Source: a virus
Direction: 5' to 3' (one strand)
IMG/VR virus record: IMGVR_UViG_3300032289_001330
Location: 1 to 38,724 of that record
DNA: 38,724 nucleotides
Shown here: one piece after another, positions 1-38,724 of the stretch
How positions within the stretch are numbered: position 1 is the first letter of the stretch
Layout of the letters: each line of letters begins with the position of its first letter
Position numbers and translations under genes: made by a program
The notes under the pieces: generated by a model
The model's database searches: none
What the model was told of the DNA's origin: nothing
Seen by the model: only the letters and a program-made list of their open reading frames with translations

Positions 1-896
1 AAACGATAATCTTTCCACTCATCATAACGAGCTAAATTCAATGATGATAAACAACAAATAAATGAATGTAATGGATCTGTATATAGTACGATTTCAGAAC
101 AGATATTAGTCATTGTAACTTCTAAATTCAATTTCTTATATCCTTCAGGGTTAGCTTTATTTACATTATCTTTAAACATAATGTATGGCTCGCCTGTTTC
201 TAAACGTGTACGTAAAATTTCACCCCAAAGCTTTAATGAATGTGGATCACGATCTTCTACTTTTTGCATAAACACATCATCTACAACTACACAATGGTGT
301 GTATTTAAACATTGACGATTAACATCACCTTTTGGACGGCGCATCATTAAAAATTCTTCAATGTCTGGATGATTAATGTCCAAATTAAATGATGCCGCAC
401 CTCTACGAACTGATCCTTGATTTGTAGCTAGTATTGTTGAATCATAGATTTTAGCCCAAGGTATAATACCTTCAGATACACCGTTATCTTTAATTTTAGC
501 GCCTCTACCACGGATACGAGATAATGACATACCTACACCCCCACCTTGAGATGATAATCTCATTAGTTCGGAATTGGCTGATGCAATTCCTTCTACAGAA
601 TCATCAACATCAATTCCATAACATGAGATAGGCAATCCACGTTCAGTACCCATATTTGAAAGTACTGGTGATGCCAAACATAACCAATTCTTCACCATTG
701 CCTCATAGAAGAATGGTTGAAGATCTTTACGACGTAACCTACGAGCAGCAGATTTAGACACACGTTTAAAACCATCGAATACGCTTTCATCTGATAGTAA
801 GTATCCCTTAGAGATCATACTTACTGCTATATCGTCCATCCAATCTGGAAAGTCTTTACCCATTACCCATTTTCTTGTATCAACTGCTATGCTCAT
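1..896 (-). CDS. nrdA: Ribonucleotide reductase class I, large (alpha) subunit, 3' truncated
   Basis: Reduces ribonucleoside diphosphates to deoxyribonucleotides with NrdB, supplying dNTPs for phage replication. Only the first 298 codons lie in the window; the C-terminus runs off base 1. I see the active-site thiol region GLPISCYG (Cys near residue 92), the catalytic NxCxE motif as NICSE (residues 264-268, radical Cys at 266) and a following CCLSSLNL segment, which all match the class I alpha core. The protein starts directly with RKWVMGKDFPDW, so the roughly 90-residue N-terminal ATP-cone typical of NrdA is absent. The start ATG at 896 is the first after in-frame stops and leaves a 16-bp gap to nrdB, consistent with co-transcription. 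Family assignment is firm; loss of dATP feedback control is inference. Confidence 0.95.
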   Translation of the reverse strand, partial: MSIAVDTRKWVMGKDFPDWMDDIAVSMISKGYLLSDESVFDGFKRVSKSAARRLRRKDLQPFFYEAMVKNWLCLASPVLSNMGTERGLPISCYGIDVDDSVEGIASANSELMRLSSQGGGVGMSLSRIRGRGAKIKDNGVSEGIIPWAKIYDSTILATNQGSVRRGAASFNLDINHPDIEEFLMMRRPKGDVNRQCLNTHHCVVVDDVFMQKVEDRDPHSLKLWGEILRTRLETGEPYIMFKDNVNKANPEGYKKLNLEVTMTNICSEIVLYTDPLHSFICCLSSLNLARYDEWKDYR

Positions 897-912
897 TTTT
901 TATTATTTTATA

Positions 913-1860
913 TTATAAATCTGACCAATCCGCTACTGACTTCGAATAAGACGAAGGTCGCTGTGCAAAGAAGTCTTGTTGTTCTACTCCTGATGTGATT
1001 TGACCAAACCAAGCGATTTCGTCTAATAATTTTTCATTTACATCATATAATGGTTTATAACCTAATTCAATCATTTTTTCATTAGCTCTAGCGCGAATGA
1101 AATTCTTTAATTGCTCCTTAGTTAAATTTTCTAAGTCGCCCATTTCAAATACTTTATTGATAAATGAAAATTCTAATTCTACTGAAATTGCACATGCTGT
1201 TTTGATACGTTCTTGCAAATCGATTGTATTTAATTCAGGACGTTCTTCTAATAATTGTCTAAATAACCAACATCCAGCTTTTGAATGCAATGATTCATCT
1301 CTAACAGACCATGCAACAATTTGTCCCATACCTTTCATCAAATTTCTCATCTGAAATGACATTAGGATAGCAAATGATGAAAATAGGTTAACACCTTCAG
1401 TAAATGCTGAGAATATAGCTAGTGATTGTGCTATTTCGTCCATTGTACCTGATTTTACCTGCTGTAGTCGCTCAATTTTATTACGAGCTTCTTCATCATC
1501 CATGAATGCGGCAAAATCATCTAAACCTAATGATTCGTTTAGTAATGAGTACGCCTCGGCATGAATTGATTCAAATGAACCAAATGTAACTGCCATTGAT
1601 TGTATTTCTGGTTTTGGAAACCAATGCGATACATTAGATGACCAATAATCCTCAACGTGTGTTTCAGTCTGAGCAAATGATTTTAATATTTGTCCGATTA
1701 GATTCTTTTCTGATTCAGTTAATTTTAATTTAAAGTCATTAACGTCAGATGCTAATGTAACTTCTTCGGGTAACCAATGCACACGCTGCTGTGCTTTTAA
1801 AAATTCATGTGCTTGGTCGTATTCAAATGGCTTATAGAATAAACGCTTATCTGTGATCAT
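913..1860 (-). CDS. nrdB: Ribonucleotide reductase class I, small (beta) subunit
   Basis: Provides the metal cofactor and radical used by NrdA; cytoplasmic. At 315 aa it has near-normal length for phage NrdB. Visible ligands follow the class I spacing: probable E66, E97 and H100 in FESIHAEAY, Y104 as the likely radical tyrosine (E-x2-H-x3-Y), E155 in FTEGVNLF, and E189 with H192 in RDESLHSKAG. The C-terminus SVADWSDL is the kind of flexible acidic/aromatic tail that docks into the alpha subunit. The gene lies one base after the thioredoxin stop and 16 bp before nrdA, giving a compact trx-nrdB-nrdA set. The radical tyrosine appears present, so a classical tyrosyl-radical enzyme is likely; metal type cannot be read from the sequence. 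Confidence 0.96.
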   Translation of the reverse strand: MITDKRLFYKPFEYDQAHEFLKAQQRVHWLPEEVTLASDVNDFKLKLTESEKNLIGQILKSFAQTETHVEDYWSSNVSHWFPKPEIQSMAVTFGSFESIHAEAYSLLNESLGLDDFAAFMDDEEARNKIERLQQVKSGTMDEIAQSLAIFSAFTEGVNLFSSFAILMSFQMRNLMKGMGQIVAWSVRDESLHSKAGCWLFRQLLEERPELNTIDLQERIKTACAISVELEFSFINKVFEMGDLENLTKEQLKNFIRARANEKMIELGYKPLYDVNEKLLDEIAWFGQITSGVEQQDFFAQRPSSYSKSVADWSDL

Positions 1861-1861
1861 A

Positions 1862-2122
1862 TTATTTAAAGGAGTTAATAGTTGATATTAAATTATCTTT
1901 AGTAGACATTCCTATAATACGTTTTACCTCTTGGCCGTCTTTTTCAATAATAATAGTAGGAACACCCCTTACATTATATTTAATAGCTAATGCTGATTCT
2001 GCGTCAACATCAATATCTTGATATATAACTTCTCTTACTTCAGATTTAACTTGATTGAATATAGGGGCTAATACTTTACATGGTCCACACCATGTACCTG
2101 AAAATTTAATTACTTTTAGCAT
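1862..2122 (-). CDS. Thioredoxin-like redox protein
   Basis: A small (86 aa) thioredoxin-fold protein with the active site WCGPCK at residues 11-16 and the cis-proline loop GVPT near residue 55, ending with a GM..K.NLI helix typical of thioredoxins. It is shorter than E. coli TrxA (about 108 aa), lacking the N-terminal beta-alpha extension, as is common for phage versions. It sits immediately upstream of nrdB and nrdA in transcription order, so the likely job is re-reducing the NrdA C-terminal thiols. In T4 this role is played by NrdC. Function as ribonucleotide reductase reductant is inferred from context; the fold and active site are seen directly. Confidence 0.93.
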   Translation of the reverse strand: MLKVIKFSGTWCGPCKVLAPIFNQVKSEVREVIYQDIDVDAESALAIKYNVRGVPTIIIEKDGQEVKRIIGMSTKDNLISTINSFK

Positions 2123-2179
2123 AGATTTTATTTTAATTTTTTAAGGTGCAGATATAAATACAATATATACTAATGATAA

Positions 2180-3571
2180 TTAAGAAGGAGTCGCTAGTTC
2201 AAAAAACTTCTTTCGTAGATAATCTTTATCATCATGATCAAAGTCTTGTTTAGTTCTTTGTTGCTGTTTTGGTTGGCCATCTGACTCCTCATTATCCTCT
2301 ATATATTCGCCAGTAATGCGAGTTATACCAGTAGATCCTTCAAAATCACAATTGAAGGTAATACCATCTGTACCATAGCGGTTTTTAATAATATGCCAAC
2401 GAGAAGTATTATCTACTTTATCTTTGCGTAGACGAGATGTAGAGATAATAATATCACCAATCATGATTTTATCATACGAGCCAGCAGCTTTGTCACCCTC
2501 TACTACTTTATCAGCAGCACCTGAGCGATTTACTTGGGATGGTGATACAATTGGTATACCTAATTCCTTAGCTAATCCTTTAGCATCAGTATAGATATCA
2601 TCTAAATCATCTTTACGTTCATTTCTAGTACGTTGGCGATTTTTTAACAAATCCAAATAATCAATAAAGATAACATTGGGTTTAAAATTATGTTGGTTCC
2701 ACAATTGATCCAAATGACGCTCAATATCATCTAATGATGCACGTTTTGGTGGGTACTCTTTAATAATTAATTTACCTGCTAATCCTTTAGTTGCTTCTTC
2801 GATTTTAGTTCGATGAAATGATAGTTGATCAACTGGAATATCAAGTAGATTAGCATCAAAACGTTGTCCAACATATCCTTCACCTAATTCTAATGTGTAG
2901 TATACTACTTTACCACCTAATTTAACAGCTTCTAATGCCATCGAAATAGCAGCCCATGATTTACCAGAACCAGGTCCACCAAAGAATATAATTAAATCAC
3001 CTTTACCAATTCCACCTTGCGTAATGGAATTAATCTGTGGCCAAGGTGTAGGAATAACACGTCTGTCGTCTGGTCTATAACGTGCTTCAACATCTAATGC
3101 AAGATCATGTCCCGTATTTTTTTCTTGTGATGTAATGATTGCTTTAGAGATTAATGAACGAATCGATTCGTAATCGCCATCTTCAAGCAAACTAACAGAT
3201 GTCATAATTGCTTTCTTCATCTGTTGGTTTTGGCAGAATTTTAGGAATTCCTGCTCGATATATTCTTTATCGTGTGCGCTGTCTGCCATTTTATAGGCTT
3301 CCTTCAATTCCTCAATAACAGCAATCTTTAGTACCTCGTTGTCTTCTTTTTTTACTTCGATTTGAAGTGCCTCCATTGTGGGAGTAGTATGGAATTCGTC
3401 GAAGTATTTATTTAATTTAGTTACAATCCATTTTCTAGCTGTATTTTCAAAATAATCTTCTGTAACTGAATCCGATACATCTACTAGAAATTTCCTATCT
3501 GTTAGTAACAAACCTAATACTTTGGTTTGAAACGAATTACCGTATTTATCTAAACTTTCTAATGAAGTCAT
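2180..3571 (-). CDS. gp41: Replicative DNA helicase, DnaB/T4 gp41 type
   Basis: Hexameric 5'-3' helicase that unwinds DNA at the phage fork. The 463-aa protein has an N-terminal helical domain (about 1-150) and a RecA-like motor domain. Walker A is GGPGSGKS at 198-205, Walker B is VIFID at 300-304 followed by YLDLL, and later segments SPSQVNRSG and SRLRKDK match the DnaB H3 and H4 regions. Length matches T4 gp41 (about 475 aa). It follows the exonuclease gene by 42 bp and precedes thioredoxin. A primase is not seen in this window, so it must be encoded elsewhere or supplied by the host. The C-terminal 40 residues are acidic and Gln/Lys-rich, possibly a partner-binding tail. Recombinase alternatives are excluded by the DnaB-type C-terminal motifs. 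Confidence 0.93.
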   Translation of the reverse strand: MTSLESLDKYGNSFQTKVLGLLLTDRKFLVDVSDSVTEDYFENTARKWIVTKLNKYFDEFHTTPTMEALQIEVKKEDNEVLKIAVIEELKEAYKMADSAHDKEYIEQEFLKFCQNQQMKKAIMTSVSLLEDGDYESIRSLISKAIITSQEKNTGHDLALDVEARYRPDDRRVIPTPWPQINSITQGGIGKGDLIIFFGGPGSGKSWAAISMALEAVKLGGKVVYYTLELGEGYVGQRFDANLLDIPVDQLSFHRTKIEEATKGLAGKLIIKEYPPKRASLDDIERHLDQLWNQHNFKPNVIFIDYLDLLKNRQRTRNERKDDLDDIYTDAKGLAKELGIPIVSPSQVNRSGAADKVVEGDKAAGSYDKIMIGDIIISTSRLRKDKVDNTSRWHIIKNRYGTDGITFNCDFEGSTGITRITGEYIEDNEESDGQPKQQQRTKQDFDHDDKDYLRKKFFELATPS

Positions 3572-3598
3572 CTATAACCTTTATTTATGTAATATGAG

Positions 3599-3618
3599 TA
3601 TAATCTAGAAAGATTATA
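3599..3618. other. Perfect 8-bp inverted repeat at the exonuclease 3' end
   Basis: TATAATCT and AGATTATA flank a 4-base loop, and the exonuclease stop codon lies inside the right arm. The stem is AT-rich and is not followed by a T-run on the minus strand, so it may be an mRNA 3'-end or processing hairpin rather than a true intrinsic terminator. Confidence 0.35.
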
Positions 3619-4645
3619 ATTTCCAATCTAATGATGAGAAGTTTTCAATAAGCCAGGACTGCCAATCTATACGCTCATTTAATTGGTCATCCTCCGTCAT
3701 TTCAACGAAATTCCCTATATTCAGTGATGGGGGTGCATTATCAATTACATCATCAACGATGCGCTTATCCTCGTCGTCTATGTTCGGATCTTTTAACGAC
3801 ATTAATTGATAATTAATACCTAATTGACTTTCAAATTGAATTATTTTAGTATATAATTGATTTTTATCTTCATTCAACTTTGCTTTATTTATCATATAAT
3901 CTAAATCAATAGGAGTAGACTCCATTAATTCAGGATATAACTTAAATACTTTTTTAGGACCTAATCCTTGAATTCCAGGAACGTTATCGCCCGAATCCCC
4001 TAACAACATTTTGTAATTAATAAAGTTATTTGGATGTACAAAATATTCTTCTAATACATCATCAGCTCGGTATGTTTTCTTTTTAGTTGGCGAGTATATT
4101 TCTGTTTTATCTGATATTAATTGTAGAAAATCCTTATCAGCAGACATAATTGTTACTTTATCTGTTTTGGGGTCTGCTTCAAATTTTTTAACTAAATAAC
4201 CCATCACGTCATCTGCTTCAATTTTTGGAATACAAATCATCGATACTGGTAATTGGGTGCAATATTCAATTAATCGCCCCATTTGATTAGCCATTGATTC
4301 GCTTTCTTCCTTTTTATCGCCAAATACTTTCCAATTAGTTACTTTAATATTAGTACGGTTTGCTTTATAATCAGCATATAAGTACTTCTTATTAGTGGAA
4401 TTGCCCTGTCCATCAAACACTAAAATAACCCTATTCGGTTGGTATAGCTTAATAGCATAACCAACCGATTTAAGGAAGCCAACAAGACCACCTACATGGT
4501 GGCCGTTGGGATTTAAGTGTTGAATAATGGCAAATGAGCGTAGGAATGTATTCATTGAATCTACAATGAGTACTCTAGCATTTTTTGAATTATTTTTATC
4601 TGCGCTTAGTTCAGAAAATAACTTATTTAGAAAATCTTTATCCAT
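3614..4645 (-). CDS. 5'-3' exonuclease / flap endonuclease (FEN, T4 RNase H-like)
   Basis: Removes RNA primers and 5' flaps from lagging-strand DNA. The 343-aa protein shows the PIN/FEN catalytic acid pattern: D29 in VLIVDSMN, D78 in LVFDGQ, E143/D145/D146 in KIEADDV, D170 and D172 in SADKDF, and D217/D220 in LGDSGDNVPG. The last motif leads into the helix-3-turn-helix DNA-binding element GIQGLGPKKV (about 224-233). Length is close to T4 Rnh (305 aa) and T5 D15. It overlaps the start of the preceding 81-aa gene by 8 bp and is followed by the helicase gene. All catalytic carboxylates appear intact, so it should be active. Because the polymerase A relative here has no 5' nuclease domain, this stand-alone enzyme likely supplies that activity. 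Confidence 0.94.
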   Translation of the reverse strand: MDKDFLNKLFSELSADKNNSKNARVLIVDSMNTFLRSFAIIQHLNPNGHHVGGLVGFLKSVGYAIKLYQPNRVILVFDGQGNSTNKKYLYADYKANRTNIKVTNWKVFGDKKEESESMANQMGRLIEYCTQLPVSMICIPKIEADDVMGYLVKKFEADPKTDKVTIMSADKDFLQLISDKTEIYSPTKKKTYRADDVLEEYFVHPNNFINYKMLLGDSGDNVPGIQGLGPKKVFKLYPELMESTPIDLDYMINKAKLNEDKNQLYTKIIQFESQLGINYQLMSLKDPNIDDEDKRIVDDVIDNAPPSLNIGNFVEMTEDDQLNERIDWQSWLIENFSSLDWKL

Positions 4646-4883
4646 TATCTTGTTGTTCTATTATTGACATAATTTCTCTGGTTAAAGAACCTGCGGTTTT
4701 AGTACCATCAATAACCCATTTTATAATAGCATTTTCTATCTCATTATCACTTGGTAGTTCGTTTTGGTTAGATAAAGCTCCTACTAAATACCCATTAATC
4801 CACATTTGCTTATCATCTTGACTACATCCATCGCAGCTAAACCAAGCCTGTTCTGCTTTATTTTTTAGTTTTGCTATGCTCAT
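4638..4883 (-). CDS. Small hypothetical protein with a CDGC motif
   Basis: An 81-aa protein that I do not recognise. It starts MSIAKLKNKAEQAWF and carries a close cysteine pair (CDGC near residues 18-21), followed by a predicted helical stretch ending in REIMSIIEQQDNG. Two cysteines alone are too few for a confident zinc site. The gene sits between uvsX (24 bp upstream) and the exonuclease, whose start it overlaps by 8 bp, so it is almost certainly translated with the replication genes. An accessory role in replication or recombination is only a guess from position. Coding is supported by the tight overlap and typical codon use, not by homology. Confidence 0.7.
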   Translation of the reverse strand: MSIAKLKNKAEQAWFSCDGCSQDDKQMWINGYLVGALSNQNELPSDNEIENAIIKWVIDGTKTAGSLTREIMSIIEQQDNG

Positions 4884-4906
4884 TGTCTTGTGGTTTAATT
4901 ATTTCT

Positions 4907-6013
4907 TTAGTCATTATCTAATTCATCATCAATAGCAATTGTTGGAGCAATATTTTTACCTTCATCCCATTCGCTGCTATCTTCAGTAATTTGTAGATCA
5001 TCTACATCTGTTAGTCCATTAAACCATTCACGTGCATGTTCTTTCTTGTATTTAGCAATCGCATTTGGTGTATCGCTAATAAAACCATGCGGAGTAACAA
5101 TAATAGTAGAAGCAGTTGCTACACCACAATCAGCGTGGATTTTATCAATCGCTATTTTAGTACGTTTAGCAAATTCTACTGATTTGCCATCTTTAACGGC
5201 TTTAATTTTGGATGTACCTGAATTAGTTACGTTACCATAAGTAATAACTACTGCTGCATCCCAATACATCGTATCTCCACCTTTATTAGTACGTTTAGGT
5301 TGTGCCATTGGCATCATAGCCGGCTGAACACCCGTTTTATTAATAACAAAAAATGTATTCGTGTATGGATATTTTTCCTTACGTGATAATGGAAATTGCT
5401 GATTAATAAAGTTACCAAATTGAGTAGCCATTGCTCCCGCATTCCACATTGGATTGTTTTTGCCCTGATCCACACTCATTTGACATGGTAGTGATCCAAC
5501 CGAATCCCACAGAAATAACAAATCGTATGGTAAACGTCCTTTGGCTTGCTCATTCATAATGTCTGAAATGAATGCAGCTACATCTTCAATATGATTAATT
5601 GATGATCTATCAATATAAAGGAAAAAACCATCATAATTAATTATCTCACCTGTTTCTTCATCTGGGATTGCTGTTAATTCCAATCCCATTTTTTGTGCGT
5701 GAGAGAAGTCCCACTTCATTTCCGAAATAATAAATACAGGCAATATGCCCATTTTCTGAGCAGTAACAGCAGTTTCAATAAGTAAAGTTGTTTTACCTGT
5801 ATCTGAACCTCCACGCGCAATTGTGATTTGTCCCATTGGTACTCCAGGAATGGAAAGTGCATCTTTCACTGCTGGAGTAAATGGAATCCATTTTTGTTCT
5901 TTAAATTTAGTAGTCTGATCTAAGTATTTAGATTTCTTAAATGCAGATAAGTTAAATTTAGACTTGTCACCCAAAATATGGGTGACAGTCTCGGATGGTG
6001 ATTTTTTAGCCAT
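4907..6013 (-). CDS. uvsX: UvsX/RecA-family recombinase
   Basis: ATP-dependent strand-exchange protein driving recombination-dependent replication and repair. The 368-aa protein has Walker A GGSDTGKT at 68-75 (a GxxxxGKT variant with Ser-Asp in the middle), a catalytic-Glu region IISEMKWD near 95-102, and Walker B LLFLWD at 165-170. The segment near 225-245 with INKTG, PMAQPKRTNKGGD and YWDAA matches the DNA-binding loop L2 and C-terminal core of UvsX. Length is close to T4 UvsX (about 390 aa), and the C-terminus is acidic, as in RecA proteins. Its start overlaps the SSB stop by one base (TAATG), implying translational coupling with its ssDNA-binding partner. UvsY and UvsW are not seen in this window. 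Confidence 0.93.
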   Translation of the reverse strand: MAKKSPSETVTHILGDKSKFNLSAFKKSKYLDQTTKFKEQKWIPFTPAVKDALSIPGVPMGQITIARGGSDTGKTTLLIETAVTAQKMGILPVFIISEMKWDFSHAQKMGLELTAIPDEETGEIINYDGFFLYIDRSSINHIEDVAAFISDIMNEQAKGRLPYDLLFLWDSVGSLPCQMSVDQGKNNPMWNAGAMATQFGNFINQQFPLSRKEKYPYTNTFFVINKTGVQPAMMPMAQPKRTNKGGDTMYWDAAVVITYGNVTNSGTSKIKAVKDGKSVEFAKRTKIAIDKIHADCGVATASTIIVTPHGFISDTPNAIAKYKKEHAREWFNGLTDVDDLQITEDSSEWDEGKNIAPTIAIDDELDND

Positions 6014-6858
6014 TATTTAAATAATTCGTCGAATTTATCTGATGAGTTTGTGTTCAAACTAAATGATTTATCTTTAGTAGAAGGTGCCTGAGTTAAAGCC
6101 TCCCATTCTGGTGATACTGCTGGAGTTGGGTCTGCAGGTGTTGGGGCAGGTGCAGCAGGTGATGCTTGTTCTTCCTCAGCTTCTGGATTTAACCACTTAG
6201 CCAATAATTCCTTAATATCATTGTATTCACGTTTGCGATTAATAGCCATGATATCAGGTTGTTCTTCTAAGAATTTATTAATCAAATTAACATCATCAGA
6301 AATTGGTGACGCTTTTGGACGAGGACGTAATGTGCAACTAACTACTTTACGACCAGCTACTTCAGCGTGTACTGCATCGATTTTAAAATCAAACCCATCA
6401 TGGATGTCAGTAAAATCACCATAATCTTCATCAGCAGCAAATCCTAGTAATGATTTGTATACTTCTTTTCCAAATTCCCATAAACGAACACCTAAATGCT
6501 CTTCACCACGAACAATAACAGGAACAAATACACGCATTTTTGGATCTAATTTCTTAGCTAATGCCCAGTTGTCGCGATCTTTTGATTGACGTAATTTTGC
6601 TGCAAATTCCATAATTGGGTCTGCTTCTCCAAAGTTGTTTAGAGCCAATACTGGTCCTTTAGCAAATCCATAATGGAAATACACTTCCTTAAATGGGTTT
6701 TGCTTATTTGCTTTTGCGGGTACGATGCGAATCGTATAATTGCCTACCTGAGGCTTCCAGAACACTTTCGTGTAGTCGATTTTTTCGTAAGTCTTACCGC
6801 TGCTTCCTTTAGGAGCGTTAAGATTACCTAATTTTTGCTTTAACAAAGCTAAATCCAT
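6013..6858 (-). CDS. gp32: Single-stranded DNA-binding protein, T4 gp32-like
   Basis: Coats ssDNA at the fork and assists UvsX. The 281-aa protein has the gp32 layout: a short basic N-terminus (DLALLKQKLGNL), a central OB-fold region with FWKPQVGNYTIRIVP, a PFKEVYFHYGF segment and VFVPVIVRGEE, then a Pro/Ala linker (about 225-250) and a C-terminal tail SSDKFDELFK with the acidic-aromatic ending used for partner binding. T4 gp32 holds a zinc ion with His and three Cys; this protein has only one cysteine overall (in VSCTLRPR), so the zinc site is missing. It is coupled to uvsX by a TAATG overlap. Assignment rests on architecture, neighbourhood and motif resemblance. Confidence 0.88.
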   Translation of the reverse strand: MDLALLKQKLGNLNAPKGSSGKTYEKIDYTKVFWKPQVGNYTIRIVPAKANKQNPFKEVYFHYGFAKGPVLALNNFGEADPIMEFAAKLRQSKDRDNWALAKKLDPKMRVFVPVIVRGEEHLGVRLWEFGKEVYKSLLGFAADEDYGDFTDIHDGFDFKIDAVHAEVAGRKVVSCTLRPRPKASPISDDVNLINKFLEEQPDIMAINRKREYNDIKELLAKWLNPEAEEEQASPAAPAPTPADPTPAVSPEWEALTQAPSTKDKSFSLNTNSSDKFDELFK

Positions 6859-6912
6859 AATATAACTATTTAAGTTTTAAAAATTGTACTTGATAATGAT
6901 AATTAAGAAATC

Positions 6913-7347
6913 CTACAGATTAATTATCTTGTAGATTTTTGTTTGAATGATATTTAAATCATTATTTTGAATTAACAAGATTGAATTTTTATAATCTATC
7001 CATGTAATTCGATACTTGGTATCTAATATACCGTTGTTTAAAGACTTTATTAATGCATTTAATGCATTTATTGTATATAACGTATTTGACTCCTTTTTTC
7101 TGTGTAATAATATAGTATTAGGTAGCACAGATTGTTGCTCCATATTGAATGTGTCTATATTATAAGTGCAAACATACTCTTCAGTCGATAACGATTCCAA
7201 CACAAATATTTTAGAATATAAAATAGTATATTTGGTCTGTAAAGTATTTAGAGTCTCGTCTAGTTCTTCAGGAGCCGTGAATGTGCAGAATAGCTTATTA
7301 GCCATTAAAAATATATCATTAAATAAATCGTAACTTAAGTCCAACAT
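6913..7347 (-). CDS. Hypothetical protein between polymerase A-like gene and SSB
   Basis: A 144-aa protein that I do not recognise. It is acidic to neutral, Leu/Ile/Asn/Thr-rich, without obvious membrane segments or cysteine clusters (three scattered Cys). An internal ATG at 7305 begins MANKLFCTFTAPEELDET, which looks like a natural N-terminus; the first 14 residues from the upstream start may not be translated. It lies 11 bp after the polymerase A-like gene and 54 bp before the SSB gene, so it is probably part of the replication operon. A role as polymerase accessory factor or regulator would be speculation. Coding is supported by operon position and the absence of a competing frame. Confidence 0.65.
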   Translation of the reverse strand: MLDLSYDLFNDIFLMANKLFCTFTAPEELDETLNTLQTKYTILYSKIFVLESLSTEEYVCTYNIDTFNMEQQSVLPNTILLHRKKESNTLYTINALNALIKSLNNGILDTKYRITWIDYKNSILLIQNNDLNIIQTKIYKIINL

Positions 7348-7358
7348 AAATATACGGT

Positions 7359-8651
7359 TTATTTTATTTCTGCGTAGTTGTGTCCAAATTTCGTAGAGTA
7401 ATTAAATTTTAGTAGTGAAGTTATGCTATCTAATAAATTCTCCGATGAATCGTAATCTAGTAATATAGAATCATATGTGTATAATATAATTTTAGTTTTT
7501 TTATCTTTAAGTAAATTTACTACAGCAGAAAATTGCACTACATTAAATACGGTTTCTGTATTTTGAACAATATAATTAAGCAATTTTTGTGGTGTTGGAT
7601 TTTCAATCATTTGTTTAGTAAATCGCTTACCGAATTGTGCACCAATTGCTTCTTCATTACTCCATAATTGATTCGTATAGTTATTTACTTGCTTAAAGAA
7701 CGGTTTATCTTGGAAATCCTTTCTAACACCTCCATATAACTGCTGAAATACTAGTTCCTTAATTGTTTCGGGTGTTGATCCTGAAAATTCATTAGCTAAT
7801 TGATCATATATGTTTCCTACAAATTCATATCCAGCTAATTTAGCTATAATTGTTGGATGGTATGCTTTAAAGTCAATCTCAACTAACGAATCGTTTTCTG
7901 GGATAAATGCAGCACGTTCTCCATTTGTTTTATTTAAAGCAGCAAAATTAATACCGTTAAATGCGTTTGATGGTCTGCCAGTTAATGTATTTAGATTGTA
8001 TTGTGTATATATTTTACCTTTAGATACTGAAAATTTAGGATTAGGTAATGTTTTAAAATGTTCAATGAATGGCTCCTTACTTAATTTAATGCCTTGTTTT
8101 TCAATATTATAGAATAACGGAGCAATATAATGATTTAAAAAATCATATTCACGTATATTTTCGCTTATTTTATTAATTGTTTGCTCAATATGATCATATA
8201 CGTTTTCATACTTTTCATAATGTTTTGCTATAGGAATTAATGTTGATGGTGATTCTGTGTAGTATTTACATTTAAAATCAGTTTCAACTTTTGATTCGTA
8301 TTGTTCTACATTAATATCTTGTAATGTATGATATGAGCTAATTAGTTGCACATCAATTAGTTGGGGACTCAACGTAGGGAAGTGGTGTAACACCGCTTTC
8401 TTATCTAATGTGTATAAGTTATCGACTTTAGATAGTTTAGCGAGTATATCGGTGATTGATAACGATAGTGATTCTGAATGATTAATACATAAAATGTATC
8501 CTTTATGTCCTTTTATCCATCGAACATAAATTAGACTAATGTTTTGTAAAGCAGGGTGGTAATTTTCATTCGTTGGGATAATATGAATGAATGTGTCTTT
8601 ACCAATATGTAACTGATCTAGTTGATCTTGTTTTTCAATAATATAAAACAT
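7359..8651 (-). CDS. Divergent, compact family-A DNA polymerase
   Basis: The 430-aa protein aligns by eye along the DNA polymerase I core. TGRPS (224-228) matches the TGRLSS motif; motif A is VEID260FKAYHP; motif B has K298, F302 and Y306 in the exact K-x3-F-x3-YG spacing; N359 and Q363 match the N-x3-Q of the NAPMQGTAAD helix; motif C is YTYD394S; and the end GHNYAEIK resembles Pol I's terminal NWDQAH. Both catalytic aspartates are kept, but Pol I R754 (Pro here), E710 (His here) and H881/E883 (Tyr/Ser here) are replaced. Only about 25 residues separate the pre-thumb helix (IEKQGIKL) from the GRIHT-like KGKIYTQYN, so the thumb seems absent. Residues 1-150 resemble a 3'-5' exonuclease domain lacking the DxE motif. 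Length compares with 704 aa for T7 polymerase. A replicative role is unproven. Confidence 0.85.
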   Translation of the reverse strand: MFYIIEKQDQLDQLHIGKDTFIHIIPTNENYHPALQNISLIYVRWIKGHKGYILCINHSESLSLSITDILAKLSKVDNLYTLDKKAVLHHFPTLSPQLIDVQLISSYHTLQDINVEQYESKVETDFKCKYYTESPSTLIPIAKHYEKYENVYDHIEQTINKISENIREYDFLNHYIAPLFYNIEKQGIKLSKEPFIEHFKTLPNPKFSVSKGKIYTQYNLNTLTGRPSNAFNGINFAALNKTNGERAAFIPENDSLVEIDFKAYHPTIIAKLAGYEFVGNIYDQLANEFSGSTPETIKELVFQQLYGGVRKDFQDKPFFKQVNNYTNQLWSNEEAIGAQFGKRFTKQMIENPTPQKLLNYIVQNTETVFNVVQFSAVVNLLKDKKTKIILYTYDSILLDYDSSENLLDSITSLLKFNYSTKFGHNYAEIK

Positions 8652-8666
8652 AGTATAACCTTTTAA

Positions 8667-9206
8667 TTAATTTCCTCCAATATCTCCTAATGGCGGTAAA
8701 GACAAATTATCTAAAAATGCTTTTATACCGGGCATTTGTTGTTCGAACTGATTATAATCTAATAAAGAAGCATTAGGTCCCCAAAGTATATTTAAAGTGT
8801 AGTAAAATTTAGTAGCTCTAGCATTAGTATATGTTTGTTTATCTACTTCAAGTATTGGAGAGTTTGTTTCGTTTGTTCGTTTAATAAAAAATCGATACAA
8901 TGTATTCGGTGATGGTGTATAATTAACTCGAACAATCGGAAATTCATCTTTTTTAATAATATTAATTATATTTGGATTGATACGCATATAGACAGGATCA
9001 ATTTTTGATAGATTATATGCTGCTACTTCTCGATTTTGAGTATAAGGCACTAATTCAATTGAATTTGGTTTGTACGTAGCACCAATATATTTTTTTCCTG
9101 AAACTGAATGGTAGTATCCTACATAATTATCATAAGTTCTAACCAGTAAATATTCATTACCTTTAGTATATAAATTCTCTAGTATTTGATTTTTTGGAGG
9201 TCTCAT
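8667..9206 (-). CDS. Hypothetical protein following the hub gene
   Basis: A 179-aa protein of unknown function. It opens with MRPPKNQILENLYTKGNEY and contains a tyrosine-rich, beta-strand-like first half (VGYYHSVSGKKYIGATY) and an ending SLPPLGDIGGN. No cysteines, signal peptide or membrane segment is visible. It follows the hub/peptidase gene by 13 bp and precedes the polymerase gene by 15 bp, so it ends the tail module. A virion or baseplate component is the most natural guess from position. No enzymatic motif is evident. Confidence 0.7.
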   Translation of the reverse strand: MRPPKNQILENLYTKGNEYLLVRTYDNYVGYYHSVSGKKYIGATYKPNSIELVPYTQNREVAAYNLSKIDPVYMRINPNIINIIKKDEFPIVRVNYTPSPNTLYRFFIKRTNETNSPILEVDKQTYTNARATKFYYTLNILWGPNASLLDYNQFEQQMPGIKAFLDNLSLPPLGDIGGN

Positions 9207-9219
9207 TAGTTAATTATAC

Positions 9220-12200
9220 TTAAGAAAGTAATTTATGTACATACAAATTATATGAATTTGAATCTGTTTTATTATAATATACAAAAGAAGAACCATAATT
9301 TTGTGGAAAATCACTTGCCCATTTATTAACTTTTGGATTCAAATTAAAACTATTAATAGACGAATCAAACGACATTCCTCCAGTAAATATCTGAGCGTGG
9401 AAATGTACATTACCAGCGAAATATGAAACTACATCGCCTACATTCCATTTTTGAGTATTCATGTAATTTCTCATTTGTTCTCTAGTATATGATCTAGCAA
9501 CAAGTGTAGTATCATATCCTAATTTCTCTAATGTTTTACGCCAATTTTCATCATTAGCGTTTCCACCAGATGGTAATTTAGATCCTCTTGCTACATTAGC
9601 TTTTGGATTTTTTCTAAATGCGGTATATTTTTGAGCTATATTATAAGTATAACTAGCACATCTCCCACCAGGTCCTGGGGTCCCATTCGGAAATGTATAA
9701 TTCATAGCTGAAGCCATCGCTCGAGCGTTACCCGGAATACCTACTGGAGCCGTACCTATTGGTGTGTTATCAGTAATTAATTGGGTTGATACGTTTCCTG
9801 TAGATTGGTCATATACATATCTTTTAGTAATGGTGATTCCTATTTCAAGTGGTTTTTGTTCTTTAGTTAATTTATCAAATGATTCATCAGGGATGTATGG
9901 ATTACCTTCAATTGTTGTTGTCCATTGGTTATTAGCTCCTATGTCTTGTTTAATATTAGTAACCAAATATTGAAGTTTAACACCAACACCTTCTTCCCCT
10001 TTATAGGCTCTAGGAGTAAACGTTTTATCAATATCAAATATATTACCAATAATTAAACCACCAATACCATCTGTAGTTAATGATAATTTTGTTGGTAAAA
10101 TAGCTTTATATTTGTTATCTGATTTGTAATAGGCAGTAAAAAATGCTATTATATCGGTTAATGATTTTTTATATTTATTTATACTATCTACTAATAATTC
10201 AGAATCAAAAACATCTAATGTTTTAGTCATAGAATCAAACAATTCAGATAAATCAGATAATGCTAAAATAAACCCACTTATTTGATCCTCATTGCCGCGG
10301 TTGTTATTAAGTGGTGTATCTTTTCTGAATATATTTCTATCTTTAATTCCAGTATTATAAGCAACCATAGAACTATTTTCTAATCCTAGTTTACCAGCAT
10401 CTGACTGAGCGGCAACTGCCATAATAGTTGATTGATCAGCAAATATTTGTGATTCTAATGATATATCTCTAATAACTGATCTTTTATTACCTATTTCAAA
10501 CTTAAAAGGGGTAGGGATTTCATTAGTTGATACATAATTTACATCTGCAATATATCCAGTATTTCCATCAATTATTACTTCAAAATTATTAACATTGCCT
10601 ATTGAATTTTGAACCATTGTTAATAAGTCTTTCATATAACTCATCAAACTAATAGTTTGTTTTTCAGCTGGGTCTTGTCCTTCTAATGTTTCACTACTTG
10701 CTAGGTTATATAATGTTCTTAGATTAAGAAAAATATTAGCATGAGTGCCATATTTAATTTTTATATCATCAGTATGATATGCTTGAGAAAGTGTATTGCA
10801 AAGAGATAAGTAACCAGTTTTACTACTGTTAATGTCTTGTTTTACTTCATTTAATGTTTCTTGTTGTTCTGCTGTTTTATTTTTAGCAGATTCTATAGCT
10901 CTTTTTTTTCTATCTTCTGGAGTAACTGATGTAAATGCTTCAAATACTTGAGCTGCTTTCTTTGCTGGGAGGAGTGATGCGGTTGCTTTTGAAAGATTTC
11001 GAACAAAATCATTTTCAAAATAAAATACATCATCTTGTGTAATGCCTAATCCACTAAATACTTCAGGAGCACTAAATTCATTTAAACTACTTGATTTTAA
11101 ATTTTCACCTACTAAAAAATCATAAAAAGTTTCATTATATTTAGTATAATAATAATCAGAAATACCAGCTAATTGTTCTTTAGTAGTTATTTTTGATAAT
11201 ATATTTTTAAATTCTTGTTCCTTTCCACCAAAAACTCCATCATTTGCTCTTATATCCTTTAATTGCTTAACTATAGACTCATATTGTTGATTTGTTTCTT
11301 TTACTGGCAATGTATTGATTGTATCTATTGGTTGGTCAGTTTCATTTATTTTAATTCCTTGAATTAATTTTTCAAAAAATGGATTTTTTATAATGCAGAC
11401 ACGTGGATCAACTGAAATTTGTAATGGGTGGTATAAGCAACGAAGAGGTTGACCCGCATGTACTGAATCCGGTCTATCATCTACTGATAGTTTAATTATA
11501 TTTTTATTTGTTTCTGTAGAATCTGGATTTTCTAATAATATAAAATTATTTAATAATTCAACAAATGAACGTAATGTGATATAGATATTAGAATCATCAT
11601 CAGTTACATATCCTTGGGTTGATTCTTTACCATCATTAGCATCCGAATCAGTTGATGTTATCCCATCCTTTTCTAATTCAATTTCTTTTGTAGCAAAATC
11701 AATCCTACCTGTTTTTCCATTGTTTGCTGTATATGGTATAATACCTGAACCTTCATTTATTGATGTAAATCTATCGGGATTAATTATACCTACTGCAGCC
11801 GCAACTGCAACAGTACCAACAACAGCGGCACCAACTGGATTTGATGCTAATGCAGCAGCGACAGGTAAAGTCCCAAGTGCTGATGTACCCGCAGTTTCTT
11901 TTACTAAAGCATATGTTTCTGCTATTAAACCGGCTAATGCATTTCTACGATATTCTTTTTGTATTTCTTCTATTTTATTATATCGTATGTTGGATAGTAA
12001 AGTACCACTACTATTTGATGATACCGAAGCACCAGAATAATTTATCTTTAATGATTCAAGGATTTCACCTGTAGATATAATTTCTGTAGAGCAATCATAT
12101 CCCCCATCTGGTCTGTATTTCCAGCTATAATTTTTAATATAGCCAAACATGGCATCATAATTACCAAAACTACCTAATGCTCTACCTCGTAGATCACTTA

Positions 12201-12792
12201 AATATTTTTGGATATCTATGTTTTTATGTTTAAAGAAATCTTCATCTTGATTAATTTGATTAACTAACTTACCAGTTTTATTATCAACATAAGGTATCCA
12301 CCCCCACTCTAACAATACTGTATAGCCGGGGCGCATGTAAAGTGTTTCTAATATTTCAAGTTGTTTTACATCCCAACATTGAAAATTAACAGTTGCTTGA
12401 CGTAATGAACCATATGCACTTTTACTTTGAATAGATATATTTGTTATACCAGGCATTGGTTTAAGACCAAGTATATTAGGTTCAATTATATTTAATGATT
12501 TATTATAAACACTAGTATCATATATACCTAAACCATTTTGACCAATTCCTCTTCTTTGTTGATTGCCAGATAATAAAGCACCACCCATTAATACATTATC
12601 TGTAGCTAATCCATCTGCACTTATTCTACCATTAAATTCAATATCAACACTAGAACGTAATTGTATCCATGCTGTTTTTGAATTTAAATATACTATATCT
12701 TGGGAAGTACGTTGATCTCGACCAATTATATCTTGACGAATATTTAATTGATTGGCTATCCTTGAATCAAATGGTTCTTTAAATAAAGACAT
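9220..12792 (-). CDS. Large baseplate hub/tail protein with C-terminal CHAP-type peptidoglycan hydrolase
   Basis: A 1190-aa tail protein. The N-terminal third holds beta-rich segments typical of phage hub proteins (ITNISIQSKSAYGSLRQATV, then RPGYTVLLEWGWIPYV). Residues about 300-340 are a hydrophobic Ala/Val/Gly-rich stretch, and the centre is long and mixed. The last 150 residues form a papain-like CHAP/NlpC-type domain: GGRCASYTY with catalytic Cys1045, a GDVVSYF strand, and VHFHAQIF with His1132 as probable catalytic His. It should act at the tail tip, cutting cell-wall peptide or amide bonds during DNA entry, the job done by the gp5 lysozyme in T4. It follows the LysM-like gene by 5 bp. 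Whether the N-terminus corresponds to gp27 cannot be decided by eye. Confidence 0.85.
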   Translation of the reverse strand: MSLFKEPFDSRIANQLNIRQDIIGRDQRTSQDIVYLNSKTAWIQLRSSVDIEFNGRISADGLATDNVLMGGALLSGNQQRRGIGQNGLGIYDTSVYNKSLNIIEPNILGLKPMPGITNISIQSKSAYGSLRQATVNFQCWDVKQLEILETLYMRPGYTVLLEWGWIPYVDNKTGKLVNQINQDEDFFKHKNIDIQKYLSDLRGRALGSFGNYDAMFGYIKNYSWKYRPDGGYDCSTEIISTGEILESLKINYSGASVSSNSSGTLLSNIRYNKIEEIQKEYRRNALAGLIAETYALVKETAGTSALGTLPVAAALASNPVGAAVVGTVAVAAAVGIINPDRFTSINEGSGIIPYTANNGKTGRIDFATKEIELEKDGITSTDSDANDGKESTQGYVTDDDSNIYITLRSFVELLNNFILLENPDSTETNKNIIKLSVDDRPDSVHAGQPLRCLYHPLQISVDPRVCIIKNPFFEKLIQGIKINETDQPIDTINTLPVKETNQQYESIVKQLKDIRANDGVFGGKEQEFKNILSKITTKEQLAGISDYYYTKYNETFYDFLVGENLKSSSLNEFSAPEVFSGLGITQDDVFYFENDFVRNLSKATASLLPAKKAAQVFEAFTSVTPEDRKKRAIESAKNKTAEQQETLNEVKQDINSSKTGYLSLCNTLSQAYHTDDIKIKYGTHANIFLNLRTLYNLASSETLEGQDPAEKQTISLMSYMKDLLTMVQNSIGNVNNFEVIIDGNTGYIADVNYVSTNEIPTPFKFEIGNKRSVIRDISLESQIFADQSTIMAVAAQSDAGKLGLENSSMVAYNTGIKDRNIFRKDTPLNNNRGNEDQISGFILALSDLSELFDSMTKTLDVFDSELLVDSINKYKKSLTDIIAFFTAYYKSDNKYKAILPTKLSLTTDGIGGLIIGNIFDIDKTFTPRAYKGEEGVGVKLQYLVTNIKQDIGANNQWTTTIEGNPYIPDESFDKLTKEQKPLEIGITITKRYVYDQSTGNVSTQLITDNTPIGTAPVGIPGNARAMASAMNYTFPNGTPGPGGRCASYTYNIAQKYTAFRKNPKANVARGSKLPSGGNANDENWRKTLEKLGYDTTLVARSYTREQMRNYMNTQKWNVGDVVSYFAGNVHFHAQIFTGGMSFDSSINSFNLNPKVNKWASDFPQNYGSSFVYYNKTDSNSYNLYVHKLLS

Positions 12793-12797
12793 AACTT

Positions 12798-13097
12798 TTA
12801 TATTGTATTTTCTGCTTCAAATAAATTTAAAACATAATTGATATCTGTTGGAATTCTTAATTGTGTTCCTGGTTGTGGAAATATAGATCCATTAGTTGAA
12901 TTATTGTTTGCTATAGATATGACCCACCATAATTCGGCATCATTATAATAACTATATGCAATTGAATCTAAACGATCACCTACAGTAGTAATAACATACA
13001 CATCAGTATTAGAAAATGGTATTTGAGGGTATGTTTTTCTCTTGTAATACCGTTTACCTGATGTAGTATATCTTAATTCTGCTTTATCGTATCTCAT
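12798..13097 (-). CDS. gp53: LysM-like baseplate protein, gp53-type
   Basis: A 99-aa protein with one LysM-like unit: YVITTVGDRLDSIAYSYYND, then ELWWVISIANN and PGTQLRIP. This is the pattern of T4 gp53-type and other small baseplate proteins that join wedge or hub parts. In those phages the LysM fold mediates protein contacts rather than necessarily peptidoglycan binding. The gene overlaps the preceding 568-aa baseplate gene by 4 bp (ATGA) and lies 5 bp before the hub gene, so the three are likely translated together. The N-terminal 30 residues are basic and Tyr-rich (TSGKRYYKRKTYPQIPF). The LysM assignment is clear; equivalence to gp53 is inference. Confidence 0.82.
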   Translation of the reverse strand: MRYDKAELRYTTSGKRYYKRKTYPQIPFSNTDVYVITTVGDRLDSIAYSYYNDAELWWVISIANNNSTNGSIFPQPGTQLRIPTDINYVLNLFEAENTI

Positions 13098-14800
13098 AGT
13101 TGATATCCTGGGGTTTCTTTCCCTATAATTATAATATTAAAGTTTACTTCAAGTAACATAGATAAAGGTGAATTGTCTGATCCTTCTGTCATTAAATCCC
13201 AACTAGCATCATTAGGTATAGAAACACCCATACTGCTAATTATACAAGGATCGTAATTTAAATACCCTCCTAATTTTATTTCAGTTAAAACACCACCTAA
13301 GCGATTTTGAGAATAAGCACCTGCAGCTCCTTGCTGAAGTTTTTTTAAATTCTCATGGTTTGCAAATAAATCAACTTTATTAAATGAAGGTAATTGTAAT
13401 TTAAATGTGGCTGTTTTTTTATAGCTATTAAATGCATATAAAAATTCTGAACGTCCATTATATTTTACGCTATCCCAACTGCTATCATAAGTCTCACTGT
13501 ATCCATTTATATATGCTTTAAATCTAAATGATTTATATATATTACCAGTAAAAGGATTAAGTTGTTGAAAAACAACAGTCATTATTTTTTCATCATCCCT
13601 TAGATAGATATCTTTTAAAGCATTATTAACTCCACTAGTAACTACATTACCTTGATTATCTAATTTTCTAAATGAAAAATTTCTAGACGATGTTTGCCCT
13701 GCTTTTACAATTTGTTTAGTTACTTTAATTTCTTTATTTTTTACTTTAGATGCTTGATTTATTAATCTATTATATGTTGCATTTTGAGTTCTAGATTGTG
13801 GAACAAGTAATGCAGTATCAGACACATCATTGGGCTGATATACTATGTTATTAAAACCTAAAGCGTCAATACGGTCTGTTGACGTTACACCAGTAAGATA
13901 ATTATAAGTTTGTAATGCTTTATTACTAAGATCAAGTGAAGTGCTTACTGGTTCAAATTTATTATTATATTTAAATTTATTAGTAAATGATGATGTAGGT
14001 TCAGAGTATACAGGAATAAAACCATAGTTAGTTTTAGTACTTGATCCATTAATAGCAGGAGTTATATCTGTTTCTCTTCCCGTATATGTAGTTCTACGAA
14101 TTATTGTGCGTCCTATACCATATACTGAACTAGCACCACCGAAATTGTTACTTATTTCTGTTTTAAATACATTAGCTTGTAATGTTGTACCTGAAAAATT
14201 TAATTGAAAGAACTTATTGCGTAATCCTACTAAACGATTATTAGGACTATTAGTACCTTTATTATTTTCCTCAACAACTTTAATGTATTTTTGAGATTCA
14301 TCTAAATAAGGTAAAAAACCATGGCGAGCAATATGCCCACCAAATGCGTTTACTGGTACTTGAGCTAATGTGTTAATACCTAAATTATAGATACGGGTAG
14401 GCCCACCAACTAAATTATTTAATTTATTAATTACATTTGAAGCACCAGTAACTACTTTTCCCAAAATACCATTACCATTAGTAGGTAGTTGTTTTGTTTC
14501 TACAGGGGAATTTGCTAATTGTAATCCTACTTGTTTAGTAATAAATAAGGGTCCTTTAGGAAAATCAGTTAAAAATTTACCAACACGTAAAGTATCAACT
14601 GCAGACGCATTAATTGCTCCTACAGCTCCCCCACGTATAAGTCCATCATCAAATTTAGTTAAACGGAGCTTATTGAATGGAGTATCTACTGTGTTTATAT
14701 CTGTTACAATATAAGGTTTAGTAGAATCTCCTATAGTTCCTTTCTCACCAAACTTTAATGATTTCAGTTTAGTATCTTTTAACTTATCAAATAATGACAT
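13094..14800 (-). CDS. Putative baseplate / tail-tube cap structural protein
   Basis: A 568-aa structural protein. The C-terminal 200 residues contain a pattern seen in myophage baseplate-tube proteins: FRFKAYINGYSETYDSSWDS, then VKYNGRSEFLYAF, and a final PNDASWDLMT followed by LLEVNFNIIIIG. The N-terminal half is low in cysteine and Thr/Asn-rich, without enzyme motifs. It follows the tape-measure gene with one small gene between, the position T4 gives to genes 48 and 54 after gene 29, so a cap/initiator of the tail tube is the best guess. It overlaps the LysM-like gene by 4 bp. Structural assignment is reasonable; the exact T4 counterpart is uncertain. Confidence 0.7.
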   Translation of the reverse strand: MSLFDKLKDTKLKSLKFGEKGTIGDSTKPYIVTDINTVDTPFNKLRLTKFDDGLIRGGAVGAINASAVDTLRVGKFLTDFPKGPLFITKQVGLQLANSPVETKQLPTNGNGILGKVVTGASNVINKLNNLVGGPTRIYNLGINTLAQVPVNAFGGHIARHGFLPYLDESQKYIKVVEENNKGTNSPNNRLVGLRNKFFQLNFSGTTLQANVFKTEISNNFGGASSVYGIGRTIIRRTTYTGRETDITPAINGSSTKTNYGFIPVYSEPTSSFTNKFKYNNKFEPVSTSLDLSNKALQTYNYLTGVTSTDRIDALGFNNIVYQPNDVSDTALLVPQSRTQNATYNRLINQASKVKNKEIKVTKQIVKAGQTSSRNFSFRKLDNQGNVVTSGVNNALKDIYLRDDEKIMTVVFQQLNPFTGNIYKSFRFKAYINGYSETYDSSWDSVKYNGRSEFLYAFNSYKKTATFKLQLPSFNKVDLFANHENLKKLQQGAAGAYSQNRLGGVLTEIKLGGYLNYDPCIISSMGVSIPNDASWDLMTEGSDNSPLSMLLEVNFNIIIIGKETPGYQL

Positions 14801-14805
14801 GTGTC

Positions 14806-15030
14806 TTATTTAAAGATTTGATCGTTATATTTTTTACCAGAAGCTGCTTTGTATTTTGATGTATTTAAAGAATCAGCTTCATCTAAAAGTGATGGATTTT
14901 TTGTAATTTTTGGATCACCAATTGTTGATGATTGATTATGCAATGTTGAAGTTCTAGTTTCAGCATTGAATTTAGGTTTAGCTCCTTGAAAGCCTAAACG
15001 CATTTTTGGTAAGAAATCTAATAATCCCAT
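14806..15030 (-). CDS. Small hypothetical tail-module protein
   Basis: A 74-aa basic, Lys/Ser/Asn-rich protein starting MGLLDFLPKMRLGFQGAKP, with no recognised domain and apparently disordered composition. Its N-terminus loosely echoes that of the next protein (MSLFDKLKDTKLKSL), which may be coincidence. It lies between the tape-measure gene (33 bp) and the baseplate/tube-cap gene (5 bp) and is preceded by an ATAAATATT element at 15051. A minor baseplate component or assembly factor is possible; nothing in the sequence decides it. Confidence 0.65.
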   Translation of the reverse strand: MGLLDFLPKMRLGFQGAKPKFNAETRTSTLHNQSSTIGDPKITKNPSLLDEADSLNTSKYKAASGKKYNDQIFK

Positions 15031-15050
15031 AGTGTTATTGTTATTTTAGT

Positions 15051-15059
15051 ATAAATATT
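15051..15059 (-). promoter_or_regulatory. ATAAATATT-type element upstream of the 74-aa gene
   Basis: Top-strand ATAAATATT lies 20 bp before the start codon at 15030. It is a weaker match to the element found before the sheath, tube and other structural genes. Confidence 0.3.
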
Positions 15060-15063
15060 AAAA

Positions 15064-17589
15064 TTAAGCAGATTTATATGAGTTTTGCATTAATCCAGAT
15101 CCTACTGATTTAGAATCAAGTTTCACATCCCACGATTTATTATTTAATGTTGTTACAGCGGCTGTTACTTGATTAATAGCAGATATCATTGGGGATATAT
15201 CCATAGCTGGTGATGATCTTACTGAATTGATTGTATCTCCACCTCCTAAATTAGTACCTGCTATTACTGTATCTTTATCATTTAATCTAATTGCTCCTTC
15301 AGGTGATAATAAGGTACGTTTGCCATACCCTGGTTGTATCATATCGTCTGCTGTAGATGATAAAAATGCATATCCAGCAGCACCTGCAGCTAAAGCAATA
15401 CCTGCGGCTATGCCAAAACTAGTAGCAGATGCTCCTGTTATTTGAGCTACAGCAATGCCGATTGCTTTAGCTAATTCTCCAGACATTATAGCTTGTCGTG
15501 CTAATAATATACCATTATATCCTAAAGCAGCACTACGTTGTGCTATAGCATACCCAGTTTTAACAGCTTCATAAGCCGCTGATATTTTTTGATAGCCTAT
15601 TAATGCTAACTGAATGCTCTTTATTGTAAGCCAAATTCCAGCAATTACTTGTAGAGGACCAGCTAAAAATGAAAACGCATTACCTATTTTATTTACTACT
15701 CCTAAAACACCACTTAATATATCTAACATAGATCCTAATGGACCCGCAATTAAATTCCCAATTATGCTTTGAAGTTTTTCCATAGCAGCATTGAATTTAG
15801 TTTGCACATCTTGTCGTGTAGCGGCTTCGTCAGCTTCTTCAGCAGTAATTTGAGCTAACGACTTACCTGAGGCAATAGCCATTTCACGTTTAGCTAGTTG
15901 ATTTGCTAGTTCATCTGATGTTGTACCTAATGCTTCTGCAAATGATTTTTGGGCAATTACATTCATGCCGCTAAATTTAGCAGCAGTCATACCTTGTGCA
16001 GCTAATTCTTCAGCAACTGTTACTTGATCACCCATCAAAGCAGCTGCTCTGGCACGTTCAAGATTTAATTGTTGTCCTGTAATTAATTCGGCTTTTAATT
16101 CGTTTTCAATCGATGATTGAAAATCAAGTAATTTTTCTCCTTGATTTTTAGCTTGTTCTAGTGATGTACCTAATGCTTTAGTAGCAACTACTGCTTTAAT
16201 AATAATTTCAGGATTATTACCTAAATTAGATGCTAATTGGCCTGAAACTTTAGCAGCTTCAGCAATAGCAGCTTTGAACGGAACTCCAACTCCTAATGAA
16301 TTGCGAGTAGCAACATATCCTTTTAATAGTGATTGATATGTTTGTTCTGATGATTTTCCAGTTAATACGGAAAATTTATATACACCTGCAGCCTCATCAC
16401 CTGTTAATCCTAACTGTTTAGTTAATTTAATTTGAGTTGTTAATGCATCTGCTGAATATTCTGTAACGAATCCAGTAGATGATGATAACTCGTTAAATGC
16501 TTCAGATAAATTAGCTGTAGTTACATTTAAATTGTTAGCTGATCTTTCAATACCAACAAAATTAGCTCTAACACGATTAGCGTTTGCAGCACCATATCCT
16601 AAATTTTTAGATAAATTTACTGATTCTTTATTTGCTGTCATAGCAGCATTTATAAAGAAAGTAAATACAGCTTCAGGTGATTTTATATTTTCATAAAATC
16701 CTTTAGCTAATGTACTTAATCCTCTACCGGCAATTTTAAGTCTATTTCCAAAACTGGTAGCATCTTCTCCTCTTTCTGCTATGCTAGCTGCTAATTTTTC
16801 CATTTCATCAATGGCTTCATCAGCATTAAGGTATTGTCCTATACCTGGGATTTTAGATAAGGATTTAGACATAGCACCTAATAATCCTGTAGATTTTTCA
16901 ATCTGTTTTCGAATTATTAAATTTTTACGTAAAAATGCTAATTCATCATCTTGATCTTTTTGTGCTTTTATACCATCAGCCAGTAAAGCAGCAGATGTTT
17001 TAGCTATACTATCTTGTTCTTGTTGTTGAGTATTAAGATTTTTTAATAATTTATCTGAAACTCTTACTTCTTCTTGAGCATTTTTAAGATTTATTCTAGC
17101 TGTAGCTAATGTTCTAAGAGATACAGTTTCTCCTTTTTCTCTTCTTTTTATAAGATCTTGAAAACGATTTTTAGCTAAATCTACTAAATTATTTTGTTTT
17201 TGATATTCTCTATTTTCCTTCTCAATTTTTTCGATTAATTGAGTATTAGCTTTTACTGCAGCTTGATATTGTTTAGTAATATCTCCTTGGATATTTTTAA
17301 AAGCATCTTGAGATTTTCTTCTATTATTATCAGTAGCTTCAATTTGTTTTGCTAAATCTTTAGATTTAATTTGATAACCTATGTATTTATCAGCATTAGC
17401 TGTAATTTGTTGGGATAATTTTTGTTGTTGGCTTATAGTGTTCCTATATAGTGTTTCTTCTTCATTAAGTCCTTTTAATGTTTTAGCACGTTCATTATAT
17501 GAATTAAGTATACTATTACTTAAATTAAGTAATTCTTCACTATTTTGTATAGCTTTTATATTTTCTTCTTTTTCTTTACCGTCAGCCAT
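15064..17589 (-). CDS. Tail tape measure protein
   Basis: The 841-aa protein sets tail length and probably helps DNA ejection. Residues 1-230 are long heptad-like helices rich in Gln, Lys and Glu (for example KQLSQQITANADKY), consistent with coiled coil. The middle is Ala/Leu/Ser-rich helix, and residues about 610-740 hold several hydrophobic segments (LDILSGVLGVVNKIGNAFSF, FGIAAGIALAAGAAGYAFL) typical of tape measures. The C-terminus is a small globular region with GLMQNSYKSA. It directly follows the gp26/gp51-like chaperone region, the conserved place for a tape measure, and its start lies 27 bp past a terminator hairpin. Position, length, coiled coil and hydrophobic segments agree; T4 gp29 is the functional counterpart. 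Confidence 0.88.
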   Translation of the reverse strand: MADGKEKEENIKAIQNSEELLNLSNSILNSYNERAKTLKGLNEEETLYRNTISQQQKLSQQITANADKYIGYQIKSKDLAKQIEATDNNRRKSQDAFKNIQGDITKQYQAAVKANTQLIEKIEKENREYQKQNNLVDLAKNRFQDLIKRREKGETVSLRTLATARINLKNAQEEVRVSDKLLKNLNTQQQEQDSIAKTSAALLADGIKAQKDQDDELAFLRKNLIIRKQIEKSTGLLGAMSKSLSKIPGIGQYLNADEAIDEMEKLAASIAERGEDATSFGNRLKIAGRGLSTLAKGFYENIKSPEAVFTFFINAAMTANKESVNLSKNLGYGAANANRVRANFVGIERSANNLNVTTANLSEAFNELSSSTGFVTEYSADALTTQIKLTKQLGLTGDEAAGVYKFSVLTGKSSEQTYQSLLKGYVATRNSLGVGVPFKAAIAEAAKVSGQLASNLGNNPEIIIKAVVATKALGTSLEQAKNQGEKLLDFQSSIENELKAELITGQQLNLERARAAALMGDQVTVAEELAAQGMTAAKFSGMNVIAQKSFAEALGTTSDELANQLAKREMAIASGKSLAQITAEEADEAATRQDVQTKFNAAMEKLQSIIGNLIAGPLGSMLDILSGVLGVVNKIGNAFSFLAGPLQVIAGIWLTIKSIQLALIGYQKISAAYEAVKTGYAIAQRSAALGYNGILLARQAIMSGELAKAIGIAVAQITGASATSFGIAAGIALAAGAAGYAFLSSTADDMIQPGYGKRTLLSPEGAIRLNDKDTVIAGTNLGGGDTINSVRSSPAMDISPMISAINQVTAAVTTLNNKSWDVKLDSKSVGSGLMQNSYKSA

Positions 17590-17607
17590 ATAGTATTATT
17601 ATATAAT

Positions 17608-17616
17608 ATAAATATA
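17608..17616 (-). promoter_or_regulatory. ATAAATATA element upstream of tape measure gene
   Basis: Top-strand ATAAATATA (coding strand TATATTTAT) lies 18 bp before the tape-measure start and just past the terminator of the gp51-like gene, suggesting a new transcription start here. Confidence 0.45.
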
Positions 17617-17640
17617 AAAAGCACCTATTTTTTAGGTGCC
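17616..17640 (-). terminator. Intrinsic terminator after gp51-like gene
   Basis: A perfect 7-bp stem, GCACCTA (17621-17627) with TAGGTGC (17633-17639) around a 5-base loop, is followed on the minus strand by five T residues. The gp51-like TAG stop is inside the stem. It separates gp26/gp51 from the tape measure transcript. Confidence 0.75.
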
Positions 17641-17906
17641 TTATATGAGTATGTAGGATTTGAATTCTTAGGAGCTATGTTGGGACGAGCAATTTCTTTT
17701 GGATTAGATTTATTTGTTAATTGTTGTTGTTGTTTTTCAACTTCCTCTTTTTCCTTATCGTAATGTTCTTTTAATTTATTAAATGTAAATCTACGAAGCC
17801 ATATAGGCATATCGTAAACTGTTTGCCAATCGTATCCTCCATTACCATGAAATATTATTTCATGTATTTGTGAGAATAGATGAACTCTATACTCCAGCGT
17901 CAGGCC
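17625..17906 (-). CDS. gp51: gp51-like hub assembly protein, probably made by frameshift from gp26
   Basis: An open frame without a usable start codon before the internal ATG at 17810. Upstream of that ATG it continues in frame through HLFSQIHEIIFHGNGG and YDWQTVYD before MPIWLRRFTFNKLKEHY, then a charged Lys/Glu/Gln helix. The conserved-looking part begins well before the ATG, so initiation at 17810 would cut the domain. The frame is open back to 17915 and overlaps the end of gp26 in the +1 (equivalently -2) frame. A run of seven T (17907-17913) in the overlap is the likely slip site; a +1 slip would give about 93 residues here and a fusion of about 341 aa. Genes 26 and 51 are also neighbours in T4. 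Role: hub or tail assembly chaperone, by position. Confidence 0.72.
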   Translation of the reverse strand, partial: GLTLEYRVHLFSQIHEIIFHGNGGYDWQTVYDMPIWLRRFTFNKLKEHYDKEKEEVEKQQQQLTNKSNPKEIARPNIAPKNSNPTYSYKAPKK

Positions 17907-18651
17907 AAAAAAAGTTTAGTCCAATTGGCACCATTACACCCTCCTGTGTGTATCCATCTTTATCAATGGTTATCTTCATGTCAACATCGGGCATTACTTG
18001 GTTATAATACTCGCGTAATGAGCGTGAATCTTGTGCGGTAAGATATTTGTCGACAAACTCGCGTATGTCTTTAATATCGCGTTGATTCTCAACTGATGTT
18101 ATCATAAACTTTAAACGAGTAGTTAATTCAAACGAATCATTTGGGTATAATTTCTTTAATCCTTTTAATTCTTGCTCGATTTTCTTCTCATCATTACCAT
18201 CTAATAATTTAAAAGTAATTGTGTTTTTTGATTGAGGTAATTCATAGGTAAATTCATTTTTGCCTGATGTAAGTAATGACTCATCAATTTCTTTTTCTTT
18301 TAAATCGGTTAAATCAACTGTATAATTTTCTTGTTGTTTTGTACTTTCATTATAGAACTGGATAGGATAATCTTTACCATATCCTAAAATACGAGCAGCA
18401 ATTAGAATTGCATTCTTATCACCAATAAGTAAATCATTAAAATTAATTGGTGTGACGATTAGTGCTTCAAGCAACTTATCAATTGCTGTTCCATTTTTAA
18501 TATAGTTAATATTAGTTAGAATATCTTCATGCTTTGCAGTCATGTATGACATTTCAATCTCTCCAGAAGATAATGGATTTTCTTTCGGGTATAATAAACC
18601 TTTTGAAGGTAGGGTTATTGTTTCAGTTGGTAATTTAAATTTTGATTCCAT
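17887..18651 (-). CDS. gp26: Baseplate hub assembly protein gp26-like / tail assembly chaperone
   Basis: The 254-aa protein fits the T4 gp26 family: an N-terminal LPSKGLLYPKENPLSSGEIEM, then YMTAKHEDILTN, an ALIVTPINFNDLLIGDKNAI segment and a charged helical C-terminal half. In T4, gp26 is needed for hub assembly and gene 26 is followed by 51. Here it lies between the tube gene and the tape measure, the place where long-tailed phages keep the G/GT tail chaperones. The last codons read NFFWPDAGV, with a TTTTTTT run seven codons before the stop where the gp51-like frame overlaps. Its own upstream region has an ATAAATATATA element 22 bp before the start, after the tube terminator. Family assignment is good; the chaperone role is inference. 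Confidence 0.85.
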   Translation of the reverse strand: MESKFKLPTETITLPSKGLLYPKENPLSSGEIEMSYMTAKHEDILTNINYIKNGTAIDKLLEALIVTPINFNDLLIGDKNAILIAARILGYGKDYPIQFYNESTKQQENYTVDLTDLKEKEIDESLLTSGKNEFTYELPQSKNTITFKLLDGNDEKKIEQELKGLKKLYPNDSFELTTRLKFMITSVENQRDIKDIREFVDKYLTAQDSRSLREYYNQVMPDVDMKITIDKDGYTQEGVMVPIGLNFFWPDAGV

Positions 18652-18673
18652 ATAACAATTTTATTGTGCGTAT

Positions 18674-18684
18674 ATAAATATATA
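18674..18684 (-). promoter_or_regulatory. ATAAATATATA element upstream of gp26
   Basis: Top-strand ATAAATATATA lies 22 bp before the gp26 start codon and immediately after the tail-tube terminator, a logical promoter position. Confidence 0.5.
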
Positions 18685-18688
18685 AAAG

Positions 18689-18722
18689 AAAAAACCCCTC
18701 AACAATATGTCGAGAGGTTTTT
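18689..18722 (-). terminator. Intrinsic terminator after tail tube gene
   Basis: A 9-bp stem with wobble pairs, CCCCTCAAC (18695-18703) with GTCGAGAGG (18709-18717) around a 5-base loop, is flanked by A-run and T-run. On the minus strand it is followed by six T residues, 23 bp after the tube stop. The T-run on the other side means it could work in both directions. Confidence 0.8.
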
Positions 18723-18744
18723 CTAAATATTTACAATCTAAATT

Positions 18745-19233
18745 TTAGTAATTCAATACGCAATAATCCATATTAATTGTCATAGTGATATTTGCAGCAG
18801 ATTCTCCAGATGACCAATCATAATCTCCAAAGTTAGCTTCTTGAACATAAGCACCTTTAACAATCCACTCAGAAACAACATCACCAACTGGTCCTAATAT
18901 ATTCATTACGATATCTTTTTTATAGAAATCTGAATATCCATCACGTCCTGTTACTGATTCGTGAGCTAAACGAGCCCATTCCATTACTGCTTGCGCACCA
19001 GATGGAGCAATTGGATCGTAAAGTTCTAAAGCCATTGTATTCCATTTTACCTTACCTTTTATTTTACGGTAAGTATTAATGTGATCCAATGTGATTTCAC
19101 CAGCCGTAAATGAAGGTGAGGAAGCTTTTTTAATTAGGTAAGCTGGGATACCGTCTATATACATTATGAATCTGTTTTGAACCTTTGGTTCAAAAGCTGT
19201 AAACATAATCTCAGAAGCGTCAAGAACTGCCAT
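18745..19233 (-). CDS. gp19: Tail tube protein, gp19-like
   Basis: Major tail tube subunit, 162 aa, matching T4 gp19 in length (163 aa). Features of the tube fold include the N-terminal KVQNRFIMYIDGIPAYLIKK, the ITLDHINTYRKIKGKVKWN strand pair, LELYDPIAPSGAQAVMEW, and a C-terminal GDYDWSSGESAANITMTI followed by the terminal YCVLNY. It should polymerise around the tape measure inside the sheath. It is separated from the sheath gene by an inserted HNH gene, and is followed by a strong terminator, giving its own short transcript as expected for a highly expressed protein. An AATAAATATATAA element lies 24 bp upstream of the start. Confidence 0.95.
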   Translation of the reverse strand: MAVLDASEIMFTAFEPKVQNRFIMYIDGIPAYLIKKASSPSFTAGEITLDHINTYRKIKGKVKWNTMALELYDPIAPSGAQAVMEWARLAHESVTGRDGYSDFYKKDIVMNILGPVGDVVSEWIVKGAYVQEANFGDYDWSSGESAANITMTINMDYCVLNY

Positions 19234-19257
19234 GTATTTTGTTATTTATTATTTGTT

Positions 19258-19270
19258 AATAAATATATAA
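19258..19270 (-). promoter_or_regulatory. AATAAATATATAA element upstream of tail tube gene
   Basis: A full match to the recurrent element, 24 bp upstream of the tube start codon, reading TTATATATTTATT on the coding strand. The TATATTTA core is close to the Bacteroidota -7 consensus TAnnTTTG. Confidence 0.55.
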
Positions 19271-19287
19271 AAATGAGAGAAAACGAA

Positions 19288-19947
19288 TTATTTATTAGAT
19301 TTCTGTCTATTTTCTGTTTTAGTTAAAGGCTGCAGGTTAGAATAATGGAAGCACTGCTTCTGTTGTTCTATGTCTATTAAATTAAATTTATCACAAGGGA
19401 TAATATGATCTATCTCCCAATAAATACCATGATTTTCCCAAAACATTAACTCAGTAAATTGTTTTTCTATATGTTGTTTTACTTCATCTAAACTACATCC
19501 TAATAGTACAATTATATTTGATGTTTTATTTGTTTTGTTTTTCTTTAGAACTCCATTCAGTCGATTACCTAATACAATCCTTAATTTAAATTGTGGATCT
19601 GTATTGTATCTATTTATACGATACTGATTATAATATTCAGGATTATTTTTTAAGTATTTAGCTGTTGCTTTGCGTCTTACTTCAGGATTATCTTTACCAT
19701 ATTGTTTGTTTTTTTTAATATAATGTTCTCTATTATCAATGTAATGTTTTTTATTCCATTTTGATATTTTTTCTTTATTAATTGTATTGTATTCTTTAGT
19801 TTTATCTTGATTGATTATATTATAAGTATTCATATATTCGTTAACACATTCCTTACATTTACTCTTTACGCCGTATTTTCCATTTTTATCTTTAAAGAAA
19901 TTATCTAATAATTTTTCAGTATTGCACTTTGTACATATTTTTGTCAT
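19288..19947 (-). CDS. Free-standing HNH homing-type endonuclease
   Basis: A 219-aa protein with an N-terminal zinc-knuckle (C5-x2-C8 and C31-x2-C34), a long basic Asn/Tyr/Lys-rich middle that probably contacts DNA (YNTINKEKISKWNKKHYID), and a C-terminal HNH nuclease: WEIDHIIPCDKF with D180-H181, then N204 in YSNLQPL and N213 in TENRQK. It sits between the sheath and tube genes, which are adjacent in T4-like phages, so it is a likely selfish insertion. It has its own ATAAATATATAA element and is bounded upstream by the sheath terminator. The enzyme would cut phage genomes lacking it near this locus; this is known behaviour of such enzymes, not shown here. Catalytic residues appear intact. Confidence 0.88.
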   Translation of the reverse strand: MTKICTKCNTEKLLDNFFKDKNGKYGVKSKCKECVNEYMNTYNIINQDKTKEYNTINKEKISKWNKKHYIDNREHYIKKNKQYGKDNPEVRRKATAKYLKNNPEYYNQYRINRYNTDPQFKLRIVLGNRLNGVLKKNKTNKTSNIIVLLGCSLDEVKQHIEKQFTELMFWENHGIYWEIDHIIPCDKFNLIDIEQQKQCFHYSNLQPLTKTENRQKSNK

Positions 19948-19970
19948 GATATTATTTCATTTGGGTCGAC

Positions 19971-19983
19971 AATAAATATATAA
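19971..19983 (-). promoter_or_regulatory. AATAAATATATAA element upstream of HNH gene
   Basis: The same 13-base element as before the tube gene, 23 bp from the HNH start and just beyond the sheath terminator. Confidence 0.5.
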
Positions 19984-19988
19984 AGGAC

Positions 19989-20020
19989 AAAAAAGCTCTA
20001 ACTTTTGTTAGAGCTCTTGT
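19989..20020 (-). terminator. Intrinsic terminator after tail sheath gene
   Basis: A perfect 9-bp stem, AGCTCTAAC (19994-20002) with GTTAGAGCT (20007-20015) around a TTTT loop, is followed on the minus strand by a T-run. It lies about 20 bp past the sheath stop. Confidence 0.85.
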
Positions 20021-20037
20021 TGCTATTTAAATTTTTA

Positions 20038-21798
20038 TTATGCTGGAAATGTAGCTCCAGTTGGCTGAAGTGTGAAATCCAAGATAATAAATTCAGCTGT
20101 TTTAGTAGGTTGGATATAAATCTGACCAACTAATTGATTACGATCAATTATATCTGCTGTATTATTTGTATCATCCATTATTACTTTGTAAGCGTATAAT
20201 CCTTGTTTTGAAACAACTTGTTCCATATATGGATTAACTGTTGCTAAGAAACGATTACGTGTTACCGTTGTATTTTGTTCAAATACTAATTGACGAGAAA
20301 CTGAAGAAACGTAGCGTTTCAAGTTAATCAACAAACGACGAACGTTAATACGATCTAATGATGTAGCGCGTTTCTGTAATGTTTTCTGTCCAAATGCTAC
20401 AACACCTTCACCAGGGAATGTTGCTAATGGATTTACATTTGCTGCATATAAAGCATCGCGATCATCAGCTGATAAACGTTTTTCTGCTCTTATTACAGAT
20501 CCAATCCCACCACGATTTAAACCTGCTGGGGCAAACCATTCTGCACCTGAAGTATCATTAAATGCGAATACACCAGCCATTACTACAGATGGTGGAACCC
20601 ATACTGGACGACCTAAATTAGCACTGAATGTCTGAACCCATGGCCAATATCCAGCAGCATAATTTGAAGTTGAACCTGCAGCAGCAGCAATTACATTTGC
20701 TTTAGTATCACCGTATGCAACTAAATCTTGAATTGCGAATGCATCTTCACGAGATTCTACATTTGAAATAGCGGCTACATCTGAAATTGCAGCATTTGCA
20801 CCTAAGAATATACCTGGGGTTAATAATAAATTATAATCGTATTCTGATCTATTTGTAAGTAATGTTAATGCTGTTACATAATCTGCATCTATAAATCCTT
20901 GAGCATTTGTTGCTGAAGTAGTAATTGCATCAAAGAAATTAGCACCTGCTACGTTAGTTGCAGCAACACCACCAGCAAATGATCCACCAAATGAACCAGA
21001 TCCAACAGCAGGTAATGAACCTGAAAGTGATCCTGATTTAAAGAATCCGTCGTTATCGATTGAATCAACATGTAATGTAGCAATTGAAGCAATACGAACA
21101 TATTGAGAATCACCAGCAAACGATCCAGTTAATTGTACGTAAGCAGCTTCAGTTCCTGCAGCCGCTACATATACTGGTTTTTCATCTCCAATTACACGTG
21201 AAATAAAGTTAGCTTGATTTGGATCTAATGATAAGTTAGACCAAGTTTCTAATATATTTTTGTTATTCTGATTATCATCACCTCTACGTATGGTTAAAGT
21301 AAATGTACCTTTTTGTACTTCTACGTTTGTTACTTCCCAACGAATATTATTAGCAGAACCAGAAGCTAATGAACTACCTGATGCAGATAATGAGCTGGTG
21401 TTATTTGATTCAGTGCCATAATCTCTAACTTCTAAAGTAAATGAAGCTGAAGCAGCTACGGATAAAGTAGAACCAGATACGTTAGCAATTGCGGTAGCAT
21501 ATGTGTTATAAGCTGAGCCAGAAATGATACGAGTTACAAGTAACGATTGACCACCACCTGAAAAATATTCTTTAGCAGCTAGTGAAGTAAAATATTCGAA
21601 ATATTGGCTACCTGATCTAAAAGTCTCGCCAAATTTTGAAGCGTATTCTGAATATGAGGTAACTACAGTAGGAACTAATGGACGACCTTTAACAGTTGGT
21701 CCAACGATTGCAGCTCCAGTTACAACAGGTCCTCTTGAAACTAATGATTTATCACTTTCGCGAACAAATACATTAGGTGATATGATTTTTTCTGCCAT
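20038..21798 (-). CDS. gp18: Contractile tail sheath protein, gp18-like
   Basis: Major sheath subunit, 586 aa (T4 gp18 is 659 aa). The start MAEKIISPNVFVRESDKS, followed by GPVVTGAAIVGPTVKG and a YFEYFTSLAAKEYFSGGG segment, is typical of T4-like sheaths, as is the C-terminal domain with GEGVVAFGQKTLQ, LDRINVRRLLINLKRYV and a terminal beta strand AEFIILDFTLQPTGATF. The middle (about 110-290) is Ser/Ala/Gly-rich and is the variable surface domain. It establishes the phage as a myovirus. An AATAAATATATA element stands 34 bp upstream and a strong terminator follows, so it may be expressed as a single-gene late transcript. Confidence 0.96.
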   Translation of the reverse strand: MAEKIISPNVFVRESDKSLVSRGPVVTGAAIVGPTVKGRPLVPTVVTSYSEYASKFGETFRSGSQYFEYFTSLAAKEYFSGGGQSLLVTRIISGSAYNTYATAIANVSGSTLSVAASASFTLEVRDYGTESNNTSSLSASGSSLASGSANNIRWEVTNVEVQKGTFTLTIRRGDDNQNNKNILETWSNLSLDPNQANFISRVIGDEKPVYVAAAGTEAAYVQLTGSFAGDSQYVRIASIATLHVDSIDNDGFFKSGSLSGSLPAVGSGSFGGSFAGGVAATNVAGANFFDAITTSATNAQGFIDADYVTALTLLTNRSEYDYNLLLTPGIFLGANAAISDVAAISNVESREDAFAIQDLVAYGDTKANVIAAAAGSTSNYAAGYWPWVQTFSANLGRPVWVPPSVVMAGVFAFNDTSGAEWFAPAGLNRGGIGSVIRAEKRLSADDRDALYAANVNPLATFPGEGVVAFGQKTLQKRATSLDRINVRRLLINLKRYVSSVSRQLVFEQNTTVTRNRFLATVNPYMEQVVSKQGLYAYKVIMDDTNNTADIIDRNQLVGQIYIQPTKTAEFIILDFTLQPTGATFPA

Positions 21799-21832
21799 TG
21801 CTATTTAATGATTATAATTTGGGTATTTCTAC

Positions 21833-21845
21833 AATAAATATATAG
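21833..21845 (-). promoter_or_regulatory. AATAAATATATAG element upstream of tail sheath gene
   Basis: Twelve of thirteen bases match the copies before the tube and HNH genes, 34 bp upstream of the sheath start. Confidence 0.5.
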
Positions 21846-21869
21846 CAGACATTATAAAACGAAAGTAAA

Positions 21870-22145
21870 CTAAGAAAGTTCTCCCGTTTCAAAATTAATT
21901 GTTGTATCCGGATACGTTGATTTTAACTTATCTAATAAATCTATTTCTTTTTGCTGCATGGTTTTTAAACTAGAATAAAAATTATTTAATTCTGTTTTAA
22001 CACTATCTAACTGGTTTTGAGTATTATGTTCAATTATTGATAATTCTCCAATTTGATATGTAATTGTTTGAAAATCTTGTTGTAATTGTCTTACCTCGTT
22101 TAATTCTTCTTCGGTTATTTTTGTTGCTTTGATCATACTGGCCAT
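21870..22145 (-). CDS. Small coiled-coil protein
   Basis: A 91-aa protein that is almost entirely helical, with heptad-like spacing of Leu/Ile/Val (EELNEVRQLQQDFQTITYQI, then QNQLDSVKTELNNF). This predicts a coiled coil of about 70 residues. No cysteines or catalytic motifs are seen. Its start overlaps the end of the zinc-ribbon gene by 13 bp. Similar short coiled-coil proteins are common in T4-like structural regions, but I cannot name a function; a scaffold, chaperone or regulator is possible. Confidence 0.7.
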   Translation of the reverse strand: MASMIKATKITEEELNEVRQLQQDFQTITYQIGELSIIEHNTQNQLDSVKTELNNFYSSLKTMQQKEIDLLDKLKSTYPDTTINFETGELS

Positions 22146-22360
22146 TTTTGTTTAGGACATGATTTTTCTACTGGTGAGTATACTTTACCTTTTAATGGGC
22201 AACCACATTCACCACAATAGAATATGTCGGTTATTTCATTATGCTTTTTAAATTCACATGTATTACATACTGCAATACGTTGATCTGCTATTTTTTGTTT
22301 TTCTTCTGGTGGATTTAAAGCTGTAATCCACGACTGTGCTATTTCTAAGAACTTATTCAT
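22133..22360 (-). CDS. Small zinc-ribbon protein
   Basis: A 75-aa protein with a cysteine pattern C32-x2-C35, C49-x2-C52-x-C54 and C68, consistent with a rubredoxin-like zinc ribbon (VCNTCEFKK and FYCGECGCPLKGK). The N-terminal 25 residues form a helix with a WITAL segment. Similar small phage ribbons are found beside tail and glycan genes, with unknown roles. It overlaps the methyltransferase stop by 8 bp and the coiled-coil start by 13 bp, so it belongs to that operon. Metal binding is likely; function is unknown. Confidence 0.78.
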   Translation of the reverse strand: MNKFLEIAQSWITALNPPEEKQKIADQRIAVCNTCEFKKHNEITDIFYCGECGCPLKGKVYSPVEKSCPKQKWPV

Positions 22361-23573
22361 TATAAATATATTTTGAAGCGTTTTTTATCTTATCATTTAT
22401 TGATCTCATAAGTTGCATTCCTCTTCCCGCAGCTAATTGGGGGTATATCCACCAATCTTCATACGGTGAATAATCATCAGGAGAAATATCATTTACCATT
22501 AATTCATATCCAAATGATTTTAAATACTTACGTGATTTTTCTCTTATTGATTGAGTATCATCAGCATAATGATCATGTTCAAAAGTTATAACAGCAAATT
22601 TATGAGTGTGAAATGGTATTTTAGTTAATACATCATACGATACTGTTGGTGGATCACAATCAATTTGTAGATAATCCCAATTTAATGTATCACCTAATAA
22701 TTCACTATAATTTATCTTAGTAGCATCACTTTGTATTACTTTATTTTTTCTTTCTAATGCAAATTTATCAACCATACTTTGATCAATATCAATTGATATG
22801 CCTGTCCACTCAAATTCTTTTTCTAATAATGCTGTATTATTGCCATAAAATGGATCAGCGCATCCTATTTCTAAATATTTACCATTTTTCTTACCATTCA
22901 ACATACTTAAGACAAATATATCCTGATAGCATTGTGAGTAATTTTGTTCAATATTACTGGCTCCCTCAAATTTAAATCGTAGATTTGAAAATTGATGTTT
23001 TCTATATATTGATGGATCTTTCCAGTTATTACCTATTAATTGTAGATTGCTTTCTATTGATGCTTTGTAATGATGTGGTATATTATATTCTTTTTTTAAT
23101 TCTCTAAATAAATGAGCAGATTCGTCATGTAATCCCATCCACCACCCTACTACTGCTTTCTCAAATTTAAATCCCCATCGACCTGGGTATTCAACATCAA
23201 TTAAGATTTGTGATTCGTCTGTTGTTAATTGTTCGCCTATAGTAGCTATAGTGTAACTTTCTTGCCAATCTTTATTTCGTTCATATAAACGAGAAAGTAA
23301 AAAATATGCTTCGGGAAGAAGAGGAGAATGTGATATAGCATGCAGATATAACCCTTTAACTGAGGATATACGGTTGTTTTGTTTTTCTAAACATAATCCA
23401 ATTCTAAGTAATGATGGATAAATTAAATTACTATCTAATTCTGTTACTCTTAAATAATAAGCTAAAGCAGATGCTGTTTGGTTTTGATCATAATATAAAT
23501 TAGCTAAATCAAATGTAGTTTTATCATTATATGGGTCATTTATAAATTTACTTAATGCTTGTTGTATGCTCAT
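22353..23573 (-). CDS. TPR-repeat protein fused to FkbM-type SAM methyltransferase
   Basis: The 406-aa protein joins two parts. Residues 1-180 are helical repeats of TPR type (DLANLYYDQNQTASALAYYL, then AYFLLSRLYERNKDWQESY). Residues about 210-390 are a Rossmann methyltransferase: the QCYQDIFVL opening and YLEIGCADP at 233-241 (SAM-binding loop, E-x-G), SIDID at 260-264 and LQIDCDPP resemble the FkbM family, which methylates sugars or related groups. It overlaps the GH130-like gene by 4 bp, so the two are coupled. A role in modifying glycans, either on the virion or on host surface, follows from this pairing and is inference. The central WWMGLHDESAHLFRELK segment probably continues the helical repeats. 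Confidence 0.82.
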   Translation of the reverse strand: MSIQQALSKFINDPYNDKTTFDLANLYYDQNQTASALAYYLRVTELDSNLIYPSLLRIGLCLEKQNNRISSVKGLYLHAISHSPLLPEAYFLLSRLYERNKDWQESYTIATIGEQLTTDESQILIDVEYPGRWGFKFEKAVVGWWMGLHDESAHLFRELKKEYNIPHHYKASIESNLQLIGNNWKDPSIYRKHQFSNLRFKFEGASNIEQNYSQCYQDIFVLSMLNGKKNGKYLEIGCADPFYGNNTALLEKEFEWTGISIDIDQSMVDKFALERKNKVIQSDATKINYSELLGDTLNWDYLQIDCDPPTVSYDVLTKIPFHTHKFAVITFEHDHYADDTQSIREKSRKYLKSFGYELMVNDISPDDYSPYEDWWIYPQLAAGRGMQLMRSINDKIKNASKYIYNE

Positions 23574-24547
23574 ATCCCAGCTAATGTTTTAAAATAATTT
23601 AAAGGTATATTTAATAAATAAGCAGCATTATCCTCATACCCAAATGAAATTAATATATTTTTATTATAGATACACATTCCCGTACAAAATTCAATATAAC
23701 CAGTTATAAAATTAAATTCATCACTTATATTTACTACATTCCAATCTTTATCCCATGTTACTATTCTATGATAATAATTAGCTTCTTTATTTTGATTATT
23801 ATTTTTCCATAAATCAACTTCATGTGTTATTGCTATCCTAAAATCACCAATAGTTATAACTTGGCTTCCACCTCGTATGTCGCGTTTCGTAGAATATGGT
23901 TGGCCTAAAAATACTTGGTCACATGTTTTTTTAATTGGATCTACCTTAACAACTTCGGTTGGGTTTGTCCATTTAACAAAATGATATGGCATATCTAAAA
24001 TTGGCATCCAATTTTTTTCACAATATGAATTATTATCAAATGGAACTGGTATTCTAAATCTGCTTATTTCTTTTACTGAAGTGTTATTAATTGATAATTC
24101 GGATAGTTCCATTCGACCTTCACCATTGTCTTTTACATCTCGTCGCACACCACATAAGTATAATTTATCATCCCATCTTACTATTCTAGCATCCTCTAAA
24201 CCGATAAATTCCCATACTGGTGGGATATCGTATTCTGAAGTATCGACTTTATAATATATGTTTATTACTAGATTATCATTCAGATTGCAGAAAAAATTAT
24301 TAGTTCTTAACTTAATATCATTTTCAGGATTTAAATATACTAATGGACCATATCGATTTTCAAACTTACCCCTAGTATGATATAATGTATATTGTACGTG
24401 ACGTAAATTTAAAAGTAAATTTCCATTATCATTATATATGGATGGATTCATCAATCCTGTTCCGTTTGTTTCGGATGAAGGAATAATTAGTGGAGTGATA
24501 CTACCACCGTTATCTATAACCTGTTTTACTAAATTCGTTATAACCAT
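23570..24547 (-). CDS. Five-bladed beta-propeller protein, GH130/GH43-like
   Basis: The 325-aa protein has repeated beta-strand blocks and a motif set seen in GH130-type propellers: MNPSIYNDNGNLLLNLRHVQ near the start, GLEDARIVRWDDKLYL with E118-D119-x-R121, and EKNWMPI near the middle, then RGGSQVI. GH130 enzymes are mannoside phosphorylases or hydrolases; related propellers appear beside glycosyltransferases in phages and giant viruses. There is no signal peptide. It is co-translated with the TPR-methyltransferase (4-bp overlap) and has a promoter-like element 17 bp upstream. Whether it is catalytic or a glycan-binding scaffold cannot be told from the sequence, because the exact acid and phosphate-binding residues need alignment. 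Confidence 0.72.
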   Translation of the reverse strand: MVITNLVKQVIDNGGSITPLIIPSSETNGTGLMNPSIYNDNGNLLLNLRHVQYTLYHTRGKFENRYGPLVYLNPENDIKLRTNNFFCNLNDNLVINIYYKVDTSEYDIPPVWEFIGLEDARIVRWDDKLYLCGVRRDVKDNGEGRMELSELSINNTSVKEISRFRIPVPFDNNSYCEKNWMPILDMPYHFVKWTNPTEVVKVDPIKKTCDQVFLGQPYSTKRDIRGGSQVITIGDFRIAITHEVDLWKNNNQNKEANYYHRIVTWDKDWNVVNISDEFNFITGYIEFCTGMCIYNKNILISFGYEDNAAYLLNIPLNYFKTLAGI

Positions 24548-24564
24548 TATTGTACTTTATATAT

Positions 24565-24576
24565 ATAAATATATAA
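24565..24576 (-). promoter_or_regulatory. ATAAATATATAA element upstream of beta-propeller gene
   Basis: A close copy of the recurrent element 17 bp upstream of the propeller start, in the 45-bp gap after the small fibre-associated gene. Confidence 0.45.
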
Positions 24577-24592
24577 GAGAAATTAAAAAATG

Positions 24593-24862
24593 CTATTCTA
24601 CTTTAGAAGCTAATTCTGCTTTTATTGATATAATATCATCTTTATCTTCAATCCACCCAATAACAATTTCATCAGTTAAATCTTCATATGGGATGAATGT
24701 GTCTGTTGGAGGTAAAAAGAATGTAGTACCTGCTATAGATGATTTAATTTTATTTTCATCATTTTGAGCCTCTAATACCCATATTATAGCTAACACAACA
24801 TTATCATATCCGTTTATAGATGTTGTTGGTTTAGATTTTATACCCCAATTGTATGTTATCAT
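24593..24862 (-). CDS. Small fibre-associated protein
   Basis: An 89-aa protein beginning MITYNWGIKSKPT and containing the segments NVVLAIIWVLEA, AGTTFFLPP and YEDLTDEIVIGWIE. This W-x-I then VV-x6-W then YEDLTE-x2-V-x2-W pattern is one I associate with small conserved proteins encoded next to phage tail fibre genes; function is not known. It overlaps the stop of the S74 fibre gene by 4 bp (ATGA), so the two are translated together. A fibre attachment or chaperone role is possible by position only. Confidence 0.72.
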   Translation of the reverse strand: MITYNWGIKSKPTTSINGYDNVVLAIIWVLEAQNDENKIKSSIAGTTFFLPPTDTFIPYEDLTDEIVIGWIEDKDDIISIKAELASKVE

Positions 24863-27348
24863 AGTAATTTTTCTTCTAATTGTTTAATTCTTTTTAATAA
24901 TTCTTGATTTTGCTTAATTAATTCCTTTATACCTTCTGTGTGTAAAGCAACTACACCATCATAATTAACAGTTTTAAGTGATTCTTTTGTAGTTCTAACG
25001 ATTTCTGGTAGTATTTCTTCCACATCCTGAGCAATTAAACCAGCATCTTGAATTCTGTTTACTATAGGAGTATTTCTATATGGAGAGTCTTTTGTCCATT
25101 CAAATGTATATCCAGTTAATTTAGATATTTTATCTAACGGATTAGCGATTATTTTTAGATTTTCTTTTAATTTTCTATCAGACCAAGAAGAATAGTTTTG
25201 TGTTATTGTACTACCAATATATAAAGCACCACCACTAGTTAATCTCATGGCTTCTGAATATCCTAGATAGACATGAAATGAAGTACAGTTAAAGAAAAGT
25301 GGGACTGTTGTAGTATCAGATATAGCATTTACTGTAGCATTAACAAATGGCCCGGATGTTGCACCATTACCCGTTGTATGTCCAATATTAAATGTAACAT
25401 TTGCAGTAGGTCTATGTGTTACGAAATATGGAGTACCAGTGAAATTGGTTGATAACTGCCCACTAGAATTAACATTCAATTGAGTTGATTTCCAAGCCAA
25501 AGTATTAAATCCTACTGCTAATCCATTAGAAGCAGTTGCATTAGCTACCGAATAACCGGCTGTAATAACAGCATATTCAGTTGTTGTCGCATCCGTATCT
25601 GCTGCTATATTAAAAGTACCATATCCTTGTAACAATCCATAAGATAATGCAGTTGGTTGGCTATTTGCGGCTGCCGCCACAGAACTACCCATCAATAAAG
25701 CTCCTGTCAAAGTACCTCCAGCTAAAGGAAGTTTTGTTGAGTCAGTTGAAGTTGTTGCTGTTGCTGCATTACCACCAATTGACAAACCAGAAGCAGTACC
25801 TGTTAATCCAGTACCAGCACCTGAAAAAGCTGAAGCGGTTACTGCGCCAGTTACTCTTAAAATACCAGCACCAGATAATGTCATTGCTGATGTTGTACCA
25901 CCATACCATTTGAAGCCATCGGATGTAGTATTCGTTGTAAAGAACATTGTACCAGCTTCAATACCAACAGTATATCCTGTAGCTGATGCTCCTACACTAT
26001 CATATAATACCAATTTAACACCTGTACTATATGAAGTAAATGTTGGAGCTGCAAAACCAACAGTTCCATAATTTATTCTATTAGATGTACCATTATTTAA
26101 TGTAGTTACTCCACCAGTTATAGTTAAGTTACTAGTAGTATTTAATGATCCTGTTATTGTAGTATTACCAACAACATTTAATGACCCAGTTATGCCAGCA
26201 GAACCAGTAAATGGAAATGAGGATCCACCTCCACTAGTAATATTAGTACCGTTAACTGTTAACGAACCAGTTATATTAACTGATCCTGAAAATAATGATG
26301 AGCCAGATACAAATAATGAGCCTGATACTGAACTAGCTCCATTTACTTGAAGGCGATATCCGTTGTCTGAATATGTACCTCCGTTTTGGGTAATAATATT
26401 GCCGTTAGCTAAGAATCGTGTTGATTCAACATTATTTGTTGGAAAGAATCTAATAGGTTTTCCACCATCTGTTGAAATTTTACCTTCTGTAGTGCCAACT
26501 CCAAGTGTTAAATCTTGGAATTGGAATAAAGCTCCAGCCGCATATATATTACCTGTTATTTGAGCAGACGAACTAAATAGATTAGGTCTATTTACTAATG
26601 TATTAAAGTTAGTAGAACCAGTAAACGAAGCAGCAGCTATACTACCTGTTACTACTAAACTACCAGTTATTAATACAGAACCTGTAAATTCATGTGTGTT
26701 TGCTGTGGTAGATCCATTACGAGTAGATCCGGTATTGAATTCAATACTTGATGTAATTGTTTGTACAACAATATTTTGTGCCGTTAATGTGCCTCTTACT
26801 GTAAAGTTATCAGCAGATGAAGCTGTAGCAGCAAATGATGAAGATGTTACTGTTCCTGCAGCTACTGTTATAATATTACCTGAAGGATCAACAGCTAAGT
26901 TAGCAGCTACAGTTCCAGGAAATGCAGCTGCACTAGTATAAGCAGGTAAAACCATTTGTTTTGTATGCATACTCCACCAAGCAACTTCAGCATCACTTCC
27001 TGCATTTGTACCTCTTAATAATCTAAATCTATTTTGATAATTATCAAGCATTGAAGCAGATGTATATGTACCTCCTGGTGCACTAAATCCAAGTTGACCT
27101 CCTTCATTCACTGCATCACGAGCACCTAAAGTTAAAGTATTTTCACTAGCTCCTATTGATCCTGATCCTACAGTTAAGCTACCTGTTATTACTACATTTT
27201 GATTTAATTGGTTTACTGAAGATGCTGTTGAAGCAAATGATGCACTTACAGCATTTGATGATGTAAAATTATTAGCCAATCCACCAATTACAGTTAACGA
27301 ACCTGTTATACTAACACTACCAGTAAATTGGGGACTATGTATTCTCAT
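24859..27348 (-). CDS. Tail fibre with C-terminal peptidase S74 chaperone
   Basis: An 829-aa fibre. Residues 1-700 are T/S/G/A-rich repeats with the recurring ITGSL and TGSVxITGSL units, suggesting a trimeric beta-rich shaft. It includes the DNFTVRGTLTAQ-type module shared with two other fibres. The C-terminus is an intramolecular chaperone auto-processing domain: SWSDRKLKENL with Ser723 and Lys728 in the family S-D-x2-x-K spacing, then DAGLIAQDVEEILPEIV, VNYDGVVALHTEGIKEL and a final coiled coil. The family folds the fibre trimer and cuts itself off, here predicted before Ser723, releasing about 107 residues. It is the only fibre in the window with this domain. An ATAAATATT element lies 15 bp upstream. 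Confidence 0.9.
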   Translation of the reverse strand: MRIHSPQFTGSVSITGSLTVIGGLANNFTSSNAVSASFASTASSVNQLNQNVVITGSLTVGSGSIGASENTLTLGARDAVNEGGQLGFSAPGGTYTSASMLDNYQNRFRLLRGTNAGSDAEVAWWSMHTKQMVLPAYTSAAAFPGTVAANLAVDPSGNIITVAAGTVTSSSFAATASSADNFTVRGTLTAQNIVVQTITSSIEFNTGSTRNGSTTANTHEFTGSVLITGSLVVTGSIAAASFTGSTNFNTLVNRPNLFSSSAQITGNIYAAGALFQFQDLTLGVGTTEGKISTDGGKPIRFFPTNNVESTRFLANGNIITQNGGTYSDNGYRLQVNGASSVSGSLFVSGSSLFSGSVNITGSLTVNGTNITSGGGSSFPFTGSAGITGSLNVVGNTTITGSLNTTSNLTITGGVTTLNNGTSNRINYGTVGFAAPTFTSYSTGVKLVLYDSVGASATGYTVGIEAGTMFFTTNTTSDGFKWYGGTTSAMTLSGAGILRVTGAVTASAFSGAGTGLTGTASGLSIGGNAATATTSTDSTKLPLAGGTLTGALLMGSSVAAAANSQPTALSYGLLQGYGTFNIAADTDATTTEYAVITAGYSVANATASNGLAVGFNTLAWKSTQLNVNSSGQLSTNFTGTPYFVTHRPTANVTFNIGHTTGNGATSGPFVNATVNAISDTTTVPLFFNCTSFHVYLGYSEAMRLTSGGALYIGSTITQNYSSWSDRKLKENLKIIANPLDKISKLTGYTFEWTKDSPYRNTPIVNRIQDAGLIAQDVEEILPEIVRTTKESLKTVNYDGVVALHTEGIKELIKQNQELLKRIKQLEEKLL

Positions 27349-27363
27349 TTATTTTTATTTTAT

Positions 27364-27372
27364 ATAAATATT
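27364..27372 (-). promoter_or_regulatory. ATAAATATT element upstream of S74 fibre gene
   Basis: A weaker copy of the recurrent element 15 bp before the start codon, within the 37-bp gap after the Pro-Thr protein gene. Confidence 0.3.
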
Positions 27373-27385
27373 AAAATTAATTTTT

Positions 27386-28912
27386 TTAACAGAAAGCAAA
27401 TGAATTAGTCATTGTAGAAGAATACATAATTTGAGCACATACACTTCCACCATCGTAAACAAAATAACCATTCTGAGTAGTACCACCACAATCAACAAAA
27501 TCAATATATATATCATACCCATTATAGTTATACCATGTATAACATGTTGGAGCAGGAGTTGGAGTTGGAGTTGGAGTTGAAGTTGGAGTTGGGGTTGGTG
27601 TTGGAGTTGGTGGATTACATGAAGCATCACTACATCCTCCTGAAATGATTGAATATGAATCTAAATCAACATCATAACTAGGACCCGATGTGATTCCGTT
27701 AGATTGGAAACAAATTCCCCCTATTAAAAATACAGCAGTTCCATATGATGAAGATGTACTTCTACCTACAGATATTGAAGTTGATTGACCCCAACATGTA
27801 CTTAATGCATAATAATAATAAGTAGGAGTTGGTGTAGGTGTAGGAGTTCGTGTTGGAGTAGGTGTTGGGGTTGCTGTTGGAGCAACATAACAATTTACAA
27901 CTATATTTGGACCACTTACAGCACATTCTGGTTTTCCAGAGTCGGCTATTTGAGCATTATATGTTCCATCATCAATACCTGTAAATGTAAATATATTAGT
28001 TCCTATACCAAAGGCTCCTGAAGTCCATCCTGTTGTAGTACCTCCAGAAATTGCTAATAAACGTACTTGATAACTATTACATGAAAGTGATTGGAAAGCA
28101 ACATTAACACGTCCATTTAATCCTGAATTGTCATCACATGATATAGTTGGGTTAACGCCAATTCCAAATCCTGACTGACATGGACAAGGATTTGCTGTAG
28201 GTGTAGGTGTAGGTGTTGGAGTTCGTGTTGGAGTAGGTGTAACTGTTGGTGTAGGTGTAGGAGCTGGGCATGTATTTTTAGCTGAGATCCCTCCACCTGC
28301 TTGTACTGTATATCTAAATGATCCATCAGTATAAAATCCTGAAGTTAATGGGTCTCCTAAATTTTGAGAAGCATATAATGTATTACCAACTTCTAAACTT
28401 CCACCAGAGTTATATTTATATGCTGTTATGTTAGTACCATATTCACATACTGTATCAGGTGTTACGTATAAATTATATCCTGTCCAGAATATAGTTGGTG
28501 TAGGTGTAGGAGTTCGTGTTGGTGTTGGTGTTGGAGTGGGTGTAGGGCAAAATCCAATTAAATTAACAATACCCGCAGGATTTACATAGTAATAGATAGA
28601 ACCTCCAGTTCCAGTACCATACCAACCTGCTGCTGCTAATGTAGTTCTTCCACTATCGGTCCAAACATAATCGCCTACATCTAAAGTAGAACAATCTACC
28701 CAATATAGATTAGATGCCGTACCTGTACCCCCACATAATGAAGCTGCAGATGTATTATTATATTTTATACTAAGTAATGAAAATACAGCAGAAGGAAAAA
28801 TTAAAGCTTCACCTAAAAACATGCGCAAAACCTGACTAGAAGCAAATTTAACAGTATTACATGCACTAATAAGTGTTGTACCTAAATATGTTTTTGCTGC
28901 TGTAAGTGCCAT
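27386..28912 (-). CDS. Cys-rich modular surface protein with Pro-Thr linkers
   Basis: The 508-aa protein has small cysteine-bearing modules joined by four (PT)n linkers, each about 15-25 residues and often broken by a single Arg or Ser (PTPTRTPTPT). At least two modules share a pattern: C, aromatic strand, G-x-x-L-x-V-G, then GWY or GFY, then YYYV or YTV, and a closing C. The last two modules diverge. The N-terminal 60 residues are not a signal peptide and may attach to the virion. It lies between the S74 fibre and the collagen-like fibre, with 2-bp and 37-bp gaps, so a displayed adhesin is likely. Extended PT linkers are known from secreted bacterial glycan-binding proteins; use in a phage adhesin is inferred. 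Sugar or protein binding cannot be chosen from the sequence. Confidence 0.75.
   Translation of the reverse strand: MALTAAKTYLGTTLISACNTVKFASSQVLRMFLGEALIFPSAVFSLLSIKYNNTSAASLCGGTGTASNLYWVDCSTLDVGDYVWTDSGRTTLAAAGWYGTGTGGSIYYYVNPAGIVNLIGFCPTPTPTPTPTRTPTPTPTIFWTGYNLYVTPDTVCEYGTNITAYKYNSGGSLEVGNTLYASQNLGDPLTSGFYTDGSFRYTVQAGGGISAKNTCPAPTPTPTVTPTPTRTPTPTPTPTANPCPCQSGFGIGVNPTISCDDNSGLNGRVNVAFQSLSCNSYQVRLLAISGGTTTGWTSGAFGIGTNIFTFTGIDDGTYNAQIADSGKPECAVSGPNIVVNCYVAPTATPTPTPTRTPTPTPTPTYYYYALSTCWGQSTSISVGRSTSSSYGTAVFLIGGICFQSNGITSGPSYDVDLDSYSIISGGCSDASCNPPTPTPTPTPTSTPTPTPTPAPTCYTWYNYNGYDIYIDFVDCGGTTQNGYFVYDGGSVCAQIMYSSTMTNSFAFC
28200..28262 (-). repeat. Pro-Thr codon minisatellite (one of four blocks)
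   Basis: Hexamer-like repeats (GGTGTA/GGTGTT/GGAGTT on the top strand) encode a PT linker. Similar blocks lie near 27548-27610, 27820-27880 and 28497-28550. They could change length by slippage or recombination. Confidence 0.7.
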
Positions 28913-28914
28913 TA

Positions 28915-31083
28915 TTAGATTATGATATATAATGTGTTAGGATCTTTAGTACCTATAGCATCGTATTGAGCTTGAGACAATGTTACCACATACATTGCTT
29001 TAGCCGTACCTGTATAAGTATCAGGAGTATTTGTAATAAAATCTGCTGTAGATGGAGATATTCCTTGAATACCTTGTACACCTTGAATTGATGCACCTGT
29101 TGCTCCTTGAGAACCATTAGTACCATTAGTACCTGATGCCCCTTGAGAACCATTAGTACCATTAGTACCTGATGTTCCTTGAGTTCCAGTAGTACCTTGG
29201 ACACCTCTAACACCAGTTAAAGCAATAGTCCAAGATGAAGCAGGTGTTGTCCCTACATTAAAATCAGCAGCAATAGTAAATGTAGTACCACCAGTAATAG
29301 TAACAATACCTTCAAAATAATTTGAAGTTGTATTAATTGCTCTAACTCTATTACCTGTAACAAAGGCTCCTTGTTGATTCGTAGTTAATGCTATATTACC
29401 TGATGATGCTGGTGTTGCTGATGTTGTTGATGTTACATTACCGTATCCTGTTCCTATTGTACCTTGTGTACCTTGTGTTCCCACAGCACCTTGAGTACCA
29501 GTTGCGCCTTGAGTACCAGTGGTACCTTGTGTACCTTGTGTACCTTGCGTACCTTGTGTACCTTGTATTCCTGTAGTACCTTGAACACCTTGTGTGCCTC
29601 GAGCTCCCTGAACACCAACTCCAAATGTTACCATTGCATATCCACTTTCTGGGGATGAGAATGTAACAGTCATTACATTTCCTGATGTTGCAGTTATGTT
29701 AAATGGTATTATAACATTACCTGTAGTATCAAATACTTGTATTACTGGGTATTGTTGTCCTAGATTATGAGTTATAGTCCAAGTAGCAGCAGCTGATGCT
29801 TGGGTAAATAAAAATGAGTTTCCAGTTGTAGCACCTGTTGTACCTTGTATACCAGCACCTGTTGCACCTTGAATCCCAGTAATACCTTGAGTACCTTGGG
29901 CTCCAGTAGTACCTTGTGTACCCGTAGTACCTTGTGTGCCGTTTGTACCTTGAGTTCCAGTAGTACCCTGTGTACCTGTTATACCTTGAGTTCCAGTTGT
30001 GCCTTGTGTACCTTGGGCCCCAGTTGTACCTTGAATTCCAGTGATACCTTGAGTACCTGTTGCTCCTTGAATTCCAGTTGTGCCTTGAGTACCTGTTATA
30101 CCTTGTGTACCTTGGGCTCCAGTAGTACCTTGTGTACCAGTAGTGCCTTGAGCTCCAGTTGTACCTTGTGTGCCAGTAGTACCTTGTGTACCAGTAGTAC
30201 CTTGAGTTCCGGTGGTACCTTGTAAACTTAAATTTGATCTATATTTTAATGTACCATCAGCATTTAGTACTACTATGTTTGTTTCAGAAGTACCTATGGG
30301 TATTGGAGCAACTACTGATGATGTTAAAGCATAGGATGCTGAGGTAGCTGTTCTTGCATTACCAAATAATGATCCAGTTATACCTAATGTTACATTTAAT
30401 GAACCGGTAACAATAGCATTTCCATTTACATCTAAAGTAGCATTAGATGAACTTTTAGCAATACCAATTCTGTTACTTACATATAAATTACCTGCACCAT
30501 ATGGAGATGCTTGTGGTACATATCCAACTAATAATGATTTATCAGCAAATGCATAATCACCCCATCCATTAAATACTAATGTGCCTACAAATGTATTATC
30601 TGATCTTGAAGATGATAATACTGTAGTAAGGTCACTACCCACTATCTGAAAACCACTACGAGCTCTAATTATACCATTTACATCTAATAATGCTTGTGGA
30701 GGTCCAGTAGTTATTGGAGTAGTTGTTCCAATACCAATATAAGTACCACTTGATGAAATAAATAATCTACCAGTACCGTTAGTTTCTAATGTTAAATTAT
30801 TTGTGTCATTAGTTCCTATTACAGCAGCAGCACCAAATGAATTTCCACCTTGAATAAAAGCATTAGCAGCATTTGTTGCAAATGACGCAGTAGTAGCAAA
30901 CGATGATGTTACAGCAAATGATGAAGTAACAGCAAAAGAAGCAGTGAATGCATGCGTAGCAGATCCAGTTATAGATCCGGTAAATGATTGTGCTATTACG
31001 GATTGTGATACTGCTAATGATCCACTAATTGTAGAGTTAGCTAATCCTATTATACCATTTCTGGCTATAAATTCAAAAGGCAT
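28915..31083 (-). CDS. Collagen-like tail fibre
   Basis: A 722-aa fibre. Residues 1-285 are T/S/A-rich shaft with SFAVTSSFAVTSSFATTASF repeats and an internal NGIIRARSGFQIVG region. Three Gly-x-y blocks follow: about 287-416, 489-543 and 625-674, made mostly of GTQ and GTT triplets with few or no Pro, separated by globular domains. The C-terminus SQAQYDAIGTKDPNTLYIII is a motif seen at fibre ends. Collagen triple helices in phage fibres form trimeric rods; Thr in the y position can stabilise bacterial triple helices without hydroxyproline. The gene lies 2 bp before the Pro-Thr protein gene. Trimeric adhesin is a sound assignment; receptor unknown. Confidence 0.88.
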   Translation of the reverse strand: MPFEFIARNGIIGLANSTISGSLAVSQSVIAQSFTGSITGSATHAFTASFAVTSSFAVTSSFATTASFATNAANAFIQGGNSFGAAAVIGTNDTNNLTLETNGTGRLFISSSGTYIGIGTTTPITTGPPQALLDVNGIIRARSGFQIVGSDLTTVLSSSRSDNTFVGTLVFNGWGDYAFADKSLLVGYVPQASPYGAGNLYVSNRIGIAKSSSNATLDVNGNAIVTGSLNVTLGITGSLFGNARTATSASYALTSSVVAPIPIGTSETNIVVLNADGTLKYRSNLSLQGTTGTQGTTGTQGTTGTQGTTGAQGTTGTQGTTGAQGTQGITGTQGTTGIQGATGTQGITGIQGTTGAQGTQGTTGTQGITGTQGTTGTQGTNGTQGTTGTQGTTGAQGTQGITGIQGATGAGIQGTTGATTGNSFLFTQASAAATWTITHNLGQQYPVIQVFDTTGNVIIPFNITATSGNVMTVTFSSPESGYAMVTFGVGVQGARGTQGVQGTTGIQGTQGTQGTQGTQGTTGTQGATGTQGAVGTQGTQGTIGTGYGNVTSTTSATPASSGNIALTTNQQGAFVTGNRVRAINTTSNYFEGIVTITGGTTFTIAADFNVGTTPASSWTIALTGVRGVQGTTGTQGTSGTNGTNGSQGASGTNGTNGSQGATGASIQGVQGIQGISPSTADFITNTPDTYTGTAKAMYVVTLSQAQYDAIGTKDPNTLYIII
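29835..30222 (-). repeat. Collagen-coding tandem repeat
   Basis: A tandem of degenerate 9- to 18-base units coding GTQGTTG-type triplets. Smaller blocks lie near 29455-29618 and 29060-29208. Repetition causes several spurious open frames on both strands. Confidence 0.85.
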
Positions 31084-31091
31084 GTTTTATT

Positions 31092-31115
31092 ACTTTAGTT
31101 CACTGTCCCTAAAGT
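31092..31115. other. Inverted repeat in the collagen-fibre leader
   Basis: ACTTTAG (31092-31098) and CTAAAGT (31109-31115) form a 7-bp stem just before the start codon at 31083. No T-run follows, so a leader hairpin is more likely than a terminator. Confidence 0.35.
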
Positions 31116-31126
31116 GGGTTTTCGGT

Positions 31127-31139
31127 AATAAATATATAA
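31127..31139 (-). promoter_or_regulatory. AATAAATATATAA element upstream of collagen-like fibre
   Basis: An exact copy of the 13-base element found before the tube and HNH genes, 43 bp upstream of the start and just after the first LamG-like stop. Confidence 0.5.
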
Positions 31140-31148
31140 TGTATTGAA

Positions 31149-31841
31149 TTATGTTAGACCGAAACGTGATTTTTGTGCATTGTAGTTTTGTAGTATTTCT
31201 GATGCGTTTAGAGCTCTGTTGTATATTTTAAATGAGCCCATGTTTGCATTTATAAAAAATATTAAATTGGATTTATTCTGCCAAAATGCACCTATTTCAT
31301 ATTTATTTCCTGTTCCTGTTGTTGTTGCGTTTCTATAAGCAGCAGTACCTATTAGTACTGAATTAATATAAAGTTTAGCATTGGATGATGCTGCGTTAGT
31401 AACTATAACATGATAATATGAAGTTGTTACTATTGTTGGACTAGAAGAAAATGCATTATTATTACTATCTCCTGTATTCCAACTCCAAACTCCGCTAGAA
31501 GCAAATATACCTAATCCAGAACTATAAGTATCAGTTGCTAAACCATAAAAAACAGGATTATTTGACGGATCTATTTTTAAAAATGTTTCAACTGTTACAT
31601 CTGTTCCTAGTCCTTGAGTTAATGGACCAGTAACATAATTACTATTTGCTGCTGTAAATAATAGATTACCTCCATTATTCGCACTAAATGTAAAAGAACC
31701 ATTTAATGATCCACTATTATTATTCCCACTTAAATCAGTCCAAGTAGTTCCACTTCCAGGATATGAATTTTTATCGCTAGCATCTAATGCTAATACTAAT
31801 CCATTTGTTACTATTTTTCCACTTGCGTATTGTACTGCCAT
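31149..31841 (-). CDS. LamG/concanavalin-like adhesin, third of three tandem copies
   Basis: A 230-aa single-domain protein with a Laminin-G/concanavalin-like pattern: LVLALDASDKNSY, TTWTDLSGNNNSGSL, then beta strands and a final SFKIYNRALNASEILQNYNA. These motifs are typical of LamG-like domains used for glycan or protein binding. It is the last of three paralogs in transcription order, each opening and closing with the same motifs and separated by one base. There is no signal peptide. It is likely a virion adhesin or fibre-tip subunit because it lies between two fibre genes. Ligand unknown. Confidence 0.82.
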   Translation of the reverse strand: MAVQYASGKIVTNGLVLALDASDKNSYPGSGTTWTDLSGNNNSGSLNGSFTFSANNGGNLLFTAANSNYVTGPLTQGLGTDVTVETFLKIDPSNNPVFYGLATDTYSSGLGIFASSGVWSWNTGDSNNNAFSSSPTIVTTSYYHVIVTNAASSNAKLYINSVLIGTAAYRNATTTGTGNKYEIGAFWQNKSNLIFFINANMGSFKIYNRALNASEILQNYNAQKSRFGLT

Positions 31842-31842
31842 A

Positions 31843-32688
31843 TTATAATTCGTTTACTAAAGCAACTGCATTAGCGGCTCCAAATGATGGATATCCAACT
31901 AGTACATTTGTAAATTCTAACACATCATTGAACGATTCAATTGCTGTTGTAGTGTTTAATGATGTATATGTAATTATGTTTGGTGTTGTTCTGTTAAAGC
32001 GTGTTTTGTATTGGTTGTAGTTTTGTTGTACTTCTGATGCGGAGAGCGCTTTATTATATATTTTAACTATACTAATACTTCCACTTATATATGAACTTCC
32101 TACACTGCTGTTTCTTCCTAAATTTAAATAATACGGAGAACCGTATGCGTTGTAATCCATATTTCCGGTAAACGGAGAATAATTTTGTTCTAAAATTCCA
32201 TCTCTATATATTTTAGCTGATGATCCATCATATGTTAAAGTAGCATATGTCCAGGTGTTAATACTTAGAACACTTCCTCCGATTTGAGCAATAGATCCAC
32301 TACTATTGATATACCCATATAATCCACCACTTATCATTCTAAATCCATATTTAACAAAACTCCCAATAGCATCACCTGAATAAGCTATTATGTAACTATT
32401 ATTTAGATTACCTACTTTTAAAACACATTCTAAAGTTAAGGATATGGGTGGTTGTAGAATGGGGTTATTTGCTATAGAAATATAGCTATTTATTCCATTA
32501 AAACTAAAACTACCTAAGCTATCATTATTTAATGATGGTCCATTTATGATCGATCCAGAAGTATTATTTCCTGATGTATCGGACCATATTCTACCTTCAT
32601 TTTTATTAAAGCTGTTTGCATCGGATGCATCTAATGATAAAACTAAACTTGAATCTCGTATTATATTTGGTCCTGCTGATATTCCCAT
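31843..32688 (-). CDS. LamG/concanavalin-like adhesin, second tandem copy with C-terminal extension
   Basis: A 281-aa paralog: LVLSLDASDANSFN, RIWSDTSGNNTSGSI, and KIYNKALSASEVQQNYNQYK. Unlike its neighbours it has about 50 extra C-terminal residues (TPNIITYTSLNTTTAIESF and on), Thr/Asn/Val-rich, which could be an oligomerisation or binding addition. The interior strands differ strongly from the other two copies while the N- and C-terminal motifs are kept, as expected for diversifying receptor binders. It is one base from each neighbour. Start ATG chosen because it repeats the spacing of the paralogs. Confidence 0.82.
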   Translation of the reverse strand: MGISAGPNIIRDSSLVLSLDASDANSFNKNEGRIWSDTSGNNTSGSIINGPSLNNDSLGSFSFNGINSYISIANNPILQPPISLTLECVLKVGNLNNSYIIAYSGDAIGSFVKYGFRMISGGLYGYINSSGSIAQIGGSVLSINTWTYATLTYDGSSAKIYRDGILEQNYSPFTGNMDYNAYGSPYYLNLGRNSSVGSSYISGSISIVKIYNKALSASEVQQNYNQYKTRFNRTTPNIITYTSLNTTTAIESFNDVLEFTNVLVGYPSFGAANAVALVNEL

Positions 32689-32689
32689 A

Positions 32690-33364
32690 TTATTTTAAAT
32701 TAAAACGAGATTTTGATGCGTTATAATTTTGTAGTATTTCTGATGCGGATAGTGCTCTGTTGTATATTTTATAAATACTACCATTTCCTACAAAGTATCC
32801 ACCTCCTAACGAACGACCTATTAATATATTAGTTGTACCTATAAATGAATCAATACCTCCAGCACCTTGTAATGCTCCATTTTTATAAATTGATGCTAAA
32901 CGACTAGATCTTCTATAAGTATAACATATATTATTCCATGCATTTAATGTTCCTGTTCCTACACCATAATCTGCCCCATAATGACCTTGGTATATTGTAC
33001 CGGCGGCACCTCTAAACACTAAATGTAATCCTTGTCGAACTGCTTGTGTATCTGTCCCAAACATAGTTCTATCACCAGTAAAATTAGTAGGATATACCCA
33101 AGCATCAAATGTATAATCAGCATCATATACTCCTAACTGAGTTGCTGTTTTTCCAATATCAATATAATCATCTGTTCCATCAAACACAATACTACCACCA
33201 TTAGCAGAACTAAATGTAGGCCCATTTACTAATGTCCCATTATTACTATTACCACTTAAATCAGTCCAAGTAGTAGAACCAGATGCATAGCTATTTCTAT
33301 CACTAGCATCTAGTGATAAAACTAATCCGTCTGTTACTATTCTACCTCCATTTGCAAATGCCAT
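32690..33364 (-). CDS. LamG/concanavalin-like adhesin, first tandem copy
   Basis: A 224-aa paralog with LVLSLDASDRNSYASG, TTWTDLSGNSNNGTL, IVFDGTDDYIDIG and a closing YKIYNRALSASEILQNYNAS. The FDGTDDYIDIG strand is a classic LamG-type element. It lies one base after the 1073-aa fibre gene. Being the least decorated copy, it may represent the ancestral form. As with the others there is no enzyme motif, so a binding role is more likely than catalysis. Confidence 0.84.
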   Translation of the reverse strand: MAFANGGRIVTDGLVLSLDASDRNSYASGSTTWTDLSGNSNNGTLVNGPTFSSANGGSIVFDGTDDYIDIGKTATQLGVYDADYTFDAWVYPTNFTGDRTMFGTDTQAVRQGLHLVFRGAAGTIYQGHYGADYGVGTGTLNAWNNICYTYRRSSRLASIYKNGALQGAGGIDSFIGTTNILIGRSLGGGYFVGNGSIYKIYNRALSASEILQNYNASKSRFNLK

Positions 33365-33365
33365 A

Positions 33366-36300
33366 CTATATTAAGTTTACTAATGTTTTAATTGTCCATC
33401 CTGTAGATGGTAATGTTGAAGTTAGCAATACGTTTGCTCCACTTAATGATGCTGTTAGCGCTACCGGTAGTGTATTACCGATATCTACCGTGGAATTATC
33501 CATGTACTGGATTGATCCACCATTCCACGTGGCTATAAATTGGCCGGCGCGAGTGTTCGATCCAGACGCGATTGTATAATTATAGAATGCGGCAGTAAAT
33601 GATGAGGTAGCGTTTGTTGATATAGTTTGTGTACCTAAAGCTAGTGATGATGTGTTTTGTGATTGGATTGAAGCTGATGCTACTGTTACTGCTCCGTTTA
33701 AGCGAGTTGAACCTGTTACATCTAACTTAAATCCTGCATCAGTCGTAGAACCTATAAGCAATGAACCGTTTAGATAGTTCTTTGCAGTACCATTCATAAA
33801 CAAGTTCCACCTATTTGTGCCTGCAGCTGTACTACCATAGAACGAATAATTATTAGTTCCAGCACTTAAATCAGCAACATAATAGCCATATTGATTAGTT
33901 ATTGTAGAACCACCACCAGTTGACTGTTGTGTTGCATAGTAATAATAATAATTTGATAATGTAAATGCTGCCGCTTGCATATAATTACCAATAAAAACAC
34001 CATACGCTGTTGATGTTACATCACTTTGTATAGTAGCATAACCAGCAATCATAGCCGCAACAGTATTACCAGTTAAAAGTTTATTATTAGAAACTGAAAT
34101 TCCAGTACTACTATAACCAGTTGATGTACCAATAGCTAAACTATTAGAACCTAAAAAAGTATTTCTTCCTAATGTAATTAATGTACCATCATCACTTATT
34201 GCACTATTTCCAATAACGTTGGCAGCAGTAAATTTAGGAATAGTATTTATTGTACCTGTACCTAATATAGCTGTTGTTCCATTTACTTGGAGCGAACCAG
34301 TTATTCCAACCGATCCAGTAAATTGATGGGTATCAGTTAATAACGATCCATGTCGAGTTGAACCAGTTAAGTACGAAATGGATGAACTAATAGTTTGAAC
34401 AACTATACGTTGAGCAGTAAGTGTGTTACCTACTGTGAAGTTATCAGCGTATGATGAAGTAAAAGCATGTGTTACAGATCCAGATAATGATCCAGTAAAT
34501 CCAATAGTTGAAGTAACTGATCCTGAAAATACTGATGATCCGGTTACAGTTAACGAACCAGTAATAGTAGTATTTCCTAATATATCTAAAGGAGTATTAG
34601 CTGTCGTTTTACCTATACTAAAATTACCATTTCTATCTAATCTAATCCATTCAGTTTGTATGCTATTAGTAGTAGTAAAAAATCCTAGATATCCACTACC
34701 GTTGTTAACTTGTTGTCCACCTACTATCTTAGCAGTAACAGCAGGACCGTTAAAAGTAGTACTATTATTATAAAATTCTAAAATACTCCCACCACCTGGA
34801 TTTGTAATTCTTATTGTACCTAATACATCTAATGATTGTGATGGAGATGCGATCCCAACACCTACTCTACTTGCACTAACATATAGTGAATTATTAGCGT
34901 TTAATGATCCGGTTACTGAAAAAGAACCGGTAACTGTATCGGATCCTATTGTAGTTGTAGAGCCTGTTACTAAAAGTGAACCACTTACTACTGTACTGCC
35001 TGATATATCTAATGATGCATTTAATGGTATTTCTTTACCAATTCCAACTCTAGATCCAGACACGAACAATCCTCGTTGTCCGAATTGTCCCATTCTGATT
35101 GTATTATCAGAGAATGCTTCTATTATTGGTAAACCAGCAGCAGTATTAACTGAGAATAATGAGCCGGACATTGAATCATCAACGGAGAATAATCTACCTG
35201 ATGTTCCATCTACTGAAAATACAGATGATCCACTACCGAATAAATTTAAAGCAGCAGTAGAACTGCTTATAAATAAAGAGCCAGTTATTTGTACGTTTTG
35301 GCGAAGTGGATTTACAAATGATGCAGTTAATGCATTTTGAGATGATGATGCATATGATGAGCTAACTGCATTTAAAACATATGATGCTGTTTGAGCAGTT
35401 AATACATAACTAGCTGTTTGAGCAGTAATTATGTATGATGCAGTTTGTGCATTTGAAGCAGTAATAGCATATGATGCAGTACCAAATAATGATCCATTAA
35501 ATGATCCACTAAATGATCCAGTATTGCTTAAAAACTGATCTATGCGATTTACTGTTACTATTAATGAAGGGATACCAGGTACTACTCCAAATGCCGGTTC
35601 TGCGTGTAAGCGTACGTTAGCATCTGGTGAATACCACATTAATTGAAAATAATCGTTTGCAGCAGCATTAACAAAGAAATTCCACGCTGCTACATAGTGA
35701 GCTCCATTTCCTACAAGTTGTATAGAAGTAGCAGAATCATTAACATTAGTTCCGTTTTTTCTTATCCAAACCCATATTTCATCTGTACCCGAATCTGTTT
35801 TATCTACTTGAGCTGAAAATTGGATATTATATACACCAGGATTCTGTACTTTAATATATGTGTTAAATGGGGATGTTGATCCTGATACTGATACTCCGTT
35901 TGTAATGTCTGTTGTGTTAAGAGACATTGAGCGAGGTGTATTCGCTACATTTGTTTGTGTAGTAGTATCATAAAAACTACCATATGATCCTGTTGCTGTA
36001 TTAAAAAATGGTCCTCCACTTCCTGCTGAAGATATTGTTACTTGGCCTACACCAGTAGTAGGAGATAAAGTAATATTTGGACCTGCTACTAATTGAGTTA
36101 CACCTCCATTTAATGCATGTGATGCTGTTAATGCATTTTGAGATGATGATGCATATGATGAGCTAACTGCATTTAAAACATATGATGCTGTTGTTGCTAA
36201 TCCAATAGAACCAGACCAATACGATGCGGTTACAGCAAATGATGATGTTAATTGATTAACTACACCTGCAGTTACCGCAAGTGAACCAGTTATACCAACT

Positions 36301-36587
36301 GAACCAGTAAACTGATGTGTATTAGTTAATAATGATCCATTACGCGTTGATCCAGTATTAAATTCTATACTAGAAGTAATGGTTTGTACATTAATTGTTT
36401 GTGCAGTTAAAGTACCTCGTACTGTGAAGTTATCAGCTGATGATGCTGTTTGGGCAAAAGAAGCGGTTCCTGAAAGTAAACCTACAAATGAGCCAGTAAA
36501 TGAGGATGCTGTTACGTTAGTAGCAACATTCAATGAATTCAATACTGCATCCGAACCGGATACAATAACTTTTTTCCAACTTGGCAT
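33366..36587 (-). CDS. Large tail fibre protein
   Basis: The largest fibre in the window, 1073 aa. It starts MPSWKKVIVSGSDAVLNSLN and carries many ASYVLNAVSSSYASSS and TGSVGITGSL units. The shared module DNFTVRGTLTAQ, with VQTITSSIEFNTGSTR, occurs near the N-terminus and a variant near residue 720. A beta-sandwich-like domain (about 200-350, with WVWIRKNGTNVNDS) interrupts the repeats. The C-terminus STLPSTGWTIKTLVNLI has no S74 chaperone. It is likely a long trimeric fibre or a connector in the adhesin complex. The long leader before it has two dyads. Assignment as fibre is firm by repeat content; its position in the virion is not known. Confidence 0.85.
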   Translation of the reverse strand: MPSWKKVIVSGSDAVLNSLNVATNVTASSFTGSFVGLLSGTASFAQTASSADNFTVRGTLTAQTINVQTITSSIEFNTGSTRNGSLLTNTHQFTGSVGITGSLAVTAGVVNQLTSSFAVTASYWSGSIGLATTASYVLNAVSSSYASSSQNALTASHALNGGVTQLVAGPNITLSPTTGVGQVTISSAGSGGPFFNTATGSYGSFYDTTTQTNVANTPRSMSLNTTDITNGVSVSGSTSPFNTYIKVQNPGVYNIQFSAQVDKTDSGTDEIWVWIRKNGTNVNDSATSIQLVGNGAHYVAAWNFFVNAAANDYFQLMWYSPDANVRLHAEPAFGVVPGIPSLIVTVNRIDQFLSNTGSFSGSFNGSLFGTASYAITASNAQTASYIITAQTASYVLTAQTASYVLNAVSSSYASSSQNALTASFVNPLRQNVQITGSLFISSSTAALNLFGSGSSVFSVDGTSGRLFSVDDSMSGSLFSVNTAAGLPIIEAFSDNTIRMGQFGQRGLFVSGSRVGIGKEIPLNASLDISGSTVVSGSLLVTGSTTTIGSDTVTGSFSVTGSLNANNSLYVSASRVGVGIASPSQSLDVLGTIRITNPGGGSILEFYNNSTTFNGPAVTAKIVGGQQVNNGSGYLGFFTTTNSIQTEWIRLDRNGNFSIGKTTANTPLDILGNTTITGSLTVTGSSVFSGSVTSTIGFTGSLSGSVTHAFTSSYADNFTVGNTLTAQRIVVQTISSSISYLTGSTRHGSLLTDTHQFTGSVGITGSLQVNGTTAILGTGTINTIPKFTAANVIGNSAISDDGTLITLGRNTFLGSNSLAIGTSTGYSSTGISVSNNKLLTGNTVAAMIAGYATIQSDVTSTAYGVFIGNYMQAAAFTLSNYYYYYATQQSTGGGSTITNQYGYYVADLSAGTNNYSFYGSTAAGTNRWNLFMNGTAKNYLNGSLLIGSTTDAGFKLDVTGSTRLNGAVTVASASIQSQNTSSLALGTQTISTNATSSFTAAFYNYTIASGSNTRAGQFIATWNGGSIQYMDNSTVDIGNTLPVALTASLSGANVLLTSTLPSTGWTIKTLVNLI
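34388..34424. repeat. 37-bp direct repeat shared with the partial fibre gene
   Basis: Identical to 38487-38523, coding the TAQRIVVQTI part of the shared fibre module. Confidence 0.85.
35326..35391. repeat. 66-bp perfect direct repeat, copy 1
   Basis: Identical over 66 bases to 36127-36192 in the same gene, coding a VLNAVSSSYASSSQNAL segment. It could allow recombination that deletes about 800 bp in frame (spacing 801, a multiple of three). Confidence 0.9.
36127..36192. repeat. 66-bp perfect direct repeat, copy 2
   Basis: Second copy of the repeat at 35326-35391, both in the 1073-aa fibre gene and in the same reading frame. Confidence 0.9.
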
Positions 36588-36619
36588 CGTATATAATTTA
36601 GATCAATTGTGGTTAGATA

Positions 36620-36659
36620 CATATACTATGCCTAGCATATATGCCTACTTCCGTTAGGC
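36620..36659. other. Two adjacent dyads in fibre leader
   Basis: CATATACTATGC and GCATATATG (36620-36643) form a near-perfect dyad around CTA, followed by GCCTA and TAGGC (36643-36659) around a 7-base loop. They lie in the 106-bp gap before the 1073-aa fibre and may be an operator, a leader hairpin or a weak terminator of the upstream small genes. No T-run is seen. Confidence 0.4.
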
Positions 36660-36677
36660 CAACAATCAATTATTTAT

Positions 36678-36687
36678 AATAAATATA
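36678..36687 (-). promoter_or_regulatory. AATAAATATA element upstream of large fibre gene
   Basis: A copy of the recurrent element at the beginning of the intergenic gap, about 90 bp from the start codon, which would give an unusually long leader containing both dyads. Confidence 0.4.
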
Positions 36688-36693
36688 CTTAAA

Positions 36694-36927
36694 TTATTTT
36701 TTGCTTAAATTCTTTTGAGCATCATTAGCTATGATTTGATCTAATGATTTAGCTTTACCTGTATTTTCTTGTTCTAACATTTTTGTAATTTCTGCTAGTT
36801 CGTTTTCTAATTTTAACTGTAGCCCAGCTAAAAATTTAGCATCAGTACCTTTAACTGTAACTAAATCAAGTGCTTGTCTTAAAAAATTTAATTCATTCGG
36901 AGAGAAATCCACTGAAAATATTTCCAT
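36694..36927 (-). CDS. Small helical protein, paralog of its upstream neighbour
   Basis: A 77-aa protein with a segment FSPNELNFLRQALDLVTVKG, then KLENEL, and a Lys-rich tail. The pattern L-x3-EL-x2-L-x3-L, then K-G and a KL-x-N helix also occurs in the neighbouring 85-aa protein, so the two look like diverged duplicates. No cysteines or catalytic motif. It lies between two large fibre genes and may be an assembly factor for them; this is a guess from position. Confidence 0.65.
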   Translation of the reverse strand: MEIFSVDFSPNELNFLRQALDLVTVKGTDAKFLAGLQLKLENELAEITKMLEQENTGKAKSLDQIIANDAQKNLSKK

Positions 36928-36932
36928 AACTT

Positions 36933-37190
36933 TTATTTATTTTGTTCTAAAAACTGATTTTGTAATTTAATTGCTGTATTATATATTATTTCTACTTGTT
37001 CCCCTAGAAATTGTGATTGTCTAATTAATGTAAGTAAGAGTTCTAACTCCACAACATTTAACTGATGGGGTGATTGTAGAGGCAAAGTTGGGGGTTCTAT
37101 TATTGGGGTTTTAGGATTATCTTTTATGATAGGTTCCCCTTTATTTGTATTAAAAGCCATAATTATTTTTTTAAAACATTTTTTAAGCAT
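36933..37190 (-). CDS. Small helical protein, paralog of its downstream neighbour
   Basis: An 85-aa protein. An internal ATG at 37160 (MAFNTNKGEPIIKDNPKTPI) may be the real start, giving 75 aa; the upstream ATG at 37190 overlaps the fibre stop by 8 bases. A Pro-rich N-terminus (PKTPIIEPPTLPLQSPHQ) is followed by a helix LNVVELELLLTLIRQSQFLG and a KLQNQFL end, resembling the 77-aa neighbour. Function not recognised. Confidence 0.62.
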   Translation of the reverse strand: MLKKCFKKIIMAFNTNKGEPIIKDNPKTPIIEPPTLPLQSPHQLNVVELELLLTLIRQSQFLGEQVEIIYNTAIKLQNQFLEQNK

Positions 37191-38724
37191 ATATAAAAAT
37201 ATCTCCTGCGGTTGTTACCCACATATTACCTACTCCGTTAGTGGCACCACCCCAAGTTGGGACAGCAGCTCCTGGAGCGGATGCATTAATTTTAGTTGTT
37301 ACCATCCATTCATCAGCAGCAGCTGAAGTAACAGTTCCTAATAAGTCATATGCAACTGCCCATCTACCATAAGTACCAGCAGCAGCTGATTCTAAGAAAA
37401 ATGCAGAACCAGAACCAGCAGCATTATATTGAGCGATAATACCAGCATCTGTTAATGTAGTAGATCCACTTGCAATTTGGATAAATTGATCCTTAATGAA
37501 AGTGTTTGTTGAGTTAACTAACGTAGCAGTTCCATTTACTGTTAAGTTACCTGTTACAGTTAAATCGTTATTGAATGTTGAATTACCTGTTACATTAACA
37601 CCACCTGCTGCAACTGATAAACCTGATGATGCACCTGCTTGGATTTGTACTTGTGTACCATTATCTAAAATGTTTGAATCAATAAATCCAGTACCTGTCC
37701 ATTTTGGAACTTCGTTTGTTGTTAAAGAAGCAGCACCAGAAATTGCAGTTGTTACAGCGGCTGAACCATTATAAGAAGTTCCTGTTAATCCAGTACCTAA
37801 TGTTAAAGTATTTGCTAAAGCAGCAGCTGAAGCAATATATGATGCTGTTACAGCAAATGATGAAGTTAATTGATTTACTACTCCCGGAGTTACTGCTATT
37901 GATCCAGTTACATTTAAACTACCAGTAATATTAACACTACCACTAACATCTAATCTAACTGTTGGCGCTACTGTTCCAATACCTACGTTACCGGTTTCTG
38001 TAATTCGCATACGTTCAAGATCGTTAGTTCCGAATCTTAAATGAAGATTAGCACGTTGATAAACTGCAGCACCATCATTGAATATATTTGAAACAGCTAA
38101 TCCAGCAAATGTACCATCCGTATTATTATTGCTTTGAATAACTATTTCTGATGATGTTTGACCGCTTGTTGGTCGGAGTACAAGTCCTGTTCTACCTGGT
38201 GGTAAGGTGGGTGATGCAGTTCCAATACCAATATTATTACTTGATTGATATATTATACTACTAGTTAATGCAGTATTAGTTGACCATAATGGGATATAAC
38301 TTGCTACTCCACCAGATACTGTTAAAGCATGAGATGATGTAATAGCAAATGAAGCTGTTAATTGGTTGATAACTCCTGCAGATACAGATAATGAACCAGT
38401 AATACCTACAGATCCAGTAAATGTTTGAGTATTAGAAGATAATGAGCCAAAGCGATTTGACCCACTATCAAAAGCAACAGATGAAGTAATAGTTTGAACA
38501 ACTATACGTTGAGCAGTAAGTGTATTACCTACTGTAAAATTATCAGCATAAGATGCTGTATCTGCAGTTCTTGCTAATGTTGCAAATGAAGCAGATACGG
38601 CTTGAAGTACATAAGATGCTGTTTGAGCATTTTGTACATAAGAAGCAGTTAATGCTGTTACTACATAAGATGCAGTATTAGCAGTTCTTGCTAATGTTGC
38701 AAATGAAGCAGATACGGCTTGAAG
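37183..38724 (-). CDS. Tail fibre protein, 5' truncated by window edge
   Basis: The frame is open without a stop to the window edge, giving at least 513 codons; the ATG at 38010 is internal because the same repeat pattern continues upstream of it (LHLRFGTNDLERMRITETGN). Upstream are ASYVLQAVSASFA and TLARTADTASYADN repeats, the shared module with TAQRIVVQTITSS, and TGSVGITGSLSVSAGV. The C-terminal 90 residues (FIKDQFIQIASGSTTLTDAG, SGSAFFLESAAAGTYG, GVGNMWVTTAGDIFIYA) form a non-repetitive tip domain. There is no S74 domain. A trimeric fibre; the N-terminal virion-binding part lies outside. Confidence 0.85.
   Translation of the reverse strand, partial: LQAVSASFATLARTANTASYVVTALTASYVQNAQTASYVLQAVSASFATLARTADTASYADNFTVGNTLTAQRIVVQTITSSVAFDSGSNRFGSLSSNTQTFTGSVGITGSLSVSAGVINQLTASFAITSSHALTVSGGVASYIPLWSTNTALTSSIIYQSSNNIGIGTASPTLPPGRTGLVLRPTSGQTSSEIVIQSNNNTDGTFAGLAVSNIFNDGAAVYQRANLHLRFGTNDLERMRITETGNVGIGTVAPTVRLDVSGSVNITGSLNVTGSIAVTPGVVNQLTSSFAVTASYIASAAALANTLTLGTGLTGTSYNGSAAVTTAISGAASLTTNEVPKWTGTGFIDSNILDNGTQVQIQAGASSGLSVAAGGVNVTGNSTFNNDLTVTGNLTVNGTATLVNSTNTFIKDQFIQIASGSTTLTDAGIIAQYNAAGSGSAFFLESAAAGTYGRWAVAYDLLGTVTSAAADEWMVTTKINASAPGAAVPTWGGATNGVGNMWVTTAGDIFIYA
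38564..38607. repeat. 44-bp direct repeat, copy 1
   Basis: Identical to 38681-38724 with a spacing of 117 bases, in frame (multiple of three), coding LQAVSASFATLARTA. The second copy is cut by the window edge, so the repeat may be longer. Confidence 0.88.
38681..38724. repeat. 44-bp direct repeat, copy 2 (at window edge)
   Basis: Second copy of the 38564-38607 repeat; continues beyond the window if the array is longer. Confidence 0.88.

Follow-up and report, generated by a model that had tools for sequence, protein, structure and literature searches.

A thumbless family-A DNA polymerase of the divPolA1 type and its linked companion gene in a viral replication module

Introduction

How can a DNA polymerase grip DNA without a thumb, and for what reason would large phages maintain, within the replication module, a second polymerase that does not proofread? 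Both questions are raised by one gene in a stretch of viral DNA of 38,724 nucleotides (positions 1 to 38,724 of IMG/VR record IMGVR_UViG_3300032289_001330; hereafter, the window). An earlier note, made from the letters of this DNA, had described the product as a Pol I-like protein of 430 amino acids with ordered motifs, apparently without a thumb and with a dead proofreading domain, and had considered that it may represent a distinct polymerase lineage.

A family of this kind was named divPolA1 by Yutin et al. (2024, Virol J 21:200; PMC11348598), who described it in 14 phages. In the sections of their account drawn on here, divPolA1 has a truncated thumb, an inactivated exonuclease, a conserved palm and a neighbourhood of replication genes, and the phages that carry it, of which Flavobacterium phage immuto is a named example, have a regular family A, B or C polymerase elsewhere in the genome. 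A text search of the literature found the name divPolA1 only in that paper and its preprint.

Results and Discussion

A divPolA1-Type Polymerase in the Window

The polymerase gene of the window is an intact open reading frame (Table 1). The profile search for PolA suggested by the earlier note gave a divided answer: the window sequence alone is not matched by the PF00476 model and finds no convincing match in Pfam, PHROGs or the PDB, whereas a profile of 16 sequences (the window and 15 IMG/VR relatives) matches Klenow with an E value of 4.1e-5. Two of these 16 aligned members match PF00476 at E 0.01 (best 5.2e-6), and the divPolA1 copy of phage immuto clears the cut-off of that model with 43.9 bits. 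The AlphaFold2 model (mean pLDDT 85.8; pTM 0.85) aligns along its full length with large fragments of Pol I, most closely with Bst Pol I (4dqp_A; Z 26.8), and the superposition of 405 aligned residues (rmsd 3.8) includes palm and fingers of the Pol I fold. Profile and predicted structure, which is clearly PolA-like, confirm the earlier observation that the product has a family-A polymerase fold. That the gene could be one fragment of a split polymerase was rejected: it is whole, the genes on either side (the companion at 6913-7347 and the gene at 8667-9206) have no polymerase match in Pfam or PHROGs, and the model of the companion is beta-rich and not a helical thumb.

Table 1. Features of the polymerase locus, in window coordinates (residue numbers refer to the window polymerase).
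Feature	Position	Strand	Remarks
divPolA1-type thumbless family-A DNA polymerase	7359..8651	(-)	430 aa, ATG start, intact ORF
N-terminal degenerate 3'-5' exonuclease-like domain	8202..8651	(-)	residues 1-150, limit approximate; fold match to Pol I large fragments
Short linker at the position of the Klenow thumb	8004..8081	(-)	residues 191-216; profile alignment and spacing
R226, Pol I R668 equivalent	7974..7976	(-)	117/117
D260, motif A metal ligand, D705 equivalent	7872..7874	(-)	117/117
Y264-H265, at Pol I I709-E710 (sugar/steric gate)	7857..7862	(-)	conservation in 117 sequences
Motif B, K298...F302...Y306 (K-x3-F-x3-Y)	7734..7760	(-)	each 117/117
D394, motif C metal ligand, D882 equivalent	7470..7472	(-)	117/117
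Companion gene	6913..7347	(-)	144 aa, no recognised family; 11 bases downstream of the polymerase gene
gp32-like single-strand DNA-binding protein	6013..6858	(-)	PF08804, E 6.9e-11; phrog_1192
UvsX/RecA-like recombinase	4907..6013	(-)	PF00154, E 2e-7; phrog_97
5'-3' exonuclease, Pol I N-domain type	3614..4645	(-)	PF02739, E 4e-32
DnaB-like replicative helicase	2180..3571	(-)	phrog_19, E 9.8e-82

The best annotated hit of the window polymerase is phage immuto (tblastn E 7e-62; 32% identical, 97% covered). Given this homology and the published description of divPolA1, the window polymerase is, by sequence, an addition to a family already described and not a new lineage; the distinct lineage suspected in the earlier note exists, and had been published in 2024. 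The window member comes from an IMG/VR fragment, unlike the genomes listed by Yutin et al. (PMC11348598), and the relatives found in Microcystis phage Mel-JY01 and in the 484-kb LR756508 also lie outside the 14 genomes listed there. Four bacterial MAG contigs encode relatives as well, which are probably binned phage DNA. Altogether, 195 loci gave a polymerase hit, of which 169 were full enough to use, yielding 117 distinct sequences, the window included. Five comparisons with relatives gave dN/dS values of 0.08-0.16; the polymerase gene is under purifying selection.

Loss of the Thumb and of the Exonuclease Site

Positions 163-200 of the family profile align with Klenow chain residues 201-238 and positions 204-416 with residues 326-583, three profile positions facing 87 residues of the Klenow thumb. 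From the IEKxG glutamate to the TGR arginine, the residues that bracket the thumb, the distance in Klenow is 127 residues (chain index 218 to 345), against 38-43 in 116 of 117 family members and 23 in the polymerase of Mel-JY01. The linker that occupies this place forms a single 8-residue helix (192-199) in the AlphaFold2 model. Alignment to Klenow, model and structural match thus agree with the earlier note on a family-A fold with no complete thumb, and because the thumb subdomain is absent, we class the window protein with divPolA1, a derivative of PolA, and not with the standard Pol I enzymes. Considering the function of the thumb, a polymerase that lacks both proofreading and thumb is expected to be weakly processive.

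In the model comparison, residues 1-150 match the fold of the exonuclease domain that opens Pol I large fragments, but a conserved DxE proofreading motif is absent from this section in the 117 sequences. The only residues acidic in at least 90% of members are E6, E60, D100, E146 and E149, and the active DEDDy set (equivalents of D355, E357, D424 and D501) does not occur in residues 1-150 of these sequences, in accordance with the earlier assertion that the domain is inactivated. One detail of that assertion is to be corrected: DVQLISSY, formerly read as exo III, aligns instead (with low confidence) with the FDTMLESYIL segment of Klenow, whereas exo III corresponds to the stretch KHYEKYE, and D501 seems to align with E149 there (again a low-confidence alignment). 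Klenow and Bst Pol I have palm and fingers in common with divPolA1, as well as the exonuclease-like domain (Z 26.8 over 405 residues); unlike them, divPolA1 has neither the thumb nor the exonuclease acids, and its equivalents of R754, E710, H881 and E883 are changed. Bst Pol I is likewise exonuclease-deficient. Two histidines inside the dead domain, H32 and H58 (window 8556-8558 and 8478-8480), are invariant (117/117) and E60 is present in 116 of 117 sequences; the histidines possibly belong to a new binding surface.

An Altered Active Site and Sugar Gate

R226, D260, K298, F302, Y306, Q363 and D394 are invariant in all 117 distinct full-length sequences, at identities to the window polymerase down to about 25%, and R246 is Arg in 116 of them. 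Such conservation means that the polymerase motifs listed in the earlier note are not due to chance; all are present, except that N359 is no fixed residue (N in 92, S in 23 and P in two of 117). The numbering of R668, D705, E710, R754, K758 and D882 was checked on the E. coli PolA sequence; from the alignment, we take K298, F302, Y306, Q363 and R246 to be K758, F762, Y766, Q849 and R682 of Pol I.

Four other Pol I positions are replaced family-wide and a fifth with them, much as had been read from the single sequence for R754, E710, H881 and E883. The E710 position is occupied by His (116/117; Gln in one), that of I709 by Tyr (115/117; Phe in two), that of H881 by Tyr (116/117; Phe in one) and that of E883 by Ser (66) or Ala (51), while an Arg four residues before K298, the counterpart of R754, occurs in none of the 117 sequences (Lys in three). 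E710 of E. coli Pol I blocks ribonucleotides, as reported in the consulted parts of PMC9324360 and PMC13136892. The polymerase of Thermus phage Tt72, a natural and active PolA, has Ser at the E883 position as some divPolA1 do, but also, unlike divPolA1, a thumb and active proofreading (PMC9324360, as far as drawn on here). Because of these conserved and changed residues and the precedent of Tt72, divPolA1 probably is a working enzyme whose contacts to the nucleotide are altered.

The nucleotide choice of divPolA1 is of interest in view of the replaced sugar gate. With both ribonucleotide-exclusion positions of Pol I replaced (E710 by His, I709 by Tyr) throughout the family, the enzyme could conceivably use rNTPs, as a primer-synthesising or RNA polymerase: E. 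coli Pol I mutated at I709 incorporates more ribonucleotides (PMC13136892, in the part consulted), and Yutin et al. weighed the possibility that a separate family, divPolA2, acts as an RNA polymerase (PMC11348598, in the section on that family). We regard this as quite improbable, since the bulky His may still gate, and a DnaG-type primase is matched in six of the nine records tested and so is not missing there, with no match in the other three. The same matches weaken the idea that a missing primase is the reason for the divPolA1 gene.

The divPolA2 polymerase of barbaviruses is another small PolA that lacks a standard thumb and coexists with a regular PolB (PMC11348598, same section). A profile comparison of divPolA2 AUR84708 with divPolA1 found no alignable relation (E 0.06 over 39 columns, at unrelated positions), and by eye divPolA2 keeps in motif A (DFKAFE) and motif C (FDE) the Glu residues that divPolA1 has lost.

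Family-B polymerases have a motif DxxSLYPSI. The likeness to it of motif A of the window polymerase (DFKAYHPTII) was dropped, as the ordinary family-A enzyme of immuto also has a Pro there (DYTSLEPH).

A 144-Residue Companion Encoded Next to the Polymerase

The gene immediately downstream is strictly linked to that of the polymerase. The companion follows in 82 of 82 distinct IMG/VR polymerases with room for it (117 loci from two polymerase scans, 13 lacking downstream room and identical polymerases counted once). In the reverse direction, a polymerase lies upstream at each of the 77 companion loci that have room, as counted among the best 80 of 543 companion matches (three without room). Both counts under-sample divergent members. 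The stop-to-stop distance is -55 to +31 bases in 75 of the 77, and 626 and 694 bases in two. Among phage records, six contain polymerase and companion together, and no others do so.

The companion is also the more conserved of the two: relative to the window, it is better conserved than the polymerase in all 82 loci where the latter is less than 60% identical, and its dN/dS is 0.05-0.10 (four comparisons) vs. the polymerase range given above. Positions conserved in at least 95% of 117 rows include H82, R83, K84, K85, N88, Y91, N94 and N97, and the protein carries a conserved block HRKKxxNxLYTIN. The model (pLDDT 83.6) is beta-rich, with an N-terminal half predicted to be ferredoxin-like. The best PHROG match (0.066) was obtained in one of 15 members, the best structural match in the PDB has a Z of 6.5, within the range that the tool calls uninformative, and BFVD holds one real match, an uncharacterised phage protein of 126 amino acids. 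The origin-binding domains of SV40 and JCV T-antigen match the model at Z 6.2 and 5.8, respectively. Comparison by hhalign with T4 RegA, gp62, gp44, gp45, RpbA, gp59, gp32 and a partial gp33 found no similarity in a test that is not very sensitive, as the single-strand DNA-binding protein of the window, compared with gp32 single sequence to single sequence, reached only E 0.005.

Such linkage and conservation are what an obligate partner of the polymerase would show, but they are no proof of contact. The companion is the first candidate for what the earlier note had called "another protein as clamp or thumb". Its gene also adjoins that of the single-strand DNA-binding protein, and the companion could instead serve gp32, UvsX or the helicase. 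We raise as a tentative possibility that polymerase and companion form an obligate two-part enzyme, in which the beta-rich protein would act as a thumb in trans and His/Tyr would stand in for the Glu/Ile gate; if true, this would be a second phage polymerase of a build undescribed in the literature drawn on here. The sections of PMC11348598 drawn on here do not discuss the His gate or the 144-residue companion. Specialist attention is best directed to the altered sugar gate and to the strictly linked companion.

The Replication Module and the Regular Polymerases

Genes for a single-strand DNA-binding protein, UvsX, a 5'-3' exonuclease and a DnaB helicase lie downstream of the window polymerase, a neighbourhood typical for divPolA1. 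The complete order, polymerase, companion, single-strand DNA-binding protein, UvsX, 5' exonuclease and helicase, recurs, sometimes with small insertions, in immuto, Mel-JY01, LR756508 and those IMG/VR loci that are long enough.

The earlier note had weighed the window enzyme against the family-B gp43 with which T4-like phages normally replicate; that it stands in for gp43 is contradicted by those relatives in which an additional family-B, full-length family-A or family-C polymerase can be seen. Another polymerase was found in 14 of 21 records, including each of the 11 that are 118 kb or longer. The 21 were scanned for PF00136, PF00476 (all but G010-G018) and PF07733 (all but G001, G003-G005 and G007-G009). 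Family B is matched in nine records of at least 118 kb (G001, G003, G006, G010-G014 and Mel-JY01), among which G013 and G014 have identical scores and may be near-duplicates. Record G001, with its PolB, holds a divPolA1 91% identical to that of the window. Immuto has a family-A polymerase of 777 amino acids with an intact DTET exonuclease motif in its translation, and LR756508 has family-B and family-C matches beside divPolA1. The remaining seven records, fragments of 34-108 kb, had no regular polymerase among the families run. LR756508.1 (484 kb) is a case of three polymerase families in one genome; its family-B matches fall in two open frames (1022 and 625 aa) in different places, possibly a split or interrupted gene.

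Two further readings turn on these co-resident enzymes. The presence of another polymerase in every record of at least 118 kb, together with the missing thumb, the dead exonuclease and the changed equivalents of R754, E710, H881 and E883, could point to divPolA1 as a catalytically dead or near-dead relic, kept in the main replisome as a subunit that has a structural role or binds the primer-template; indeed, such losses could leave very low activity. We hold this to be unlikely, as a dead scaffold would not need D260, D394, K298, F302, Y306, R226 and Q363, each of them invariant in 117 of 117 sequences. That divPolA1 is itself the main replicative polymerase, the family-B or full-length family-A enzyme being accessory, appears highly improbable. 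It does reside in a tightly conserved replication module, whereas the context of the regular polymerase is variable (also stated in the relevant part of PMC11348598), but it lacks proofreading and thumb, and most of the polymerases that accompany it have full length (outside LR756508, the family-B open frames measure 855-888 aa; the family-A enzyme of immuto is another case). A T4 gp62-type clamp-loader match in five of nine records, one over the curated cut-off, also speaks against it. The sliding clamp gp45 (PF09116) was matched in none of the nine, although a diverged clamp could escape the model.

The Probable Role of divPolA1

We favour, with a probability of about 0.62, the reading that divPolA1 serves the replication/recombination module as a second polymerase, active and exonuclease-deficient, and probably works with the 144-residue companion, its activity being judged from the residues that it conserves. 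It would be a non-proofreading and weakly processive enzyme within the gp32-UvsX-5' exonuclease-DnaB module, alongside a family-B (or family-A or -C) enzyme responsible for bulk replication. Because a thumbless enzyme without proofreading shares its module with a 5' nuclease and a recombinase, with another polymerase to copy the genome, its task may be short synthesis: the filling of gaps after primer removal, or the extension of recombination intermediates. The gap-filling role is chosen from gene context. The 144-residue protein would probably act with the polymerase and may supply contacts to DNA or to the single-strand DNA-binding protein in the stead of the missing thumb.

Other Genes in the Window

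Just upstream of the polymerase, a rapidly diverging gene of about 180 codons (8667-9206, minus strand) has similarly placed counterparts in most of the listed divPolA1 loci, often with a YTxGxE...GYY-like segment near the start. It is perhaps virion-related, since baseplate genes lie beyond it. A protein of 1190 amino acids without PHROG match is encoded at 9220-12792 (minus strand), close to a baseplate wedge-like gene, and a long protein of variable length (654-1509 aa) recurs at the corresponding place in relatives. Three consecutive genes at 31149-33364 (minus strand; 230, 281 and 224 aa), all matching both phrog_24074 and phrog_8510, constitute a tandem array of related proteins, probably of the virion. 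An Endonuclease VII-like gene (phrog_1035; 19288-19947, minus strand) is located between the genes for the tail tube and the tail sheath.

Follow-up and report, generated by a model that had tools for sequence, protein, structure and literature searches.

A conserved out-of-frame extension behind a gp26-like tail gene and its probable expression by +1 frameshifting

Gene order and reading frames at the locus

The window, i.e. the whole stretch of DNA analysed, is the 38,724-base virus record IMGVR_UViG_3300032289_001330, and the locus described here lies on its minus strand. The order on that strand is a tail sheath gene (21798-20038), an endonuclease-like ORF (19947-19288), a tail tube gene (18745..19233), a gp26-like gene (17887..18651), an unannotated +1 reading frame (17915-17625), and a tape measure gene (15064..17589). 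The tube protein is gp19-like and was assigned through PHROG 4542 (tail tube, 4.6e-26). The 841-aa ORF downstream of the extension owes its name to the tail tape measure protein of Flavobacterium phage immuto, with which it shares 27% identity over 560 columns (E 4e-36). Lying between the tube and tape measure genes, the gp26-like gene occupies the slot held by G/GT in lambda, and among relatives a long ORF starts no more than 300 nt past the extension stop in 102 of the 103 loci with enough sequence.

The endonuclease-like ORF was judged from its Cys/His pattern and may be a homing endonuclease; a Pfam search with it gave no match. The sheath and tube genes of immuto are adjacent, with no such ORF between them. 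Elsewhere on the minus strand, tandem DNA repeats were seen in a gene for collagen-like TQGTTG repeats and a phage tail tip domain (28915-31083) and in the gene for a PTPT-repeat protein beside it (27386-28912), and a TPR domain fused to a methyltransferase-type-looking C-terminal half is encoded at 22353-23573 amid tail fibre genes.

The gp26-like ORF encodes 254 aa and terminates at TAG (17887..17889). Shortly before this stop it contains seven consecutive T (17913-17907), read in the 0 frame as AAC TTT TTT TGG CCT GAC GCT GGA GTA TAG. In the putative slip site TTT TTT TGG (17905..17913), T1 is base 17913, the P-site codon is 17910-17908, and the A-site TGG is 17907-17905. The +1 frame is open from 17915 to 17625 (96 codons and a stop) and is preceded immediately 5' of the T run by an in-frame TAA (17918-17916), so that the junction must fall between AAC and GTA. 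The -1 frame at the site stops at once (GCC TGA), and the extension lies in +1, not in the -1 frame of an X XXY YYZ shift. The extension (17625..17912), readable only after a frameshift, would add 95 aa, and the length computed for the fused product is 341 aa. A first-pass annotation, made from the sequence alone, had proposed a frameshift at this run; its coordinates for the run, for the +1 frame (open to 17915, with no start before ATG 17810) and its early stop in the -1 frame proved exact.

Protein family and relation to T4 gp26 and gp51

The gp26-like ORF matched the Pfam family T4_baseplate (PF12322) with 32.9 bits, against a cut-off of 24.5, and PHROG 150 (baseplate hub) at 8e-15; 38 of 48 relatives matched PF12322 at E values up to 0.01. 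The gp26-like protein and the extension were folded separately. The AlphaFold2 model of the former had a pLDDT of 92 and was aligned by Foldseek with the SP-15 baseplate hub subunit (TM 0.80), consistent with a T4-like baseplate hub fold; nothing significant was found among PDB folds, where the HK97 chaperone 2ob9 ranked fourth with a probability of 0.33. The extension was modelled as helical (pLDDT 74, pTM 0.49) with weak fold matches. Single-sequence searches of the extension against Pfam and PHROG gave nothing significant, and a scan of all 48 members gave nothing consistent.

T4 gp26 and gp51 both match PF12322 (8.8e-64 and 3.9e-52), which identifies gp51 as a gp26 paralogue. The last 48 residues of T4 gp51 lie outside the Pfam match and carry the extension in frame: a profile of the cyanophage extension matched the gp51 tail of T4 (E 4e-7) and of RB43 (E 2e-8) and did not match gp26. 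In profile comparison the extension of the window clade matched the cyanophage extension (84%, E 7e-6); its direct HMM comparison with T4 gp51 was not significant. The earlier label 'gp51-like' may hold by way of the intermediate cyanophage family only, not by a significant direct match. T4 genes 26 and 51, cited in the same annotation as neighbours, are indeed adjacent but divergently transcribed. In RB43 (2501-3794) the two genes are in tandem and overlap, and this difference from T4 fits the duplication of one gene.

Conservation of the slip site and the extension

Relatives were sought in viral contigs with the gp26 protein alone, which yielded 57 loci in a first scan and 80 more in a profile scan; because only gp26 was used in the search, the set is not biased by the slip site. 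A total of 125 distinct gp26 genes were counted. The first-pass annotation had suggested inspecting related genomes for a T run with a constant frame offset, and both were found: TTT YTT T is present in the 0 frame near the end of gp26 in 125/125, followed by the same +1 frame, while synonymous shuffles gave TTTYTT in 74 +/- 5. The variants were TTTTTTTGG (112 loci), TTTCTTTGG (6), TTTTTTTTC (3), TTTCTTTAC (2), TTTTTTTAT (1), and TTTTTTTAC (1); the site of immuto is TTTCTTTGG. The first Phe is encoded by TTT throughout, and within the seven T, change is limited to a C in place of T4 (TTT CTT T, 8 loci), T5-T7 being invariant. The first Phe and the Pro codons of the site are identical in all 42 close relatives compared, and in 106 of the 125 loci AAC or AGC directly precedes the run. 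The A-site codons differ (TGG, TTC, TAC, TAT), always with T as first base. In every relative the gp26 stop starts between 15 and 36 nt downstream of T1, and in 85/125 the distance is 24 nt.

The +1 frame is open in all complete loci. In 21 loci the nearest upstream stop in this frame abuts the slip codon; in most it is 20 nt or less away. With a stop placed immediately 5' of the run, as in the window and these 21 loci, the frame can change only within the run and a few codons after it. From the gp26 stop to ATG 17810, dN/dS was 0.17, the same value as after the ATG, and the two other frames of the pre-ATG region contain stops in most or all loci. Judged by these substitution patterns, the extension is under purifying selection from its first codons, and the stretch ahead of the ATG changes as a protein-coding sequence does, in line with the first-pass annotation, to which it looked like real domain sequence. 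As in G/GT, the first frame is overlapped at its 3' end by a second, which lacks a start of its own, and a conserved slippery site is present. A conserved start, a loss of conservation ahead of the ATG and a sequencing error were looked for as points against the frameshift, and none was found.

Another group of relatives, of cyanophage type, has the extension in the -1 frame behind T TTT TTC (72 of 73 distinct loci) or T TTT TTT (one locus). Of these 73 loci, 51 have GGAGG upstream of the heptamer at a spacing of exactly 10 nt, where 6.6 +/- 2.5 were expected, and about 10 nt is the classical stimulatory Shine-Dalgarno spacing for -1 frameshifting. The 57-aa 'gp51' of S-PM2 (2501-3393) lies in the -1 frame behind gp26, at T TTT TTC. 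Det7 and Vibrio D504 have gp26 relatives with a -1 extension ORF and no canonical slip site (GAG ATT TTC, CTT TTC). In a gp26 tree, +1 and -1 loci were strongly clustered, and gp26 and gp51 of T4 and RB43 formed one supported group (96/87) among the -1 lineages, as expected if two genes replaced a frameshifted gene there. The +1 labels require two changes on this tree, the deep branches of which are long, so that the number of direction switches is not firm. A conserved frameshift would have changed direction within one protein family with its product kept.

Proposed frameshifting and its alternatives

The gene probably gives rise to two tail assembly chaperones, a pair of the G/GT type, in which a +1 slip of the P-site tRNA would give a 341-aa long form beside the 254-aa short form; this reading of the sequence is assigned a probability of about 0.86. 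The overlap, conserved site, coding extension, gene position and family are evident in the sequence; the slippage itself, its rate and +1 direction, and a role as chaperones are what we infer. Most ribosomes would terminate at TAG 17889 and produce the gp26-like short form (TAC-N, 'G'). In a minority, tRNA-Phe (tRNA-Leu in the CTT variants) would stand in the P site on YUU, with U as the first base of the next codon, and would move one base forward to UUU, after which the +1 frame would be read. The long form would consist of the short-form sequence and the helical domain (TAC-C, 'T'-like). If lambda G/GT and T4-like TACs are a guide, the tape measure may be coated by many copies of the short form while the rarer long form recruits the tube protein.

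Re-pairing of this kind is permitted in all 125 loci by a P-site YUU followed by U, as in prfB. The T4 to C change keeps +1 re-pairing to UUU and matches the prfB slip from CUU to UUU, which favours +1. Counting against it is an A site with no in-frame stop or obvious slow codon, unlike that of prfB. No conserved RNA structure was found around the slip site by RNAalifold, with mean z between 0 and -0.9.

The downstream frame would be the same after a -2 shift, which is known for phage Mu and would move the P-site tRNA back two bases with the addition of one Phe; it is feasible on seven T, and the first-pass annotation had treated +1 and -2 as equivalent. They are equivalent in frame, but +1 fits better. 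With AAC or AGC before the run in most loci, a tandem -2 slip would put tRNA-Phe on ACU. If a single tRNA slipped by -2 on TTT CTT T, tRNA-Leu would have to pair with UUC, and one more codon would need decoding. Tolerance of a C at T4 is predicted by +1 slippage; a -2 shift is accordingly considered unlikely. Even less credence is given to a separate gene starting at ATG 17810 or a non-AUG codon. Such starts are used in GenBank for short ORFs in immuto, DSL-LC02, phiAS5 and SP-15, and in many marine contigs of cyanophage type an ATG follows closely on the gp26 stop, but an in-frame ATG before +90 occurs in only 22 of 121 +1-clade loci, at differing positions, so no start is conserved. The first ATG of the window (17808..17810, MPIWLRRF) was judged not to be a start, because the residues ahead of it are equally conserved and it is missing in some relatives, which have NLP or FP here.

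RNA polymerase slippage on the T run, giving mixed mRNAs for both products, might be invoked for the seven consecutive T of most loci, but the 8 TTTCTTT loci have no run longer than three and show the same frame relation, which makes it very improbable. A homopolymer in a metagenomic contig also raises the thought of an assembly error or a broken gene; the chance of this is negligible, since the same arrangement recurs in more than 120 distinct contigs and in the isolate genomes of immuto and Mel-JY01, excluding a sequencing error or dead gene. Fusion of gp26 to a gp51-like C-terminal domain by ribosomal frameshifting, as originally proposed, is thus the reading best supported by the comparative data.

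Upstream of the run the window has a Shine-Dalgarno-like AGGAGG (17940..17945), 26 nt 5' of the first T. Of the 125 loci, 109 have its GGAGG core no more than 45 nt upstream of the run, 86 of them at exactly 26 nt, where synonymous shuffles lead one to expect 6.1 +/- 2.1; counted by clusters, it is present in 33/43 against 2.7 +/- 1.3 in shuffles. It is nearly absent elsewhere in the gp26-like gene. GGAGG occurs in two codon registers and encodes differing residues (EEG, EED, GEG, EGG, DGG), which indicates that selection acts on the RNA. Bacteroidota ribosomes ignore Shine-Dalgarno sites, in agreement with the scarcity of such sites at gene starts of the window, where AGGAG or GGAG lies within 20 nt upstream of 1 of 32 listed starts; a strongly selected GGAGG in such a phage is of interest. 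Stimulatory Shine-Dalgarno distances are about 3 nt for +1 and about 10 nt for -1, and we know of no model that covers a GGAGG 26 nt from the slip site. Internal initiation from AGGAGG was considered and would lack a conserved start at suitable spacing in any frame. Pairing of GGAGG with the T run in a hairpin was seen in some sequences only and is not conserved. A tentative and rather doubtful suggestion is that GGAGG is a working part of the frameshift signal that recruits the tail of 16S rRNA from beyond the distances known so far, perhaps only in ribosomes with a freed anti-Shine-Dalgarno (e.g. without bS21); the type of ribosome would then set the chaperone ratio in hosts to which Shine-Dalgarno sites otherwise make no difference.

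The proposed slip resembles that of prfB (RF2), including AGGAGGUAUCUUUGAC of Flavobacterium johnsoniae, in its P-site YUU to UUU +1 shift and an upstream AGGAGG (PMC8710568). It differs in that the A site holds TGG, TTC or TAY in place of a stop, AGGAGG lies (mostly, in the clade) 26 nt from the run as opposed to 3 nt from the P codon, so that the stop and Shine-Dalgarno spacing of prfB are both lacking, and the product is structural, not autoregulatory. TTT YTT T would constitute a natural set of +1 slip sites without an A-site stop codon. With lambda G/GT the locus shares the slot between tube and tape measure, an overlap near the end of ORF1 and a long product expected to be the rarer one (PMC5009743), whereas lambda shifts -1 at another site and the gp26-like protein of the window has no significant match among PDB folds. 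G-T frameshifting was described in a 2016 review as widely conserved except in T4, with halovirus HSTV-2 as a likely +1 case (PMC5009743). T4-like tail assembly chaperones were identified by Vladimirov, Gautam and Davidson in 2022, as cited in PMC10885494 and PMC12846349; going by these accounts, in some T4-like phages the short form has a gene of its own and the fused long form another (PMC10885494, citing Vladimirov 2022), and T4-like TAC genes carry poly-T -1 signals (PMC12846349). To the extent covered there, the window clade is like T4-like TACs in PF12322, in its short and long forms, and in having, like the non-T4 groups, a poly-T slip site where the short gene ends. It differs from cyanophages, phiAS5 and Cr30, where the shift is -1, on T TTT TTC or a T run, in its presumed +1 shift at TTT YTT T, and from T4 and RB43, which have two genes instead of a frameshift. 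The link drawn in the first-pass annotation between T4 hub chaperones and the G/GT system is supported but, on the same accounts, was already published for T4-like phages in 2022; the large +1 clade and the distant conserved GGAGG appear to be new.

Seven contigs from MAGs have the same arrangement; the labels are Flavobacteriales or below for four, Woesearchaeota for one, and bacteria for two. These MAG hosts and one isolate point to Bacteroidota as hosts of the +1 clade, and the host of the present phage is probably a member of the Bacteroidota. The annotation of isolate genomes would need correction where gp26 and a short 'hypothetical' ORF are shown in place of an encoded fused chaperone. 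In immuto (8001-8964), SP-15, phiAS5 and Atu_ph07, GenBank gives a short hypothetical ORF from an internal ATG, and the out-of-frame extension begins further upstream.
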